Notes under the pieces: model-generated
The model's input: the letters and a program-made list of their open reading frames with translations, nothing else
Databases searched by the model: none
What the model was told of the DNA's origin: nothing
Translations under genes and position numbers: made by a program
Shown here: piece by piece, positions 1 through 64,000 of the stretch
Numbering within the stretch: the first letter of the stretch is position 1
Layout: every line of letters starts with the position of its first letter
Assembly (NCBI RefSeq): GCF_013378075.1
Contig: NZ_CP051131.1
Span: 2,926,501-2,990,500 of the forward strand
Reading direction: 5' to 3'
Source of the DNA: Parasphingopyxis algicola
Lineage (GTDB): Bacteria > Pseudomonadota > Alphaproteobacteria > Sphingomonadales > Sphingomonadaceae
Length of the DNA: 64,000 nt

Positions 1-2
1 TG

Positions 3-278
3 CGCGCCTATGCCGAAGGCGATGTCGAGCTGGCGCGCGACGTGTGCGAGCGCGACGATGTCGTCGACGACCTGCATGACGAACTGACCAAGATGCTGAT
101 CGAGTTCATGATCGAGGAGCCCGCGCAGATCAGCCAGGCCGCGCATCTGCTGTTCATCAGCAAGCATCTCGAGCGGATCGGCGACCAGGCGACCAACATT
201 GCCGAGATGGTGACCTATACGGTGACCGGCGCTCAGCCAAAGGTACGCGATACGGAGAGTGAGAAGCTGGCGGCCTAG
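3..278 (+). CDS. phoU: PhoU phosphate-transport regulator, C-terminal part (5' end outside window)
   Basis: This is the last 91 residues of a PhoU protein, open to the left window edge. PhoU is a cytoplasmic helical-bundle protein that links the Pst phosphate transporter to the PhoR/PhoB system and restrains the Pho regulon when phosphate is plentiful. The diagnostic C-terminal PhoU helix is visible (HLLFISKHLERIGDQATNIA), preceded by a second acidic helix (DDVVDDLHDELTKMLIEFM). The tail ends in KLAA. In many proteobacteria phoU is followed by phoB. Here the next gene on the same strand is an S9 peptidase, so the operon ends or changes content at this point. The identification is firm; only the N-terminus is missing. 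Confidence 0.93.
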   Translation, partial: RAYAEGDVELARDVCERDDVVDDLHDELTKMLIEFMIEEPAQISQAAHLLFISKHLERIGDQATNIAEMVTYTVTGAQPKVRDTESEKLAA

Positions 279-351
279 CCGGTTTCCATTCCCGCTGCTG
301 GACGACGGGCCTGACCTTTTGGTAGGCCCCTTGTCCTGCGGGGAGCGTGTC

Positions 352-2466
352 ATGAGACAGCCCGATTTTGCTTGGCAAGGAAAAACGCTGTCCGCGTTGG
401 TCCTTGCCGTGTTCCTGACCTGCACGGCGATCGCCCAGCCGTCTGAATATCCGCCCAGCGACGTTTCCGGCGACAGCGATGTGATTGAAGGGGTTGAACT
501 GGCCAATCCCTTTGCCTGGCTCGAACATCTCGATTCCGCCGAAGTCGCCGAATGGGCGGCGGCACAGGACGAATTCGCGCGCGTCAGCCTTGCCTTGCCG
601 ATGGACGATTCCGCCGCGGTGCGCGCGCGCATGGCGCGGTACGACGAATCCTTCCAGATCAACACGCCGGTGCGCCGCGGCGATCATCTCTTCTTCCTCG
701 CGGAGAGCGCCGATCGGGCAGGCCGTTCGCTCTACATGTATCGCGACGGCGCCGACCGGTTGATTGCGGGGCCGTCAGATTTCGCAGGGATCGGCATGGC
801 GGAAGCCCAGATCGACGATTTCCGTGTATCGCCATCCGGGCGCTTCGCAGCCATAGCAGGCGTCGAGGGCACATCGGGACGGCGCGCGGTCCGCATTCTC
901 GACGTCGAAACAGGCGAATACCGTCCCGATCCGATCGAAGGCGCGGTGTTCGGGGACGAGCCATGGTCGCCCGACGGGCAATGGCTGTATTTTTCAAGAT
1001 CCGACGCCGACGGGGAAGGCAGCGCATGGCGAGTGCGGCTCGGCTGGGGCGAAGAGCAGCGGCTGGCCGGAGCGGGGGATCGAAGATACCGGGTGTCCTA
1101 TGCGGGCGCGCTGGGCGGGGCGGTTATTGTGGAACGCGGGGCTTCGGGAGAGCGCCGTGCATTCCTCGCTTCGGCGGACGCTGCGGCGGCACCGATGGTG
1201 TTGATGGTCGAAGCCGCCGGGCCCTTGAGATTTATCGGCGCTGCCGACGGCCATGGATATTTCTACCAACGCGGCCGGGATCGCATCGTCGCGGCGCGCG
1301 GCGCGCGCGGTACATTCGACACGGTCGAGATTATGGACACATCCGGGCTCTCGGTAACAAGCGCGCACCTTTATGGCGATCGCCTGGTCATCAACGGGCT
1401 GGAGGCCGGGGCGCCTGCGATCATGGTATATGGGCTGGACGGTGTGCATCTGCACACCTTCCGTCCGCCCTTCGGTTTGCTGTGGACCAATTTTCCTGCG
1501 GGGCGCCCGGCCATTCTTGGCGATCCGCAATCCCCGCTCGCCTATGCGAATTCGATCGCGCTCGAATCTCCGGGCGTCTATGAAATCGACCTGGAGCGGC
1601 TGGAAATGCGGCCCTGGCGTCTGCGCGACGGCGTGGAGCCGGGCGCGGTCTCGATCAGTCGCCGAACCTATCGCTCGGCCGATGGACAGGAAGTGCCAAT
1701 GGTCCTCGCACATCGCCGCGACGTCGATCTGGCTTCCGCTCGCGGTGACGATGATGCGCCTTCCGCCCCTGTGCTGATGTGGGTTTACGGCGCGCACCGC
1801 TATACGGCGATTCCCTTTTTCAACGGTTTCTTCCGGACCTTCATCGACGCGGGAGGCGTGCTCGCCATGCCCCAGATACGCGGCGGGGGTGCCCATGGCG
1901 CCCGATGGCATGAGGCGGGGTCGCGGGCGAACAAGACCAACACCGTGGCCGATACCGTTGCCGCGCTCGAATGGCTGCGGGATGAGGGGATTGCCGGGCC
2001 CGGGCGCGTCACCGTGCTCGGCAACAGTGCGGGAAGTGTTCCGGCGGCAATGGCGGGAATAACCCGCCCGGATCTCGTCGGCGCGCTGATCCTCGAAATC
2101 CCGCTTTCCGATCTGGTGCGGCATGCCCGCTGGAGCAGCGGCTGGGCGACCGAATTCGGCGTACCGGACGTACCCGAGGAGTTCGCAACGCTGCGCGCCG
2201 TATCGCCCTATGAAGCGCTGCAGGAGCCGCGCCCGGTTCCGCCGACGCTTATCCTGGCGGGCGAGAACGACACGGTCGCCCCTCCGCACCATGCCTACAA
2301 GCTGGCGGCCGCGATGCAGCGTGCGCAGACCGGCGACGGCGAAATCCTGCTCCATGTCGTCCGCGGCGCCGGTCATCAGATCGGTGTGGACGCCGCGCAA
2401 CGGATCGAAAGCCAATCCTACGAACTGGCCTTTATCAACCGGATCATGGGCCTGCAGATCGAATAA
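352..2466 (+). CDS. Secreted prolyl-oligopeptidase family (S9) serine peptidase
   Basis: A 704-residue protein starting at the ATG at 352. This start is chosen because it opens a clear signal peptide (basic start, then hydrophobic LSALVLAVFLTCTAIA, cleavage near AQP). The frame stays open further left into phoU but would put a long charged stretch before the signal. The first two thirds form a beta-propeller-like region, with blocks such as DFRVSPSGRFAAI and EPWSPDGQWLYFSRSDADG. The C-terminal third is an alpha/beta-hydrolase domain with the nucleophile in VLGNSAGS (Ser about 560), an acidic residue in ILAGENDTVAPP and the histidine in RGAGHQIG. These match the S9 catalytic triad. It probably cleaves peptides in the periplasm. 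The substrate cannot be read from sequence. It converges on the porin gene. Confidence 0.85.
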   Translation: MRQPDFAWQGKTLSALVLAVFLTCTAIAQPSEYPPSDVSGDSDVIEGVELANPFAWLEHLDSAEVAEWAAAQDEFARVSLALPMDDSAAVRARMARYDESFQINTPVRRGDHLFFLAESADRAGRSLYMYRDGADRLIAGPSDFAGIGMAEAQIDDFRVSPSGRFAAIAGVEGTSGRRAVRILDVETGEYRPDPIEGAVFGDEPWSPDGQWLYFSRSDADGEGSAWRVRLGWGEEQRLAGAGDRRYRVSYAGALGGAVIVERGASGERRAFLASADAAAAPMVLMVEAAGPLRFIGAADGHGYFYQRGRDRIVAARGARGTFDTVEIMDTSGLSVTSAHLYGDRLVINGLEAGAPAIMVYGLDGVHLHTFRPPFGLLWTNFPAGRPAILGDPQSPLAYANSIALESPGVYEIDLERLEMRPWRLRDGVEPGAVSISRRTYRSADGQEVPMVLAHRRDVDLASARGDDDAPSAPVLMWVYGAHRYTAIPFFNGFFRTFIDAGGVLAMPQIRGGGAHGARWHEAGSRANKTNTVADTVAALEWLRDEGIAGPGRVTVLGNSAGSVPAAMAGITRPDLVGALILEIPLSDLVRHARWSSGWATEFGVPDVPEEFATLRAVSPYEALQEPRPVPPTLILAGENDTVAPPHHAYKLAAAMQRAQTGDGEILLHVVRGAGHQIGVDAAQRIESQSYELAFINRIMGLQIE

Positions 2467-2483
2467 GCGCGGCGGCGCCGCGC
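2467..2483. terminator. GC-rich hairpin between convergent genes
   Basis: The arms GCGCGGC and GCCGCGC flank a 3-nt loop directly after the S9 peptidase stop codon and before the end of the convergent porin gene. There is no T-run, so it may be a weak bidirectional terminator or only a structural barrier. Confidence 0.4.
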
Positions 2484-2500
2484 CCAGCGGATCCCGTTCC

Positions 2501-3901
2501 CTAGAAATCGAACTCCGCCCGCGCGCCGACGACATCGACGCTGTAGTCGGTATCGCCGTTCGGCAGCGCGATCGCCGCATCGTCATAGGCGATATGGCTG
2601 TAGTTGATCATGAAGCGCGCATAGTCGATCGGCGTCCAGATCAGCGAAAGGCCGTACAGGTCCTGCTCGCCGCCCACGACCCCGGCATCGCTGAGATCGA
2701 GCCGGTCGTACCGGGCGTTGAGCTGCACCGCGCCGATCCCGCCCTCGTCGATCGTGCGGACGGGCCGCGTCCGGTTGAACCGCCCGCCGCTATAGCCGCG
2801 CGAATCGCCGCCGGTCAGGAAATAGCCGGCCTCGACATAGCCGCCGAAAAAGGTCGGATTGGTCATGCCCGGAATGTCCGCATTGAGCCAATGCCCCTCG
2901 GCGACCGCGTGGAACGGCCCGTGGATCACTGCCGCCTCAAGGCCGTAGCTCGTCTCCTCGGCAACGTTCAGCGCGCCGGTATTGATGAAACGCGTGTCGG
3001 TCCCGTGATAGGCGGGGCGCTGGCGATAGCGGGCGCCCGGATTGTCGCGCAGGTCGCGATGATGGAGCGAGCCGCCGAAATGGAGCTGCGTGCCGTTCAG
3101 CTCGGGGCTGTAGACCGCCCGCGTATCGAAGGAATAGGCGTTGATGCTGTCATCGGTCAGGTCGTCGACATTCGCCGTGAAGACGCCGCCGTCCCAGCGG
3201 AAATCGCCGTTCGCATAATTGACCGAGACGCCGACCCGCCGTTCGAAGCCGAACGCGTCGGTAAAGCCCGCGCGCTCCATGAAGCTGATGAAACGGCTGC
3301 TGGTTAGCTCTTCGAGCCCCTGGAAATTATTGTGCTGGCCGATCGTGAACTCGACATCGCCGGCGTCATAGCCGAGGATCGCGTCGGTCAGCTCGATCTC
3401 GTTATCGCCGAACTCGACCTCGATCTTATACTCGAAACCGCCCGGAATCGCGCCCCGCGCGCCGAGCCGGACGCGCCGGACTTCGCTCGAAAAGCCGAGG
3501 CCCGGATCGTTGAGAGCGCCGGGATCGGAGACGCTGGCCGCATCGGCCATCAGCCGCCCGAACGGCCGGAAGTCCCAGCCATCCTCGGTCCGCACCCGCG
3601 CCGCCGCGCCGAACGTCGTGTGCGGCTGGGCCGCCACGGCCTCGCTCGCCGCAACCTGTGCCTCGCTGGCCACCTCCTGCGCGGCCACCGCCGCCGCATT
3701 GGCCGCCTCGGCCTGGCCCGCGACTTCGGCCTGCGATCCGACCAGCTGCTCGACCAGCGCCTCCAGCGTCTGCACGCGGCCGCGCAGTTCCTCGAGCTCG
3801 GCCTGCATCTCGACGCGCGTCGGCGCGTCCTGGGCGAGGGCCGGTGTGCCGGCGATCAATGCGGCGGCGCAGGCCGAGAGGCCAAGGGCAGTATGTTTCA
3901 T
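2501..3901 (-). CDS. Phosphate-selective porin O/P family outer-membrane protein
   Basis: A 466-residue protein with a signal peptide (MKHTALGLSACAAALIAGTP, cleavage after ALA). A heptad-rich coiled coil follows at about residues 30-90 (EMQAELEELRGRVQTLEALV), typical of trimeric O/P-type porins. The rest is a beta-barrel of alternating strands (FEYKIEVEFGDNEIELTDA, FTIGQHNNFQGLEELTSSRF) ending in FDF, a C-terminal phenylalanine of the kind recognised by the outer-membrane assembly machinery. Families of this type form anion- or phosphate-selective channels induced under phosphate starvation. The location beside phoU fits that role, and PhoB-box-like sequences lie upstream. Specificity for phosphate, polyphosphate or another anion is inferred from family and context. 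Confidence 0.87.
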   Translation of the reverse strand: MKHTALGLSACAAALIAGTPALAQDAPTRVEMQAELEELRGRVQTLEALVEQLVGSQAEVAGQAEAANAAAVAAQEVASEAQVAASEAVAAQPHTTFGAAARVRTEDGWDFRPFGRLMADAASVSDPGALNDPGLGFSSEVRRVRLGARGAIPGGFEYKIEVEFGDNEIELTDAILGYDAGDVEFTIGQHNNFQGLEELTSSRFISFMERAGFTDAFGFERRVGVSVNYANGDFRWDGGVFTANVDDLTDDSINAYSFDTRAVYSPELNGTQLHFGGSLHHRDLRDNPGARYRQRPAYHGTDTRFINTGALNVAEETSYGLEAAVIHGPFHAVAEGHWLNADIPGMTNPTFFGGYVEAGYFLTGGDSRGYSGGRFNRTRPVRTIDEGGIGAVQLNARYDRLDLSDAGVVGGEQDLYGLSLIWTPIDYARFMINYSHIAYDDAAIALPNGDTDYSVDVVGARAEFDF

Positions 3902-3938
3902 TTCGATGAAGCTCCGATGACGATTCCGACCCGCCTTT

Positions 3939-3990
3939 ATGACGGCAATGTTACGAGCGCGTGATCCTCATGTTGCGGTTATGTGACAAA
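3939..3990 (-). promoter_or_regulatory. Possible PhoB-type boxes upstream of the porin
   Basis: Read on the minus strand, TTGTCACATAACCGCAACA (3970-3990) and CGTAACATTGCCGTCATA (3939-3957) each resemble two 7-bp half-boxes with a 4-bp spacer, the layout of a Pho box (CTGTCAT-N4-CTGTCAT). Each has one degenerate half. The call rests mainly on context: phoU and a phosphate porin nearby. Confidence 0.35.
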
Positions 3991-4047
3991 CAAATCCCCA
4001 CAAATATATTGCAATGTTGGAGATTTTCGCTTCCCTGTATCCGGGCC

Positions 4048-4947
4048 ATGAAGAACCGCACGCCCGTCATCTGCGATCGCTGCCGCCGCACCGGCTATCT
4101 CGGCGAGGGCGCGTTCGCCGATCTCGCCCCCGCGCTCGATTTCGCGCCCGTCCCCCGCCAATGCAAGCGCCATGACGGCTGGACGCCCGAGCGGCAGCGC
4201 GGCTTTATCGAGGCGCTTGCGCGCACCGGCTCGGTTACCCGCGCCGCCGCGGCCGTCAACATGGCCAAGGAAGGCGCCTACCAGCTCCGCCTCCACCCGG
4301 AGGCCGACAGCTTCCGCGCCGCCTGGGAGAAGGCGCTCGATTTCGGCACCCACATCCTCGCCGACGCCGCGCTCGACCGCGCGATCCACGGCGTCCCCAT
4401 CCCGATCATGCATCGCGGCAAGCAGGTCGCCGAGCGCCGCACCTATAATGAGCGCCTCACCATGTGGCAGCTCCAGCACCGCATGCCCGGCCGCTACGGC
4501 AAGCCCGGCGGCGCGGGCACCAAGTCCCGGGAGACCCGCTCGCGCGACGACTGGGAGGCGCGCGAGCCCGATCGCATGCGCGCGCTCGTGATCATGGTCA
4601 CCCATTATTGCAACCGCGTGCAGATCGAGCGGGAAAAGCGCCGCGCCGGCGATACGGAGGCCGCCGATTTCTACGCGCGCCAGCTCACGCATCTGGAGGT
4701 GTTGCTGGAGACCGGCGGCAAGGCGCACGACCTGATCGACATCGCCAACGGCGAGCGCGATCCCGACCGCCCCTGGCGATACGCGAACGGCGACGAGGTC
4801 GAGCGCACCAAACTCACCGACGTCCTCGCCGATATCCGCGACAAGGCCTGGCAGGCCGCCGAGCGCGGCGAAGACCTGCTCGACCAGAGCGGCCATCAGG
4901 CCGAGCTGCGGGCGATCGCGGACAGGGCGCGGGGGGAGGGGGATTGA
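4048..4947 (+). CDS. Uncharacterised protein with N-terminal HTH-like segment
   Basis: A 299-residue protein that I do not recognise as a named family. The start at 4048 (MKNRTPVICDRC) is chosen over an in-frame start at 3961, which would begin inside the AT-rich divergent promoter region. The N-terminus has CDRCRRTG, a CxxC pair. Residues about 45-85 (WTPERQRGFIEALARTGSV then RAAAAVNMAKEGAYQLR) look like a helix-turn-helix of the kind in phage terminase small subunits or resolvase-like HTHs. The rest is charged and helical (KRRAGDTEAADFYARQLTHLE), ending in an acidic/basic tail. It is divergent from the porin and lies 46 bp before the DUF4160 remnant. Its GC content matches the host. A DNA-binding or accessory role is inference only. 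Confidence 0.6.
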   Translation: MKNRTPVICDRCRRTGYLGEGAFADLAPALDFAPVPRQCKRHDGWTPERQRGFIEALARTGSVTRAAAAVNMAKEGAYQLRLHPEADSFRAAWEKALDFGTHILADAALDRAIHGVPIPIMHRGKQVAERRTYNERLTMWQLQHRMPGRYGKPGGAGTKSRETRSRDDWEAREPDRMRALVIMVTHYCNRVQIEREKRRAGDTEAADFYARQLTHLEVLLETGGKAHDLIDIANGERDPDRPWRYANGDEVERTKLTDVLADIRDKAWQAAERGEDLLDQSGHQAELRAIADRARGEGD

Positions 4948-4961
4948 AGAGGCAGATTGCC

Positions 4962-4982
4962 ATAGTGCAATCATTGCACTAT
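4962..4982. promoter_or_regulatory. Perfect 21-bp palindrome, probable operator of the DUF4160/DUF2442 module
   Basis: ATAGTGCAAT-C-ATTGCACTAT is a perfect 10-bp inverted repeat around one base, ending 11 bp before the DUF4160 start codon. This placement suits a dimeric HTH repressor. The neighbouring DUF2442-HTH protein is the obvious candidate binder. Confidence 0.55.
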
Positions 4983-4995
4983 ACCGTAGCGGTAT
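4981..4995. promoter_or_regulatory. Inverted repeat overlapping the DUF4160 start codon
   Basis: ATACCG-TAG-CGGTAT overlaps the end of the 21-bp palindrome and the first bases of the ATG at 4994. It could be a second operator half or an mRNA hairpin that masks translation initiation. Confidence 0.4.
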
Positions 4996-5134
4996 GCCCC
5001 GGCTGATGCGCTTCTCCAATTGCGAGATCGCCATGTTCTTTGCCGATCACAACCCGCCGCATTTCCATGTGCTCGGGCGCGATGGGCAGGCGCATTCCCC
5101 TCCCCTCGATGGGGAGGGGTCAGGGGTGGGGTGA
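4994..5134 (+). pseudogene. Truncated DUF4160 gene, interrupted by a palindromic repeat
   Basis: The ATG at 4994 opens a frame starting MPRLMRFSNCEIAMFFADHN and continuing PPHFHVLGRDGQA, which is the hallmark N-terminal half of DUF4160 proteins (DHNPPHFHV). After about 33 residues the frame runs into a repeat element and stops at 5132-5134 after HSPPLDGEGSGVG. The usual C-terminal half of the family (about 40-50 more residues) is absent, and no matching remainder follows the repeat. DUF4160 genes commonly sit directly upstream of DUF2442 genes, as here, and the pair has been suspected to act together. This copy is probably non-functional, or makes a 46-residue N-terminal fragment. Confidence 0.7.
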
Positions 5135-5203
5135 TCCGTCGGCTGGCGATTGTGTATGCGGATAGATCACCCCCATCCAACCTTCCCCCATCAAGGGGGA
5201 AGG
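5097..5203. repeat. REP/MITE-like inverted repeat inserted in the DUF4160 gene
   Basis: The left arm (5097-5135, CCCCTCCCCTCGATGGGG then AGGGGTCAGGGGTGGGGTGAT) and right arm (5166-5203, ATCACCCCCATCCAACC then TTCCCCCATCAAGGGGGAAGG) are imperfect reverse complements around a short spacer. Each arm is itself a small hairpin (CCCTCCCC-TCGAT-GGGGAGG). The element at 39301-39418 has the same architecture. Confidence 0.8.
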
Positions 5204-5232
5204 CTTTGCTGCGAATTTAGCGGAGACGATCA

Positions 5233-5679
5233 ATGAGCATCGGCAAGATCACAGCGGCGGTCGTGAAAGATGGGGCGCGGCGGGGCAGTAGAATCGCGCT
5301 CGAATGGGATGATGGCTATACCGGGATCGTCGATCTCACGCCCGTCATAGCCGCGCACAAGGCGCTGGCGCCGCTCGCCGATGCCGATGCCTTTCGCGAT
5401 TTTCAGATTGCCGGGGATGGCTGGTCGATCGAATGGAGCTGCGGCGTCGATTTCGGCAGCGAGCAGCTCCACCGCTGGGCGCGCGAACAGGCCGGTGAGA
5501 TCATGCCGGCACGCGCCTTCCGCGCCTGGATGCAGCGCCACGACATGACGCTCGACGCCGCCGCCCAGGCCCTCGGCCTCTCACGGCGAACGATTGCGTA
5601 CTATTTGAGCGAGGAGCAGGTGATCCCGAAAACGGTGATGCTGGCGACCGAGGGCTATGATGGTAGGCGGGCGGCTTAA
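5233..5679 (+). CDS. DUF2442 domain protein with C-terminal helix-turn-helix
   Basis: A 148-residue protein. Residues about 5-80 form a DUF2442-type domain (ALEWDDGYTGIVDLTPVIA; FRDFQIAGDGWSIEWSCGVDFG). Residues about 98-130 form an XRE-like HTH (ARAFRAWMQRHDMTLDAAAQ then ALGLSRRTIAYYLSEEQVIP). A GGAGA ribosome binding site lies 8 bp upstream of the ATG. The architecture resembles an antitoxin or autorepressor: a small domain joined to a DNA-binding domain, encoded behind a small DUF4160 partner and a palindromic operator at 4962-4982. The partner is truncated by a repeat, so this protein may now be an orphan regulator. Family assignment is reasonably secure; function is inference. Confidence 0.72.
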   Translation: MSIGKITAAVVKDGARRGSRIALEWDDGYTGIVDLTPVIAAHKALAPLADADAFRDFQIAGDGWSIEWSCGVDFGSEQLHRWAREQAGEIMPARAFRAWMQRHDMTLDAAAQALGLSRRTIAYYLSEEQVIPKTVMLATEGYDGRRAA

Positions 5680-5735
5680 AATTAGATAATTGCAGCTTCA
5701 TGCATTTTATATAGAGAAGACGAAGGGGCGTACAC

Positions 5736-6560
5736 TTGGCAAAAAATTCTCGTATCGAATGGACGACACACACATTTAATCCTTGGTGGGGATGTGTGAA
5801 AGTGTCACCAGCTTGCAAGCATTGTTATGCTGAATCTTGGTCAAAAAGAGTTGGCAGCAAAGTATGGGGCATAGGTGCAGAAAGACGATTCTTTAGCGAT
5901 AAGCACTGGAGCGAACCACTAAAGTGGGATGCCGAGGCTAAAGAGCAAAACGAACGGGCGAGAGTATTCTGCGCTTCAATGGGAGATGTTTTTGAAGACC
6001 GTCGTGACTTAGATGAATCGCGCGAACGCCTTTGGTCACTGATCCAATCGACCCCAAACCTTGACTGGCTACTCTTAACTAAACGGATCGAATTGGTGAA
6101 AGAACTGGCCCCATGGAAAGACGAATGGCCTGAAAACGTCTGGTTAGGAACTACGGTTGAAGACCAAAAGCGCGCGAATGAGAGGTTGCCGCATTTACAA
6201 TCCATTCCCGCAAAGGTCCGATTTATTTCCGCAGAGCCGCTTTTAGGCCCAATCAGTATCGATAGATGGCTAGACGACAGCCTTGATTGGGTGATCACAG
6301 GCGGGGAGAGCGGCCCTAAAGCACGCCCTTCGAATCCGGCTTGGTTCCGAGACTTGATGAACCAATGTATGGCCTATGATGTTGCGTTTCATTTCAAACA
6401 GTGGGGCGATTGGGCTCCGGGCCAAGGCATCGCTTTGGCCAAGGCGCGCCAAATGGTACTGGAAGATGGTACGACCATGCACCGCCTAGGCAAAAAACAT
6501 GCTGGACGGGAACTGGATGGAGAGACTTGGAATGGCTTACCGAAAGTAATAACAGCTTAG
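5736..6560 (+). CDS. Three-Cys-motif protein, DUF5131 / phage Gp37-Gp68 family
   Basis: A 274-residue protein starting at TTG 5736, with an AAGGGG ribosome binding site just upstream and AT-rich promoter-like sequence (TATATA at 5708-5713). The N-terminus reads RIEWTTHTFNPWWGC, then six residues, C, two residues, CYAESW. This is a Cx6CxxCYA cluster, reminiscent of the NPxxGCxxxCxYCYAR cluster of spore-photoproduct-lyase-like radical SAM proteins. Later blocks (RVFCASMGDVFED, WLLLTKR, VWLGTTVEDQ, KVRFISAEPLLGP, WVITGGESGPKARP) are typical of DUF5131. These proteins occur in phages and in mobile two-gene cassettes with TcmP, as here (2-bp gap). The enzymatic role is unknown; Fe-S/radical SAM-like chemistry is inference. 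Base composition is AT-richer than the surrounding genes, suggesting transfer. Confidence 0.85.
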   Translation: MAKNSRIEWTTHTFNPWWGCVKVSPACKHCYAESWSKRVGSKVWGIGAERRFFSDKHWSEPLKWDAEAKEQNERARVFCASMGDVFEDRRDLDESRERLWSLIQSTPNLDWLLLTKRIELVKELAPWKDEWPENVWLGTTVEDQKRANERLPHLQSIPAKVRFISAEPLLGPISIDRWLDDSLDWVITGGESGPKARPSNPAWFRDLMNQCMAYDVAFHFKQWGDWAPGQGIALAKARQMVLEDGTTMHRLGKKHAGRELDGETWNGLPKVITA

Positions 6561-6562
6561 GC

Positions 6563-7423
6563 ATGCCGCGTCTCTTCTCGAAAGAAGAAATACCTGAACT
6601 AACAGTGCAAGCTGAAAAGAATTTCGCTTCGCTCAAATATCCCGTTTGGACAGAGAGCAAAGCGAAACTCATCCAAGAGTACATCCGCTTATTCACCTTC
6701 ATTACCAAACATGGAACGTACATTGACGGCTTTGCCGCGCCTCAGCGGCGGGATAGATTGGACCTGTGCTCAGCAAACCTAGTCCTGCAAACTGAACCAA
6801 AATGGCTTCGTGATTTTTGGCTGTGTGACATCGATCCTGCCGGTTGCGCTATCTTGGACAATATTGCCGAGCCACATCGCGATCAGGGGCGATCGGTGAG
6901 CGTATTGGAAGGAGACTTCAATCGTAGGGTCGATGACGTTTTGTTATCCGGACAAATTACTGAGAGAACGGCAACCTTTGCATTACTGGATCAAAGAACA
7001 TTTGAATGCGAATGGGCGTCTGTGCAAAAAATTGCATCTCACAAAGTATCGATGAAAATCGAAATCTTCTATTTTCTAGCGACGGGCTGGCTTGACCGCT
7101 CCATCGCAGCAGTCCGTCGGCACGACACGAAAGCTCGCCTTGATCGATGGTGGGGCGCACCGAACTGGACAGCGCTGAGAGGAATGAACAGCATCGACAG
7201 GGCCTATTTATTGGCTGATCGGTTTAGAACAGAGTTTGGCTATAAATTCGTCCATCCATATGCGATCCATGGACGCGCACGTGGAGGAAGAACAATGTAC
7301 CATATGATACACGCTACTGATCATGCTGAGGCTTCCCCACTGATGTTGAGAGCGTATCGGAAAATTTCTGGCGCGCTGAGCAATCGTGAAATGCGCCAAG
7401 ACGATTTCGAGAGCCTTTGGTAG
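6563..7423 (+). CDS. tcmP: Three-Cys-motif partner protein TcmP
   Basis: A 286-residue protein starting at ATG 6563, two bases after the DUF5131 stop, so the pair is probably co-translated. It resembles the three-Cys-motif partner family. It has a methyltransferase-like N-terminal pattern (ITKHGTYIDGFAAPQRRD, then WLCDIDPAGC), a central strand that in relatives carries a DP-type motif but here reads ATFALLDQRTFECEW, then KIEIFYFLATGWLDRS, and a C-terminal VHPYAIHGRARGGRTMYHMI. The partner name reflects consistent co-occurrence with DUF5131-like proteins; biochemical function is not established. Its low GC matches DUF5131 and differs from both flanks, marking the two genes as one acquired unit. 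It converges on lepA. Confidence 0.82.
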   Translation: MPRLFSKEEIPELTVQAEKNFASLKYPVWTESKAKLIQEYIRLFTFITKHGTYIDGFAAPQRRDRLDLCSANLVLQTEPKWLRDFWLCDIDPAGCAILDNIAEPHRDQGRSVSVLEGDFNRRVDDVLLSGQITERTATFALLDQRTFECEWASVQKIASHKVSMKIEIFYFLATGWLDRSIAAVRRHDTKARLDRWWGAPNWTALRGMNSIDRAYLLADRFRTEFGYKFVHPYAIHGRARGGRTMYHMIHATDHAEASPLMLRAYRKISGALSNREMRQDDFESLW

Positions 7424-7460
7424 ACTGCTATTTTCGTTTCTCGTCTTCAAAAACATCTTC

Positions 7461-7490
7461 CCGATTCATCTTTTTCACTTCTAGAATCGG
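7461..7490. terminator. Inverted repeat between tcmP and lepA
   Basis: CCGATTC (7461-7467) and GAATCGG (7484-7490) could form a 7-bp stem with a 16-nt loop between the convergent tcmP and lepA genes. There is no clear T-run after it. It may be a weak terminator or the scar at the right edge of the island. Confidence 0.3.
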
Positions 7491-7494
7491 CAAT

Positions 7495-9315
<1,821 letters not shown>

Positions 9316-9467
9316 TACCCGCGCCCTTTAGCATGGGTGGCGCGGGTGTCATCCGCCAATTCTAGCCTCCTAGCATTGACGACGTTGGTCGTAATTAATA
9401 TCCCGGCCGGAACGGTGGCGACCGAAAGGGGATCGGAATCCACTGGGCGAAAGCGATCGGCAATGCT

Positions 9468-10904
9468 GTGGCGCTGTTGGCCATGACCGGTTTTGCCGCG
9501 CCGGCGGCGCGGGCGCAGGGCGAAGAAGCGTCGATCTGGGCGGAACTGGCGCAGGGCGATCTGGAGGCCATGCGCGATCTGCTCGCCGAAAACCATCCCG
9601 GCCCCGTCGATCCGGAGAACAGCCGCTATGGCGAATGGCTGCGCGAGGGCTTTGCCGAGGCCTCGCGGCGGGCCGAAGCCGCCGGATCCCTTGCCGATTA
9701 CGAGCGGGCGCTGCGCTATTTCGTCAACGGCTTTCGCGACGGCCATATCGGGCTCGGCCTCGCCTATCAGCCGCGCGTCTATTCCTGGCCCCGTTTCCTC
9801 GTCCGGCGCGCGTCCGGCGGGGAGGCGAACATCGTCTTCCATTCGCGTATCGACGCCATTCCCGAAGGCGCGGAACTGGAGTCCTGCGACGGACAGACGG
9901 TCGACACCCTGCTCGCCGAACGCATCGATCCCTATTATTTCAACGCCGATATACCGCACACGCGCAGCCGCAACGTGCCCCGTCTGTTCACCCTCGATCC
10001 GGGCGACGAGGATCGGCAATTCCGGCAATGCGCCTTCCGCATCGACGGCGAGACACGGACGATCGATCTGGAATGGAGCCGACTGTCCGCGCGGACGCGG
10101 ACGGACCTCTTCGCACAGATACGGTCGGACCGTCCCAAACTCGGGATCCGGGAAAGCGGCGATATGGTCTTTGTCGGCCTGCCCAGTTTCGTGCAGACCG
10201 GATCGGGCGCGCGGGCCATGCAGTCCCTGATCGACGAAATCGCTGCCAGGCGAGACGAACTTCGCGGCCGGACGGTGGTGTTCGACGTGCGCGGCAATGG
10301 CGGCGGCAACAGCGCCTGGGGGGTTGGCGTCGCGCAAGCCCTGTTCGGCGCGGAATGGGTAAGCCGGATCAACGGCAGTTTCGACAATAGCGTTGATTGG
10401 CGCGTTTCGGAGTCGAACATCGCGCACCTGGAATGGGTCATCGAGACGGTTCGCAATGACGGGCTGGAAGAGGCGGCCGAATTTTTCGGCGAAGCGCGCG
10501 ATCTGATGGTTGCGGCGCAAGCCCGTGGCGACGCGCTGGCGCGTGCACCGGCAACGGGTGTCGCGCCTGCCGGGCCGCCGCCGCCTAACCCGATCACCGG
10601 CCGGGTCTATTTCCTGACGGATTCGCGATGCGGCAGCGCCTGCCTGGATTTCGCCGACCTGATGCTCCGGCTTCCGGCGGTCACGCATATCGGCCTGCCG
10701 ACCTTTGCCGATGCGGTCTATATCGACAACGCCACCGCGCCGCTGCCGAGTGGCCTTGCGCGTTTTTCCTATTCGCTGAAAGTATGCCGGAACCGGGTTC
10801 GTGCGAACAACGAATTCTATACACCCGAAATCCTCTGGCCCGGCGGCCCGATGACCGATGCCGCCATCACGGTCTGGATCGGCGAACTGGCGCTTGAATG
10901 CTAG
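9468..10904 (+). CDS. Secreted S41-family peptidase-like protein (tail-specific-protease fold)
   Basis: About 478 residues from a GTG at 9468. The N-terminus is odd. The hydrophobic signal segment begins upstream of the GTG (in-frame HWAKAIGNAVALLAMTGFAA then PAARAQ) but no ATG, GTG or TTG precedes it before the stop at 9396. An AAAGGGG ribosome binding site lies before an ATC at 9438, so either an ATC start or a mutated start is possible. The mature domain shows S41-like strands: FRDGHIGLGL (about 95), VVFDVRGNGGGNSAWG (about 275) and the serine region VYFLTDSRCGSACLDFADLM (about 385). Two cysteines in the serine loop and one near the C-terminus may be disulphide-bonded. It is likely a periplasmic protease or relative; substrate unknown. 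Confidence 0.75.
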   Translation: MALLAMTGFAAPAARAQGEEASIWAELAQGDLEAMRDLLAENHPGPVDPENSRYGEWLREGFAEASRRAEAAGSLADYERALRYFVNGFRDGHIGLGLAYQPRVYSWPRFLVRRASGGEANIVFHSRIDAIPEGAELESCDGQTVDTLLAERIDPYYFNADIPHTRSRNVPRLFTLDPGDEDRQFRQCAFRIDGETRTIDLEWSRLSARTRTDLFAQIRSDRPKLGIRESGDMVFVGLPSFVQTGSGARAMQSLIDEIAARRDELRGRTVVFDVRGNGGGNSAWGVGVAQALFGAEWVSRINGSFDNSVDWRVSESNIAHLEWVIETVRNDGLEEAAEFFGEARDLMVAAQARGDALARAPATGVAPAGPPPPNPITGRVYFLTDSRCGSACLDFADLMLRLPAVTHIGLPTFADAVYIDNATAPLPSGLARFSYSLKVCRNRVRANNEFYTPEILWPGGPMTDAAITVWIGELALEC

Positions 10905-10931
10905 CGAACCACCGGGGGGCGGCCTTATCCG

Positions 10932-11633
10932 CTATTCGCGGACATTGGCGACATTATATTCGTAGGCCTCGTCCTGGGTCAGGCAGCGGCGGGTTTCACC
11001 GTCTCCGACCGCCTGGGTCGCGTACATGACTTCGCGCAGCAGCCGCCGCGAGACACCCATGCGGATCAGGAAATCATTGTCCTCGGTCGCGAGCTGCGCG
11101 CTCGATTGCTCGATCTCGCCGATCAGTTCGACCGTATTCTCGGTGCCGGCCTCCACTTCCTGGCGGATGACGTCGCGATTGCCGGTATGGGTGAACATAT
11201 GGACCATGAACTGGCCTTCGGGTTCGACGATCCGCACCATGCCGCCCATGAACACGAAATTGCAGGCCGAAAAACACGCCCAGCCCGACGGGATGCGGGT
11301 CACGATGCCGGGGAATTCGGAACGCAGCATCCGGCCGGCTTCATTGCCGGCATAGGCATCCCCGCCCGGCGAACGCAGCCAGATTTCGGAAATCCGGTCG
11401 TCGGACTGGAGCGCATCGCGCAGCCGGTTGGCGAGACCGGCCGTAATCATGCCTTCGGCCAGCAGGACGCGCTGGTCGCTGCGATCGATCGGCGTCAGGG
11501 TCATCACCTGGTTCGCCGCCCAGTTGGGCGAGACCGGGCATGTCGGATTGGGATTGTCCGATTGCGCGCCCGGCGCCGCGCTGGCGCAGAGCATGACCGC
11601 ACCGAACGCGAGATAGGACCGGAAACGGTTCAT
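10932..11633 (-). CDS. Periplasmic ClpP-fold protein (COG3904-like)
   Basis: A 233-residue protein with a signal peptide (MNRFRSYLAFGAVMLCASAA). The core carries crotonase/ClpP-fold marks: ISEIWLRSPGGDAYAGNEAG, then a cysteine-rich serine turn IPSGWACFSACNFVFMGG, then EGQFMVHMFTH. Proteins of this class look like ClpP subunits without an ATPase partner and are exported. Activity has generally not been shown. It is the second gene of a two-gene unit, 3 bp after the 17 kDa-like protein. A second COG3904-like protein lies at 17260-18039. The fold call is reasonable; function is unknown. Confidence 0.72.
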   Translation of the reverse strand: MNRFRSYLAFGAVMLCASAAPGAQSDNPNPTCPVSPNWAANQVMTLTPIDRSDQRVLLAEGMITAGLANRLRDALQSDDRISEIWLRSPGGDAYAGNEAGRMLRSEFPGIVTRIPSGWACFSACNFVFMGGMVRIVEPEGQFMVHMFTHTGNRDVIRQEVEAGTENTVELIGEIEQSSAQLATEDNDFLIRMGVSRRLLREVMYATQAVGDGETRRCLTQDEAYEYNVANVRE

Positions 11634-11636
11634 CGT

Positions 11637-12164
11637 TCAGGCAGCCAGCACATACCGCGTTTGAGGCGGAACGCGGCACATCGTCTTCGGAACCGTCGTT
11701 TCCTCTCCATCGACGATGATTACGTCGGTGACCTGCAGGCAATCGCCGCCGCTGGCCTGCTGAGTGCGACCGGTTACCGTCGATCGGCCGCGCACGCCGT
11801 CGCGGGTATCGCTCGTCCATTCGGCGGTCGAACCGATCTCGCCGCTGCGCGTGACCTCGGCGGTCGCCGTCGCCGCCTTTTCCTGCTCTTCCGGACTCAA
11901 CCGGCAGGCGATTTCGGTCGCCAGCGTATCGGCGAATTGGGCGGAGGGTACAAAGGTGGGAATGCCGAGTTCCCGAGCCGCGCCGCCCAGCAGCCCGCCG
12001 ATGATCGATCGGCCGGCCGACTCGCCCGCCGTATCGCAATGGTTTGCATCGTCGCTGGAACTGGACGAGCGACCGCCCAAAATCCCGCCAAACTGAAATG
12101 CCGCCACCGGCTGTGCGGCTAGGGCGGCCACGAAAACCGCTGCCGCAACGCTCCTGATCTGCAT
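11637..12164 (-). CDS. Exported protein with 17 kDa-surface-antigen-like C-terminal domain
   Basis: A 175-residue protein. The ATG at 12164 is preferred because GGGGAGAAG lies just upstream. The signal peptide is MQIRSVAAAVFVAALAAQPV. A Gly/Ser-rich stretch follows (FQFGGILGGRSSSSS, SIIGGLLGGAA). The C-terminal 60 residues (STAEWTSDTRDGVRGRSTV, GGDCLQVTDVIIVDGEE, KTMCRVPP) have the strand-Cys-strand-Cys pattern of the Rickettsia 17 kDa antigen/RlpB-type tail domain. Four cysteines are present in the mature protein. It is translated ahead of the ClpP-fold protein and is divergent from the CsgG-like gene, with a palindrome between them. It is probably an envelope protein; the exact role is unknown. 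Confidence 0.6.
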   Translation of the reverse strand: MQIRSVAAAVFVAALAAQPVAAFQFGGILGGRSSSSSDDANHCDTAGESAGRSIIGGLLGGAARELGIPTFVPSAQFADTLATEIACRLSPEEQEKAATATAEVTRSGEIGSTAEWTSDTRDGVRGRSTVTGRTQQASGGDCLQVTDVIIVDGEETTVPKTMCRVPPQTRYVLAA

Positions 12165-12257
12165 TTTTCTTCTCCCCAACGAAGTTTCGACTAGCTGTAA
12201 TGCGCGAAAATATCAAGATTTTCGGCCTTTTCCTTATGGATCAGCCCTTTCTCGAAA

Positions 12258-12271
12258 ACCGTGATCACGGT
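12258..12271. promoter_or_regulatory. Perfect 14-bp palindrome in divergent promoter region
   Basis: ACCGTGATCACGGT is a perfect palindrome midway between the divergent 17 kDa-like and CsgG-like genes. It is a candidate operator for coordinated control of the two envelope transcription units; the regulator is not identified. Confidence 0.4.
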
Positions 12272-12368
12272 CACTGCTTGTGCCGGTCTTTCGGGCGATA
12301 ACCATCCTGTCGAAACGGTTCGATACGGACCGGAGAATAGGAAATGGAAAATTAAAGGAGACTGAATC

Positions 12369-13115
12369 ATGTGGAAGACCATCGCTTCAATCGCCGCCAT
12401 CGCCGCCACCGTCACCATGACGGCCACTCCGGCTTCGGCGGATCGCGGATCGCACAGCCAGCGGGCCCAGCTGCCGACCTGCACCCAGCCGATCGGCGCG
12501 ATCTCGATCGTCGAGCCCGACGATAACTGGTGGCAGCGCTACGATCTCGACAGCCCCGAGGCCGTCATCAACCTGCTCGTGCTGCGGTCGGGCTGTTTCA
12601 CGATCGTCGATCGCGGGCGCGGCCTCAGACGCCGCAACCTCGAACGCGCACTCGCCGACAATGGCGACCTGCAGCGGGGGTCGAATTTCGGCGGCGGGCA
12701 GGTGCGGGCTGCGGACTTCTTCATTATCCCGGATATCATCGCGACCAATCGCGATTCCGGGGGTTTCAACATCGGCGGCGCCTTTGGCGGCATCTTCGGC
12801 AGCACGCTCGGCGGCTCCGGACTCGGCATCAACACCCGGCGCAAGGAAGCGAACGTCTCACTGACGCTTGTCAACGCCCGGACGACGGAGACGCTGCGGC
12901 TCACCGAAGGCTATTATCGCCAGACCGATACCGGCTTTTCGGCCGGCCTGTTCGGCGGTGGCGGCATCTTCGGCAGCCTCGGTGGCGGCCTCGGCGTCGG
13001 AACGTACGAAAATACCGAGATCGGCCAGGTCGTCGCGGCCGCTTATCTCGACGCCTATACCGATCTGGTGACCCAGCTTGGCGGGGTCACCGCACAGGCA
13101 CCCGTCGCGCAATAG
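12369..13115 (+). CDS. CsgG-like secreted/envelope protein
   Basis: A 248-residue protein with an AGGAG ribosome binding site and a signal peptide (MWKTIASIAAIAATVTMTAT, cleavage near ASA). The mature part resembles the CsgG/HfaB fold: LPTCTQPIGAISIVEPDDNW, then VINLLVLRSGCFTIVDRGRG, RRRNLERALADNGDLQ, AADFFIIPDI, and a repeated Gly-rich region (NIGGAFGGIFGSTLGGSGLG; GLFGGGGIFGSLGGGLGVG) flanking NVSLTLVNARTTETL. CsgG-like proteins form outer-membrane secretion pores or assembly factors for curli, holdfast or polysaccharide. There is no lipobox here, and no curli subunit genes are nearby. A strong terminator follows, so the gene is probably a single transcription unit. Confidence 0.72.
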   Translation: MWKTIASIAAIAATVTMTATPASADRGSHSQRAQLPTCTQPIGAISIVEPDDNWWQRYDLDSPEAVINLLVLRSGCFTIVDRGRGLRRRNLERALADNGDLQRGSNFGGGQVRAADFFIIPDIIATNRDSGGFNIGGAFGGIFGSTLGGSGLGINTRRKEANVSLTLVNARTTETLRLTEGYYRQTDTGFSAGLFGGGGIFGSLGGGLGVGTYENTEIGQVVAAAYLDAYTDLVTQLGGVTAQAPVAQ

Positions 13116-13138
13116 CGCAAGACGGGACCATGGGGGGA

Positions 13139-13174
13139 GGGGCATGCGGCCAACAGGACGCATGCCCCTTTTGC
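13139..13174 (+). terminator. Rho-independent terminator after the CsgG-like gene
   Basis: GGGGCATGCG (13139-13148) pairs perfectly with CGCATGCCCC (13159-13168) and is followed by TTTTGCTT. It is a classical intrinsic terminator 23 bp downstream of the stop codon. Confidence 0.85.
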
Positions 13175-13232
13175 TTGCCTCATACGGAAAGCCCGCTAGC
13201 ATCCGGCAAAACCATCGGCGGGAGAGGCGTGC

Positions 13233-14540
13233 ATGCGTCATATCGCGATCGTCGGCTCCGGACCGGCGGGCTATTATTCGGCGGAAGCCGCACAGAAGCT
13301 GTTCGGAGACGATGTATGCGTCGACATGATCGACCGGCTTCCGGTTCCCTACGGCCTGATCCGCTTCGGCGTCGCGCCCGATCATCAGTCGATCAAGAAT
13401 GTGGCGCGGCGGTACGAGAAGGTCGCGCTCTCCGAGAATGTCCGCTTCGTCGGCAATCTCACGATCGGCGAAAAGGTCAGCATCGGGGAGCTGCAGCAAT
13501 TCTACGATGCGGTGATCCTCGCGACCGGCGCGCCGCTCGACCGGTCACTGGACATACCGGGCGCGGACCTGCCGGGCGTGTTCGGCAGCGCCGCCTTTGT
13601 CGGCTGGTATAATGGCCATCCCGATTTCGCCGAGGTCGATCCGCCGCTCGACGGTACGCATGTGGTGGTAATCGGCAACGGCAACGTCGCGCTCGATGTC
13701 GCCCGGGTGCTCTCCAAGACGCCGGACGAGTTTGCGGGCTCCGATATCGTGCTGCATGCCTATGAGCAGCTCGCCAAGGCGAGGACCGAGCATATCGCGC
13801 TGCTCGGGCGCCGCGGACCGCATCAGATCGCCATGACGCCCAAAGAGCTCGGCGAACTGGGCCGGCTGGAACGCGCGGCACCGCGCGTCGATCCCGACGA
13901 TCTGCCCGAGGAAGGCGCGGACGCGCTGCTCGAGCCGGGTATGCGCAAATCCGTTACCTTCCTGCGCGAATTCGCCGCGATCCCCGAATCCTTCCGGGCG
14001 GACAAGAGCGTCGAGATTGATTTCGACTTCTTCGCCGCACCCGTGCGGATCGAGGGCGACGGCAAGGTGGAGCGCGTGGTTGTCGAACGGACCGAGCTCG
14101 ATGCCGATTTGAGAAGTCGGGGCACGGGCGAAACCTACACGATTCCCGCGTCGCTGGTTGTGACCTGTATCGGCTATCGTACGCCGCCGATCGAGGGCGT
14201 GCCGTTCGAGCATGGCCGTGGCCGGTTCGCCAATGACGAGGGCCGGATCATGCCCGGTCTCTATTGTGTGGGCTGGGCGAAGCGCGGGCCCACGGGCACG
14301 ATCGGAACCAACCGGCCGGACGGCTATGCCGTCGTCGACCTGATCGCCGAGGATATCGGCGAGGGCGACGGCAAGGCGGGCCGGGCCGGGCTCGATGCGC
14401 TGCTCGCCGAGCGCGATGCCGACGTCGTCACCTTCCGCGACTGGAAGAAGATCGAAGAAGCCGAGGCCGGGCGTGCGCGCGAAGGTAGCCCGCGCGAAAA
14501 GTTCGTCGCGATCGAAGAGATGATCGCCGCGCGCGATTAA
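13233..14540 (+). CDS. Ferredoxin/adrenodoxin-NADP+ reductase (FprA-like flavoprotein)
   Basis: A 435-residue FAD/NADP oxidoreductase. The N-terminal FAD Rossmann motif is VGSGPAGYYSAEAA. The family signature GLIRFGVAPDHQSIKNV follows (about 45-62). The NADP-binding Rossmann motif is VVVIGNGNVALDVARVL (about 150). GLYCVGWAKRGPTGTIGTN (about 340) closes the flavin site. This matches adrenodoxin-reductase-type enzymes, which move electrons between NADPH and a ferredoxin, often to cytochrome P450s. No ferredoxin or P450 gene is adjacent, so the partner must lie elsewhere. The gene runs into the convergent hydrolase gene with a 4-bp overlap of their ends. Confidence 0.9.
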   Translation: MRHIAIVGSGPAGYYSAEAAQKLFGDDVCVDMIDRLPVPYGLIRFGVAPDHQSIKNVARRYEKVALSENVRFVGNLTIGEKVSIGELQQFYDAVILATGAPLDRSLDIPGADLPGVFGSAAFVGWYNGHPDFAEVDPPLDGTHVVVIGNGNVALDVARVLSKTPDEFAGSDIVLHAYEQLAKARTEHIALLGRRGPHQIAMTPKELGELGRLERAAPRVDPDDLPEEGADALLEPGMRKSVTFLREFAAIPESFRADKSVEIDFDFFAAPVRIEGDGKVERVVVERTELDADLRSRGTGETYTIPASLVVTCIGYRTPPIEGVPFEHGRGRFANDEGRIMPGLYCVGWAKRGPTGTIGTNRPDGYAVVDLIAEDIGEGDGKAGRAGLDALLAERDADVVTFRDWKKIEEAEAGRAREGSPREKFVAIEEMIAARD

Positions 14541-15436
14541 TCCTCGAGCCAGGCGCGCAGCGCGGCATTGACCTGCTCGGGAACGTCCTGCTGGACCCAG
14601 TGCGACGCATCGGGGAAACGGCGCACGGTCAGGTCGGGCACATATTGCTCCATTCCGTCGAGGCAGTGGATGTCGATCGCGACGTCCTGTTCGCCCCACA
14701 GCACCAGTGTGGGTACGGGGACCGTGCCATCGCCGATCTGCCGCACGCCGGGCGTCTGGAACAGCGCCCGATAATAGTTGAGCATGGCGGTAAGCGCGCC
14801 GGGCCGGGCCGCGGCGGCGCGATAGAGTTCGACGATCTCGGGCGGGAAGAGATGCGTATTCACCGCGGAATCGCGGAAGATGCGGGCGATCGGGGCAGCT
14901 TCGCGACGGCCCAGCATCCATTCGGGCAGGCGCGGGATCTGGAAGAAAAACATGTACCAGCTCTTCCGCAATTGCCGCCAATGCCTGAATTCGCGCCGGG
15001 CGCACAGCGGATGCGGCACATTCATGATCACCAGGCGATGGAGCGGCCGGATCTGCTGGATGGCGAACTGCCAGGCGATGATCGCGCCCCAGTCATGCGC
15101 GATCAGGGTCACCTCCTTCGCCCCGCTCGCGTCGATTAGCGCCGCGACGTCCTCGGTCAGGTGATCGAGCGCGTAGGCGCGCACGCCTTGCGGTCTGCTC
15201 GACCCGCCATAGCCTCTGAGGTTCGGCGCCCAGACGCGATAGCCGAGCTCGGCGAGCAGGGGCATCTGGGAGCGCCAGCTGAAATGGAGTTCGGGAAAGC
15301 CGTGCAGGCAGAGCGCAAGCCGGTCGCCGTCTTCATGGCCGGCTTCGGCCAGTTCGAACTGTTGCCCGTTCGCCTCGATCCAGCGCATCGCGATGCCGCT
15401 GTCCGCCGCCGGGTTCCAGCTGAATGCGCTCTCCAT
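14537..15436 (-). CDS. Alpha/beta hydrolase, epoxide-hydrolase-like
   Basis: Up to 299 residues. A second in-frame ATG at 15388 (MRWIEANGQQFELAEAG) would drop 16 residues, and neither start has a clear ribosome binding site. Motifs: LCLHGFPELHFSWR (oxyanion HGFP), nucleophile elbow LIAHDWGAIIAW with Asp as nucleophile, lid region, acid residue in VLWGEQDVAID, and histidine in FPDASHWVQQDVPEQVN. An Asp nucleophile with HGFPE/HDWG is typical of epoxide hydrolases and haloalkane dehalogenases; the HGFP context favours an epoxide hydrolase. It is divergent from the D-aminoacylase gene and shares its 70-bp promoter region. Confidence 0.82.
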   Translation of the reverse strand: MESAFSWNPAADSGIAMRWIEANGQQFELAEAGHEDGDRLALCLHGFPELHFSWRSQMPLLAELGYRVWAPNLRGYGGSSRPQGVRAYALDHLTEDVAALIDASGAKEVTLIAHDWGAIIAWQFAIQQIRPLHRLVIMNVPHPLCARREFRHWRQLRKSWYMFFFQIPRLPEWMLGRREAAPIARIFRDSAVNTHLFPPEIVELYRAAAARPGALTAMLNYYRALFQTPGVRQIGDGTVPVPTLVLWGEQDVAIDIHCLDGMEQYVPDLTVRRFPDASHWVQQDVPEQVNAALRAWLED

Positions 15437-15469
15437 TTTGACAGCGTAGCAGCGTCAGCGCTTTTCTGC

Positions 15470-15485
15470 TAACGTTCACGTAAAG
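15470..15485. promoter_or_regulatory. LiuR-like ACGT-N2-ACGT site upstream of the D-aminoacylase gene
   Basis: TAACGTTCACGTAAAG lies between the divergent hydrolase and D-aminoacylase genes, 22 bp before the latter's start. It shares ACGT-N2-ACG with sites at 23435 and 35544. Confidence 0.4.
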
Positions 15486-15507
15486 CAAAAAATCGGGAGA
15501 GACTTTG

Positions 15508-17253
15508 ATGCACGATTTGGTCATCCGGAACGGCACGGTCGTCGACGGGCTGGGCGGTGAACCTTTCACCGCCGATATCGCGGTCGATGGCGATCTGATC
15601 ACCCGGATCGGCGAAGTGAGCGAGCCGGGGCGCGAGGAAGTCGACGCCACAGGCAAGGTGGTCGCGCCGGGTTTCGTCGATATCCATACTCATTATGACG
15701 GTCAGGCGACCTGGGACGACGAGATGGCGCCCTCCTCCTGGCACGGCGTGACGACGGTCGTGATGGGCAATTGCGGTGTCGGCTTCGCGCCGGCCAAGCC
15801 CGACAAGCATGACTGGCTGATCGGCCTGATGGAAGGTGTTGAGGACATCCCGGGGACCGCGCTCGCCGAGGGCATGACGTGGAACTGGGAGAGCTTTCCC
15901 GAATATCTCGACGCGCTTGAGGAAATGCCGCGTACCGTCGATGTGGCGACCCATGTGCCGCATGGCGCGATCCGCGCCTATGTGCTCGGCGACCGGGAAA
16001 AGCCGGGCGCGGTGCCGACCGACGAGGATATCGAAAAAATGTCGGCGATCGTCGAGGAAGGCCTGCGCGCCGGCGCGCTCGGTTTCTCGACCTCTCGGAC
16101 GATCCTGCACCGCGATGTCGAAGGCGAACTGGTGCCGGGCACGACGGCCACCAAGGAAGAACTGATAGGGATCGGCCGCGCGATGGGCCGGGTCGGCCAC
16201 GGTGTTTTCGAAATGGCGTCCGACATGAAGCGGGAATGGGACGAATTCGGCTGGATGGGCGATCTTTCCCGCGAAACCGGTCTTCCCGTCACCTTCGCCG
16301 CGCTGCAGTCGATCGCCGAGGAAATGGCGCTCGACGAACAGATCGCCGCGACTGCCGAGGGGAATGCCAAGGGCGCCCACATCGTCGCCCAGATTGCCCT
16401 CCGCGGCAACGGCATCATCATGGCCTGGCAGGGCACCGTCCATCCCTTCCTGTTCAAGCCCGCCTGGAAGGAAATCGCCGAGCTGCCCTGGGAGGACAAA
16501 CTCGCAAAGCTCGAGGATCCGGGCTTCCGTAAGCGGATGATCGCGGAGGAATCGGATTTCAGCGAAGCCAATCCGGACCTGCTGCCGCTGCTGATGGTGA
16601 TCGCCAATGGCTGGCCGGTGCAGTTCGAGATGATGGACGGTTTCAACTATGAACCGACGGCGGAAGAGAGCGTCGCCGCGCGCGCGGAGGCCGCCGGAAT
16701 GAGCGGTCCCGAATATGCCTATGAGCTGCTGATGCGCGACGGGGGCAAGGGCTTCATCTACTACCCGATCCTCAACTATGCCGACGGCAATCTCGATTTC
16801 CTGCACCCCCTCCAGCATCGCGACGACACGGTGAACTCCCTGTCCGACGGCGGCGCGCATTGCGGCACGATCTGCGATGCCGCCTCGCCGACCTTCATGC
16901 TCGAGCACTGGGTCCGGGACCGGGAGCGGGGAACGATATCGCTGGAAAATGCGATCAAGCGGCAATGCCATGATACGGCGCGGCTCTACGGCCTCAACGA
17001 TCGCGGCGTGTTGGCGCCCGGTTATCTGGCCGATATCAACGTGATCGATCTCGACAATCTGAAGCTCGAAAAGCCGTGGCTCGCCTTCGATCTGCCGGCG
17101 GGCGGCAAACGCCTGCTGCAAAAGGCGCGCGGTTATGAAATCACGATCAAGTCCGGCCAGGTGACCTTCCGCAACGGTAAGGTGACCGATGCGCGCCCCG
17201 GCGGCCTGATCCGCGGCCCGCAAACGGTCGAGATGGCGGAAGCGGCCGAATAG
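15508..17253 (+). CDS. N-acyl-D-amino-acid deacylase (D-aminoacylase) family amidohydrolase
   Basis: A 581-residue zinc amidohydrolase with a GGGAG ribosome binding site before ATG 15508. Motifs: N-terminal beta-sandwich [16 protein letters not shown]; metal ligands in [17 protein letters not shown]; the family-typical cysteine in [14 protein letters not shown]; a central TIM barrel; [13 protein letters not shown], which carries the catalytic aspartate; and a C-terminal [16 protein letters not shown]. These enzymes hydrolyse N-acyl-D-amino acids or related amides. The loop sequences are longer than in the well-known 480-residue enzymes, and many alphaproteobacterial members of this size have no defined substrate. 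It is a probable single gene under the upstream LiuR-like site. Confidence 0.86.
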
Positions 17254-17259
17254 CCTGAG

Positions 17260-18039
17260 CTAGTGCAGGAGATCGAACGCGGCGAGCTCGGTGATCGAGA
17301 TCTGCCGCATGCTGTCATGCGGCACGCTGTTGGTCAGCGCGTAGAATGCGCGGGCGTTTTCGGGCGCCATTCCCATCTCGCGATAATATTCGAGATAGGG
17401 CGCGTGGATCGGATCGCCGGGCGGATAGTCGGCGGCCTCGCGCCCGTAATTGTCGAGCCAGCTATGGACGATGAACTCCGCGCCCGGGTCGGCCGTGCGG
17501 CGGACGCCGGCGAGAAACAGCTCCACGCCGCCCGAGCGCACCGAGCCATGGCCGGGTACATGGGTCGTAATCCCCGCGCGCCGGATCATCCGCGCCAGCG
17601 CGAGATTGGCATTGTCGTCGATCGTTCCGGCGCAGTCGACGAAATCGAGGGTGCGGATGCCCGGCCAGTCGGCGAGCAGCCGGCGGAATTCCTGCGGCGC
17701 ATAACTGTCGACTTCGCCGATCATCTCGATCCGGTCTTCGGCGACGACATGGAACGGGCCGTAGGTGGCGAGCGCCGGGCTTTGCGGCGCGGCATAGTTT
17801 TCGACGAAACCAGCCGATCCGCCATAATCGACATAGACGATGGTTTCGGTCGTGACCGTGTATCCGCCGCGTGTTTCGGTAGTCACCGTGTAGCTGCGCT
17901 GTGCTCCGGCAGAAAGGGCGGGGCCGGCCGGCAGGACGAGGGCCAGCAACGCCAGAACGGCAAGCGCAAAAGCCACCGCAACGCCGAACGCCTTGCCGCG
18001 CAGTTGGGCCGTGAGATCGAAATCGCCGATATTCCACAT
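17260..18039 (-). CDS. Membrane-anchored ClpP-fold protein (COG3904-like)
   Basis: A 259-residue protein. A transmembrane segment lies near the N-terminus (AFGVAVAFALAVLALLALVL). A region with two similar stretches follows (YTVTTETRGGYTVTTETIVY). The ClpP/crotonase-like core has strand-turns RIEMIGEVDSYAPQEF, IRTLDFVDCAGTIDDNANLA and a serine-glycine turn GHGSVRSGGVELFLAGVRRT, then EFIVHSWLDNYG. It is a second, divergent relative of the protein at 10932-11633, here tethered rather than freely secreted. It converges on the D-aminoacylase gene (6-bp gap). Function unknown. Confidence 0.65.
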   Translation of the reverse strand: MWNIGDFDLTAQLRGKAFGVAVAFALAVLALLALVLPAGPALSAGAQRSYTVTTETRGGYTVTTETIVYVDYGGSAGFVENYAAPQSPALATYGPFHVVAEDRIEMIGEVDSYAPQEFRRLLADWPGIRTLDFVDCAGTIDDNANLALARMIRRAGITTHVPGHGSVRSGGVELFLAGVRRTADPGAEFIVHSWLDNYGREAADYPPGDPIHAPYLEYYREMGMAPENARAFYALTNSVPHDSMRQISITELAAFDLLH

Positions 18040-18227
18040 AGTGCCACCGTTTTCGGCGGCCCGTCTTACGCAATCCCTGACGGGGCTGGTTAGGAACGGC
18101 TTAACCCCGATCCCGCGATTTTGACGCGACAGGTGCGAAACAGCAGTTGAAAGCCGCGCATCCGGCCCCTATAGAGCCGCGTCTGCCTCCAGATGGGCCC
18201 GCGTCGCCGCGGGCCGGACGCATCGGT

Positions 18228-18304
18228 CGGGGAGTAGCTCAGCCAGGTAGAGCACTGTCTTCGGGAGGCAGGGGCCGGAGGTTCGAATCCTCTCTCCCCG
18301 ACCA
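18228..18304 (+). tRNA. tRNA-Pro (anticodon CGG)
   Basis: A complete 77-nt cloverleaf. Acceptor CGGGGAG/CTCCCCG; D-arm GCTC...GAGC; anticodon arm CTGTC-TTCGGGA-GGCAG, giving anticodon CGG for proline codon CCG; five-base variable loop; T-arm GGAGG-TTCGAAT-CCTCT; encoded ACCA end. A T-rich run (GTTTTTT) follows at once and may help termination. No integrase or att-like duplication is seen next to it. Confidence 0.95.
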
Positions 18305-18390
18305 GTTTTTTCGTTCAAGAGCGGAAACGCCGCGCGGGTTAAACGCGCCAGGCGGTTATCCCGTTCGGACAAAGAGTCCCGAAACCCACG

Positions 18391-18473
18391 CGTCATTCCA
18401 GCGAACGCTGGAATCCCCGGCTGCATACGCCCCGTCTATCCGCCTGAGATCCGAGCGTTCGCTCGGATAACGT
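18391..18473. repeat. CGTCATTCCAGCG-type REP element (degenerate copy)
   Basis: It begins CGTCATTCCAGCGAACGCTG and continues to GAGATCCGAGCGTTCGCTCG and GATAACG. The same architecture occurs at 33925-34006. The left unit is itself a hairpin (TTCCAGCG-AA-CGCTGGAA). The right end is degenerate compared with the ATGACG end of the other copy. Confidence 0.7.
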
Positions 18474-18511
18474 GGTGGGATACGTGTCCGGGCGATATAA
18501 TCGCCAACCCG

Positions 18512-19651
18512 TTACTTACCCTTTTGCGGACATATCAAAAACTTCTCGCCGGTCGTCTTGGCGTAATAGCGTTTGACGATATCGGCCTGCAGCGCTTCGG
18601 CGAGCGAGATTTCGTCCGTGTAGTGGCTGGCGAATGTCGTCGTGAGTTCGTCGACGACCCGCTTGCGCAGCCGGTCGGCGACCTCCGGCCCGGCCTTGGC
18701 CAGGAAGTTGGGAAGCAGCCAGCCGCCCACGCCCCAGGCCATGCCATAGCCGCGGGTCAGCACGGTCGGCGAAACATCGAGGCCGCCATAGAGATAGACC
18801 TGTTTGTGGGCGACGGAGCCGTAGATGCTGTATGCGCCCGGCGTGCGCGCCGCCGCAGCTTCCATGGCGCTCAATATCTTCGACGCGAGATCGCCGCCGC
18901 CGGTGGCGTCGAAGGCGAGGGTCGCGCCGGTCTCGTGCACCGCATCGGTCAGTTCGGCCGCGAAATTCTCGCTGCTGGAGTTGCAGACATGTTTCGCGCC
19001 CATGTCGCGGAGCAGTTCGGCCTGTTCTTCGCGGCGCACGATGTTCACCAGTTCGACGCCGTCGTCCCGGCATATCCGGTTCAGCATCTGGCCGAGATTC
19101 GACGCCGCCGCCGTGTGCACTAGGGCGGTATGGCCTTCCATCCGCATCGTCTCGAGCATCGACAGCGCGGTGAGCGGATTGACGAAGCTGGAAGCGCCGT
19201 CCCTGGCCGTATGTTCCGGCTTCAGCGGCAGGCACATCGCCGCGGGCAGACAGCGATAATGAGCGTACATCCCGCCGCCCATCACCGCCACCACCTTGCC
19301 CAGCAGCGCCTGCGCCCCCGCGCCGTCGCCGGCGGCAACGACCGTCCCGGCGCCCTCGTTCCCGACCGGCAATTGCTGGCCGATCCGGGCTTTCATCACG
19401 GCCATGCCCTGCGCGGATACCGGCGCGGTGAGTATGATGTCGTCGCCTTCGCCCGTCGAGCTGCACTCGGCCATATTGGCCCAGCCGAACATGACGCCGT
19501 GATCGGACGGGTTGATCGGCGTCGCTTCGATCTCGACGACCACCTCGTCCTCGCCGGGTGTCGGCATGGAGCGCTCGGTCAGTTCCAGGCGGAGTTCCCC
19601 ATTCTCGGAAACGGTGGACAGCATCTGGCGGTAGCTTTGCGGTAGCGACAT
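18512..19651 (-). CDS. Zinc-independent MDR-superfamily oxidoreductase (quinone-oxidoreductase/enoyl-reductase-like)
   Basis: A 379-residue medium-chain dehydrogenase/reductase. The N-terminal GroES-like domain includes EVVVEIEATPINPSDHGVMF and PVGNEGAGTVVAAGDGA. The nucleotide-binding domain has LVHTAAASNLGQMLNRI (a degenerate glycine motif), then ALAFDATGGGDLASKIL. The structural-zinc cysteines of alcohol dehydrogenases are absent, so a quinone- or enoyl-reductase type is more likely. It is divergent from the DUF4386 gene, and both probably answer to the 34-bp palindrome between them. The substrate is unknown. Confidence 0.82.
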   Translation of the reverse strand: MSLPQSYRQMLSTVSENGELRLELTERSMPTPGEDEVVVEIEATPINPSDHGVMFGWANMAECSSTGEGDDIILTAPVSAQGMAVMKARIGQQLPVGNEGAGTVVAAGDGAGAQALLGKVVAVMGGGMYAHYRCLPAAMCLPLKPEHTARDGASSFVNPLTALSMLETMRMEGHTALVHTAAASNLGQMLNRICRDDGVELVNIVRREEQAELLRDMGAKHVCNSSSENFAAELTDAVHETGATLAFDATGGGDLASKILSAMEAAAARTPGAYSIYGSVAHKQVYLYGGLDVSPTVLTRGYGMAWGVGGWLLPNFLAKAGPEVADRLRKRVVDELTTTFASHYTDEISLAEALQADIVKRYYAKTTGEKFLICPQKGK

Positions 19652-19753
19652 GGGATTCTCCTGGATGGGCCGATCGGCGATACCGGTCCTGACATACAGC
19701 TTTCCGCTGTGTGCGCCACGGTCGATTCCGGACCGTCCTTCGACATCCGGTTG

Positions 19754-19787
19754 ACCTTAGTGTATTGTTATAATAATACACTAAGGT
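19754..19787. promoter_or_regulatory. Perfect 34-bp palindromic operator between divergent genes
   Basis: The 13-bp arms ACCTTAGTGTATT (19754-19766) and AATACACTAAGGT (19775-19787) are exact reverse complements around GTTATAAT. The centre contains TATAAT, a likely -10 element. The size and symmetry suit a TetR/MarR-type repressor, but no such gene is adjacent. Confidence 0.75.
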
Positions 19788-19842
19788 GCTTAAAGCGTAG
19801 GCCGACGTGCAGAGTGCTGTTCGAGACGAGGGAAAACTGCCG

Positions 19843-20544
19843 ATGGAATCCACCGAAACGCTTTACCCAGGGACCATCGGGCGATTGGTCGGCTGGTCGC
19901 TGATCGGCACGATCATCGTCGGCATCGTCGCGGCGCGGTTTGTGGCTCCGGATATCAACATCAATCTCTCGGCCGATGTTACCGCGGTCGCGGAGAGTAT
20001 GCTCGAGGCCGAGCAGCGGTTGCGGGCCAGAGCCTATCTCCTCGTCCTGACATTCGGCCTGGAGGCGCTGATCAGCGTCGGTTTCTTCCTCCTCCTGCGC
20101 AGATCGGGACCATTGCTGGCCGGTTGGAGCCTGTTCGTCGGCCTCGCGGCATCGCTGCTCATGCTGCTCGGCGCGGTATTCGCGTTGAACGCCGCCGAAA
20201 TTGCCGGCGATTCCGCCTATGGCACCATGGCGGGCGAAACCCGCCTGATGCTGGCGAGCCTTCAGGCGACGTCGGATTACACATCGTTCCATCTCGGGCT
20301 GGTCCTTTCGGCAACGGCGAAGGCGGGCTTTTTCACCCTGTTCCTCAGATCGAACCTGATCCCGAAGATCATCGCGGGCTGGGGGCTGTTCGCCTCGCTG
20401 TTCGTGGCCGTCACCATCGTCGCGCGCGATTTCATCCCGATGCTGGGACATGGCACGATCACCATGGCGTTCATGCTGTCCAACCTGATCGCGCTGGTGT
20501 CGACCGGGCTCTATCTGGGGATACGCGGCGTCCGGACAGCTTGA
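19843..20544 (+). CDS. DUF4386 family integral membrane protein
   Basis: A 233-residue protein starting at ATG 19843 with GAGGG 9 bp upstream. Six hydrophobic segments are visible: LVGWSLIGTIIVGIVAARFV; YLLVLTFGLEALISVGFFLL; LLAGWSLFVGLAASLLMLLG; a short amphipathic stretch plus FHLGLVLSATAKAGFFTLFL; IIAGWGLFASLFVAVTIVA; and MAFMLSNLIALVSTGLYLGI. The acidic and asparagine positions around the third loop and the overall six-segment layout match DUF4386. The function of this family is unknown. It is controlled from the palindromic divergent promoter shared with the MDR oxidoreductase. Confidence 0.72.
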   Translation: MESTETLYPGTIGRLVGWSLIGTIIVGIVAARFVAPDININLSADVTAVAESMLEAEQRLRARAYLLVLTFGLEALISVGFFLLLRRSGPLLAGWSLFVGLAASLLMLLGAVFALNAAEIAGDSAYGTMAGETRLMLASLQATSDYTSFHLGLVLSATAKAGFFTLFLRSNLIPKIIAGWGLFASLFVAVTIVARDFIPMLGHGTITMAFMLSNLIALVSTGLYLGIRGVRTA

Positions 20545-20555
20545 GCGGCCCGGGT

Positions 20556-21485
20556 CTAGAGGCTCGCCAGTCTCGCTCTCCAGTCCCGCGCCGGATGGGC
20601 GGCCTCGAATTCTTCCGCCAGGCGATCGACCAGATCGGCCACCGACATCACTTCCTCGATCAGCCCGACGCTTTGGCCTGCGCTCCAGATATCGCGCCAG
20701 GGCATCACCCCTTCGGGCATCTCGGTGCGCTCCTGCGGCAGCGTCTTGTGATCGAGACCGACGCGTTCGATCGAGGCGCGCATCCAGTTCGCCGGCACGC
20801 CGTTCATCGCTGACGAAACCACGATCTCGTCGATCCCGGATTCGGGGATCATCGTGCGATGGCCATCCGGCACGCCCGATTCCGGCGTTGCGATGAAGCG
20901 CGTGCCCATACAGGCGATGTCGGCGCCGAGCGCCAGCGCGCCTGCGATGCCATATCCGTCGGCGATGCCGCCGGCGACGATCAGGGGGCCGTCGAACAGT
21001 TTGCGCACGGCCGGAACGAAGGCGAACGGCGTGATGAACCCGGTATGGCCGCCCGCCCCCGAACAGGTCAGCATCAACCCGTCGGCGCCGACGTCCAGCG
21101 CCTTTTTCGCATGGCGCATGGTCGTCACGTCCTGGATCACCTTGCCGCCCCAGCGATGCGCGCGCTCGATGACCGCGCTGGGATCGCCGAGGCTCGAGAG
21201 GATCAGCGGCGCACGGTGCTGTTCGAGCAGGTCGAGCTTGGCCGGGCCGGTCGGTTCGGTGGCGATCCGAGCGGGCAGGTTGACGATGGGCGATGCGCCG
21301 CCGACGCCGTCCAGCGCATCGAGATAGGCTTCGAATTCGTCCATCGGCGTATAGGTGCCGCCCTGCCAACCGCCGAGCACACCGGCCTTGCAGCATTCGA
21401 CGGCGAGCGGGACCGAGCTGGCGATGGACATGGGCGCACACATGAGCGGCAGGCGAAGATTGTCGAACAGGCCGGGCTGGGTCAT
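20556..21485 (-). CDS. Nitronate monooxygenase (2-nitropropane dioxygenase family)
   Basis: A 309-residue FMN-dependent TIM-barrel enzyme. Motifs: N-terminal LRLPLMCAPMSIASSVPLAV; GGWQGGTYTPMDEFEAYL; the flavin-binding CSGAGGHTGFITPFAFVPAV; PLIVAGGIADGYGIAGALAL; and GADIACMGTRFIATPES. The family oxidises alkyl nitronates such as propionate 3-nitronate to the aldehyde or ketone and nitrite. It lies downstream of the DUF885 gene on the same strand, with a hairpin in the 69-bp gap. In sphingomonads these genes often sit among acyl-CoA catabolic genes, as here. Confidence 0.9.
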   Translation of the reverse strand: MTQPGLFDNLRLPLMCAPMSIASSVPLAVECCKAGVLGGWQGGTYTPMDEFEAYLDALDGVGGASPIVNLPARIATEPTGPAKLDLLEQHRAPLILSSLGDPSAVIERAHRWGGKVIQDVTTMRHAKKALDVGADGLMLTCSGAGGHTGFITPFAFVPAVRKLFDGPLIVAGGIADGYGIAGALALGADIACMGTRFIATPESGVPDGHRTMIPESGIDEIVVSSAMNGVPANWMRASIERVGLDHKTLPQERTEMPEGVMPWRDIWSAGQSVGLIEEVMSVADLVDRLAEEFEAAHPARDWRARLASL

Positions 21486-21514
21486 GCAAATCCTTGGGGT
21501 GAGAGAGGAAGGCG

Positions 21515-21532
21515 CCCGCGCGATTGCGCGGG
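21515..21532 (-). terminator. Hairpin between the DUF885 and nitronate monooxygenase genes
   Basis: CCCGCGC-GATT-GCGCGGG forms a strong 7-bp stem in the short gap between two same-strand genes. There is no T-run. It could reduce read-through or stabilise the downstream mRNA. Confidence 0.35.
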
Positions 21533-21554
21533 ATGGGATTAATGACGGTCGGGG

Positions 21555-23309
21555 CTATCCCTGCTGCGCGGCGATCCAGCGGCGCATCTCCGTTTCGAGC
21601 GTGCTCAGCGGGACCGAACCGAGCGCGAGGATCGCGTCGTGGAAGGTTCGCCGATCGAAATCCTCTCCGAGCGCTTCCTCGGCTTCGCCGCGCAGGCGCC
21701 GGATCGTCAGCTCGCCCAGCTTGTAGGCGAGCGCCTGTCCGGGCCAGCTGATATAGCGGTCGATCTCGGTCTCGACCTCGTGATCGGAGAGCGCGGTGTT
21801 GGCCGCCAGGTAATCGATCGCCTGCTGGCGGGACCAGCCGTAATGATGGAGGCCGGTATCGATGACGAGCCGCGCCGCCCTCCACATCTCGTAGGTCATC
21901 CGGCCGAAATTCTCGTAGGGCGTGCGATAGATGCCCATCTCGATGCCGAGATATTCGGTGTAGAGACCCCAGCCTTCGCCATAGCCGGAGAAATAGGTGT
22001 AGCGCCGGAATTCGGGGCCGGATTCGCGCTCTTCGGCGAGCGCCGCCTGCATCGAATGGCCCGGCGCGCATTCGTGCAGGGTCAGCGCGGGAAGGTTGTA
22101 GAGCGGGCGGCTGGGCAGGTTGTAGGTGTTCATCAGGCAGCTTTCGAGCCCGCCGCGCCCGGCCGTGTAGAAGGGCGCGATCTCGTCGGGCACCGGCAGG
22201 ATGGTGAAGCGGCGGCGCGGGAGCAGGCCGATCACATCGCCAAGCGTCGCATTGGCCCGCACCGCGACATAGGCCGAGAACATCATCAGCTCTTCGGGTG
22301 TCTGGGCATAGAATTGCGGGTCGGTGCGCAGGAAGGTCAGGAACTCCTCGAACGTCCCTTCGAAACCGGCCTCGGCGATCGTAGCCTCCATATCGGCGCG
22401 GATGCGCGCGACCTCGTCGAGCCCGATCTGGTGGATTTCCTCGGCGGAAAGATCGAGCGTTGTATATTCGCGGATCTGCGCAGCATAATAGGCCGGACCG
22501 TCGGGCAGGCTGCTGGCGCCGGTCTCGGTGCGGGCGCCCGGATAATATTCCTCGCGATAGAAGCGCAGCAGCTCGGTAAAGGCCGGGGCTACAGCTCCGC
22601 GGATCACGGTCCGCGCTTCCGCCCGAAACGCGTCCTGCCGGTCTGCCGGGATCGTCGCCGGCATTTCGGCGAAGCGCGCGAAGAACGGATTGGCCTCGGG
22701 ATCGGTCTCCGCATAGGGCGCGATCGCCGCGTCGCGGCCGGCGAGCGTCACCTGCGGAACGGTAAAGCCGCGCGCGAGCCCGGCCCGCATGTTCGCGATA
22801 TTCTCGGCAAAGAAGCGCGGAATGTCGCGCAGCCGACCCAGAAAACGGCGATAATCGGCTGCCGTCGTCAGCTGGCCCGGACGGGGATTGAGGCCGGTCC
22901 AGAAGGCGGTGTCGCTGTTGAGCGGCATTTCCCATTCGCGATATTCCGCATCGGCGATCGCGATCTCGAGATTGGTGCGGAACACCGAGGCGTTGATCCG
23001 CTCATTGTCGGACAACGCTTCGACCGGGATCGCGGCCAGCCGGTCCAGCATGTCGCGGCGATGGGCCAGGCGGCGCTGCTGGGTCTCGGGATCGACGGCG
23101 GACAGCCGGTCGCCGCGCGCCAGTTCGCCGTCCTCGTCCCGGACTTGCGCGAATTCCTCCATCCGCCACGCCCAGTCCGCTTCGTAGAGCGCGCGCAGCT
23201 CGGCATCCGCTTCGGTCGCCGCTTCCGACTGGGCGACGGCGGGGCCGGCAAGGACCGGAACCGCAACAGCAGCGCAGGCGAGGGCGAGCAGGGACGGGCG
23301 AAATTTCAT
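21555..23309 (-). CDS. Secreted DUF885 family metallopeptidase-like protein
   Basis: A 584-residue protein. The start at 23309 gives a good signal peptide (MKFRPSLLALACAAVAVPVL, cleavage near AVAQ); a longer frame would place about 24 polar residues before it. Family blocks are present: IPRFFAENIANMRAGLARGF, the zinc-site-like LTLHECAPGHSMQAALA (HExxxGH, about residue 390), YGEGWGLYTEYLGIEMGIY (downstream glutamate), and QAIDYLAANTALSDHEVETE. DUF885 proteins are predicted zinc carboxypeptidase-like enzymes, many exported in sphingomonads. The peptide substrate is unknown. It is the first gene of a probable two-gene unit with nitronate monooxygenase. Confidence 0.84.
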   Translation of the reverse strand: MKFRPSLLALACAAVAVPVLAGPAVAQSEAATEADAELRALYEADWAWRMEEFAQVRDEDGELARGDRLSAVDPETQQRRLAHRRDMLDRLAAIPVEALSDNERINASVFRTNLEIAIADAEYREWEMPLNSDTAFWTGLNPRPGQLTTAADYRRFLGRLRDIPRFFAENIANMRAGLARGFTVPQVTLAGRDAAIAPYAETDPEANPFFARFAEMPATIPADRQDAFRAEARTVIRGAVAPAFTELLRFYREEYYPGARTETGASSLPDGPAYYAAQIREYTTLDLSAEEIHQIGLDEVARIRADMEATIAEAGFEGTFEEFLTFLRTDPQFYAQTPEELMMFSAYVAVRANATLGDVIGLLPRRRFTILPVPDEIAPFYTAGRGGLESCLMNTYNLPSRPLYNLPALTLHECAPGHSMQAALAEERESGPEFRRYTYFSGYGEGWGLYTEYLGIEMGIYRTPYENFGRMTYEMWRAARLVIDTGLHHYGWSRQQAIDYLAANTALSDHEVETEIDRYISWPGQALAYKLGELTIRRLRGEAEEALGEDFDRRTFHDAILALGSVPLSTLETEMRRWIAAQQG

Positions 23310-23434
23310 GATGACGCATCCTCGGGTCGGAGTGGTTCTCGGTGTTCGCGCCATGAACCAGCAACCTGTCCTGCCCGTCAAGTTTTCCGGGCGTTGCTGG
23401 CAATTCCGGCACTCGACTCAGTCGCGGTGCCGCG

Positions 23435-23450
23435 TTACGTCTACGTAAAG
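23435..23450. promoter_or_regulatory. LiuR-like palindrome upstream of the phosphotransferase/SDR operon
   Basis: TTACGT-CT-ACGTAA is a perfect 14-bp inverted repeat, extended to TTACGTCTACGTAAAG, 30 bp before the start of the operon. It is the best match among three similar sites in the window. Confidence 0.55.
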
Positions 23451-23479
23451 TTTCTGAGAAAACCGGACGGGATGCAGTG

Positions 23480-24544
23480 ATGGGCGAAAAAGCGATCAGC
23501 GCCGAGGGCGTTGCCGAAAAGGACCGGCTGAACGAGGACAATCTCGACGCCTGGATGCAGGCGCATGTCGAGGGGTTTGCGGGGCTCGCCGCCTATACGA
23601 AGTTTCCCGGCGGGCAGTCGAATCCGACCTACCGGATCGAGGACGAGGCGGGGCGCGCCTATGTGCTGCGGCGCAAGCCGTTCGGCCCGATCCTGCCCTC
23701 GGCCCATGCAGTCGACCGCGAATTCCGCGTTATCTCCGGCCTCCATCCGGCGGGCTTTCCGGTCGCCAGGCCCTATGCGCTGTGCGAGGACGACGACATC
23801 ATCGGCGCGGCCTTCTACATCATGGAGATGGTCGAGGGCCGGACCTTCTGGGACGGGATGCTGCCCGAAATCGAGCCGTCCGAGCGGACCTCCGTCTACC
23901 GATCGATGATCGGCACGCTCGCGCGCCTCCACAATCTCGACTATGTCGAACTCGGCCTCGAAAATCACGGCAAGACCGGCAATTATTTCGAGCGCCAGAT
24001 CAACACCTGGACCAAGCAATATCGCCGCGCCGAGACCGAGACGATCGAGGCGGCCGAGAAGCTGATCGAATGGCTGCCCAAGACCGTTCCCGAACAGACG
24101 CGCACCTCGGTGATCCATGGCGATTACCGCATCGACAACATGATCTACGCCCCCGACCGGCCCGAGGTCGTCGCCGTTCTCGACTGGGAACTCTCGACGC
24201 TCGGCGATCCGCTGGCCGATTTCACCTATCTGGCGATGAACTGGGTCATGGAAGGCACGGGAACCGCCTCGCTCGGCGGGCATGACCTGGAGGGCACGGG
24301 CATCCCGACCCTGGAAGAGGCGACGGCGCTTTATTGCGAGCTGACCGCGCGCGATGCCGTGCCCGACCTCAACTGGTATTTCGCCTATAACCTGTTCCGG
24401 CTGACCGGCATCTTGCAGGGGATCAAGAAACGCTGGCTCGACGGCACCGCGTCTTCGCCCGAGGCCGAGGAACGCTCGAAGCGCGTGCCCGAACTTGCCG
24501 CGGCGGCCTGGGGCTTCGCCCGCGCCGCTGGCGCTCCGGAATAG
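23480..24544 (+). CDS. Phosphotransferase family protein (ACAD10/aminoglycoside phosphotransferase-like kinase)
   Basis: A 354-residue protein with a protein-kinase-like fold. Motifs: KFPGGQSNPTYRIEDE and RAYVLRRKPFGPIL (nucleotide-binding lysine), YIMEMVEGRTFWDGMLPEIE (hinge), TSVIHGDYRIDNMIY (catalytic HGDxxxxN) and VAVLDWELSTLGDPLADFTY (metal-binding DWE). This form matches the kinase domain of ACAD10/11-type proteins, which phosphorylate 4-hydroxyacyl-CoAs so that they can enter beta-oxidation. It is the first gene of an operon with three SDRs and an aldo-keto reductase, preceded by a perfect LiuR-like palindrome. The substrate is inferred from family and context. Confidence 0.86.
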   Translation: MGEKAISAEGVAEKDRLNEDNLDAWMQAHVEGFAGLAAYTKFPGGQSNPTYRIEDEAGRAYVLRRKPFGPILPSAHAVDREFRVISGLHPAGFPVARPYALCEDDDIIGAAFYIMEMVEGRTFWDGMLPEIEPSERTSVYRSMIGTLARLHNLDYVELGLENHGKTGNYFERQINTWTKQYRRAETETIEAAEKLIEWLPKTVPEQTRTSVIHGDYRIDNMIYAPDRPEVVAVLDWELSTLGDPLADFTYLAMNWVMEGTGTASLGGHDLEGTGIPTLEEATALYCELTARDAVPDLNWYFAYNLFRLTGILQGIKKRWLDGTASSPEAEERSKRVPELAAAAWGFARAAGAPE

Positions 24545-24556
24545 GGGGGAGAAACC

Positions 24557-25321
24557 GTGTCGCTCTTCGATCTGGACGGCAAAGTGGCGATCATCACCGG
24601 TTCCTCGCGCGGGATCGGCAAGGCCACGGCGGAGGAGATGGCGGCCAATGGCGGCCGGGTCGTGATTTCGAGCCGCAAGGCGGGACCCTGCGAGGAGGTC
24701 GCCGCCGCGATCAATGCCGAGCATGGCGAAGCGACGGCGATCGCCGTGCCCGCCAATATCTCTTCGAAGGAGGATCTGCAGACTCTCGTCGACGAGACGC
24801 GCAAGGCGTTCGGCCGGATCGATATTCTGGTCTGCAATGCGGCGACCAATCCGCATTTCGGGCCGATGTCGACGATCGAGGACGAGCAGTTCCGCAAGAT
24901 CCTCGACAACAATATCCTCTCCAACCACTGGCTGATCCAGATGGTCGCGCCCGAGATGCGCGAGCGCCAGGAAGGCTCGATCATCATCGTCTCGTCGATC
25001 GGCGGGCTCAGAGGCTCGGTGGATATCGGCACCTATTGCATCTCCAAGGCGGCCGATATGCAGCTGGCGCGCAATCTCGCGCACGAATTCGGCGACGACA
25101 ATATCCGCGTCAATTGCATCGCGCCGGGACTGATCCGCACCGACATGGCGCGCGCTCTGTGGGAAAATCCCGAAATCGAAAAGCATGTGACGTCGACGAC
25201 GCCGCTGCACCGCATCGGCGAACCGCACGAAATTGCGGGCGCCGCCGTCTATCTCGCCTCTTCCGCCTCCACCTATACCACCGGCCAGGTCATCGTCGTC
25301 GATGGCGGGCGCACGATCTAG
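24557..25321 (+). CDS. Short-chain dehydrogenase/reductase (first of three in operon)
   Basis: A 254-residue classical SDR starting at GTG 24557, 12 bp after the phosphotransferase gene. TGSSRGIGKATAEEM binds the nucleotide, NAATNPHFGP is the NAG-like motif, the catalytic serine is in IIIVSSIGG and YCISK is the active-site YxxxK. The C-terminal GQVIVVDGGRTI closes the fold. It resembles DHRS4/FabG-type reductases that act on hydroxyacyl or keto groups. The arginines in the coenzyme loop (SSRKAG) favour NADP(H). The substrate is unknown. Confidence 0.88.
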   Translation: MSLFDLDGKVAIITGSSRGIGKATAEEMAANGGRVVISSRKAGPCEEVAAAINAEHGEATAIAVPANISSKEDLQTLVDETRKAFGRIDILVCNAATNPHFGPMSTIEDEQFRKILDNNILSNHWLIQMVAPEMRERQEGSIIIVSSIGGLRGSVDIGTYCISKAADMQLARNLAHEFGDDNIRVNCIAPGLIRTDMARALWENPEIEKHVTSTTPLHRIGEPHEIAGAAVYLASSASTYTTGQVIVVDGGRTI

Positions 25322-25336
25322 TTCAAAGGACAGCAT

Positions 25337-26140
25337 ATGAACCGCTTCGAAGGAAAATCGATCATCGTCACGGGCGCGGGCTCGGGTATCGGCCGCGCCA
25401 CGGCCAGGCGCTTCGCGGCCGAGGGCGGCAAGGTCGTTGCGGCGGACAAGATGTCGACCGTGCATGAGACGGTCGAGATGATCACGGCCGACGGCGGCAC
25501 GGCGATCGGCGTCGAAATGGACGCCGGCAGCGAAAGCGAGGTGCAGGCGCTGGTCGAGCGCGCGGTCAGCGAGTTCGGCGGGCTCGATATCCTGTTCGCC
25601 AATGCCGGGATCACGGGCGGCCTGCAGGGCGGCCTGTTCGATTCCGACGCGGAAAGCTGGGCCGAAGTGCTGCGGGTCAACCTGATCGGCCCGTTCCTCG
25701 CGATCAAATATGGCGCGCCGGAGATCGAGAAGCGCGGCGGCGGCGCGATCATCTGCACCGCTTCGGTCGCCGGTATCCGGTCCGGCGCCGGCCCGAGCAG
25801 CTATTCAGCGTCCAAGGCGGGCGTCATCAACCTGGTCAAGACGGCCGCGCAGCAGATGACGGGCAGCAATGTCCGCATCAATGCGGTCTGCCCCGGTATC
25901 ATCGAAACCGGGATGACCAAGCCGGTCTATGATTATGCGCGCGAAAAGGGCGTCGAGGGCAAGATCGGCCAGCTCAACCCGCTCAAGCGCGGCGGGCAGC
26001 CGGAGGAACTTGCGGGCGCCGTTACCTTCCTCGCCTCGGACGATGCCAGCTATGTCAACGGCCAGGCGCTGGCGGTCGATGGCGGGCTTTCCTCGTCGCA
26101 TCCCGTCACCCGCCAGATGCCCAAACGGGCGGCGGTCTGA
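25337..26140 (+). CDS. Short-chain dehydrogenase/reductase (second of three in operon)
   Basis: A 267-residue SDR, 15 bp after the first. [15 protein letters not shown] is the glycine motif, followed by ADKMSTVHE, where the aspartate favours NAD(H). [11 protein letters not shown], the serine in [13 protein letters not shown] and YSASK complete the active site. The end is [16 protein letters not shown]. The stop codon overlaps the next start by one base (ATGA type), so translation is coupled. A role in oxidising a hydroxyacyl intermediate is plausible by operon context. Confidence 0.88.
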
Positions 26141-26940
26141 TGGCCGGCGATTTCTTCGAAGGGAAGGTTGCGATCGTCACCGGCGGCAGCCAGGGGATCG
26201 GCGCGGCGACGGTGCGCGCAATCGCCGCACGCGGCGCGCAGGTCGTGATCAACTATGTGTCGAGTGCGGATCTCGCCGAAGAGCTGCGCGACGAGATCGG
26301 CGAGAAAGCGATAGCCGTGCAGGCCGACCTCAGCGCGGGCGAGGCGAACACGCTCGCCGAAGCCGCGCTCGACAAATGGGGCCGCATCGATTGTCTCGTC
26401 AACAATGCCGGCAAGACCGCCTTCGCCAATCATGAGGATCTCGACGCGCTGAGCGCCGACGATTTTCTCGACATCTACCGGCTCAACGTCGTCGGCGCGT
26501 ACGAAATGATCCGCGCCGTCGCGCCGTCGATGCAGGCGAGCGGCAGCGGCGCGATCGTGAATGTCACCTCGGTCGCCGCGCATTACGGGATCGGGTCGTC
26601 GGTCGCCTATGCGGCCTCGAAAGGGGCGCTGCTGACGATGACCTATTCGCTCGCCCGTGCGCTTGCCCCTGAGATCCGCGTCAATGCAATCAGCCCGGGC
26701 TATGTCGGTACCGGCTGGTTCACGAACCGGCTCGGCGAAGAGGCCAAGCTCGCCATCGACCGGCATTTCGAGGAAACGACGCCGCTCAGGCGTGCCGGCA
26801 CGGCGGAGGATATCGCCGACATGATTATACCGCTGCTCGACGATGCTTCGCGGCACATGACGGGGCAGGCGATCGTGGTGGATGCCGGTTCGCATCTCGA
26901 TGTCGGCAGTTCGCGTCGCAAGGGGAAAGAGGAGTTATAG
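26140..26940 (+). CDS. Short-chain dehydrogenase/reductase (third of three in operon)
   Basis: A 266-residue SDR translationally coupled to the preceding SDR. TGGSQGIGAATVRAI is the glycine motif, NNAGKTAFANHEDL the NNAG motif, the catalytic serine lies in VNVTSVAAHYGIG and YAASK is the active-site tetrad element. The C-terminus is GQAIVVDAGSHLDVGSSRRK. All three SDRs retain complete catalytic motifs, so none appears decayed. Three tandem SDRs with a kinase and an aldo-keto reductase suggest a multi-step hydroxy/keto acid pathway. Confidence 0.88.
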   Translation: MAGDFFEGKVAIVTGGSQGIGAATVRAIAARGAQVVINYVSSADLAEELRDEIGEKAIAVQADLSAGEANTLAEAALDKWGRIDCLVNNAGKTAFANHEDLDALSADDFLDIYRLNVVGAYEMIRAVAPSMQASGSGAIVNVTSVAAHYGIGSSVAYAASKGALLTMTYSLARALAPEIRVNAISPGYVGTGWFTNRLGEEAKLAIDRHFEETTPLRRAGTAEDIADMIIPLLDDASRHMTGQAIVVDAGSHLDVGSSRRKGKEEL

Positions 26941-26941
26941 G

Positions 26942-27892
26942 ATGCGTTACCGCAAACTCGGATCGAGCGACCTCCAAGTCTCGGAGATTTCGCTCGGCAC
27001 TTGGCTGACCGCCGGCGTCGGCGTCGAAAAGGAAACCGCGATCGCCTGTATCGACCGCGCTTTCGATCTCGGGATCAACTTCATCGACACCGCCAACGCC
27101 TACGGCCGGGGCGCCTCGGAGCGGGTGATCGGGGAGGCGCTGAAGGACCGGCCGCGCGACAGCTATGTGCTGGCGACCAAGGTCTATTTCCCGATGTCGG
27201 AGACGGATCGCGGGCTTTCGCGCGAACAGATACTGAAGCAGATCGACGCGTCGCTCGAACGGCTGCAGACCGATCATGTCGATCTCTATCAATGCCATCG
27301 GTATGACGAGGACACGCCGCTCGAAGAGACGATGACGGCGCTGACCGATATCGTGAAGGCGGGCAAAGTTCGTTATATCGGCTTTTCCGAATGGGAGCCG
27401 GATCAGATTCGCGCGGCGCTCGACATGGTGCCCGAAGTCGAGAAGTTCGTCTCCAGCCAGCCGCAATATTCGCTGCTCTGGCGGCGCCCCGAAAAAGCGG
27501 TGATCCCGCTCTGCACGGAGAACGGCATTTCGCAGATCGTCTGGTCCCCGCTGGGCCAGGGCGTGCTGACCGGCAAATATGACGCCGACAGCCCGCCGCC
27601 CGAAGACAGCCGCGCGGCGAGCGACGATATGGGCGGTTTCATGGAGCGACTGATGCGACCCGAAGTGATCCGGGCCGTCGACCAGATCAAGCCGTTGGCG
27701 GAGGAGGCCGGCTGCACAATGGCGCAGTTCGCGCTGGCCTGGGTGTTGCGCGAGCCCAATGTCGCCTCGGCCATCGTCGGTGCGAGCCGGCCCGATCAGC
27801 TGGACGACAATGCAGCGGCGAGCGGATTGGAAATCGATCCCGCGCTGTTTGCCGAAGCCGAAAAGATCGTCGCCGCGATCCCGCGGCCCTGA
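26942..27892 (+). CDS. Aldo/keto reductase
   Basis: A 316-residue AKR starting at ATG 26942, 1 bp after the third SDR. Motifs: MRYRKLGSSDLQVSEISLG; FIDTANAYGRGASERVIGEA (catalytic Asp and Tyr); SYVLATKVYFPM (catalytic Lys); VDLYQCHRYDEDTPLEETM (active-site His); RYIGFSEWE; and a C-terminal cofactor site VASAIVGASRPDQLDDN. It resembles YghZ/Kv-beta-type AKRs that reduce aldehydes with NADPH. It is the last gene of the operon; a repeat element follows before the thioesterase gene. Confidence 0.9.
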   Translation: MRYRKLGSSDLQVSEISLGTWLTAGVGVEKETAIACIDRAFDLGINFIDTANAYGRGASERVIGEALKDRPRDSYVLATKVYFPMSETDRGLSREQILKQIDASLERLQTDHVDLYQCHRYDEDTPLEETMTALTDIVKAGKVRYIGFSEWEPDQIRAALDMVPEVEKFVSSQPQYSLLWRRPEKAVIPLCTENGISQIVWSPLGQGVLTGKYDADSPPPEDSRAASDDMGGFMERLMRPEVIRAVDQIKPLAEEAGCTMAQFALAWVLREPNVASAIVGASRPDQLDDNAAASGLEIDPALFAEAEKIVAAIPRP

Positions 27893-27911
27893 CGATAATG
27901 CCAGCACAATC

Positions 27912-27999
27912 CCGTTTACCCTGAGCTTGTTGAAGGGGCGTCCTTCACTTTCGGCGTTGAAAAGAAAGGGCAGGACTTCGACAAGCTCGGCCCAAACGG
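27912..27999. repeat. Inverted-repeat element of the CCGTTT..GAGCTTGT-GAAG family
   Basis: The left arm, CCGTTTACCCTGAGCTTGTT then GAAGG, and the right arm, GGACTTCGACAAGCTCGGCC then CAAACGG, are imperfect reverse complements. It lies between the aldo-keto reductase and thioesterase genes. A single arm of the same family occurs at 44962-44990. Confidence 0.75.
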
Positions 28000-28005
28000 A
28001 TTTAG

Positions 28006-28803
28006 ATGGAATTGAGCAAGGGCATGCCCACCAATCTTCAACATATCCTCCAAAGCTTCGAGCCTGTCGATAACGGGCACACGGTCGAAATTCCCGCGAC
28101 CTGGATGCAGGGACGGACCGCCTATGGCGGGCTCAGCGCTGCGCTCGGCCTTCATGCGGCGCAACAGTCGGCGGAGGGTTTGCCGCCACTGCGATCGGCG
28201 CAGATAGCCTTTATCGGGCCGCTCGCGGGCGAAGTGAAGATCACAACGAAGCTGCTCCGGCGCGGGCGGACGGCGGCCTTCATCCAGTCCGATATCCATT
28301 CGGAGAAGGGGTTGGGGCTGCGCGCCATCTACGTCTTCATGCAGGCGCTCGAATCCGAGGTTGATTACGCGCATCATGACGCGCCCGATATCGGGCCGCC
28401 GCCGGCCGACGAGGAATTGCGCTCGGGCCCGCCCGAATTCTTCACCTATCATTTCCAGTATCGCGAGAGCCGCCATCCCGATGGCGAGGGCAAACCGCGC
28501 TTCACCCGCTGGATGCGGCTGGCCGAGCGCGACGGGATCGACCCAATGGTCGAGCTGATGCTGATGGGCGATTCGCTGCCGCCGGCGGCCGTCGCGCTGC
28601 AATCGCGCGGCGCGCCGGTCAGTTCGATCAACTGGTTCGCCAATATCCTCGAACCCGCGCCGCATACGAGAGACGGCTGGTGGCTCGTCCGCAGCGAGTC
28701 CGATCTCGCCCGGCACGGCAACAGCAGCCAGCAGATGGGGCTCTGGTCGACCGACGGAACGGCCGTGCTCGCCGGCATGCAGAGCGTGGCGCTGTTCAGC
28801 TAG
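28006..28803 (+). CDS. Acyl-CoA thioesterase, double hot-dog fold
   Basis: A 265-residue protein; an internal ATG at 28024 (MPTNLQHIL) is an alternative start. It has two hot-dog repeats. The first has ATWMQGRTAYGGLSAALGLH, IAFIGPLAGEVKITTKLLRR and RTAAFIQSDIHSEKG. The second has SINWFANILEPAPHTRDGWW, SESDLARHGNSSQQMGLWST and GTAVLAGMQSVALF. This is the TesB-like thioesterase layout, which frees CoA from acyl-CoAs. It sits between an SDR/AKR operon and acyl-CoA ligase genes, fitting lipid or aromatic acid turnover. The chain-length preference is unknown. Confidence 0.83.
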   Translation: MELSKGMPTNLQHILQSFEPVDNGHTVEIPATWMQGRTAYGGLSAALGLHAAQQSAEGLPPLRSAQIAFIGPLAGEVKITTKLLRRGRTAAFIQSDIHSEKGLGLRAIYVFMQALESEVDYAHHDAPDIGPPPADEELRSGPPEFFTYHFQYRESRHPDGEGKPRFTRWMRLAERDGIDPMVELMLMGDSLPPAAVALQSRGAPVSSINWFANILEPAPHTRDGWWLVRSESDLARHGNSSQQMGLWSTDGTAVLAGMQSVALFS

Positions 28804-28822
28804 GTCCTAACCCTAGCCGCGA

Positions 28823-29896
28823 TTATTCGGCATAGAGCGGTTCGAAGCCGAACACCCAGGGCGTCTCGGTATCGACCGTGACGCGGACCGCGCGGATCTG
28901 CGGCGCGCCGTACACCTGGAGCCGGGTGATATTTTCGTACAGCGGCGCTTCGCCTTCGCCCCGGTCGATCATGAACGGCCGGTCGATCACGAATTCGTGG
29001 AAATCGCCGTTGATCAGCAGGACCGGCTTGCCGAAGCGCGCCGCATAATCGCGGATGGCGAAGACGATCCAGCCATAGGGCCCGGCCTGTCCGCCGCGGA
29101 TCGCGGATCCCGTCAGGTCGCCGCCTTCGCCGTCGACGAACATGCCGGCGTGCAGCGCGATGACGACCGCGGGCGCGTCCTCAGCCTCGGCCCGTTCGAA
29201 GGTTTCCCGGATCCAGGCGATATTCGCCCGGTTGCGATTGGCGGCGGCCTGGAAGCGCGCCTCGTCGTTGATCCGGAAATCATTGTCGGAGCCTGCCACA
29301 TGGACGGTCGCGAAGACGACGCCGTCCCGTTCCCATCGCGCATTCTCGACCATTTCGGGGAAATCGCTACCGCTATCGGACTGACGCGCCAGCGGCATGG
29401 GATCGGTTCCCAGGCTTCGCGGCTCGGCGAAGAATACCGAACGCAATGTGGAGAGCGCGGCGAGCACATCGACATAGCTCGTATTGGCGAAGGCGTTTTC
29501 GAAACGATAGGCGTCGGCAAGTTCCCGCTGGTCCTCCTCGCTGCCGATCCCGGCAAAGGCGCGCAGGATTTCGATGCGCCGGCAATCGGTCCATTCATTG
29601 TCGCCCGGGGTGTAGACCACCGGGTGATCGTAGCGGCTGAACCAGCCGAGTGCGTCGCGATAGCTGTCTTCGGTGCAGGGGCGGGCGCCCCAGATATCGC
29701 CGACATGGATCGTGAAGACCGGCTCGGCGGCGTTGATCCGCCGGATCAGCCGGTCATAACGGGGCAGGTCGTCGGGGAGGTTATAGGCGGTGTCGCCGAG
29801 CGCGACGAAGCTGAACCGCTCGGCGGCGGCGGGCGCGGCGAACAGCGCAAGACCCGCGATCAGCCCTCCAATCCGATTGATGAACAGCCCCCCCAT
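28823..29896 (-). CDS. Secreted metallophosphoesterase (calcineurin-like)
   Basis: A 357-residue protein. ATG 29896 has AGGAG 7 bp upstream and starts a signal peptide (MGGLFINRIGGLIAGLALFA, cleavage near AAA). Metal-binding blocks are FVALGDTAYN (GD), TIHVGDIWG (GD), YTPGDNEWTDC (GDNE), VIALHAGMF (His) and LLINGDFHEFVID, the last with a GDFHEF in place of the usual GHxH. The family hydrolyses phosphomonoesters or diesters with a binuclear metal site. It lies 16 bp after the acyl-CoA synthetase gene on the same strand, probably one operon. Confidence 0.83.
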   Translation of the reverse strand: MGGLFINRIGGLIAGLALFAAPAAAERFSFVALGDTAYNLPDDLPRYDRLIRRINAAEPVFTIHVGDIWGARPCTEDSYRDALGWFSRYDHPVVYTPGDNEWTDCRRIEILRAFAGIGSEEDQRELADAYRFENAFANTSYVDVLAALSTLRSVFFAEPRSLGTDPMPLARQSDSGSDFPEMVENARWERDGVVFATVHVAGSDNDFRINDEARFQAAANRNRANIAWIRETFERAEAEDAPAVVIALHAGMFVDGEGGDLTGSAIRGGQAGPYGWIVFAIRDYAARFGKPVLLINGDFHEFVIDRPFMIDRGEGEAPLYENITRLQVYGAPQIRAVRVTVDTETPWVFGFEPLYAE

Positions 29897-29912
29897 GCTG
29901 TGCTCCTTCCGT

Positions 29913-31688
29913 CTACGCGATCGCTTCCTCTTTCGCGCCGACGCCGAAATAGAGGTTCGGCAGATCTTTCTTGAGGATCTTGCCATTGGCGTTGCGCGGC
30001 AGTGTCTCCTCGACGAACACGATCTTCACCGGAACCTTGAACTTGGCGAGCCGCTCGGCGACCCAAGCCTGCAATTCCGCTTCGCCGACGTCGTGGCCGG
30101 GCGCCAGATGGACGACCGCGGCCGGTTCCTCGCCGAGTTGCTTGTGCGGAATGCCGACCAGCGCCGCATCGGTGACGGCCGGATGGTCGTAGAGCACGTT
30201 TTCGACCTCGGACGAATAGATATTCTCGCCGCCGCGGATGATCATGTCCTTGGCGCGGTCGCAAATATAGCAGAAACCCTCTTCGTCGAGCTTGGCGAGA
30301 TCGCCGGTACGGATCCAGCCGTCGACGAAGGTTTCCTCGTTCGCTTCCGGCTTGTTCCAATATTCGCGCACGACCATCGCGCCATAGGCCCAAAGCTCGC
30401 CGATCTCGCCGGTCGGCAATTCGCGCGTGCCATCTTCGGACATGATCTTGAGCTTGGCGACGGGAACGGGTGGACCGCAACTGTCCGGCCGGTTGAGATA
30501 GTCTTCCGCGCTGTGACCGGTCACCGTGCCCGACGTTTCCGTCATCCCCCAGCCCATGGCGGGCGAGGAATTGAACTCGCTCTTGATCTTGCGCACCAGA
30601 TCCGGCGACGCAGGCGCGCCGCCATAGGTGATGCTGTTGAGGCTCGAGAGATCATATTTGTCGCGATCGGGATGTTCGAGGATCTGCCAGGCGATGGTCG
30701 GGACGCCGCCGGTCAGCGTGACCTTTTCGCGCTCGATGATCTCCATCGCGCGAACCGTGTCCCATTTGTGCATCAGCACCAGTTTCGATCCGCCGGCGAT
30801 GATCGGGCCCATCATCGCCGTGCATCCGGTGACGTGGAACAGCGGGATGACAAGCAGCACGCACATCGGTTCGGGCAGCGTGCCCGGCGGCGGCAGCTCT
30901 TCGCCCCGCCGCAATGCGCCGCGCGTGGTCGCATAGGCGGAGGACAGAAGATTGGTCAGCGAGTTGCGATGCGTCGCGACCGCGCCTTTCGGCTTCCCGG
31001 TCGTGCCGCTCGTGTAGAGGATGGACGCATCGGTCTCGGGGCCGATATCCGCGGCGGGGAAGTCCGTGTCGGGGAGATCGGCCCAGTCATGGCTCTTGCC
31101 GATCAGGTCGGTCAGCGCCACCACGCCTTGGTCGAGCGGGCCGCCAGGACGCGTCACGATGATCTTTTCGATCCCCGGAAGGTTGCCGAGATGCGGTTTG
31201 ATCCGCTCATAGCGTTCACCGTCGGCGATCAAGGCCTCTGCGCCCGAATCCTGAAGGCCATATTCGAGCTCGCCGCCCGTCCACCAACCGTTGAGCGGCA
31301 CGGCGATCGCGCCGATCGAGAGTGTGGCGAAATAGATGACGGGCCATTCGGGCAGATTGCGCGCCGCCAGCGCGACCCGGTCGCCCTTCTCGACGCCCAT
31401 CTCGCGCAGCTTGTGAGCCAGGGTCGCCGAGGCCTTGAACCAGGCGTCATAGGTCACCCGTTCGTCTTCGAAAACGATGAATTCGCGGTCGCCGAAAGCG
31501 GCGCGGGCAAGCCGGGCGAAATCGGCGAAAGTCGGCGGTATGCTCTTCCATACGGTCGTCGGCCGGCCGTTGATCTCGACCTCTTCGGTGGCAAAGGGGC
31601 TGCCCTCGGACGTCAGCATCGCATTTGCCTGGGCAAGCGATATGACCGGCCAGTCGGGATGGTCGGGATTCAGGTTGATTTCCGTCAC
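29913..31688 (-). CDS. AMP-dependent acyl-CoA synthetase (fatty-acyl/aromatic-acyl CoA ligase)
   Basis: A 591-residue ANL-superfamily enzyme. GTG 31688 is the chosen start because GGAGAGA lies 7 bp upstream; an in-frame GTG at 31703 sits inside that ribosome binding site. Motifs: P-loop ILYTSGTTGKPKGAVATHRN (A3), MGWGMTETSGTVTGH (A5), DGWIRTGDLAKLDEEGFCYI (A7-A8 region), DRAKDMIIRGGENIYSSEVE (hinge) and LPRNANGKILKKDL (A10 lysine). It activates a carboxylic acid to its CoA ester via an acyl-AMP. The length is normal for long-chain or aromatic acid ligases. It is divergent from the fadJ-like gene. Confidence 0.91.
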   Translation of the reverse strand: MTEINLNPDHPDWPVISLAQANAMLTSEGSPFATEEVEINGRPTTVWKSIPPTFADFARLARAAFGDREFIVFEDERVTYDAWFKASATLAHKLREMGVEKGDRVALAARNLPEWPVIYFATLSIGAIAVPLNGWWTGGELEYGLQDSGAEALIADGERYERIKPHLGNLPGIEKIIVTRPGGPLDQGVVALTDLIGKSHDWADLPDTDFPAADIGPETDASILYTSGTTGKPKGAVATHRNSLTNLLSSAYATTRGALRRGEELPPPGTLPEPMCVLLVIPLFHVTGCTAMMGPIIAGGSKLVLMHKWDTVRAMEIIEREKVTLTGGVPTIAWQILEHPDRDKYDLSSLNSITYGGAPASPDLVRKIKSEFNSSPAMGWGMTETSGTVTGHSAEDYLNRPDSCGPPVPVAKLKIMSEDGTRELPTGEIGELWAYGAMVVREYWNKPEANEETFVDGWIRTGDLAKLDEEGFCYICDRAKDMIIRGGENIYSSEVENVLYDHPAVTDAALVGIPHKQLGEEPAAVVHLAPGHDVGEAELQAWVAERLAKFKVPVKIVFVEETLPRNANGKILKKDLPNLYFGVGAKEEAIA

Positions 31689-31870
31689 GTAAACTCTCTC
31701 CACAAGAATAGGCCGGTAGATTCGCGAATCCCCGGCTTCTGGCTTTTGTTCTAGCTATGGCGCGCGGGGATTAATCTCAAGGGCGCAAGCCGGTTTCCGT
31801 AACGACAGCCTTGCCAGCGCCCCGGGCGATGCGCGACAAGAGAAAGAAAAACCCTGCAGGAGTTTTCCCG

Positions 31871-33922
31871 ATGTCCGTGATCACCACCGAACGTCATGAC
31901 GACGTACTCGTCATCATCTCCGACAATCCGCCGGTCAACGCACTCGGCGCAGCCGTTCGCCAGGGGCTGGTCGACGGCATCGACGAGGCACTGGGCGACG
32001 ATAGCGTCAAGGCCGTCGTCATCCGCTGCGAAGGCCGCACCTTTTTCGCCGGCGCCGACATCACCGAATTCGGCAAACCGATGCAGGGGCCGAACCTCGG
32101 TGAGGCGCTCGACAAGCTCGAGGCGAGCGACAAACCGGTCGTCGCCGCCATTCACGGCACGGCGCTGGGCGGTGGATGCGAGGTGGCGCTGGCCTGCCAC
32201 TACCGGGTGGCGGTTCCGTCGGCGAAGCTCGGACTGCCCGAGGTCAAGCTCGGGTTGATACCGGGCGCAGCGGGAACGCAGCGTCTGCCGCGCATCGTCG
32301 GCGCGGAAGCGGCCTTGCCCCTGGTGGTCGTCGGCAATCCGATCTCCGCGAAAAAGGCGGAGAGCATCGGCCTTGTCGATGCGATCGTCGGCGAAGGCAG
32401 CCTCGCCGAGGACGCGATTCGCTTCGCCCGCGACCAGATCGGCAAGCCGGTTCCGCGTGCAAGCGAAGGCACGGCCAATCGCGACGGCGTCGAAAACCCG
32501 GCTATATTCGACGAATTCCGCGCCAAACATGGCCGCAAGTTGCGCGGTTTCGATGCACCCGAGGCCGGCATCCAGGCGGTCAAGGCGGCCGGCGAATTGT
32601 CCTACGAAGAGGGCGTCAAGAGGGAGCGCGAACTCTTCATGGGGCTGATGGCGGGCACGCAGTCGGCCGCCATGCGCCATTATTTCTTCGCCGAGCGCGC
32701 GGCGAACAAGATCGAGGGGATCGCCAAGGATATCGAGCTGATCCCGATCAGGAAGGTCGGCGTGATCGGCGCCGGCACGATGGGCGGCGGTATCTCGATG
32801 AACTTCCTGTCGGCCGGCATTCCGGTGACGATCCTCGAAATGGAGCAGGAAGCGCTCGATCGCGGCACCGGGGTGATGCGCAAGAATTACGAGCGCACGG
32901 CCAAGCGCGGCCGGATGACGGACGAGCAGGTTGAGCAGGCGATGGGCCTGCTCTCACCGACGCTCGATTATGCCGATCTCGCCGATTGCGATCTCGTGAT
33001 CGAGGCGGTGTTCGAGAATATGGATGTGAAGAAACAGGTCTTCGCCAAGCTCGACGAGACGGTGAAACAGGGCGCGATCCTCGCGTCGAACACCAGCTAT
33101 CTCAATGTCGACGAGATCGCGACCGCGACCAGCCGGCCCGACCATGTGCTGGGCCTGCACTTCTTCTCGCCCGCCAACGTCATGAAGCTGCTCGAGGTCG
33201 TGCGCGGCGACAAGACGGCGGACGACGTGCTCGCCACTTGCATGAAGCTTGCCAAGAAGATCGGCAAGATCGCGGTCGTCGCCGGGGTGTGCGACGGCTT
33301 TATCGGCAACCGGATGCTCAGCCCGCGCCAGCAACAGGCCAATGCGCTGATCATGGAAGGCGCGAATTACTGGGAAGTCGACGAGGTATTGCTCGATTTC
33401 GGTTTTCCGATGGGGCCGTTCCAGATGTCCGATCTCGCCGGCCTGGATATCGGCTGGCATCGTGACCCGACCCGGATCGAGAGCATCCGCGACGCGCTGT
33501 GCGCGATGGACCGGCGCGGCCAGAAAACGGGTGCCGGTTTTTACGATTATGACGAGGCGCGCCAGCGCACGCCGTCCGACGATGTGAAGAAAGTGATCGC
33601 CGACTTCGCGGAGAAGCAGGGTGTCGAGCAGCGCGAAATCTCGAAAGAGGAGATTCAGGAACGGCTGCTCTACCCGATGGTCAATGAGGGCGCGCTGGTC
33701 CTCGAAGAGGGGATGGCGCAGCGCGCGAGCGATATCGATGTCGTCTGGATCAACGGCTATGGCTGGCCGCTCTATACCGGCGGTCCGATGTTCTGGGCCG
33801 ATACGATCGGGCTCGATACCGTCGTCGCGGGTCTCGACAAGCATCGCGACAGGCTGGGCGAGAATTTCCGGCTGTCGCAGCTGCTGGCCGACAAGGCAGG
33901 GGCAGGCGAGAAGTTCAATTGA
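31871..33922 (+). CDS. FadJ-type bifunctional enoyl-CoA hydratase / 3-hydroxyacyl-CoA dehydrogenase
   Basis: A 683-residue multifunctional beta-oxidation protein, ATG 31871 with AGGAG 9 bp upstream. The N-terminal crotonase domain shows [13 protein letters not shown] and [17 protein letters not shown] (oxyanion loops) and [20 protein letters not shown] with both catalytic glutamates. The dehydrogenase domain starts at about 300 with [35 protein letters not shown], the HAD signature [20 protein letters not shown] and the C-terminal [11 protein letters not shown]. It catalyses hydration and NAD-dependent oxidation of enoyl-CoAs. The thiolase partner is not adjacent but is present at 43669. Confidence 0.93.
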
Positions 33923-33924
33923 CT

Positions 33925-34006
33925 CGTCATTCCAGCGTACGCCGGAATCTCGGGCCATATGCGGTTTCCTTGACCGCCTGAGATCCCAGCCTTCGCTGGG
34001 ATGACG
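33925..34006. repeat. CGTCATTCCAGCG-type REP element, intact copy
   Basis: It runs from CGTCATTCCAGCGTACGCCG to GAGATCCCAGCCTTCGCTGG and GATGACG. The terminal CGTCAT/ATGACG and the TTCCAGCG and CCAGCC units form paired hairpins. The last bases include an in-frame ATG and the GGGAG used by the amidase gene. Confidence 0.85.
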
Positions 34007-34018
34007 GGAGAAAAAAAA

Positions 34019-35338
34019 GTGATCAACGCCACCGAGCCAACCGCCATCGAAACGGCCCGGGCGATCGCCAGGGGCGAAACCAGCGCCGTCGCCGAATGCG
34101 AAGCCGCCATCGCCCGGATCGAGGAGCGCGACGCGGATATCAACGCGGTCGTCGTCCGCGATTTCGATCGGGCGTTGGAAGCGGCGCGCGCGGCGGATGC
34201 GATGCATGCGGCGGGGGAAGCGAAGCCGCTGCTCGGTGTGCCGATGACGATCAAGGAGTCGCACGATATCGCCGGACTGCCGACGACCTGGGGTCTGGAA
34301 AGCGCGAAGAATTTTATCGCGCAGAAGGACTCGCTCGTCGTTCAACGTCTGAAATCCGCCGGCGCGGTGTTCCTCGGCAAGACCAACGTGCCGCCGATGC
34401 TGGCCGACTGGCAATCCGACAATCCGATCTATGGGCGCACCAGCAATCCGCATGACCGGTCGCGGGTGGTCGGCGGCTCGTCGGGCGGGTCGGCGGCGGC
34501 GCTGGCGGCGGGCATGGTGCCGCTCGAATATGGCTCGGACATTGGCGGATCGATCCGCATCCCGGCCCATTATTGCGGCGTCTACGGGCTGAAGCCGAGT
34601 TACGGCGCGGTCCCGCTCGAAGGCCATTATTTCCCCGGAACCGACGGCGCGGACGTGCCGCTTTCGGTCACCGGTCCGCTCGCGCGATCGGCAGAGGATC
34701 TGGCGCTCGCGCTCAACCTGACCTCCGACATTGCCTTGCCGGGCGCACCGTCGCGCGCGCTGGAGGATTATCGGCTGCTTGTCGTCACCGAGACCGATCT
34801 TGCCGTCGCCGATGACGCAATCGTCGCGGCGGTCGAACGGGCGGCGAACCGCTGCGAACAGGCCGGCGCGACGGTGTCGCGCGCGAGCGACCTGCTGCCC
34901 GATCTCGCGGCGCTGCACGGCCAGTATCTGCACATGCTGCTGACGGTCCTTGCGGTGCGCGATCCCGCATCCGACTATCCGCTCCCCGATCTGAAGGGCT
35001 GGTGCGACATGCTCGACCAGCAGGCGCGCGCCCGGCGCCAGTATCGCGCCCTGTTCGAGCAGTTCGATGCGATACTCTGCCCCAATGCGGGCAATACGGC
35101 CTTCGCGCATTCGCCGGTGCCGATGGCGGACCGCAAACTGCCGATCAACGGCGAGGAGGTCGAATTCGGCCGGCAGTTCGGCTGGGTCAGCATCGCGACC
35201 TATCCGGGGCTTCCCGCGACCAGCGCGCCGATCGGCGAGGATGGGGACGGGCTGCCGATCGGGCTCCAGATCGTCGGGGATTTCCATGCTGATCATACGG
35301 TCGTGGAACTGGCGCGGCTGATCGGAGGGCTCGGTTAG
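34019..35338 (+). CDS. Amidase (amidase-signature family)
   Basis: About 439 residues. GTG 34019 is preferred (GGGAG 8 bp upstream); an in-frame ATG at 34001 lies within a REP element. The Ser-cisSer-Lys triad is visible: [15 protein letters not shown] (Lys), [20 protein letters not shown] (cis-Ser region) and [20 protein letters not shown] (nucleophilic Ser). Amidase-signature enzymes hydrolyse amides, acylated amines or oligomeric nylon-like substrates. The protein's end ([20 protein letters not shown]) is intact. It is close behind fadJ and probably belongs to the catabolic region; its substrate is unknown. Confidence 0.87.
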
Positions 35339-35340
35339 GT

Positions 35341-35481
35341 TTGTTGGTCAGACTCTCACATGCGTTCGAGCGCCGCACCGGCCCGCTCCCCCACCCGGCC
35401 TCCCACTCAGGGTATTCTATGGGAGGCCGGGTGGGGGAGCGGACCGGTGGGGCGATTTCCCGATAGGGAAATTCTGACAAA
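35341..35481. repeat. Long palindromic intergenic element, CCGCTCCCCCACCCGG family, copy 1
   Basis: A central perfect 23-bp inverted repeat (35383-35405 and 35420-35442; the left arm starts CCGCTCCCCCACCCGGCCTC) is flanked by outer ends containing GGTCAGA and TCTGACAA. It lies between the amidase and acyl-CoA dehydrogenase genes. Relatives are at 43627-43670 and 60163-60337. Confidence 0.85.
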
Positions 35482-35543
35482 CCGAAAACCAGTCCGGGCG
35501 CTTCAACGCATGCAGCGCCCTTGCCATAGCCCGCCAGCTATGC

Positions 35544-35559
35544 TTGACGTTAACGGAAA
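35544..35559. promoter_or_regulatory. LiuR-like site upstream of the acyl-CoA dehydrogenase gene
   Basis: TTGACGT-TA-ACGGAAA lies 36 bp before the acyl-CoA dehydrogenase start and shares the ACGT-N2-ACG core with 15470 and 23435. Confidence 0.45.
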
Positions 35560-35595
35560 CCAGCCGCGCGGAGCGGCCAGCGAAAGAGGATGGCA

Positions 35596-36681
35596 ATGGC
35601 AGGGTTGAGCGACGAACAGGTGATGCTGCGCGATATGGCGCGCGAATGGTCGGACAAGGAAAACCCGGTCGGTGCGTTCCGCAAGATGCGCGATACGGGG
35701 CATGACGAGGGCTATGACCCGGCGGTCTATTCCCAAATGGCCGAGATGGGCTGGACCGGCATCGTTATTTCCGAGGAACATGGCGGCAGCGGCTTCGGCT
35801 TTACCGGCCTCGGCCTCGTGCTCGAGGAACTGGGCCGCAACGTCGCCGCCGCGCCGCTCGCGGCGTCATCGGCGGCCGCGGTTGCGATCATGCTGGGCGG
35901 CTCGGACGAGCAGAAAACCAAATATCTGCCCAAGATCGCCAGCGGCGAACTCGTCGCGACGCTGGCGATCGACGAGGGCGCGCATCACGATCCCGACAAG
36001 ATCGAGACCGCGGTCGAAGGCGGCAAGCTCAACGGCACGAAAGCGTTCGTGGCCGAGGGCGACAGCGCCGGACTGTTCGTCGTGGCCGCGCAAGACGGTC
36101 TCTATCTGGTCGATGGCGATGCCGAGGGCGTGTCGCGGTCGAACCGCAAGATCGTCGATTCGCGCAGCCATGCCGAGATCAAGTTGAAGGATGTGGCGGT
36201 CGGCAATGATTCGCGGCTCGCCGAAGGCGGCGACGATCTGCGCGACAAGGTGCTGGATTGCGCGCGCGTCATCGCCTCTGCCGAAATGCTGGGCATAGCG
36301 GTCCAGGCCTTTGCGACGACCAATGACTATCTCAAGACCCGCGTCCAGTTCGGCCAGGTGCTCTCCAGCTTCCAGGCGCTCCAGCATCGCATGGCCGAAA
36401 TGTTCGGCGATATCGAGATGATGCGCTCGGCGGTCGAAGCGGCGCTGACGTCGCTCGACAGCGATATCGGCAGCGCGGCGCAGACCGTCGCCATCGCCAA
36501 GGCGACGGCGAACGATGTGGTCCATCGCATTACCCGCGAGATGATCCAGCTCCATGGCGGCATCGGGATGACCGACGAGCATGACGCCGGCTTCTATTTC
36601 AAACGCGCGCGCGTGCTCGAGAACCAGTGGGGCAATTCGGGCTTCCATCGCGAGCGGTTCGCCCGGTTCAACGGCTATTGA
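35596..36681 (+). CDS. Acyl-CoA dehydrogenase family protein
   Basis: A 361-residue FAD enzyme. ATG 35596 has AAGAGGA at good spacing; another ATG at 35590 overlaps that site. The N-terminal helical domain includes MAEMGWTGIVISEEHGGSGF. The middle part is less conserved than in typical enzymes (LVATLAIDEGAHHDPDKIE). The C-terminal domain has ATTNDYLKTRVQFGQVLSSF, then QALQHRMAEMFGDIEMM and MIQLHGGIGMTDEHDAGFYF. The general-base position expected for medium-chain enzymes is not obvious, so this may be one subunit of the alpha-beta heteromeric type seen in steroid side-chain catabolism. It is followed directly by an MFS gene. Confidence 0.83.
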   Translation: MAGLSDEQVMLRDMAREWSDKENPVGAFRKMRDTGHDEGYDPAVYSQMAEMGWTGIVISEEHGGSGFGFTGLGLVLEELGRNVAAAPLAASSAAAVAIMLGGSDEQKTKYLPKIASGELVATLAIDEGAHHDPDKIETAVEGGKLNGTKAFVAEGDSAGLFVVAAQDGLYLVDGDAEGVSRSNRKIVDSRSHAEIKLKDVAVGNDSRLAEGGDDLRDKVLDCARVIASAEMLGIAVQAFATTNDYLKTRVQFGQVLSSFQALQHRMAEMFGDIEMMRSAVEAALTSLDSDIGSAAQTVAIAKATANDVVHRITREMIQLHGGIGMTDEHDAGFYFKRARVLENQWGNSGFHRERFARFNGY

Positions 36682-36706
36682 TCGGCGCGCCGCCTCCCCG
36701 CCGGAC

Positions 36707-37984
36707 GTGACCGGCGACCGGCCCGATACGCGCCGGGCGGAGGCGGAATATGAGCACTTCGTCGAGGACAATCTCCGCCGCAATTACATAGCGCATTTCG
36801 CGCATGGCATGCTCGGGATGACGGGCTTCCGCATCCTCATGGCGCCGACTTTCCTGCCGGCCTATCTGTTCGCGCTGACCGGATCGAACGCGCTGGTCGG
36901 TGTCGGGCAGGCGCTGCTTCAGGCGGGCGCGGCGGTCTCGCCGGTGATGAGCGCGTCCAATATCGAGCATCGCAAGCGGGTCATGCCGGTGGCGCTGTGG
37001 ATCGGCATCGCGATGCGCGTGCAGATACTCGGCATGGCGCTGGCCGGCTATTTCCTCACCGGCTCGCCGCTGCTGCTCGCGACGTTCCTGTTCCTGTTCC
37101 TGCTCGGCTTTTTCCAGGGGCAGCAGCGGGTCGTGTTCCAGATGCTGCTGTCCAAGGTCATCCCGATCGCGCGGCGCGGGCGGCTCCAGGCTTATCGCAA
37201 TGTCGCGGGCGCGGGGATCGCGGCTTTGCTCTCCTATTTCGCCGGCGCCTGGTTCATCGAACAGGATGTGCTCGGCAACGGCTATGCGACGACCTTCCTG
37301 CTTTCCTTCGTCCTGACCAGTCTCGGCCTGTACGTCCTTTACCGCTTCGTGCGCGAGCCCGAGCCGCCGACCGTGCGCCCGCAAATGCCGATGCGCGAGC
37401 GGCTGCGCGATATTCCCGAGCTGCTGTCGGATCGCGACTATCGCTGGTTCCTGATCGCCCAGCTGTTCGCTGTCGCGGCACGCATCTCCATGCCCTTCTA
37501 CATTCTCTACGCCGCCGATGTGATGGAGCTGAGCGGCGCGGCGATCGGGTTGCTGACCGTCGCCTTTCTCGGCGCGGATACGGTTTCCAACCTGCTCTGG
37601 GGGCATCTGGGCGACCGGTTCGGCTATCGGCTGACGATGATCCTCGCGCTGCTCGTCTGGCTCGCCGCGCTGGCGCTACTGCTCGGCGCGAACGGGCCGG
37701 TGCCGATCTTCATCGCCTTTTTCGGGATCGGCGCGTCGCTCTCCGGCTATATGATGAGCGCGACGACGATCGTCCTCGAATTCGGCAGCCGCGAGGACCT
37801 GCCGATGCGGCTGGCCTTCTCGACCTCCGCCGAAACGACGATGGCCGCGCTCGGGCCGCTGTTGGGCGGCGTGATCGCGGCGGCGTTCGGCTATGTCCCG
37901 CTCTTCTGGATTTCGATCGGGCTGATCCTTGTCGCGCTGGCGATCGTCCTGTTCCGCGTGCGCGAACCCAGAACGCGCAGCTGA
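36707..37984 (+). CDS. MFS transporter
   Basis: About 425 residues. The start is uncertain: GTG 36707 is the first reasonable codon after the preceding gene, and no strong ribosome binding site is seen. An acidic cytosolic N-terminus (RRAEAEYEHFVEDNLRRNYI) is followed by about 12 hydrophobic segments in two halves. A MFS-type loop lies between segments (LLWGHLGDRFGYRLTMILAL). It probably exports or imports a small metabolite; the substrate cannot be told. It is 25 bp downstream of the acyl-CoA dehydrogenase gene, likely the same transcript, and converges on hmgA. Confidence 0.78.
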   Translation: MTGDRPDTRRAEAEYEHFVEDNLRRNYIAHFAHGMLGMTGFRILMAPTFLPAYLFALTGSNALVGVGQALLQAGAAVSPVMSASNIEHRKRVMPVALWIGIAMRVQILGMALAGYFLTGSPLLLATFLFLFLLGFFQGQQRVVFQMLLSKVIPIARRGRLQAYRNVAGAGIAALLSYFAGAWFIEQDVLGNGYATTFLLSFVLTSLGLYVLYRFVREPEPPTVRPQMPMRERLRDIPELLSDRDYRWFLIAQLFAVAARISMPFYILYAADVMELSGAAIGLLTVAFLGADTVSNLLWGHLGDRFGYRLTMILALLVWLAALALLLGANGPVPIFIAFFGIGASLSGYMMSATTIVLEFGSREDLPMRLAFSTSAETTMAALGPLLGGVIAAAFGYVPLFWISIGLILVALAIVLFRVREPRTRS

Positions 37985-37991
37985 GCGTCTA

Positions 37992-39284
37992 TCAGGGCAG
38001 CTCCGCCTTGTCGAAACCGTCCCAGCAGCCGTCATAGTCGAGCTGCAAGAGCGGCGTATCCATCGCGAAACGCGTCGGGCGGATCGGCAGGCAGCTTTCG
38101 AACATGAAGGCCATGGTGCCGTCGATCTTCTGCGGTTTCAGGTCGGCGGCCATCGCGGCTTCGGTCGACGCCTTGTCGGGCCCGTGCGCGTTCATGCAAT
38201 TGTGCAGCGACGCGCCGCCCGGCGCGAACCCGCCGGCCTTGGCGTCATATTCGCCATGCACCAACCCCATGAATTCGCTCATGATATTGCGGTGGAACCA
38301 GGGCGGGCGGAACGTGTCCTCGCCGACCAGCCAGCGCGGCGGGAAGATCACGAAATCGCAGTTCGCAACGCCGGAAGTTGGCGAAGGGGACGTGCATATA
38401 GTGAAAATCGAGGGGTCGGGATGGTCGAAGCTGATCGACCCGATCGTATTGAAGCGGGAAAGGTCGTATTTGACCGGCGCGAGATTGCCGTGCCAGGCGA
38501 CGACGTCGAACGGCGAGTGATCGAGCGCCAACTTCCACAACCTTCCGGCGAACTTCTGGATCAGTTGCGTGGGCTCATCGCCATCCTCGTGCCACGCGAC
38601 GGGGCTCAGGAAATCGCGCGCATTGGCGAGCCCGTTCGAGCCGATCGGCCCGAGATCGGGAAGGCGGAACGGCGCCCCGTAATTCTCGCAGACATAGCCG
38701 CGCGCCGCGCCGTCCGGCAGATCGATGCGAAACCGCACGCCGCGCGGCAGAATCGCGATCTCGTTCGGCGCGACATCGAGCCGCCCCATCTCGGTCGCGA
38801 TGCGCAGGCGCCCTTGCTGCGGCACGACCAGCATCTCGCCGTCGGCGTTGAAAAAGGCGCGGCCCTCCATCGACCTGTTCGCCGCATAGAGATGGACCGC
38901 GATTCCCGCCTGGGACGCGGCATCGCCGTTGCCCGCCCAGGTGACGAGCCCGTCGACCCAGTCGAGCTCGGCCTCGGGCATCGCCATAGGATCCCAGCGC
39001 AGCCGGTTGGGTTCGAAATCCGCGCCCGATATCGGCGCGGTCTCGATCCGCTCGCCGCCGCCATAGGGTTCGAACCGGCCATGCATCGCACTCGGCCGCA
39101 TCCGGTAAAGCCAGCTGCGCCGGTTGTGATCGCGCGGCACGGTAAAGGCCGTTCCCGAAAGCTGCTCGGCATACAGGCCGAAAGCGGGGCGCTGCGGGCT
39201 GTTGCGGCCTTCCGGCAACGCGCCCGCGACCGCCTCGGTCGCGAACTCGTTGCCGAAGCCGGATTGATATTGAAGGTCGGTCAT
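37992..39284 (-). CDS. hmgA: Homogentisate 1,2-dioxygenase
   Basis: About 430 residues. ATG 39284 is chosen (AGGAG 9 bp upstream); other ATGs at 39290 and 39293 sit too close to it. It starts [19 protein letters not shown], a signature of the family. Iron-site residues lie in [20 protein letters not shown] (Glu and His) and [16 protein letters not shown] (His). It opens the ring of homogentisate to maleylacetoacetate, the central step of tyrosine and phenylalanine breakdown. HppD, which makes homogentisate, is the next gene upstream on the same strand across a repeat element. The later enzymes (maleylacetoacetate isomerase, fumarylacetoacetase) are not in the window. Confidence 0.96.
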
Positions 39285-39300
39285 TCTCATCATCTCCTAC

Positions 39301-39418
39301 CCCTCCCTTTCAAGGGAGGGGCAAGGGGTGGGATATGAGGAAGGCGGCTCGATGCCGCTTTTCTCATTGGTGAGCCAAGCAGCTGCCCCACCCCAACCCC
39401 TCCCCTGAAGAGGAGGGG
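39301..39418. repeat. REP/MITE-like inverted repeat between hppD and hmgA
   Basis: Left CCCTCCCTTTCAAGGGAGGG (39301-39320) then GCAAGGGGTGGG. Right CCCCACCCCAACCCCTCCCC then TGAAGAGGAGGGG (to 39418). This is the same architecture as the element at 5097-5203, in a gap between two pathway genes. Confidence 0.85.
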
Positions 39419-39425
39419 CTTTCAG

Positions 39426-40499
39426 TTACGCCTCTTCCTTGGCCGGGATCACGCCGCGGTTCATCTGGTCGAGCTCGATCGACTCGAACAATGCCTTGAA
39501 ATTGCCCTCGCCGAAGCCGTCATTGCCCTTGCGCTGGATGATCTCGAAGAAGATCGGGCCGACCATATTCTCGGTGAAAATCTGGAGCAGCAGGCCGCCG
39601 CCGGTTTCCGGCGCGCCGTCGATCAGGATTTTGCGCTTGCGCATCTCCTCGACATTATGGCCATGACCCGGAAGCCGCTTGTCGAGCAGGTCGTAATAGG
39701 TGTCGGGCGTGTCCTGGAAGCGCACGCCGCGGTCGCGCAGCGCATCGACGGTGGCGAAGATGTCTTCGGTCGAGAGTGCGATGTGCTGGATGCCTTCGCC
39801 TTTGTAATCGCGGATGAACTCCTCGATCTGGCTATGCTCGTCCTGGCTCTCGTTCAAGGGAATGCGGATCTTGTCGTCGGGCGCGGTCATCGCGCGGCTG
39901 AACAGCCCGGTCGACTGGCCCTCGATGTCGAAATAGCGGATCTCGCGGAAATTGAAGATGCGCTCATAATATTCGGACCAGACATCCATCTGGCCGCGGC
40001 GCAGATTGTGGGTCAGATGGTCGAGCGTATGCAGGCCGACGCTGTTGTCGTCGCGCGATGCGCCTTCAACCGGTTCGAAATCGATATCGTAGATCGTCGC
40101 CGCGCCGGGCTTGTCGACCAGATAGAGATTGGCGCCGCCGATGCCTTCGATCGCCGGGATGTTGAGTTCCATCGGGCCAACCTTGCCCTCGACCGGCGTC
40201 GCGCCACGTTCGATGGCGAGTTCGAGCGCCTTGTGCGCATCGGCGACGCGGAACGCCATCGCGTTGGCCGACGGGCCGCGTTCCTCGCGGAACTTCGCGG
40301 CCTGGCCGTCGGGCTCCATGTTGAGGATGAAATTGATGTCGCCCTGCGTGTAGCGGCGGACATTCTTGCTCCGGTGATTGCCGATATGGGTGAAGCCCAT
40401 CTTGACGAACAGATCGGCCAGCGCATCGGGATCGGGGCCGGTGAATTCGACGAATTCGAAGCCGTCCAGGCCCATAAGGTTTTCGGGTTTCTCGGTCAT
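39426..40499 (-). CDS. hppD: 4-hydroxyphenylpyruvate dioxygenase
   Basis: A 357-residue Fe(II) enzyme that converts 4-hydroxyphenylpyruvate to homogentisate. The iron ligands are visible: SVGLHTLDHLTHNLRRG (His), GEGIQHIALSTEDIFATVDA (His) and MVGPIFFEIIQRKGNDGFGE (Glu), with the C-terminal GEGNFKALFESIELDQ. The N-terminal half carries the degenerate vicinal-oxygen-chelate repeat (GLDGFEFVEFTGPDPDALAD). It lies upstream of hmgA and is probably co-expressed with it, although a palindromic repeat separates the two. The 314-bp gap upstream holds no recognisable gene. Confidence 0.96.
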   Translation of the reverse strand: MTEKPENLMGLDGFEFVEFTGPDPDALADLFVKMGFTHIGNHRSKNVRRYTQGDINFILNMEPDGQAAKFREERGPSANAMAFRVADAHKALELAIERGATPVEGKVGPMELNIPAIEGIGGANLYLVDKPGAATIYDIDFEPVEGASRDDNSVGLHTLDHLTHNLRRGQMDVWSEYYERIFNFREIRYFDIEGQSTGLFSRAMTAPDDKIRIPLNESQDEHSQIEEFIRDYKGEGIQHIALSTEDIFATVDALRDRGVRFQDTPDTYYDLLDKRLPGHGHNVEEMRKRKILIDGAPETGGGLLLQIFTENMVGPIFFEIIQRKGNDGFGEGNFKALFESIELDQMNRGVIPAKEEA

Positions 40500-40813
40500 G
40501 TGACTATTCCTGTGAAGGCGAATGGGAGTGCGGGTTCGCCAGCCTTTTTGGGGCGTATAGCCCGCTGGCGTGGGGTGCGCGCAGCCCGTCGATACTGGGG
40601 CGCGCGAGCGGCTAGCGCGCTAGAGAGCGGCTGAGCCGGTGGACCGTCCAGTAAGCGTTGGAATAGCTAAGTCGGTTCATGGTGCGGACTATAGACGAAG
40701 AATCGCGCGTTGTCAGGGTTGGGGCGCGGCTCCCCGCATTTCGGCTCCAACGGTTCGGGGGACTGAGCAGCCGCAAAAATCAGGCGAAACGGTTGACGAG
40801 ACGGTACACGCTC
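40500..40813. other. Gene-free gap upstream of hppD
   Basis: No coding frame or RNA gene is recognised here. The only notable structure is a perfect 12-bp palindrome CTAGCGCGCTAG at 40612-40623. The hppD promoter should lie in this stretch, but I cannot assign it. Confidence 0.5.
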
Positions 40814-42007
40814 TCAGCCGAGAACATCGTTGTCGCGGAGCTTTGCGCATTCTTCGGCCGATAGGCCCAGCCGATCCTCGAGTACCGCGTCGGTATCCTG
40901 CCCCAGCGCGGGCGGCGGCGTCGCGTCGTCCATCGGTGACGCGCCCAGCCGCAGCGGACTGGCGACCTGCGGCACGCCGTCGATCGTGCGGCTCAGCCCG
41001 CGATGGACCGCCTGGGGTTCGGCGAACGCCTCTTCGATCGTGTTGATCGGGCCATAGGGGACGTTGGCGGCGATCAGCGCGGCGGTCCATTCGGCGGTGG
41101 TGCGCGCTTTCATCGCCGCGGCGAGCGGCGGGATCAGCGTGTCGCGATTTTCGACGCGCGCGCCGTTGGTGCAATAGCGCTCGTCTTCGGCCATATCGGC
41201 ATGGCCGAGCAGCGCTGCGAAGCGCGCGAACTGGTTATCGTTGCCGACAGCGACGATAATCCAGCCATCGGCCGTCTCGAATGGCTGATAGGGCACCACA
41301 TTGGGATGGGCATTGCCCGTGCGGACCGGCGCTTCGCCGGAAACCAGATAGTTGAGCGCCTGGTTGCCGAGCGAGGACAGCGCGACGTCGAACAGCGCGA
41401 TATCGATATGCTGCCCTTCGCCCGTCCGCTCGCGCTGGTAGAGCGCGGCGAGTATTGCGGCGGCGGCGTTCATACCGGTCGTCAGATCGACCATCGCGAC
41501 GCCCATGCGGCGCGGCGGGCCTTCGGCGTTCCCCGTGATCGACATGAAGCCGCTCATCGCCTGGATCATCAGGTCGTAACCGGGCTTGTCGGCATCGGGG
41601 CCGTCCTGACCGAAACCGGTGATCGAGCAATAGATAAGCTTCGGATTGATCGCCTTGAGACGCGGATAGTCGAGGCCGTATCTGGCGAGCCCGCCGCGCT
41701 TGAAATTCTCGACGACGATATCGCTCTCGGCAGCGAGATCGCGGATCAGCTGCTGCCCTTCGGCTTTGGCGATATCGATCGCGACCGATTTCTTGTTGCG
41801 ATTGGCCGCGAGATAATAGCCGGCGGTGCGCTGCTCGCCGTTCCCGTGCCAGGGCGGGCCCCAGCCGCGCGTATCGTCGCCGAAGCCGGGCTTTTCGATC
41901 TTGATAATCTCCGCGCCGAGATCGCCGAGCATCTGCGTCGCCCAGGGGCCGGCGAGCACGCGCGACAGATCGAGGACGCGGACGTCGGACAGGGCTTTGG
42001 CGGTCAT
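40814..42007 (-). CDS. Family III CoA transferase (CaiB/BaiF type)
   Basis: A 397-residue CoA transferase. Motifs: VRVLDLSRVLAGPWATQMLG, DLGAEIIKIEKPGFGDDTRG, the catalytic aspartate region PRRMGVAMVDLTTGMNAAAA, and the C-terminal domain NTIEEAFAEPQAVHRGLSRT. These enzymes move CoA between acids such as carnitine, succinate or bile-acid derivatives, or act as racemases. It is downstream of the glutaryl-CoA-dehydrogenase-like gene with a repeat element in the 156-bp gap; the pair is commonly found together for glutarate/glutaryl-CoA use, which supports succinate as a possible CoA donor. That role is inference. Confidence 0.88.
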   Translation of the reverse strand: MTAKALSDVRVLDLSRVLAGPWATQMLGDLGAEIIKIEKPGFGDDTRGWGPPWHGNGEQRTAGYYLAANRNKKSVAIDIAKAEGQQLIRDLAAESDIVVENFKRGGLARYGLDYPRLKAINPKLIYCSITGFGQDGPDADKPGYDLMIQAMSGFMSITGNAEGPPRRMGVAMVDLTTGMNAAAAILAALYQRERTGEGQHIDIALFDVALSSLGNQALNYLVSGEAPVRTGNAHPNVVPYQPFETADGWIIVAVGNDNQFARFAALLGHADMAEDERYCTNGARVENRDTLIPPLAAAMKARTTAEWTAALIAANVPYGPINTIEEAFAEPQAVHRGLSRTIDGVPQVASPLRLGASPMDDATPPPALGQDTDAVLEDRLGLSAEECAKLRDNDVLG

Positions 42008-42017
42008 TTCGATCCTT

Positions 42018-42115
42018 CGTCATTGCGAGGAGGCCCGAGCCTTTCTCGGGCCGACGCGGCAATCCAGAGCGTTTTGCGCTTGGCCCTGGATTGCTTCGCT
42101 CCGCTCGCAATGACG
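42018..42115. repeat. CGTCATTGCGAG-type inverted-repeat element
   Basis: Perfect 12-bp ends CGTCATTGCGAG (42018-42029) and CTCGCAATGACG (42104-42115) enclose inner arms GCAATCCAG and CTGGATTGC. This repeat type is widespread in alphaproteobacteria. It lies between the acyl-CoA dehydrogenase and CoA-transferase genes. Confidence 0.85.
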
Positions 42116-42163
42116 GTGTCTGCAGCAAGGTTAGTCATTGAACAGGGCCGCGTTACGGTCGAA

Positions 42164-43375
42164 CTATCCCGTGAACGCCTGAATACCGGTGATCGCGCGG
42201 CCGAGGATCAGCGCATGGATATCGTGCGTGCCCTCATAGGTGTTCACCGTTTCGAGATTCACCAGGTGGCGGATCACATGATATTCGTCGGCGATCCCGT
42301 TGCCGCCGTGCATGTCGCGGGCGTTGCGGGCGACATCGAGCGCCTTGCCGCAATTGTTGCGCTTGATCAGGCTGACCATTTCGGGCGCCCATGTGCCGTT
42401 GTCGATATTGCGGCCGACGGTCAGCGCGGCGTTGAGGCCGAGCGCGATTTCGGTCTGCATATTGGCGAGCTTGAGCTGGACGAGCTGGGTCGCGGCAAGC
42501 GGGCGGCCGAACTGTTTGCGCTCGAGCGTATAGCCGCGCGCCCGGTGCCAGCAATCTTCGGCGGCGCCCATCGCGCCCCAGGCGATGCCGTAACGCGCCT
42601 TGTTGAGGCAGCCGAACGGGCCGCCGAGGCCCTTGGCGTTCGGAAGGCGGTTTTCCTCGGGGACGAAGACCTCGTCCATCACGATCTCGCCGGTGATCGA
42701 GGCGCGCAGGCTCATCTTGCCCTCGATCTTGGGGAAGGAGAGGCCTTCCATGCCGCGTTCGAGTATGAAACCGCGGATCGCGCCCTCATCGTCCTTCGCC
42801 CAGACGACGGCCACGTCGGCGATCGGCGAATTGGTGATCCACATCTTCGCGCCGGTCAGCGAATAGCCGCCCTCGACCGATTTGGCGCGGGCCTTCATGC
42901 CGCCCGGGTCGGAGCCCGCATCGGGTTCGGTCAGGCCGAAACAGCCGACCATCTCGCCGGTCGCGAGCCCGGGCAGATATTTCTCGCGCTGCTCTTCGGT
43001 GCCATAGGCATGGATCGGATGCATGACGAGCGAGGACTGGACGCTCATCGCCGAACGGTATCCCGAATCCACGGCTTCGACGGCGCGGGCGACGAGGCCG
43101 TACGCGACATGGCTGACGCCGGCGCAGCCATAGCCGTCGATCGTGCAGCCGAGCAGGCCGAGTTCGCCGAGTTCGGTCATGATCTCGCGGTCGAACCGTT
43201 CCTCGCGAGTCGCGGTCAGCACGCGCGGCAGGAGCTTGTCCTGCGCATAGGTCCGCGCCGTCTCGTAGATCATCTTTTCTTCGTCGGTCAGCTGCTCCTC
43301 GAGCAGGAACGGATCGTCCCAGCGATAGGTGAAACCGGGCTTTTCGGTGGATTTGACGGGAGTTTCGATATTCAC
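42164..43375 (-). CDS. Glutaryl-CoA dehydrogenase-like acyl-CoA dehydrogenase
   Basis: A 403-residue acyl-CoA dehydrogenase starting at GTG 43375. The family blocks are very clear: [80 protein letters not shown], the flavin-binding [20 protein letters not shown], and [20 protein letters not shown] with the catalytic glutamate. This set fits glutaryl-CoA dehydrogenase, which oxidises and decarboxylates glutaryl-CoA to crotonyl-CoA in lysine and tryptophan degradation. The CoA-transferase gene follows it. Tryptophan 2,3-dioxygenase elsewhere in the window fits the same theme. Confidence 0.9.
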
Positions 43376-43626
43376 GGCAATGCGTCCTCGGATTGATGTG
43401 CGGCGGCATTAGCACAGTCGGTCCGCCGGCGCGACATACTGCGCGGCGCGCCGGAGTCACGCAAATGCGTGACCTGTGTCACATGCGGTTCATCGGAATT
43501 GCGCCATAAGGACCGTACCCGGACAGGGGCGCATAAGCGGTTTTGTTCGGCACAAGCCATCATGGGATGACCCGGTTTTATGCGACCCGGCCGGGCTTTC
43601 CATGGTGGCTTGACCATTTTATCGTC

Positions 43627-43670
43627 GGAATTTCCCTCTCGGGAAATCGCGGCACCGGCCCTCTCCCCCT
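43627..43670. repeat. Partial copy of the CCGCTCCCCCACCCGG element family
   Basis: GGAATTTCCCTCTCGGGAAA followed by TCGCGGCACCGGCCC matches the internal part of the element at 60163-60337 (60213-60245). The copy stops at the thiolase stop codon, whose CTA (minus-strand TAG, 43669-43671) directly joins its CCCCC tract. Confidence 0.7.
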
Positions 43671-44850
43671 AAACCAGCTCCACCGCCACCGCCGTCGCCT
43701 CGCCGCCGCCGATGCAGAGGCTCGCGACGCCGCGCTTGAGGCCGCGCTTTTCGAGCGCGTTGAGGAGCGTCGCCATGATCCGCGCCCCCGAGGCGCCGAT
43801 CGGATGGCCGAGCGCGCAGGCGCCGCCGTTGACGTTGATCCTGTCGTGCGGGATGCCGAGCTCCTGCATCGCGATCATCGCGACGACCGCAAAGGCTTCG
43901 TTGACCTCGAACAGGTCGACATCGTCGACGGTCCAGCCGGCCTTGTCGAGCACCTTGCGGATCGCCGGGACCGGGGCGGAGGTGAACTTGCCCGGCTCCT
44001 GCGCATGGGCCGCATGGGCGACGATCCGCGCCTTGACCGGCATGCCTTTCTCGTTCGCAACGCTTTCGCGCGTCAGCACGAGCGCGGCGGCACCGTCGGA
44101 GATCGACGAGGCGTTGGCCGCCGTCACGGTGCCGTCCTTGGCGAAGGCGGGGCGCAGTGTCGGGATCTTGTCCGGCCGCGCGTTGCCGGGCTGCTCATCG
44201 GTGGCGACGGTTTCGCTGCCCTTGCGCGTCTTGACCTCTACGGGCACGACTTCGCCGTCGAACGCGCCGCTCTCGATCGCCGCATTGGCGCGCGCGAGGC
44301 TTTCGATCGCATAATCGTCCTGCCGCTCGCGGGTGAACTGATATTCCTGCGCGGCCTCCTCGGCGAAGCTGCCCATCAGCCGGCCTTCCTCATAGGCATC
44401 TTCGAGCCCGTCGAGGAACATCGAATCCTTGATCGCGTCATGGCCGATCCGCGCGCCGCCGCGATGCTTCTTGAGCAGATACGGCGCGTTGGTCATGCTC
44501 TCCATGCCGCCCGCGACGATGATGTCGGCGGTGCCGGCCTTGAGAGCGTCATGCGCCATGATCGCGGCCTGCATGCCGCTGCCGCACATCTTGTTGACGG
44601 TCGTCGCCTCGGTGGAGATGGGAAGGCCCGCGCCCATGCCGGCCTGGCGGGCCGGCGCCTGGCCGAGGCCCGCCGGCAGCACGCAGCCCATGAAAATCTG
44701 CTCGACATCCTCGCCATCGACGCCGGCCCGGTCGATTGCCGCCTCGACGGCAGTCGCACCGAGCGCCGGCGCTTCGACGGCGGAGAGGCTGCCCTGGAAA
44801 CCGCCCATCGGCGTGCGGGCATAGGCGGAAATGACGATCGGATCGGTCAT
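43669..44850 (-). CDS. Acetyl-CoA C-acyltransferase (thiolase)
   Basis: A 393-residue thiolase. The acylated cysteine is in TTVNKMCGSGMQAAIMAHDA; catalytic His and second Cys regions are NVNGGACALGHPIGASGARI and GVASLCIGGGEATAVAVELV. The N-terminal SAYARTPMGGFQGSLSAVEA is typical of acetyl-CoA acetyltransferases. It either splits 3-ketoacyl-CoA in beta-oxidation or condenses two acetyl-CoAs. Its position near acyl-CoA dehydrogenase and FadJ-type genes favours a catabolic role. The end of the gene is overlapped by a repeat fragment. Confidence 0.92.
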   Translation of the reverse strand: MTDPIVISAYARTPMGGFQGSLSAVEAPALGATAVEAAIDRAGVDGEDVEQIFMGCVLPAGLGQAPARQAGMGAGLPISTEATTVNKMCGSGMQAAIMAHDALKAGTADIIVAGGMESMTNAPYLLKKHRGGARIGHDAIKDSMFLDGLEDAYEEGRLMGSFAEEAAQEYQFTRERQDDYAIESLARANAAIESGAFDGEVVPVEVKTRKGSETVATDEQPGNARPDKIPTLRPAFAKDGTVTAANASSISDGAAALVLTRESVANEKGMPVKARIVAHAAHAQEPGKFTSAPVPAIRKVLDKAGWTVDDVDLFEVNEAFAVVAMIAMQELGIPHDRINVNGGACALGHPIGASGARIMATLLNALEKRGLKRGVASLCIGGGEATAVAVELV

Positions 44851-44961
44851 GGTCAGTGTCTTTCGTTCGAGGGTGAGAATGCCGCTTAATGCCCATTGCC
44901 ACCGATTGAAATGGACACCGTCAGGGCCGAGCCTTCGAAGCCCGTCTCGCGGATCGAGAGG

Positions 44962-44990
44962 CGCCCTTCGACAAGCTCGGGGCTAACGGA
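44962..44990. repeat. Single arm of the CCGTTT..GAGCTTGT-GAAG element family
   Basis: GCCCTTCGACAAGCTCGGGG then CTAACGGA resembles the right arm of the element at 27912-27999. Only one arm is present in this intergenic gap between the thiolase and amidohydrolase genes. Confidence 0.6.
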
Positions 44991-45116
44991 ACCAAAAAAT
45001 TGCGCATCACCAAATTAGGCCTTCGACGAACGGCTTTCCAGAGCCGATGCCCAACCTTTCATATCCGCCGCTTTATGCTAGCTATCCGTCCGGAAATTGC
45101 TTTTCAGGGGAACATC

Positions 45117-48100
45117 ATGTCGCGCGCCATCTTCCTTCCGTTCGCCGCCAGCGCCCTGGCGCTCGCTCTCGCCACCCCGGTGGCCGCGCGGGAAGAGGGC
45201 GGCGAAACGCCCGAATGGGATGTCTCGAACCCGCCGCTCCCGACCCGGCCGGTGAATATCGACGTCACCGAGGGCACCTGGATGAATGTCGATGTCAGCC
45301 CCGACGGCGGCAGAATCGCGTTCGACCTTCTGGGCGATATCTACACCATGCCGATTGCCGGCGGCGCGCCGACGCGGATCGCAAGCGGCCTTGCATGGGA
45401 AGTCCAGCCGCGCTTCTCGCCGGACGGGACGCGGATCGCCTTCACCTCGGATCGCGGCGGCGGCGACAATATCTGGATCATGGACGTGAGCGGCGCGAAT
45501 AGGCGCCAGGTCACGAACGAGGATTTCCGCCTGCTCAACCAGCCCGACTGGTCGCCGGACGGGCAGTATATCGTCGCGCGCAAGCATTTCACGACGGGCC
45601 GGTCGCTCGGCACGGGCGAGGTCTGGCTCTACCATGTCTCGGGTGGCGGCGGCGTCCAGCTCGTCGAGCGGCCGAACGAGGATTTCCAGAAGGATCTGGG
45701 CGAACCGGTGTTCGCGCCCGACGGCGCGGGCGTCTATTTCAGTCGCAACACGACGCCCGGCAACCAGTTCATCTACGCCCAGGATTCGAACACGCAGCTG
45801 TTCGCGGTCGAACGGTACGACATGGAAAGCGGCGAGCGCGAGACGGTGGTCGACGGCGAAGGCGGCGCGCTCAATCCGCGCCCGTCGCCCGACGGTCGCT
45901 ATATCGCCTTTGTCCGCCGCGACCGGACCCAGTCCCAGCTTTGGGTGAAGGATCTGCGCAGCGGCGAGGAGCGGGCGGTCTATACCGATCTGGATCGCGA
46001 CATGCAGGAAACCTGGACCGTCTACGGTACCTATCCCCGGATGGACTGGACGCCCGACAGCCGGAGTCTCGTCTTCTGGGCCGGCGGAGAGATCCGCCGC
46101 GTCGATGTGACCGGCGGCCAGGCGCAGACGATCCCGTTCCGGGTGTCCGATACGCGCGATGTGATCGATCCGCCCCGGCCCGAGATCGAAGTTGCGCCGG
46201 CCGAGTTCACGACGCGCATGCCGCGTTTCGCGAGCGTTTCGCCCGACGGCCGGCAGGTCGTCTTCGAGAGTCTGGGCCGGCTCTATATCCGCAACACCGG
46301 CAGCGGATCGCCGCGCCGGCTGACGAGCCAGACCGACGCGTTCGAACTCTTCCCGAGCTGGTCGCGCGACGGGCGGCGGATCGCCTATGTCCGCTGGACG
46401 GACGAAGGGCTCGGTCAGGTTCGCGTGATGAACGCCAATGGCGGCGGCGACCGCGCGGTCACCAACGAGCCCGGTCATTATCGCAATCCGCGCTTCTCGC
46501 CCGATGGCGGCACTATCGTCTTCGAGAAAGGCGAGGGCGGGTTCTTGACCTCGGGCGACTGGTCGGAGCGGACCGGCATCTATCGCGTATCGGCCTCGGG
46601 CGGCGCGGCTGGCCGGGTGACCGAGACCGGCTCCAATCCGCATTTCGGCGCGAGCGGCGATCGGATTTTCCTGACCGTCAGCGAAGAGAACAAGCGGCGG
46701 CTGATCAGCGTCGACCTGTCGGGCAACGACCGGCGCGTCCATGCCTCGGGCGAAATGGTGACCGGTTACGAGGTGGCGCCCGACGGCGGCGCGCTGGCCT
46801 TTACCGAGAATTACAATGCGTTCGTCGTGCCGATGCTGCCGGGTACGCAGGACCTCGAGTTGAGCGCCGATGCGAGCGCGCTGCCGGTTGTCCGCGTGAG
46901 CGGCGACGGCGCGAGCTATATGAGCTGGAGCGATAATGGTGACCGGCTGCACTGGTCGCTGGGGCCGACGCTCTATTCGGTCGCCGCGAACACCGTCTTT
47001 CCAGGCGCGCCCGCCGCCGAGGGCGAAGAGCGGCCCGATTTCGTGCCGCCCGCGACGGGCGTTTCGCTCGCTGTCCCGGTCGAAGCGGCACGGGCGGACA
47101 GCCGCGTCGCGTTTACCGGCGCGCGGATCGTCACGATGCAAAGCGAGGATGGCGGGATCATCGAGAACGGGACGATCGTGGTGGACGGCAACCGGATCGC
47201 GGCGGTCGGCCCTGCGGATACGACCGCAATCCCCGCCGGCTACCAGGCGGTCGACGTCGCGGGCGCGACGATCATTCCGGGGCTCGTCGACGCCCATGCT
47301 CATGGCCCGCACGGGGTGGGCGATATCATTCCGCAGCAGAACTGGCACACGATCGCGCATCTCGCCTTCGGCGTGACGACGGTGCACGATCCGTCGAACA
47401 CGGCGAGCCACGTTTTCCCGGCCGCCGAGATGCAGCGGGCCGGGCTGATCCTCGCGCCGCGCATCTTCTCGACGGCCGAGATCGTCTATGGCGCGCGGGC
47501 GCCGAGCCGCTATGCGCTGATCAACGATCTGGAGGATGCGCAGCAGCATGTCCGCCGCCTGCGGGTGCAGGGTGCGCACAGCATCAAGAATTACAACCAG
47601 CCGCGTCGCGAGCAGCGCCAGCAGGTCGTCGCCGCCGCGATCGAGCAGGATATCGCGGTCGTCGCCGAGGGCGGCTCGCTGTTCGGCATGGACATGGCGC
47701 TGATCGCCGACGGCAATACGACGCTCGAACATAATATCCCGCAGGCGGTGCTCTACGAGGACGTGCTGAGTTTCTTCGGCCAGACCGATGTCGGCTACAC
47801 GCCGACCCTGGTGGTCACCTATTCGGGCCTTGCGGCCGATCCCTATTGGCGCGCGCATACCGATGTCTGGCGGCATCCGATCCTGTCGCGCCACGTCCCG
47901 CCGCGCCGGCTCCAGGCCAATTCGGTGCGCCGGCCGATCGCCCCCGAAGAGGATTATGTCGACGACGAGGCCGCCGCCGCCGCGCATGCGCTCGCTCAAC
48001 GCGGCGTGCCGGTGTCGATCGGCGCGCACGGGCAGGAGGAAGGGCTGGCCGCCCATTGGGAGATGTGGAGCTTCGTGCGCGGCGGGATGAGCCCGCTCGA

Positions 48101-48338
48101 GGCGCTGCGCGCGGCGACCATCGTTCCCGCACAGGCGCTCGGTTTCGCGCGCGATATCGGCAGCCTCGAACCGGGCAAGCTCGCCGATCTCGTGATCCTC
48201 GACGCCGATCCGACCGCCGATATCCGGAACAGCGACGATATCCGCTATGTGATGATCGGCGGGCGGCTCTACGATCCGATGACGATGAACGAGACGATCA
48301 CCGGCAATCGCACGCGCGATCCCTATTTCTGGGAATAA
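45117..48338 (+). CDS. Secreted TolB-like propeller / amidohydrolase fusion protein
   Basis: A 1073-residue exported protein; ATG 45117 follows AGGGG and begins MSRAIFLPFAASALALALAT (signal peptide). Residues about 50-640 form WD40/TolB-type propeller repeats with many SPDG motifs (VSPDGGRIAF, FSPDGTRIAFTSDRGGGDN, WSPDGQYIVARK, PSPDGRYIAF). Residues about 660-1073 are an amidohydrolase domain: IIPGLVDAHAHGPHG (HxH), AHSIKNYNQP (carbamylated Lys), TTLEHNIPQ (His) and SIGAHGQEEGL, where the usual catalytic Asp is replaced in this subfamily by a His-containing turn. The C-terminal EPGKLADLVILDADPTADI is canonical. Propeller-amidohydrolase fusions of this kind are predicted dipeptidase-like enzymes; the natural substrate is not known. 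Confidence 0.86.
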   Translation: MSRAIFLPFAASALALALATPVAAREEGGETPEWDVSNPPLPTRPVNIDVTEGTWMNVDVSPDGGRIAFDLLGDIYTMPIAGGAPTRIASGLAWEVQPRFSPDGTRIAFTSDRGGGDNIWIMDVSGANRRQVTNEDFRLLNQPDWSPDGQYIVARKHFTTGRSLGTGEVWLYHVSGGGGVQLVERPNEDFQKDLGEPVFAPDGAGVYFSRNTTPGNQFIYAQDSNTQLFAVERYDMESGERETVVDGEGGALNPRPSPDGRYIAFVRRDRTQSQLWVKDLRSGEERAVYTDLDRDMQETWTVYGTYPRMDWTPDSRSLVFWAGGEIRRVDVTGGQAQTIPFRVSDTRDVIDPPRPEIEVAPAEFTTRMPRFASVSPDGRQVVFESLGRLYIRNTGSGSPRRLTSQTDAFELFPSWSRDGRRIAYVRWTDEGLGQVRVMNANGGGDRAVTNEPGHYRNPRFSPDGGTIVFEKGEGGFLTSGDWSERTGIYRVSASGGAAGRVTETGSNPHFGASGDRIFLTVSEENKRRLISVDLSGNDRRVHASGEMVTGYEVAPDGGALAFTENYNAFVVPMLPGTQDLELSADASALPVVRVSGDGASYMSWSDNGDRLHWSLGPTLYSVAANTVFPGAPAAEGEERPDFVPPATGVSLAVPVEAARADSRVAFTGARIVTMQSEDGGIIENGTIVVDGNRIAAVGPADTTAIPAGYQAVDVAGATIIPGLVDAHAHGPHGVGDIIPQQNWHTIAHLAFGVTTVHDPSNTASHVFPAAEMQRAGLILAPRIFSTAEIVYGARAPSRYALINDLEDAQQHVRRLRVQGAHSIKNYNQPRREQRQQVVAAAIEQDIAVVAEGGSLFGMDMALIADGNTTLEHNIPQAVLYEDVLSFFGQTDVGYTPTLVVTYSGLAADPYWRAHTDVWRHPILSRHVPPRRLQANSVRRPIAPEEDYVDDEAAAAAHALAQRGVPVSIGAHGQEEGLAAHWEMWSFVRGGMSPLEALRAATIVPAQALGFARDIGSLEPGKLADLVILDADPTADIRNSDDIRYVMIGGRLYDPMTMNETITGNRTRDPYFWE

Positions 48339-48500
48339 TCCGGAGGTTAACCCTTTCGGATTACGACGAAACGACTCACAGTTGCGGCGCGCCGTTGCGA
48401 TGCCATGGCTTCGCTCATTCGCGCGCAAGCAAGAGCGGCCTATACTCGCCAGAGACGGCGAGCGGGGGCTTGCCGAATGTTCGCGAGGGAATAGTTCGTC

Positions 48501-49673
48501 ATGCGTATGCAGAATTGGATAGCAAAATCATGGATTTGGCGCCGCGCGGTGCTCGCGGGACTGGTCGCGATACCGGTTGCGGGTTGCGCGGGCATCATAC
48601 CGCAGGCCGCGGCGCAGACGAGCCAGTCGAGCGCCCCCTATGTCGCGCCGCCGCCGTCCGAGATGCGCGAAACGCCCGATCGCGAACGGGCCCAGGTGCC
48701 GCAGGGTCCGTCGCGCCAGCTGACCGATTCGATCAATGCGCTGGGCCGGGCCTTCAACGGCGAAGTCGGCATCGCCGTCCGCGATGTCGAGGAAGGCTGG
48801 ACGGTCTCCTGGAACGGCGAACGCTACCTCCCGCAGCAGAGCGTCAGCAAGACCTGGGTCGCGATGACGGTGCTCGATCAGGTCGATCGCGGCGAGATGT
48901 CGCTCGACCGTATGGTGCGCGTGCGGCCCGAGGATGCGGTCGTATTCCACCAGCCGATGCTCTCGCGCATGGGCAGTGGCGGTTTCCAGGCCCCAATCCG
49001 CGAACTGTTCGTCCAGGCGATGACGCGCAGCGACAATCTCGCCAATGATCGGCTGTTGTGGCTGGCGGGCGGGCCGGAGGCGGTGCGTGCCTTTTTCGAA
49101 CGCAACGATCTCGAAGGCTTGCGGTTCGGGCCGGGCGAGCGCGAACTCCAGGCCGGTATCGCCGGGCTGACATGGCGGCAGGCGATGGCCCGGGGCCGTG
49201 CGTTCTATACGGCTCGCTCCAATCTCGCGCAGAGCCTTCGCCGCGCGGCGATGGATCGTTATCTGGCCGATCCGATCGACGGCGCGACGCCCAACGGCAT
49301 GGTCGAGGCACTGGCCCGGCTGGCACAGGGCGAACTGCTCTCCGAACGCTCCACCCGATTGATGATCGATACGATGCGCGCCTCACGCACCGGACCGCGG
49401 CGGCTGAGCGGCGGCGTGCCGAACGGCTGGCAGTTCGGCCACAAGACCGGTACGGGCCAGAATCTCAATGGCATGGTCGCCGGGTACAACGATGTCGGCA
49501 TCCTTACGACGCCGGACGGGCGCGATTATGCGGTCGCCGTGCTGATTGGCAATACGCGGGTCGGCATCCCGGCCCGGCAGGATCTGATGCAGCGCGTGAT
49601 GGGGCAGGTGGTCAGCCACCATCTCCGCCGCCGCTACGAGCTGTTTACCGGCGGTATCCGGACGTCCGACTAA
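48501..49673 (+). CDS. Class A beta-lactamase-like serine hydrolase, predicted lipoprotein
   Basis: A 390-residue protein with AGGGA before ATG 48501. The N-terminus has a basic start (AKSWIWRR), a hydrophobic core and a lipobox PVAGC, so it is a likely lipoprotein, followed by a Pro/Gln-rich linker. The penicillin-recognising fold shows all three class A elements: SxxK in YLPQQSVSKTWVAM, SDN in AMTRSDNLANDRLL, and KTG in FGHKTGTGQNLNGM. The omega-loop reads GPGERELQAG, giving E-x-x-L-Q where class A enzymes have E-x-x-L-N. It could be a true beta-lactamase with an altered deacylation loop or a housekeeping peptidoglycan hydrolase or carboxypeptidase. Resistance cannot be claimed from sequence. 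Confidence 0.8.
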   Translation: MRMQNWIAKSWIWRRAVLAGLVAIPVAGCAGIIPQAAAQTSQSSAPYVAPPPSEMRETPDRERAQVPQGPSRQLTDSINALGRAFNGEVGIAVRDVEEGWTVSWNGERYLPQQSVSKTWVAMTVLDQVDRGEMSLDRMVRVRPEDAVVFHQPMLSRMGSGGFQAPIRELFVQAMTRSDNLANDRLLWLAGGPEAVRAFFERNDLEGLRFGPGERELQAGIAGLTWRQAMARGRAFYTARSNLAQSLRRAAMDRYLADPIDGATPNGMVEALARLAQGELLSERSTRLMIDTMRASRTGPRRLSGGVPNGWQFGHKTGTGQNLNGMVAGYNDVGILTTPDGRDYAVAVLIGNTRVGIPARQDLMQRVMGQVVSHHLRRRYELFTGGIRTSD

Positions 49674-49682
49674 GCCCCGGCG

Positions 49683-51302
49683 CTAGCCGCCGAACATGCG
49701 CGCGCCATGCGGGGCCTGCATCGCGTGGGTCCGCGCGATCGCGGTCGATCGTTCGCGGATCGTGTCGAGGAACAGCCATTCGCCGCGTGCCACCTCGGGC
49801 GTCAGGGTGACGGTCAGATAGCCGCGGCCCGACGTGTCGGCCCAGCGCATATCGGGGCTGGCCTCGACCATCGAGGCCGCGAGCGCTTCGGGCGGAACCT
49901 GCGGCACGAAGCTCTCGAAACCGGGCGAGGTAACGCTGTGCGTCGCCATCTCGACGCCGACGGCATCGCCATCCTGCTGCAGGTCGTAAGCCCAGCCATT
50001 ATGGCTGTCGCCGCTCAGCACGAGGAGGTTGGCATCGGCGTCCTGTGCCGCCGTAAGCACCCGCGCGCGCGCCGCCGGATAGCCGTCCCAGGCATCGAGA
50101 TTGAGCGGCAGGCCGGCCTGGGTCGCGGCGGCGAACAGGACGGCGCGCCGGCGGACGGTCTCGTTATCGACTTCCGCAATCTGTTCGGCCAGCGGCACCG
50201 GGAAATAGGTCCGGCCCATAATGACCTGCTGGGCGAGAATCTGCCAGCGGGTGCCCGATGCCGTGGACGCCGCCAGCTGCCCGGCCACCCAGGCCTCCTG
50301 TTCGGCGCCCATGATCGTGCGCGTTTCGTCGGACCAGGCTTCGTTGCGGAAGGTGGCGAGGCTTTCGGCCACCGCGCTGCCGTCGCCGACCGCCACGGCA
50401 TAATCGAGCTGTTCGCTGCGCGCCGTGATCCGGGTCTCGGGGAGGATGATCGTCGCCAGATCGCCGATCCGGTAGCTGTCCCAGGGCGCGTCGGAGACCG
50501 GCATCCAGTCCCGATAGGCCTGCAGCGCCGCGCGTTTGCGCGCTTCCCAGTCGCCCTCGTCGGGCTGGTGGTTTTCCGCGCCGCCGACCCAGGGGTCGTT
50601 GGTGATCTCGTGATCGTCCCAGCGCGCGATCATCGGGAAATTGCGGTGCAGCGCGGCCAGATCCGGATCGGCGCGATAGGTGGCGTAGCGGAGCCAGTAA
50701 TCGGCGAGCGCGAGGATCTCATAGGAGGGTATGAGATCGCGACCGGCCAGCGCCTGTTCCTCGCTCGGATAGCGGCCCATCTCATATTCGTAGAAATAAT
50801 CGCCGGTATGGATGATGAGATCGAGATCGTTGCGCGCGGCGGCATGCGCATAGGCGTTGAAATGGCCGAAGCGGAAATTGGAGCAGGAGAAGACGCCGAG
50901 CGTGAATTCGCTCACCGGCCCCTCGGGCAGGGTCCGGGTGCGGCCGATCGGGGAGGCCGTGCCGTCGGGCGCGATGAAGCGGTAGAAATACCAGCGGCCC
51001 GGCGCGAGGCCGTCGACGACGACCTTGGCCGCGAAATCATGCGCGTTGCGGGCCGGGGTCTCGCCGCGCGCGACGATCCGCCCGAACTCGGCATCCTCGG
51101 CGATTTCGGCGCGCAGCATCGGCTCGCCTTCGGAAACGTAGCGCGTCCAGAGCAGCACGGAGTTCTGGGTCGGCTCGCCCGAGGCGACCTGGTGGGTGAA
51201 GCCTTGCGCCGACAGCAGCCGCGCGGCGCCCGGCGTCGCCAGTGCGCCCAGCCCGAAAAGCCCGGTCTGCAGCAGCAGCCGTCTGTCCATCGTGATCGTC
51301 AT
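49683..51302 (-). CDS. phoD: Alkaline phosphatase D (PhoD) family metallophosphatase, Tat-exported
   Basis: A 539-residue protein. ATG 51302 has GAGGGAC at good spacing; the frame continues open upstream through unrelated sequence. A twin-arginine signal MTITMDRRLLLQTGLFGLGA opens it. An N-terminal beta-sandwich (FTHQVASGEPTQNSVLLWTR) precedes the metallo core: FTLGVFSCSNFRFGHFNAYA, LDLIIHTGDYFYEYE, MIARWDDHEITNDPWVGG, LLVLSGDSHNGWAYDLQ. PhoD hydrolyses phosphodiesters and monoesters using Ca/Fe after folding in the cytoplasm. It extends the phosphate theme (phoU, porin). It is the downstream partner of the tryptophan dioxygenase gene on the same strand, 65 bp away. Confidence 0.91.
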   Translation of the reverse strand: MTITMDRRLLLQTGLFGLGALATPGAARLLSAQGFTHQVASGEPTQNSVLLWTRYVSEGEPMLRAEIAEDAEFGRIVARGETPARNAHDFAAKVVVDGLAPGRWYFYRFIAPDGTASPIGRTRTLPEGPVSEFTLGVFSCSNFRFGHFNAYAHAAARNDLDLIIHTGDYFYEYEMGRYPSEEQALAGRDLIPSYEILALADYWLRYATYRADPDLAALHRNFPMIARWDDHEITNDPWVGGAENHQPDEGDWEARKRAALQAYRDWMPVSDAPWDSYRIGDLATIILPETRITARSEQLDYAVAVGDGSAVAESLATFRNEAWSDETRTIMGAEQEAWVAGQLAASTASGTRWQILAQQVIMGRTYFPVPLAEQIAEVDNETVRRRAVLFAAATQAGLPLNLDAWDGYPAARARVLTAAQDADANLLVLSGDSHNGWAYDLQQDGDAVGVEMATHSVTSPGFESFVPQVPPEALAASMVEASPDMRWADTSGRGYLTVTLTPEVARGEWLFLDTIRERSTAIARTHAMQAPHGARMFGG

Positions 51303-51367
51303 CGCGAGTCCCTCTCTTTTTTCCGGCTTATCTCCGCCCGGTGTTGCAGCGCCATGACGATGGCGCG

Positions 51368-52168
51368 TCAAAGTTGCGTGCGCAAACTCCACAGTTCGGG
51401 AAAGGCGCGCTTCGACAGCGTCGATTGCAGATAGGGCACGCCCGCCGTCCCGCCCGTCCCGCGCTTGCCGCCGATGACGCGCTCCACCGTCACCACATGC
51501 TTGTGCCGCCAGCTCGCCATCGCATCGTCGACATCGACGAGCTTTTCGGCGAGCTGGTAGAGGCCCCACCAGCGCTCGGTGTCGCGATAGACGGTCGCCC
51601 AGGCATCCTCGACGGCGGCGCTCGGCGCATAGGGCCGGGCCCAGTCGCGCTCGACCGCTTCGGCGGGCACGGGCAGGCCGGCGCGCGCGGCCGCCCGATT
51701 GGCTTCGTCCCACAGGCTCGGCGCATCGAGCGCCTCCCGCATCGCCTTTTGTTCGTCGCTGCCTGCCTCCTGATGTTTGAGATGGCTCGCATCCTTGAGG
51801 CCGAGCATGAATTCGACCTGGCGGAACTGGGCGGACTGGAAGCCCGAACTCGTGCCCAGCACATTGCGGAAACGGGTGTAATCGGCCGGCGTCATCGTCG
51901 CCAGCACGTCCCAGCTCAGGGTCATCACCGCCTGGATCCGGCTGACCCGCGCCAGCCCCTTATAAGCAGGCACGAGCGCATCCTCCCGGATCAAGTCCAG
52001 CGCCTGTTCCAGCTCGAATATGATCTGCTTGAGCCAGAGCTCCTTGGTCTGGTGGATGATGATGAACAGCATCTCGTCATGCCGTCCGGAGATCGGATGC
52101 TGGGCCTGTAGCAGAGGATCGAGCGCCAGATAGCGCCCATAGGTCATGGTGTCGGGGGAGTGAGGCAT
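51368..52168 (-). CDS. kynA: Tryptophan 2,3-dioxygenase
   Basis: A 266-residue heme dioxygenase that opens tryptophan to N-formylkynurenine. ATG 52168 begins MPHSPDTMTYGRYLALDPLL, the conserved start of TDO. Other signatures are FIIIHQTKELWLKQIIFELE, FRNVLGTSSGFQSAQFRQVE, and ASWRHKHVVTVERVIGGKRG with the heme-ligating His and the substrate loop GTGGTAGVPYLQ. Length is normal. No kynureninase or formamidase gene is in the window, so the rest of the pathway is elsewhere. A GcdH-like gene is present at 42164. Confidence 0.95.
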   Translation of the reverse strand: MPHSPDTMTYGRYLALDPLLQAQHPISGRHDEMLFIIIHQTKELWLKQIIFELEQALDLIREDALVPAYKGLARVSRIQAVMTLSWDVLATMTPADYTRFRNVLGTSSGFQSAQFRQVEFMLGLKDASHLKHQEAGSDEQKAMREALDAPSLWDEANRAAARAGLPVPAEAVERDWARPYAPSAAVEDAWATVYRDTERWWGLYQLAEKLVDVDDAMASWRHKHVVTVERVIGGKRGTGGTAGVPYLQSTLSKRAFPELWSLRTQL

Positions 52169-52320
52169 GGGCGCGAGCTTAGCCCGGCCCGTACGCTGCC
52201 GCCAGTGGGTGTGCATGTGGCAATGGCCGCCCACCTCCAAATGACAGGCTTCGGTCCAGTCACGGTTCTTAAGAGAACGACTGAGATTGGAGTGTTCCTG
52301 ACTCTAACGTTTTTCGTGTT

Positions 52321-52755
52321 TCACGTCTCGGTGAGCTTCTTAGTCAGATAATAAGAAGCGTGTCCTTTTGGACGATCGTTCAAAGTCGCAATATTTTGAT
52401 AGCCATTCCTCTCGTAGAAGGGTCTAGCTTGCCAACTCGTGGTTTCGACCAAGACATTGCTGCATCCGTTTTGCCGCGCATATGCCTCGGCGCTTTCGAT
52501 GAGTTTTCTCCCCAAGCTTTTGCCGCGCGTCTCTTCAGATATCCAGAGGAGTTCAACGTGCAAAGTGTTCCAGAAGCATGTAGCGCGAATACCGCCAACC
52601 ACCTCTCCGTCCTCATCTTTTGCAAAGACATGAAATTTTTTTTCGTGATCTACCGGTTCGAGATCGGGAACCCGTTCATCGTTGAATTGAATGATTCCCT
52701 GACTTAGGGTTTCGGCATCCTTTTTGGACGGATTGCAGTCTATTTCGATTTGCAC
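52321..52755 (-). CDS. GNAT family N-acetyltransferase
   Basis: A 144-residue acetyltransferase starting at GTG 52755. The acetyl-CoA binding motif A is ELLWISEETRGKSLGRKLIE; motif B follows as ARQNGCSNVLVETTSWQARP, then FYERNGYQNIATLNDRPKGH. The gene and its upstream gap are noticeably AT-richer than the neighbours (43% GC in the line at 52621). It is probably a recently acquired gene of unknown acceptor, between kynA and rsh. Confidence 0.8.
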   Translation of the reverse strand: MQIEIDCNPSKKDAETLSQGIIQFNDERVPDLEPVDHEKKFHVFAKDEDGEVVGGIRATCFWNTLHVELLWISEETRGKSLGRKLIESAEAYARQNGCSNVLVETTSWQARPFYERNGYQNIATLNDRPKGHASYYLTKKLTET

Positions 52756-52862
52756 GGGCTTAAACCTTCTCAGTTATTAGGCGCCATCAGGTATATGCAA
52801 ATTCTATCTTATCAGTCACATTTGCGACCAGAACGGTCACCTGGACATCATCGATCAATGTT

Positions 52863-54953
52863 CTAAACCCGCTCCGCCTGGCTGACGCAGTCGGCCGCGC
52901 GCAATGCTGCCAGGATGCGCATCAGATGGGCGCGGTCGTGCACTTCGATATCGACGCAGAAGCTGTGAAAGCTGCCGTCGCGGTTTTCGAGCTTCACGTT
53001 GAGGATATTGGCGCCGTGCGTGCCGAAAATCCCGGCCATCACGGCGAGCGAGCCGGGTTCGTTCTTGAGCACGACCCGCAATTGCGCGGTGCCGCCGTCC
53101 GATCCGTCGCCCCAGTTGACCGCCAGCCAGTCGGCATCGTTGCCATCGGCCAGCGTGTCGCAATCGATGGTGTGGATTTGGATATCCTCGCCCGTGCGCC
53201 GGATGCCGACGATCCGGTCGCCGGGAAGCGGGTGGCAGCATTCGGCGAGCTGGAAGGCGACGCCCGGCGTCAGCCCCTTGATCGAGATCGCCTGGCCCTT
53301 GGGCGGTACGGCGCTGTGCAGGTCGCCGGTTCCCATGCCCGGCATCAGCGCCTCCATCAGCGCGCGGTCGTCGATCTCCTTGCGCGCGATCTTCTCCATC
53401 AGCGCGTCTTCCTTGGCGAGTTTCAGCCGCTTCAGCGCCGCCTTGGTCGCGCTGCGGCCGATCGGTGCGGGCAGGCGGGCGACCACCTGGTCGAACAGCT
53501 TGCGGCCCAGCGAGATCGTTTCCTCTTTTTCCTTTTGCCGGACGAAACGGCGGATCGCCGCGCGCGCCTTGCCGGTGACGACGAAGCTCAGCCAGCCGGG
53601 ATCGGGATGCTGGTTGTCGGAGCGCAGGATGCGGACCTGGTCGCCATTTTCGAGCTGGGTGCGCAGCGGCACGACCCGGCCGTTGACCTTGGCGCCCACC
53701 GTCTGCTTGCCGAGATCGGTATGCACCTCGAAGGCGAAGTCGACGACCGTCGCGCCCTTGGGCAGCTGGATCAGTTCGCCGGCCGGGGTGAAGGCGAAGA
53801 TCCGGTCCTGGTACATCGCCATGCGGGTGTGTTCGAGCAGCTCTTCGGGGCTCTCGGTGGTTTCGAGAATCTCGATCAGGTCGCGCAGCCATCCGGCCTG
53901 GCCGTCGGGCCGGTCGCCCTGCTTGTAGCTCCAATGCGCGGCGAGGCCGTTCTCGGCCTGTTCGTGCATCGCCTGGCTGCGGATCTGGATCTCGATCCGG
54001 CGGTCCTCGCCATATTGGATCGAGGTGTGGATCGAGCGATAGCCGTTGCGCTTGGGGGTCGAGATGTAATCCTTGAAGCGCCCCGGGACCATGTGCCATT
54101 TTTCGTGCAGGATGCCGAGCGCCCGGTAACAGTCCGCCAGATCGGGCACGATCGCGCGGAACGCCATCACGTCGGTCAGCGTCTCGAACGACACGTGCCG
54201 TTCGGCCATCTTCCGCCAGATCGAATAGGGATGTTTTTCGCGGCCCGTCACCTCGGCGTCGACGCCGTGGCTGCCGAGGACGATCTTGAGCTCTTCGGCG
54301 ATGCGGTCGATCGTCGCCGCGCCTTCGCCCTCGCGCAGCCGGTTGAGCCGGGTCGAGATTGATTCATAAGCATCGGGCTCGAGATGCCGAAAGGAAAGCG
54401 TCTGCATCTCCTTCATGAACTCGTACATGCCGATCCGCTCGGCGAGCGGGGCGTAGATATCCATCGTTTCGCGCGCGATCCGGCGGCGCTTCTCGTCATT
54501 CTTGATGAAATGGAGCGTGCGCATATTGTGGAGGCGATCGGCGAGCTTGACGAGCAGGACGCGGATATCGCCCGACATGGCGAGCAGGAACTTGCGCAGA
54601 TTTTCGGCGGCGCGCTCGGTGTCGGACTGGGCCTCGATCGTCGAGAGCTTGGTGACGCCGTCGACGAGCCGCGCGACATTTTCCCCGAACAGATTTTCGA
54701 TCTCGTCCTGGGTGGCGACCGTATCCTCGATCGTGTCGTGAAGGATCGCGGTCGCGATCGTCTCGTCGTCGAGACGCAGATCGGTCAGGATGCCCGCCAC
54801 CTCGATCGGGTGGCTGAAATAGGGATCGCCCGAGGCGCGTTTTTGCGTGCCATGGGCGTTGACCGAAAAGACATAGGCGCGGTTGATCAGCGCCTCGTCG
54901 GCGCCGGGGTCGTAGCTCTTGACCCGTTCGATCAGTTCATATTGCCTCAGCAC
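52863..54953 (-). CDS. rsh: Bifunctional (p)ppGpp synthetase/hydrolase (RelA/SpoT homologue)
   Basis: A 696-residue Rsh. It starts at GTG 54953 with the conserved MLRQYELIERVKSYDPGAD. The hydrolase HD domain is complete (YVFSVNAHGTQKRASGDPYF then SHPIEVAGI, ILHDTIEDT). The RFKD motif (GRFKDYISTPKRNGYRSIHT) is the type found in bifunctional enzymes, and the synthetase site EIQIRSQAMHEQAENGLAAH is intact. TGS and ACT domains follow. It makes and degrades the starvation alarmone ppGpp. The 5' side is unusual: a 267-bp inverted-repeat element ends two bases before the start codon, replacing the native leader. The rpoZ partner is about 1.5 kb away instead of adjacent. Confidence 0.96.
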   Translation of the reverse strand: MLRQYELIERVKSYDPGADEALINRAYVFSVNAHGTQKRASGDPYFSHPIEVAGILTDLRLDDETIATAILHDTIEDTVATQDEIENLFGENVARLVDGVTKLSTIEAQSDTERAAENLRKFLLAMSGDIRVLLVKLADRLHNMRTLHFIKNDEKRRRIARETMDIYAPLAERIGMYEFMKEMQTLSFRHLEPDAYESISTRLNRLREGEGAATIDRIAEELKIVLGSHGVDAEVTGREKHPYSIWRKMAERHVSFETLTDVMAFRAIVPDLADCYRALGILHEKWHMVPGRFKDYISTPKRNGYRSIHTSIQYGEDRRIEIQIRSQAMHEQAENGLAAHWSYKQGDRPDGQAGWLRDLIEILETTESPEELLEHTRMAMYQDRIFAFTPAGELIQLPKGATVVDFAFEVHTDLGKQTVGAKVNGRVVPLRTQLENGDQVRILRSDNQHPDPGWLSFVVTGKARAAIRRFVRQKEKEETISLGRKLFDQVVARLPAPIGRSATKAALKRLKLAKEDALMEKIARKEIDDRALMEALMPGMGTGDLHSAVPPKGQAISIKGLTPGVAFQLAECCHPLPGDRIVGIRRTGEDIQIHTIDCDTLADGNDADWLAVNWGDGSDGGTAQLRVVLKNEPGSLAVMAGIFGTHGANILNVKLENRDGSFHSFCVDIEVHDRAHLMRILAALRAADCVSQAERV

Positions 54954-54955
54954 TC

Positions 54956-55222
54956 AGGGTCAGGCCCCGCTCGTCGCACGGCTTCTGCGCGAGTGAATTT
55001 GGCTGGTGACAAGAAAGGAAGGCGCAGGACATGCCTGCATATTCAAGCCTTTCTGACGCAGACAGCAGCCAAATTCGCCGCGCCCCCCCGGGGTTGGAAG
55101 AAGCGACCCAATCTGACGGCGCAATCCGGGCTTGAATATGCGAACATGTTCATCGCCCGCATTACTTGCATCTTGAGCCGCTCCTTTCAACAGAAGCCGT
55201 GCGACGAGCGGGGCCTGACCCT
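54956..55222. mobile_element. 267-bp element with 32-bp perfect terminal inverted repeats, abutting rsh
   Basis: Arms 54956-54987 (starting AGGGTCAGGCCCCGCTCGTC) and 55191-55222 are exact reverse complements. The interior holds two further inverted pairs: GAATTTGGCTG (54995-55005) with CAGCCAAATTC (55066-55076), and GCATATTCAAGCC (55037-55049) with GGCTTGAATATGC (55129-55141). No transposase is encoded and no clear target-site duplication is seen. It looks like a non-autonomous MITE or REP-type element. Confidence 0.75.
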
Positions 55223-55264
55223 AAACCAAGATGGCCGGGTGCCGGGATAATGCAACCATATATA

Positions 55265-55319
55265 AGAGTCAGGCCCCGGCAATCGCGCCGCGACGGTGCG
55301 ATTGCCAAGGCCTGATCCT
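55265..55319. repeat. REP-like hairpin sharing GTCAGGCCCC with the neighbouring element
   Basis: Outer AGAGTCAGGCC and GGCCTGATCCT (two mismatches) flank an exact stem GGCAATCGC (55278-55286) with GCGATTGCC (55298-55306). The outer motif matches the terminal inverted repeats of the 54956-55222 element, so it is a related, smaller unit. Confidence 0.7.
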
Positions 55320-55334
55320 GGTGGTTGGTCGGGC

Positions 55335-55643
55335 TTAGCCGGCGGCTTCGTTGCAGCGGGCCAGCTCTTCCTCGGTCATCGCTTCGCTGTCGATCGAGAA
55401 GGAGATGACGCTGCCGAGCTCGCGAACCAGCGAGTGGCAGACATTGGCCGGGCGGCTGCGGGCGCGGTCGGTGGCGCATTCGGCGCCGTCGCACACCCAG
55501 GGCGCACGGCGGATGACATGCACCCGTTCATCGGTCGCTTCGGCGAGCGTCGCGCGATAGACGGTGCCGGCCTGGGCGCCGGTCGCGGTGAACAGGAAGG
55601 CGACGGTGATCAGGGAGAGAACAAGGGAGAGAGTGCGTTGCAT
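55335..55643 (-). CDS. CC_3452-family small periplasmic protein
   Basis: A 102-residue exported protein. The signal peptide is MQRTLSLVLSLITVAFLFTA (cleavage near AQA). The mature part shows the family pattern TVYRATLAEATDERVHVIRR, APWVCDGAECATDRARSRPA, VCHSLVRELGSVISFSIDSE and ELARCNEAA, with four conserved cysteines likely in two disulphides. The family is named after a Caulobacter protein and is common in sphingomonads; its function is not known. It is preceded by a 23-residue micro-ORF and a hairpin and lies between rpoZ and rsh, which are normally neighbours. Confidence 0.75.
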   Translation of the reverse strand: MQRTLSLVLSLITVAFLFTATGAQAGTVYRATLAEATDERVHVIRRAPWVCDGAECATDRARSRPANVCHSLVRELGSVISFSIDSEAMTEEELARCNEAAG

Positions 55644-55675
55644 GGTGATAGTCTTTCCTAGGGATGGAGGGGAGA

Positions 55676-55691
55676 AAGACAGTGCTGTCTT
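55676..55691. terminator. Perfect palindromic hairpin between the micro-ORF and the CC_3452 gene
   Basis: AAGACAG-TG-CTGTCTT forms a 7-bp perfect hairpin immediately downstream of the 23-codon reading frame. On the minus strand it is followed by TCTCC rather than a T-run. It could be a weak attenuator or an mRNA processing site. Confidence 0.45.
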
Positions 55692-55763
55692 CTATACGGC
55701 CGTGACCGCGATCAGCACTGAGGTGGTTACGAACGAGAGCAGGGCACTGAGGAACTGTTGCAT
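55692..55763 (-). CDS. Predicted 23-residue membrane micropeptide
   Basis: ATG 55763 opens MQQFLSALLSFVTTSVLIAV and TAV, then TAG. An AAGGA ribosome binding site lies 8-9 bp upstream. The peptide is almost entirely one hydrophobic helix. It is the first reading frame on the transcript that continues, past a hairpin, into the CC_3452 gene. It could be a functional membrane micropeptide or a regulatory leader. The short length means coding is not proven. Confidence 0.5.
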   Translation of the reverse strand: MQQFLSALLSFVTTSVLIAVTAV

Positions 55764-55779
55764 GATTCGGGTCCTTCGC

Positions 55780-55827
55780 TTTAAGTTGCGAATCACTACC
55801 TAATCGATTCAGTTTTAAGTTGCAACT
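55780..55827. promoter_or_regulatory. Two direct TTTAAGTTGC repeats in the hxlR promoter region
   Basis: TTTAAGTTGC occurs at 55780-55789 and 55814-55823, starts 34 bp apart (about three helical turns). The second is extended to a palindrome AGTTGCAACT. The position between the divergent micro-ORF and HxlR gene suggests HxlR binding and autoregulation. Confidence 0.5.
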
Positions 55828-55887
55828 AAAAACTTTTTAGGGCATATATTTTACGAATCCACACTTTTGCAGTAGGCTGATTACGTA

Positions 55888-56367
55888 ATGGGCAAATTAA
55901 CCGAACCACTGGGCGATATTGGCGACGACGAATGCGGGCTTCCCTGCGCGCTGCAGGCGATGGGCGAGCGCTGGTCATTTATGATTCTGCGCGCGGCTTT
56001 CAACGGGCTCAAGCATTTCGAGGAAATGCAGTCCAATCTCGGCATCGCGCGCAACATCCTCGCCAACCGGCTGGGCCGACTCGTGGAGAGCGAGATTCTC
56101 GAGCGGCAGCCCTGTCCGGACGATCGCCGCAAGATCGAATACAAGCTGACCAAGAAGGGCGAATCGCTGCTGCCCGCGATGATCGCGCTGCGCCAATGGG
56201 GCGAGCAATGGGGCACGGGCGTGCCCTCCAACCCGGTCCTGTGCGACGAGCGCGACCGCCAGCCCGTCCAGCAGATTCGCGTCCATGCCCATGACGGCCG
56301 GCCGCTCGACTGGCACGATCTGCTCTGGGTCGATCAGAGCGAGGTGATCGCCCAGGCCGCCGAATAG
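55888..56367 (+). CDS. HxlR-type winged-helix transcriptional regulator
   Basis: A 159-residue regulator. The HxlR signature is clear: CGLPCALQAMGERWSFMILR at the start (conserved Cys), then FNGLKHFEEMQSNLGIARNI and LANRLGRLVESEILERQPCP in the wing-helix, YKLTKKGESLLP after it. The C-terminal extension (GVPSNPVLCDERDRQPVQQI) is of the longer type. HxlR proteins sense reactive carbonyls or small metabolites, often through the N-terminal cysteine. The divergent transcript starts with the micro-ORF/CC_3452 unit, so this is its likely target. Confidence 0.88.
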   Translation: MGKLTEPLGDIGDDECGLPCALQAMGERWSFMILRAAFNGLKHFEEMQSNLGIARNILANRLGRLVESEILERQPCPDDRRKIEYKLTKKGESLLPAMIALRQWGEQWGTGVPSNPVLCDERDRQPVQQIRVHAHDGRPLDWHDLLWVDQSEVIAQAAE

Positions 56368-56389
56368 TCAGCGCTCCATAACGGACAAA

Positions 56390-56423
56390 AAAAAGGGCCC
56401 GGTGCGATGCACGGGCCCTTTTT
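56390..56423. terminator. Bidirectional intrinsic terminator between hxlR and rpoZ
   Basis: A-run plus GGGCCCG (56390-56401) pairs with CGGGCCC plus T-run (56412-56423) around a 10-nt loop. With A-tract and T-tract on opposite sides it can end transcription from both convergent genes. Confidence 0.88.
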
Positions 56424-56445
56424 CGTTTCGTCCGGCAGTTTCGGC

Positions 56446-56790
56446 TTAGCCGTCGTAATCGGCCGCGACATTCGTGTTGCGCGGCGGCGCGGAGGCCGTC
56501 AGGCGCAGCGCCTCGGCGGACTGGGACAGCGAACCGACTTCGTCCGGCGCTTCCTCGTCGTCGATCTGGACCCGCTGCAGGCTCTGCACGAGACCCTCTT
56601 CGAGATGCTTCGGCTTGACCGTCTGTTCGGCGATCTCGCGCAGCGCCACGACTGGATTCTTGTCGCGGTCGCGATCGAGCGTCAGCTCGGCGCCGCCGGA
56701 AATCTGCCGCGCACGCTGTGCGGCGAGCAGGACGAGGTCAAAACGGTTGGGGACTTTGTCGACGCAATCTTCGACGGTGACGCGCGCCAT
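56446..56790 (-). CDS. rpoZ: RNA polymerase omega subunit
   Basis: A 114-residue omega protein starting at ATG 56790 ([20 protein letters not shown]), followed by [19 protein letters not shown] and [14 protein letters not shown]. The conserved MARVTVEDC start and [16 protein letters not shown] helix are diagnostic. Omega stabilises beta' and shapes the ppGpp binding site. The gene is usually immediately upstream of rsh in alphaproteobacteria. Here hxlR, the micro-ORF, a CC_3452 gene and a repeat element lie between. Confidence 0.95.
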
Positions 56791-56904
56791 GGCATATTCC
56801 AATGTTCAGCAAAACGGGGAAGGCGGCGAAATAGGCGCGAAGGGCCGGATTGTCAAGAATTCCCCGGCTTGCCGGACCGGGGGATTGCGGCCTAGAGCGG
56901 GTCC

Positions 56905-58068
56905 ATGGCGGATATCGAAAGGCCCGACTATCGCTTGCCCGATATTGACGGGCACAGTTTCGCGTTGCTGCCCGAGGGGCCGGAGCGGCTCGAGGCACTG
57001 CTCGCGCTGATCGATAATGCGCAGCACAGCATCAAGCTGCTTTTCTACATCTTCCTCGAAGATCCGGTCGCGACCCGGGTGCGCGATGCGCTGGTCGCCG
57101 CGCAGCGGCGCGGCGTTGCGGTCGCCCTGCTGGTAGACGGTTTCGGCAGCGCCGGGGCCAGCGATGCATTCTTCGCGCCGCTGGCCGACAGCGATTGCCT
57201 GTTCTGCCGCTACGAACCCAAGCGCAGCCGCCGCTACCTGCTGCGCAACCACCAGAAAATGGCGATCGCCGACGAACGAAAGGCGCTGATCGGCGGTTTC
57301 AATGTCGAGCAGGACTATTTCGCGCCCTACGGCACCGAAGGCTGGCGCGATCTCGGCCTCGCGGTCGAGGGCCCGTCTGCCGCCCGTCTGGCCGCCTATT
57401 TCGACGAGATCGTCGCCTGGTCGGGCGATTCCCGGTCCGAGATGGAGGATCTGCGCGCGATCCTGTTGCGTCATCATCAGCAGGACGGCCATGTCCGGCT
57501 GCTGTTCGGCGGCCCGACGCGCGAACTGAGCCCCTGGGGACAGACGCTGCGCAACGATCTCAACGGCGCAACCGATATCGACATCATCGCCGCCTATTTC
57601 GCCCCCTATGCACCACTGCTCCGCCCGATCCGGAAAGCCGCGCGGCGCGGCCGGGCGCGGCTGATCACCGCGGCAAAGTCGGACAACAACGTCACCATCG
57701 CCGCCGCGCGCAACCGCTATCGCTATCTGCTGCCCGAAGTCGAAATCTACGAATATCAGCCGATGATGCTCCACACGAAGCTCTATGTGATCGACGATAT
57801 CGTCTATATCGGCTCCGCCAATTTCGACGTCCGCAGCCTTTATCTCAATCTCGAGGTCATGCTGCGCGTCCGCGATGCGGCGTTCGCCGATTCCGTCCGC
57901 AGCCTCGTCGACTGCGAAGTGGCCGACAGTGCCCGCATCACCGCGGAGGATTATGAGCGCAGCCAGACGCTATGGACGCGGTTCAGGGGCCGGCTGTCCT
58001 ATTTCCTGATGTCGGTGCTCGACTACAATGTGACCCGGCGTCTGAATTTCGGCCTCGACGGTCAGTAA
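56905..58068 (+). CDS. Cardiolipin-synthase-like phospholipase D family protein
   Basis: A 387-residue cytoplasmic-membrane-associated protein with two PLD domains. Motif one is RNHQKMAIADERKALIGGFN (HxKxxxxD). Motif two is LHTKLYVIDDIVYIGSANFD (HxKxxxxD). Upstream, SIKLLFYIFLEDPVATRVRD is typical of bacterial cardiolipin synthases. There is no N-terminal transmembrane hairpin, so this is the short ClsB/YbhO-type form. It joins phosphatidyl groups to make cardiolipin or a related lipid. It converges on a phospholipid methyltransferase-like gene (6-bp gap), suggesting a lipid theme. Confidence 0.87.
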   Translation: MADIERPDYRLPDIDGHSFALLPEGPERLEALLALIDNAQHSIKLLFYIFLEDPVATRVRDALVAAQRRGVAVALLVDGFGSAGASDAFFAPLADSDCLFCRYEPKRSRRYLLRNHQKMAIADERKALIGGFNVEQDYFAPYGTEGWRDLGLAVEGPSAARLAAYFDEIVAWSGDSRSEMEDLRAILLRHHQQDGHVRLLFGGPTRELSPWGQTLRNDLNGATDIDIIAAYFAPYAPLLRPIRKAARRGRARLITAAKSDNNVTIAAARNRYRYLLPEVEIYEYQPMMLHTKLYVIDDIVYIGSANFDVRSLYLNLEVMLRVRDAAFADSVRSLVDCEVADSARITAEDYERSQTLWTRFRGRLSYFLMSVLDYNVTRRLNFGLDGQ

Positions 58069-58074
58069 AACCGC

Positions 58075-58692
58075 CTAGGCTTCATTCTTCCAGCCCCAGA
58101 AAAGGACGGCGGGCGGGATGTTCCACCATTCGCGATCCTTGTCGATCCGGTCGAAATTGGGCGCGATATAGTCGCGGCATTTGGGCGAGAACTGATAGAC
58201 GAGGAACGCGCCGCCCGGACGGATCACGCGGCCCGTCGCCCTGCCGATCTCCTCGCCGACGCCGTCGGGCAGGGTGGAGAAGGGCAGTCCCGACACCACA
58301 TAATCGGCTTTTTCGAAGCCCTTCTCGGCGACGATCGATTCGACATCGGCCGCCGAGCCGTGGACGACGTGGAAGCGCGGATCGCGAATGTCGCGTTCCA
58401 GATAGTCGACGAAATCGGGATTGGTATCGATTGCGATCAGGGTCGCATCGGGCCTCAGCCGGTCGAGGATCGGGCGGCAGAAGGTGCCCACGCCCGGGCC
58501 ATATTCGACGAACAGCTTGGTGTTGTCCCAGTCGACCGGCGCCAGCATCTTGTCGATCAGCCGCTTCGACGACGGGATGACCGAGCCGACCATGACCGGA
58601 TGTTTGAGGAAACCCTTGAAGAACAGGGCGAGCGGCCCCGGGCCGCCCGATGCGGTCTTGCGCTTTGCGGCACTGGAAAGGGTTTCGGTCAT
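58075..58692 (-). CDS. pmtA: PmtA-type phospholipid N-methyltransferase
   Basis: A 205-residue class I SAM methyltransferase. ATG 58692 is chosen although no strong ribosome binding site is seen; 58719 is the alternative. The PmtA signature VMVGSVIPSSKRLIDKML precedes the SAM motif FVEYGPGVGTFCRPILD, then IAIDTNPDFVDYLERD, VVHGSAADVESI, VVSGLPFSTLPDGVGEEI and GGAFLVYQFSPKC. PmtA enzymes methylate phosphatidylethanolamine towards phosphatidylcholine. Size and motifs fit well, but related methyltransferases of this form have untested substrates. Neighbouring cardiolipin synthase supports a lipid role. Confidence 0.75.
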   Translation of the reverse strand: MTETLSSAAKRKTASGGPGPLALFFKGFLKHPVMVGSVIPSSKRLIDKMLAPVDWDNTKLFVEYGPGVGTFCRPILDRLRPDATLIAIDTNPDFVDYLERDIRDPRFHVVHGSAADVESIVAEKGFEKADYVVSGLPFSTLPDGVGEEIGRATGRVIRPGGAFLVYQFSPKCRDYIAPNFDRIDKDREWWNIPPAVLFWGWKNEA

Positions 58693-58802
58693 TCGTTTCG
58701 CATATTCCGGGGCTGTCATGCGCACGCGTTCGCAAATGCCCGGGAAAATGGCAAGCGATTGCTGACTATCGCGGCAGAGCGGTTGCCGTTAAGGGAAACC
58801 CG

Positions 58803-58859
58803 ATGCGCACCGAGCTTCCTTCCGATTTCATGCTGCCGTCGCGGCGCCGGCCGGCCTGA
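58803..58859 (+). CDS. Possible 18-residue leader ORF coupled to the MFS gene
   Basis: ATG 58803 with AAGGGAA upstream encodes MRTELPSDFMLPSRRRPA. Its TGA (58857-58859) overlaps the ATG of the MFS gene by one base. The good ribosome binding site here and the lack of one directly before the MFS start suggest translational coupling. It could also be chance. Confidence 0.4.
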   Translation: MRTELPSDFMLPSRRRPA

Positions 58860-60148
58860 TGGCCGGGGCGCCCGCGGTCCAGATTCGGCGCGACCGGTTC
58901 GCGGTTCTCTTCCTCGTCATGCTGACCGCGGCGGCCGGCAATACGGCGATGCAATCGGTCATGCCGACGATCGGTCGGGCGCTCGATATCCCCGATTTCT
59001 GGGTCTCGCTGGCCTATACCTGGTCGGCCCTGCTCTGGGTGCTGCTGGCGCCCTATTGGGCGCGCCAGTCGGACCGGCGCGGGCGCAAGCCGCTGATGCT
59101 GCTCGGCACGCTGGGCTTCATCGCATCGATGGCGATTTGCGGCGCGATCCTGTGGCTCGGCCTGATCGGCTGGCTGCTTCCGGCGACGACCTTCATCATC
59201 TTCGCCCTGGCCCGCAGCCTGTATGGCGGTTTCGGTTCGGCCGCGCCGCCCGCGGTCCAGGCCTATGTCGCCGCGCGCACCGATCGCGAAAACCGCACCG
59301 CGGCGCTGTCGATCATCGCCTCCTCCTTCGGGCTCGGCACGATCATCGGTCCCGCGCTCGCGCCGGCCTTCGTCCTGCCCGTCACCGGCGGGCTGGCCGG
59401 GCCGCTCATCGTCTTCGCGCTGCTCGGCTGTCTCGTCTGGCTTGCGGTGGCCGTGCTCCTGCCCAACGATACACCGCAGCACGCGGCGCGCGGCACGATA
59501 TCGAGCGAGCCGTCCATCGGCGGTCTGTCGGGAACCTCGGCACCGTCCGGCGACGACGAAGAGGATGGCGGCGCGCCGGCCGGGCGGCTGCGCTGGCGCG
59601 ACCGGCGGACATTGCCCTGGCTCATCGTCGGCGTCGTCGGCGGGCATGGCCATGCGGCGATCCTCGGCGTGATCGGCTTCCTGATCATCGACCGGCTCGC
59701 CGTGCCGCTCGACGAGGCGCAGCAGGCGATCGGCATCGTGCTGATGGCGGGCGCCGGGGCGACCCTGCTCGCCCAATGGGGCCTGATTCCGCAAATGAAG
59801 GTACCGCCGAAGCGGCTCGTGATCTGGGGCTTCGTCCTCGGCGCCGCGGGATGCATGCTGACCGCATTCGTGACGACGCTGCACGCGATGACCCTGGGTT
59901 TCGCGATCACCTCGCTCGGCATGGGCCTGTTCCGGCCCGGCTTCACCAGCGGCGCGTCGCTTGCCGTCAGCCGCGCCGAACAGGGGCAGGTCGCCGGGAT
60001 GGTCGCGTCGGTGAACGGCATGGCCTTTATCGCCGCGCCGGCCGTCGGCGTGCTGATCTACGGTATCTCGATGCCGCTGCCTTTCCTGGTTTGCGCGGCG
60101 CTGTTCGGGCTGCTGACGGTCTGGTCGGCGATCAGGCTCGAGGATTAG
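58859..60148 (+). CDS. MFS transporter
   Basis: A 429-residue membrane protein with about 12 transmembrane segments. The first helix (FAVLFLVMLTAAAGNTAMQS) is followed by the MFS loop motif YWARQSDRRGRKPLMLLGTL. A charged, glycine-rich central loop (APSGDDEEDGGAPAGRLRWR) separates the halves. The second half has GAGATLLAQWGLIPQMKVPP and ITSLGMGLFRPGFTSGASLA. It resembles drug/metabolite exporters of the DHA1 type. No linked regulator identifies the substrate. Translation is probably coupled to the short upstream reading frame. Confidence 0.85.
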   Translation: MAGAPAVQIRRDRFAVLFLVMLTAAAGNTAMQSVMPTIGRALDIPDFWVSLAYTWSALLWVLLAPYWARQSDRRGRKPLMLLGTLGFIASMAICGAILWLGLIGWLLPATTFIIFALARSLYGGFGSAAPPAVQAYVAARTDRENRTAALSIIASSFGLGTIIGPALAPAFVLPVTGGLAGPLIVFALLGCLVWLAVAVLLPNDTPQHAARGTISSEPSIGGLSGTSAPSGDDEEDGGAPAGRLRWRDRRTLPWLIVGVVGGHGHAAILGVIGFLIIDRLAVPLDEAQQAIGIVLMAGAGATLLAQWGLIPQMKVPPKRLVIWGFVLGAAGCMLTAFVTTLHAMTLGFAITSLGMGLFRPGFTSGASLAVSRAEQGQVAGMVASVNGMAFIAAPAVGVLIYGISMPLPFLVCAALFGLLTVWSAIRLED

Positions 60149-60162
60149 CGGGGAGGTCTTTA

Positions 60163-60337
60163 TTTGTCAGACTCGACTTTCGGTCGAGCGCCGCACCGGG
60201 TTTAGTTTGTCAGAATTTCCCTCTCGGGAAATCGCCGCACCAGCCCACTCCCGATCTCCCACAGGGTACACTCAATGGGAGGCCGGGAGGGGGAGTGGGC
60301 CGGTGCGGCGCTCGACCGCAAGGTCGAGTCTGACAAA
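60163..60337. repeat. Long palindromic element, CCGCTCCCCCACCCGG family, composite copy
   Basis: Ends 60163-60199 (TTTGTCAGACTCGACTTTCG then GTCGAGCGCCGCACCGG) and 60300-60337 are near-perfect reverse complements, 37-38 bp. The interior includes a second start (TTTGTCAGAATTTCCCTCTC) and the GGGAGGCCGGGAGGGGG core. It is the largest relative of the elements at 35341 and 43627, lying between the MFS and Cdc48 genes. Confidence 0.85.
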
Positions 60338-60361
60338 AGGAATCTGACCAACAGACTCCCC

Positions 60362-62674
60362 CTAGTCGTGCTTGTCCTCGTTGACCGGTTGCAGCATGCC
60401 GGGTGCGATGAAGCCGATCGGGTTGATCGCCAGCGAATCCCGTTTGAGCTTCGCCGCCATCGTCTCATATTCGCGTTCCATCTCGCTCGTGACGCTCGCG
60501 CGCGTATCGGCCAGCGCCTTCTCGAAATCGGCCATTGTCACGCTGTCCGCGGTCAGCGAACGCCGCAGCGCATAGAGGCCGGCGCGCCGGGTCAGGTCTT
60601 CGAGATCGGCGCCGGTGAACCGGTCCGTCCGCTCGGCCAGCATGTCGAGATCGACATCGTCGGCGAGCGGCATCGTGGACGTATGGATCGCGAGGATCCG
60701 CCGTCGTCCGGGCTCGCCCGGCACCGGGACATAGATCATCTCGTCGAAGCGTCCGGGCCGCAGCAGCGCCGGGTCGAGCAGGTTGGGGCGGTTCGTCGCG
60801 CCGATGACCACCACCGATTGCAGCTCTTCGAGTCCGTCCATCTCGGCGAGGATCGTGTTGACGACCCGTTCGGTGACCTGGGGTTCGCCGAGTCCGCCGC
60901 CGCGCGCCGGGACGAGGCTGTCCAGCTCGTCGAAAAAGATCACGGTCGGCGCGACCTGCCGCGCCCGGGCGAAGAGTTTGGCGATCTGCTGTTCGCTCTC
61001 GCCATACCATTTGGAGAGCAGGTCGGACGATTTGGTGGCGATGAAATTGGCGTTCGATTCATGCGCCGTCGCCTTGGCGAGCAAGGTCTTGCCGGTGCCG
61101 GGCGGGCCGTAGAGCAGGAAGCCCTTGGCCGGGCGGATGCCGAGGCGGCGGAAGGCGTCCGGGTCCTTGAGCGGCAGTTCGACGCCCTCCTTGAGGCGCT
61201 TCTGCACATCGTCGAGCCCGCCGATATCGTCCCAGCCGACATTGGGCGCCTCGACCATGACTTCGCGCAGCGCCGACGGCTGGATGCGTTTGATCGCTTC
61301 CTCGAAATCGCTCCGGTCGACCGACAGTTCGTCGAGCACTTCGGCCGGGATCGTCCGGTCCTCGAGATTGAGCTTCGGCATGATCCGGCGGACGGCCTCG
61401 ATCGCCGCCTCGCGGGTCAGCGCCGCGAGGTCGGCGCCGACAAAACCGTAGGTCTGGCGGGCGAGCGCGCGCAGGCTGACATCCTCGGCGAGCGGCATGC
61501 CGCGCGTGTGGATGGCGAGGATCTCGCGCCGGCCATGCTCGTCGGGCACGCCGACGACGATCTCGCGGTCGAACCGGCCGGGGCGGCGCAGCGCCTCGTC
61601 GATCGCCTCGGGGCGGTTGGTCGCCGCGATGACGACGAGGTTGGCCCGCGCCTGCAAGCCATCCATCAAGGTGAGAAGCTGGGCGACGAGCCGCTTTTCG
61701 GCCTCGCCGGCGACCTTGTCGCGCTTGGGCGTGATCGAATCGATCTCGTCGATGAACACGATCGAGGGCTGGGCGGCCGTCGCCTGCTCGAAAATCTCGC
61801 GCAGCTTCTTCTCGCTCTCGCCATAGGCCGAGCCCATGATCTCGGGGCCGTTGATCAGGAAGAATTCCGCATCGCTCTCATTGGCGACCGCGCGGGCGAG
61901 CAGCGTCTTGCCGGTGCCGGGCGGGCCGTGGAGCAGCACGCCCTTGGGCGGATCGACGCCCAGTCGCTGGAACAGCTCGGGATAGCGCAGCGGCAGCTCG
62001 ACCATCTCGCGCAGCTGGTCGATCGTCTCGACCATGCCGCCCAGATCGTCATAGGTGACGTCGGCGCGGCGCGCCTCGGTCGGTTCGCTATATTCGGACT
62101 TGAGTTCGACGACCGTGTTCTCGTCGATATGGACGATGCCCTTGGGCGTCGTCGCGGTGACGACGAGCCGGACCTCCTGCAGCGCATAGGCCGGAGCGTT
62201 CATCATCTGGCGGAGCTGGGGCGGCATATCGCCGCGCTCGACCGGGCGCTGGCCCGCGGTGGCGACGACATCGCCCTGGGTCAGCGGCTTCATGCCGAAG
62301 CTGCGCTTGAGCGCTTCGGCGTTGCCGTGGAGTTTCAGGTTGCGCTGTGCGGGTGCGAACACGACGCGTTTCGCCGGACTCGATTCAGCCTTTTCGACGG
62401 TGACGAAATCGCCCGACCCCGCACCGGCATTGGCCCGCTGGAGCCCGTCGATGCGCAGGATCGCGAGTCCTTCATCCTCCTGATAGGGAAGGACGGCCCG
62501 GGCCGGCGTCGTGCGCTTGCCGGTGATCGTAACGACATCGCCTTCGGTGAGGCCGAGCGCGGACATCGTTTCGCGCGACATGCGCGCGAGGCCGCGGCCG
62601 GAGTCTTCGGGCCGCGCATTGGCAACCTGGAGCTTCAGACCTTCATCGGCGGGCGGGGCTTCGGCGTCGGCCAT
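60362..62674 (-). CDS. Cdc48/VCP-type double AAA+ ATPase
   Basis: A 770-residue CDC48-family protein starting at ATG 62674 with GGGAG upstream (MADAEAPPADEGLKLQVANA). Residues about 1-190 form the double-psi-barrel N-domain (ARMSRETMSALGLTEGDVVT; TKGIVHID-like strand). D1 has Walker A HGPPGTGKTLLARAVANES (about 240), Walker B SIVFIDEIDSITPKRD and arginine-finger region ATNRPEAIDEALRRPGRFDR. D2 has YGPPGTGKTLLAKATAHESN, VIFFDELDSLVPARGGG and ATNRPNLLDPALLRPGRFDE. Both sites are complete, so it should be an active hexameric unfoldase. Cdc48 is typical of archaea and eukaryotes but scattered in bacteria; substrate and cofactors are unknown here. Confidence 0.92.
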   Translation of the reverse strand: MADAEAPPADEGLKLQVANARPEDSGRGLARMSRETMSALGLTEGDVVTITGKRTTPARAVLPYQEDEGLAILRIDGLQRANAGAGSGDFVTVEKAESSPAKRVVFAPAQRNLKLHGNAEALKRSFGMKPLTQGDVVATAGQRPVERGDMPPQLRQMMNAPAYALQEVRLVVTATTPKGIVHIDENTVVELKSEYSEPTEARRADVTYDDLGGMVETIDQLREMVELPLRYPELFQRLGVDPPKGVLLHGPPGTGKTLLARAVANESDAEFFLINGPEIMGSAYGESEKKLREIFEQATAAQPSIVFIDEIDSITPKRDKVAGEAEKRLVAQLLTLMDGLQARANLVVIAATNRPEAIDEALRRPGRFDREIVVGVPDEHGRREILAIHTRGMPLAEDVSLRALARQTYGFVGADLAALTREAAIEAVRRIMPKLNLEDRTIPAEVLDELSVDRSDFEEAIKRIQPSALREVMVEAPNVGWDDIGGLDDVQKRLKEGVELPLKDPDAFRRLGIRPAKGFLLYGPPGTGKTLLAKATAHESNANFIATKSSDLLSKWYGESEQQIAKLFARARQVAPTVIFFDELDSLVPARGGGLGEPQVTERVVNTILAEMDGLEELQSVVVIGATNRPNLLDPALLRPGRFDEMIYVPVPGEPGRRRILAIHTSTMPLADDVDLDMLAERTDRFTGADLEDLTRRAGLYALRRSLTADSVTMADFEKALADTRASVTSEMEREYETMAAKLKRDSLAINPIGFIAPGMLQPVNEDKHD

Positions 62675-62782
62675 GGGGACTCCCTTGCAGTGACAGGGTC
62701 CTACATAGGGGGTGGAACGCGCATTGCGAACCGTCTCCGGGCGAGCCCCGTGGCCGGCGGGCAGACGCTGATGGGGAGCACG

Positions 62783-62880
62783 CAAAAAAAACGGGCCGGC
62801 CAAAGAGGGGCATGGCCGGCCCGAAGGGTCTTAGGAGAGGATGCCTGATAAGGCCCCGCCTATTTGGGTTTCAAATTGCA
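62783..62880 (-). ncRNA. Candidate small RNA ending at an orphan terminator
   Basis: The minus strand between the lysR promoter and cdc48 contains a strong terminator (62784-62823) with no coding gene upstream of it to terminate. The roughly 60 nt before the stem on the minus strand include a CCUCUCC stretch that could pair with ribosome binding sites. No promoter can be assigned securely; the start near 62880 is a guess. Confidence 0.4.
62784..62823 (-). terminator. Strong intrinsic terminator on the minus strand
   Basis: Stem CGGGCCGGCCA (62792-62802) with TGGCCGGCCCG (62813-62823), 10-nt loop, followed on the minus strand by eight U residues (A-run 62784-62791). This is a textbook Rho-independent terminator acting leftward, upstream of cdc48. 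Confidence 0.88.
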
Positions 62881-62889
62881 ATTGTGCAA
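62876..62889. promoter_or_regulatory. TTGCA-N4-TGCAA palindrome, candidate LysR site 1
   Basis: TTGCAATTGTGCAA is a symmetric site in the upstream region of the lysR gene, about 90 bp before its start. It pairs with a second, similar site 22 bp downstream. Confidence 0.5.
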
Positions 62890-62910
62890 GTGCGAAAAAT
62901 TTGCTAAGGA

Positions 62911-62925
62911 TTGCACGTTATGCAA
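62911..62925. promoter_or_regulatory. TTGCA-N5-TGCAA palindrome, candidate LysR site 2
   Basis: TTGCACGTTATGCAA repeats the TTGCA/TGCAA symmetry of site 1. Two sites spaced by about two to three helical turns suit a tetrameric LysR protein controlling its own gene. Confidence 0.5.
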
Positions 62926-62978
62926 CTCACCGTCCGGCGCGGCGCGGTACAAAGCACCGGACCAGCAGGAGCGAGTTC

Positions 62979-63908
62979 ATGCGCAGATTGCCGCCGCTGA
63001 CCGCGATCGAAGCCTTTGTGCAGGTCGCGCGGCTCGGATCGGTGAAGGCGGCCGCCGAAGAATTGTCGCTGTCCTCGCCCGCGCTCAGCCGCCGGGTGCA
63101 GAATCTCGAGCATTTCCTAGGCCGCTTGCTGTTCGAGCGCCGCCACCATGCGATGGTCCTCACCGAGGATGGCGAAGCGTTGCTGGCCCGCGTATCGGCG
63201 CCGCTGGACGAGCTGGCGTCGGCCATCGAACTGTCGACGGGGCAGGCCGATCTCGTCCGGCTGCGCCTCGGCGTGCTGCCGCTCTTCGCTTCGCAGCGCC
63301 TGATCGGCGAATTGCCGGAGTTGCGCGAGATGCATCCCGAGCTTCATATCGATATCGACACGGCCGCCCATGGCACGGCGCGGTTGGGCGACGGACTGGA
63401 TGCGGCGATCACGCTCGCCCAGTCGATAGACCCGGGCCTCTATTCGCGCGAAATCGATCATAACATCATCACGCCGATCGCCGCGCGCGGGCTGACGGTG
63501 CGCGGCGCGCCTGTGACCCATCCCGAACAGATCGCCGGGCTCACCATCCTGCTGCACCGGGACATGCCGGAGACCTTCCAGTTCTGGCGCAACGCGGTCG
63601 GCTATCCCAATCTCGAACCCGCGGCCGAGGATCATTTCGATTCGGGCCAGCTGATGCTCGATGCCGCGGCGCAGGGGCTCGGCGTCGCCTTCATGCTCGA
63701 TTCGCATCTCCACGATGCAGACGACGACCGGCTGGTCCGCCTGTTCGATACCGAGGTGGAGAGCCCGTACAGCTACTGGTTCGCTTGCCGCCGCTCGGCG
63801 CTCCGGCGCAAGCCGGTCAAGCTGTTCCACGACTGGCTGTTCAGCCGCGTCTGCCGCCAGTCCAGCGGCCAGCCGGCCGCCAGCGCGGCTATTGCTGCAG
63901 CAATTTGA
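62979..63908 (+). CDS. LysR family transcriptional regulator
   Basis: A 309-residue LTTR. ATG 62979 has AGGAGCG at good spacing and starts MRRLPPLTAIEAFVQVARLG. The winged HTH reads SVKAAAEELSLSSPALSRRV followed by QNLEHFLGRLLFERRHHAMV, with the typical sequence after it (LTEDGEALLARV). The effector domain includes LRLGVLPLFASQRLIGELPE, DGLDAAITLAQSIDPGLYSR and AAAQGLGVAFMLDSHLHDAD. It is of the GcvA/AmpR-like type. Two TTGCA-type palindromes lie upstream. The 3' end overlaps the convergent SDR gene by 20 bp. Confidence 0.93.
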   Translation: MRRLPPLTAIEAFVQVARLGSVKAAAEELSLSSPALSRRVQNLEHFLGRLLFERRHHAMVLTEDGEALLARVSAPLDELASAIELSTGQADLVRLRLGVLPLFASQRLIGELPELREMHPELHIDIDTAAHGTARLGDGLDAAITLAQSIDPGLYSREIDHNIITPIAARGLTVRGAPVTHPEQIAGLTILLHRDMPETFQFWRNAVGYPNLEPAAEDHFDSGQLMLDAAAQGLGVAFMLDSHLHDADDDRLVRLFDTEVESPYSYWFACRRSALRRKPVKLFHDWLFSRVCRQSSGQPAASAAIAAAI

Positions 63909-64000
63909 CGATTTCGCGGGTAACGGCGCGGGGCGCCAGCCGGTTTGACTGGACCATCGCCTTGTTGACCGCGCCCGGAATCACGATCGCCTTGTTCTTC
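63889..64000 (-). CDS. Short-chain dehydrogenase, C-terminal end (5' part outside window)
   Basis: The last 37 codons of a minus-strand gene, open to the right window edge: KNKAIVIPGAVNKAMVQSNR then LAPRAVTREIVKLLQQ and TAG. The pattern (IPG..NK....SNRLAPR....EIV) is that of the C-terminal tail of DltE-type SDRs. It overlaps the end of lysR by 20 bp in convergent orientation. Confidence 0.65.
   Translation of the reverse strand, partial: KNKAIVIPGAVNKAMVQSNRLAPRAVTREIVKLLQQ

Follow-up and report, generated by a model that had tools for sequence, protein, structure and literature searches.

A mobile DUF5131-TcmP gene pair beside lepA in Parasphingopyxis algicola as a candidate anti-phage cassette

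Introduction

Several described systems resemble parts of the locus presented here. RlmJ is the N6-methyltransferase of A2030 in 23S rRNA; the substitutions K18A and D164A are reported to abolish its activity, and its cofactor to be held by D143 and E118 (PMC3814359). DhiTA is a toxin-antitoxin system formed by the DUF4160/DUF2442 domain pair (PMC8198452). In the phage CarolAnn, genes coexpressed with the repressor are reported to have a proven role in the exclusion of other phages (PMC6426606). The label PDC, carried by PADLOC candidates such as PDC-M41, stands for phage defence candidate, i.e., a prediction (PMC11514479). No functional test of DUF5131 or TcmP, and no paper dealing with PDC-M41 or DUF5131 by name, was found in the literature searched, a search that had most subscription journals outside its scope.

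Here we describe a pair of genes, encoding a DUF5131 protein and a three-Cys-motif partner protein (TcmP), in a stretch of 64,000 nucleotides from the genome of Parasphingopyxis algicola (hereafter the window). An earlier note on this DNA had proposed that the pair is an acquired island compatible with defence or nucleic acid modification. Our preferred reading, to which we assign a probability of about 0.65, is that of a horizontally acquired, mobile cassette of two nucleic-acid-modifying enzymes directed against phages, corresponding to the candidate PDC-M41.

Gene organization and base composition

The pair and its immediate neighbours are given below in window coordinates.

3961 to 4947: terminase-small-like gene.
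4994 to 5098, plus strand: N-terminal remnant of a DUF4160 gene, DhiT-like (PF13711, 23.4 bits against a cut-off of 23).
5095 to 5212, no strand assigned: palindromic repeat of about 118 bp that breaks DUF4160 (folding z -4.1).
5233 to 5679, plus strand: DUF2442 gene, DhiA-antitoxin-like, left neighbour outside the pair (PF10387, 37.6 bits).
5680 to 5735, plus strand: AT-rich leader that separates DUF2442 from DUF5131 and forms the left edge of the acquired block (from the sequence; similarity to relative G001 ends at 5677).
5736 to 6560, plus strand: DUF5131 gene, probable radical-SAM-like enzyme, TTG start, 274 aa (PF07505, 282.7 bits against a cut-off of 28.9).
6563 to 7423, plus strand: TcmP gene, predicted RlmJ-like methyltransferase fold, 286 aa (TIGR04474, 136.7 bits against a cut-off of 53).
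7424 to 7494, no strand assigned: AT-rich tail that separates TcmP from the lepA stop and forms the right edge of the acquired block (similarity to relatives starts at 7486-7499).
7495 to 9315, minus strand: lepA, a core gene whose 3' end adjoins the accessory pocket (LepA_C, E 1e-50).

The distance of 2 bp between the two genes was confirmed, with the DUF5131 stop codon ending at 6560 and the TcmP ATG starting at 6563. The earlier note had placed them between a degraded DUF4160/DUF2442 module and lepA. This holds for lepA and for DUF4160, which is broken by a palindromic repeat with 18 matches in the genome at about 13 separate places (its own copy counted), but not for DUF2442. That gene is an open frame over its cut-off, with 24 bits to antoxin_DhiA (under the cut-off) and sub-threshold HTH matches at its end; because it is intact, the degradation is confined to the DUF4160 half of the module. 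Apart from the terminase-like gene, no phage gene was noticed between 3961 and 9315. A nuclease family beside the methyltransferase, as in a restriction-modification (R-M) system, was looked for in the four proteins scanned between 3961 and 7423, and none was found.

The base composition of the pair is indeed far below that of its flanks. Specifically, the GC content of 5690-7423 is 0.491 (49.1%), whereas the mean of 583 equally long windows from the rest of the 64 kb is 0.648 (sd 0.019), with a minimum of 0.580 (58.0%). Likewise, GC3 is 0.476 and 0.495 in the two genes versus 0.860 in lepA.

The lepA 3' flank in relatives

The syntenic comparison proposed by the earlier note was carried out on the lepA 3' flank of 16 relatives from nine genera, including eight genomes of the same genus. 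The flank proved variable, in line with the small accessory pocket that had been suspected, and the DUF5131-TcmP pair was absent from it in all 16. In 15 of these relatives no DUF5131 match was found anywhere in the genome, and the remaining one (G004) has a single match on a different contig. Across 30 genomes, several of them fragmented assemblies, no DUF5131 match lay within 13 kb of lepA on the same contig; lepA itself gave a full or near-full match (72-95% identity) in 29 and only a paralogue-like match in G006. In G001 lepA comes about 215 bp behind the same DUF2442 gene, without the pair, and in G009 the gap between a porin gene and lepA is only 167 bp. Low GC content together with absence at the relatives' syntenic place supports the conclusion that the pair is acquired and accessory.

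We compared 17 chosen ORFs from the pockets of the relatives with the PADLOC models; five of these ORFs had no match. At E <= 1e-15, matches were obtained in 6 of the 16 pockets, four of them in same-genus relatives (4 of 8). These comprised an HNH nuclease (G002, 285 bits), a Dcm-like type II methyltransferase with Vsr (G005), Drt3a and Drt3b of DRT3 (G004), PDC-M66A and B plus a weaker HNH (G007), NsnA plus a weaker HNH (G015, 268 bits for NsnA), and a HEC-05-like protein (G011, 83 bits). A weak PifA match in G013 (54.6 bits, E 1.8e-15) just misses the threshold. No match was assigned to G001, G003, G008-G010, G012, G014, G016, and G017, on the basis of one scanned ORF in G014 and of inspection by eye in the others. 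The six pockets with matches mark the 3' flank of lepA as a hotspot of defence genes in this group, a place that is taken in the window by the pair. Within the genus, the flank is a place to look for more defence genes.

Relic copies of the lepA 3' tail lie inside the pocket of three relatives. Four of the five tails compared align better, by small margins, to the lepA tail of another species than to that of the host, and the fifth aligns best to its own lepA. These alignments suggest that exchange may proceed via lepA homology and not via an integrase.

Other possible marks of insertion were considered for the window and set aside: it contains no copy of the lepA 3' tail that would delimit an integration site, its sole tRNA is at 18228, and no integrase was noticed when its ORFs and the flank ORFs of the relatives were viewed (by inspection and not by family search).

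TcmP resembles the rRNA methyltransferase RlmJ

The predicted structure of TcmP (pLDDT 86, from 41 sequences) has RlmJ as its best PDB match, with moderate agreement (E 4.5e-5, TM 0.45, rmsd 7.7), followed by other SAM-dependent methyltransferases. Profile comparison with hhalign connected a broad TcmP set to RlmJ-like proteins at 93.9% (E 1.5e-7) and a subfamily set at 71.6%, versus 0.1% for DUF5131 as a control. The six template proteins are presumably RlmJ, judging by their N-terminal motif; five of them are sub-threshold matches of TIGR04474, so that this model itself reaches RlmJ. Searches by sequence and by profile returned no solved TcmP structure, and one match at E 0.09, to a designed-looking protein, was taken as chance.

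Residues K33 and D143 of TcmP, present in 41 of 41 sequences, were aligned by hhalign to K18 and D164 of RlmJ. D118 (40/41) and a D or E at position 89 (41/41) were aligned to the cofactor residues of RlmJ. The tail of motif IV reads DQ in 32 and DP in 9 of the 41 sequences, the DPPY of RlmJ being absent, and the MNYRH-type N-terminus (the tail of RlmJ motif X) is missing from the TcmP of the window; TcmP may therefore work like RlmJ, yet it is not RlmJ. Motif I is FAAPQ in the window, residue 59 being Ala and not Gly in 11 of the 41 sequences, and cofactor binding may differ because of this unusual motif of the subfamily. Given the DQ/DP tail and FAAPQ, a SAM site of the ordinary type is likely but not certain. 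The model and the alignments support a kinship of TcmP to the rRNA m6A methyltransferase RlmJ, with retention of the two catalytic residues proven in the latter.

DUF5131 as a radical-SAM-like protein

The DUF5131 protein carries the cysteine motif C20-x6-C27-x2-C30, encoded within 5793-5825, and its three cysteines are invariant in 40 of 40 aligned members, as are the motifs EP, GGESG, and KQWG. The canonical Cx3Cx2C is absent, and the loop Cx6Cx2C is three residues longer; variant cysteine spacings occur in other radical-SAM families. The model rSAM_mob_pairA (TIGR04471) was matched by all 40 aligned members at E <= 0.01 (best 5e-25), under its curated cut-off, the protein of the window scoring 40.7 bits against a cut-off of 355.

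With hhalign, DUF5131 aligned to a group of host radical-SAM proteins (L208/L218) at 36% (E 4e-4), versus 0.6% for the TcmP control, in a test that was not blind, as the L208 subgroup was picked for motif likeness and the DUF5131 alignment was widened together with it. The segment N-P..GC..C..CYA, the cluster cysteines, and LTKR were in register. We take this group, which 73 of 142 class-sample genomes possess, to be spore-photoproduct-lyase-like. DUF5131 gave no hhalign signal with 12 mixed host radical-SAM proteins, i.e., none better than the TcmP control, and no match to Pfam Radical_SAM at E <= 1.

The predicted structure of DUF5131 (pLDDT 90) had no PDB match in Foldseek at E <= 0.001, and sequence searches, single or profile, returned no solved DUF5131 structure. 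Many of the Foldseek matches listed are TIM-barrel proteins, including the viperin-like 9dfn and lipoyl synthase. A viperin-like assignment was rejected: 9dfn had the highest TM of the 50 matches listed (0.44), but its E was 0.01 and the sequence points elsewhere. Overall, we consider it probable that DUF5131 is radical-SAM-like.

Pairing and distribution of the two genes

The distribution of both families was assessed in an order sample of 197 genomes and a phylum sample of 398 genomes, the window's own genome being counted in both. In the order sample, DUF5131 was found in 31 genomes and a match to the TcmP model in 23, of which 18 were over the cut-off. DUF5131 adjoins TcmP in 17 of these 18 genomes (TcmP is split in G026), and in the eighteenth (G084) the two genes are on separate contigs. 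The phylum sample yielded 27 TcmP matches over the cut-off in 24 genomes, all 24 with DUF5131 within 500 bp of a TcmP; the three extra TcmPs belong to the same clusters, 0.6-1.5 kb from DUF5131. Neither sample held a genome with TcmP over the cut-off and no DUF5131. DUF5131 was present in 41 of the 398 genomes (40 over the cut-off), 16 of the 40 being without an over-cut-off TcmP. The subfamily to which the TcmP of the window belongs is rare: only 2 of 385 class-sample genomes match P0002, its own included, the other at E 8e-4.

Relatives of the pair were collected at 58 loci, 53 from GTDB contigs and 5 from IMG/VR, a set with two couples of nearly identical loci (L112/L114 and L116/L160) and, in L105 and L164, apparently one phage twice. 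In 51 of the 58 the partner is no more than 600 bp away, and in one it is at 903 bp. Of the six loci without a visible partner, four start at the end of a contig (L123, L128, L141, and L159), one is fragmentary (L127), and one is without a called TcmP ORF (L135). The closest relatives (TcmP at 44-64%) are scattered over Gluconacetobacter, Methylorubrum, Azospirillum, Bosea, Novosphingobium, and others. The 51 paired loci comprise 38 tandem arrangements with DUF5131 first, 2 with TcmP first, and 11 on opposite strands; since order and orientation vary, the linkage is more than a single inherited operon. The conserved pairing claimed in the earlier note is supported by these counts.

A tight two-gene architecture, mobility, and the DhiTA-like remnant nearby would also suit a unit of toxin-antitoxin-like or abortive type, with one enzyme that damages the cell upon infection and another that keeps the first in check. 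We regard such a unit as highly improbable: the models of both proteins are enzyme-like and their putative active-site residues are conserved, the family-model scans gave no toxin or antitoxin match for either, and their order and orientation vary.

Defence genes around the pair

An enrichment of defence genes around such pairs had been put forward as a check, and it was found. Neither of the two findings that the earlier note had named as refuting its proposal was obtained: the relatives compared lack the pair at this locus, and the pair is associated with defence loci. ORFs around 17 of the closest loci (134 ORFs) matched 102 PADLOC models at E <= 1e-15 and those around the order relatives (123 ORFs) matched 94, versus 10 models in 140 ORFs from 15 arbitrary control stretches, i.e., a roughly tenfold difference that overstates the number of proteins because a single protein may match many models. 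The first set comprises the 134 of 155 ORFs that passed a distance cut of 5.2 kb. They were called with a crude ORF caller, include the second TcmP of L107, and come from 17 loci out of the 20 genome loci nearest to the pair; L111, L114, and L117, like the viral loci, stand outside the set as short contigs or near duplicates, and L127-L159 are also outside it. The order set comprises 123 of 144 ORFs, without L185 and part of L184, and shares one locus with the first (L115 = L183). The control comprises 140 of 183 ORFs, one block being left out to give 15 of 18 stretches.

Among the matches listed (25 of the 102 and 25 of the 94) are R-M proteins of types I, II, IIG, and III, as well as DarT, DarG, MzaA, Drt8, PbeA, mad2, and PDC-M45. 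The control stretches matched mad3, BrxH, DpdJ, SngC, E1-E2, mad8, and a nicking endonuclease. Two neighbour ORFs encode MvaI/BcnI-type nucleases. On plasmid pNOCA01, the pair is flanked by an N6 methylase-AAA-McrC cluster and by a UvrD and AAA pair. In Sinorhizobium meliloti, the locus tag of the TcmP gene (SMa2243) is near that of the defence gene Hna (SMa2245), as given in PMC12445080.

This strong linkage to defence genes bears on whether the pair might carry out housekeeping or stress-related modification (rRNA, tRNA, or nucleotide repair) and travel on islands by chance. The kinship of TcmP to the ribosomal housekeeping enzyme RlmJ and the alignment of DUF5131 with a radical-SAM group present in about half of the class-sample genomes (73/142) speak for such a role. 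We nevertheless hold it to be quite improbable, given the linkage and the patchy occurrence among order-level relatives (31/197 for DUF5131 and 18/197 for over-cut-off TcmP).

Occurrence in phages

The mobility attributed to the pair was supported by its presence in phages, in prophage contigs of IMG/VR, and on a plasmid, and by its patchiness among relatives. DUF5131-like frames were detected in 150 of 50,697 phage records. All five records that were read of TcmP-bearing Gordonia phages (BaxterFox, Fairfaxidum, ThankyouJordi, Easley, and Bosnia) have TcmP directly behind the immunity repressor, in the order integrase, DUF5131, TcmP facing DUF5131, and immunity repressor on the TcmP strand. 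Both proteins were profile-confirmed in all five, with a TcmP profile whose training set includes L105. The CarolAnn exclusion genes occupy the equivalent position (PMC6426606). Five of the ten phage records read (Squirty, Confidence, prophiT48-1, CP2, and ZS04) have DUF5131 without TcmP in the compared stretch, and in four of these five, recombination or single-strand-binding genes are nearby. As DUF5131 often occurs without TcmP, in 16 of 40 genomes and in these five phages, DUF5131 alone is no mark of defence.

Such phage occurrence is also what would be seen if a prophage or other mobile element used the cassette to mark or protect its own nucleic acid (i.e., in anti-restriction or lysogeny) with no particular benefit to the host. 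The D12-class adenine methyltransferases among the neighbours (3 of 134 ORFs) and the terminase-small-like gene at 3961-4947 are compatible with this explanation. We judge it unlikely, however, since on chromosomes and plasmids the pair stands among R-M, DarTG, and DRT genes, the terminase-like gene is the only phage gene noticed in its stretch of the window (3961-9315), and in the five Gordonia phages the pair has the place next to the repressor that is reported for the exclusion genes of CarolAnn (PMC6426606).

Proposed mechanism

If the pair is an anti-phage cassette, TcmP, as a Rossmann methyltransferase of the RlmJ type, would transfer a methyl group to adenine N6 in RNA or DNA, and DUF5131 would then act on this substrate by radical chemistry, or the two would act in the reverse order. 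SAM is the expected cosubstrate of both, in agreement with two successive steps on a single substrate. The phage would be affected through RNA or DNA that is marked or crippled. It is the radical chemistry, the shared substrate, and the purpose of defence over self-marking of the element that we infer. An rlmF rlmJ mutant is reported to be less susceptible to phage T5, with other T phages and lambda unaffected (PMC11619597); this influence of host m6A-RNA on T5 infection makes such a class of substrate plausible, although the effect there runs the opposite way.

A more speculative and rather doubtful extension is an epitranscriptomic or nucleotide-level immunity of an undescribed kind. TcmP would methylate rRNA, tRNA, or phage message, DUF5131 would rebuild the base or sugar, and the resulting hypermodified nucleotide would block translation or replication of the phage; prophages would exclude competitors likewise from behind their repressor. 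With likely active sites named, the function of this pair becomes open to defined experiments.

Comparison with known systems

On the one hand, individual features of the pair recall known proteins and systems. TcmP has RlmJ as its best fold match and shares with it the catalytic Lys and Asp; it differs in having neither the MNYRH..HAGN segment nor DPPY, and in being mobile and paired with DUF5131. DUF5131 members match the radical SAM mobile pair protein A (TIGR04471), the protein of the window being far under its cut-off. With the group that we believe to be spore-photoproduct-lyase-like, DUF5131 has a segment in register, its own loop containing three extra residues. The pair in Gordonia phages is like CarolAnn 43/44 and lambda RexAB in having two genes in a position behind the repressor. 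Unlike those of the pair, the products of CarolAnn 43/44 are described as a membrane protein and a protein resembling DUF4747 (PMC6426606).

On the other hand, one known candidate combines both families. DUF5131 matches PDC-M41B of PADLOC with 202.3 bits and TcmP matches PDC-M41A with 33.4 bits, the two genes being adjacent, an assignment made on bit scores and adjacency, apart from PADLOC's own cut-offs and gene-distance rule. PDC-M41 thus has the same two protein families as the pair, the TcmP of the window being a distant member of PDC-M41A (33 bits); PDC-M30B is also listed for DUF5131. Since PADLOC already lists the pair, defence is no new guess, and the pair belongs to a known candidate class in which the function is only predicted. 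Our additions are the assignment of the two enzymes, the strength of their pairing, the place behind a phage repressor, and the lepA pocket.

Accessory genes and repeats at the lepA flank

The variable pocket at the 3' flank of lepA carries a solitary gene resembling a terminase small subunit:

Window 3961-4947: terminase-small-subunit-like gene (phrog_4044, 48 bits)

DNA resembling this segment was also detected between the porin region and lepA in two of the genomes compared (G005 and G007). A palindromic repeat of approximately 118 bp, with a folding z of -4.1, is located at 5095-5212 of the window; genome-wide, it has 18 matches, spread over about 13 sites. This repeat cuts the toxin-like DUF4160 gene after about 33 codons, and DUF2442, the partner of the broken gene, is still open.

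In three relatives from the same genus, relic copies of the 3' tail of lepA were observed inside the accessory pocket:

L061 7380-7459, window orientation: lepA 3' tail relic
L067 9444-9521, window orientation: lepA 3' tail relic
L069 4781-4849, 4944-4997 and 754-809, window orientation: lepA 3' tail relics

Four of these five tails are slightly nearer to the lepA tail of another species than to that of their own host. The C-terminal region of LepA is also encoded twice, about 5 kb apart, on contig C12 of genome G025 (26302-26901 and 31433-32032), where the second copy lies in a 279-codon frame and is 87-88% identical to the region in the window.

Variation among DUF5131-TcmP loci

At loci from two genera (L109, 4986-9029; L113, 2702-5670), adenylosuccinate-synthetase-like and RNase_H-like genes adjoin the pair, and each of these two types accounted for 2 of the 134 ORFs neighbouring 17 of the closest DUF5131-TcmP loci. 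PADLOC PDC-M45B and PDC-M45C each matched three of the 134 neighbouring ORFs. Another gene near the pair in L109 is weakly dCTP-deaminase-like (E 0.003).

Gluconacetobacter liquefaciens encodes a second, different TcmP that faces the first (L107, 10880-11998), and two TcmPs likewise lie close to a single DUF5131 in G786, G812, and G861. In genome G026, TcmP occurs in two pieces, with about 0.8 kb between them, upstream of an open DUF5131 (L198, 8123-9888), an apparently disrupted pair. A 13-kb record named as a Lactiplantibacillus plantarum plasmid (L103, NZ_CP110863.1) encodes a TcmP 64% identical to ours; judged by eye, a serine recombinase and a protein of TIR-like type are also encoded there. 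The label of this record seems to be wrong, and the contig looks alphaproteobacterial. In Gordonia phage BaxterFox (L105), the following frame was found:

L105 6960-7973, minus strand: DUF5131 open frame

Since annotated genes 39-41 (6948-8292) lie on the opposite strand, DUF5131 was probably missed by the gene calls of this record.
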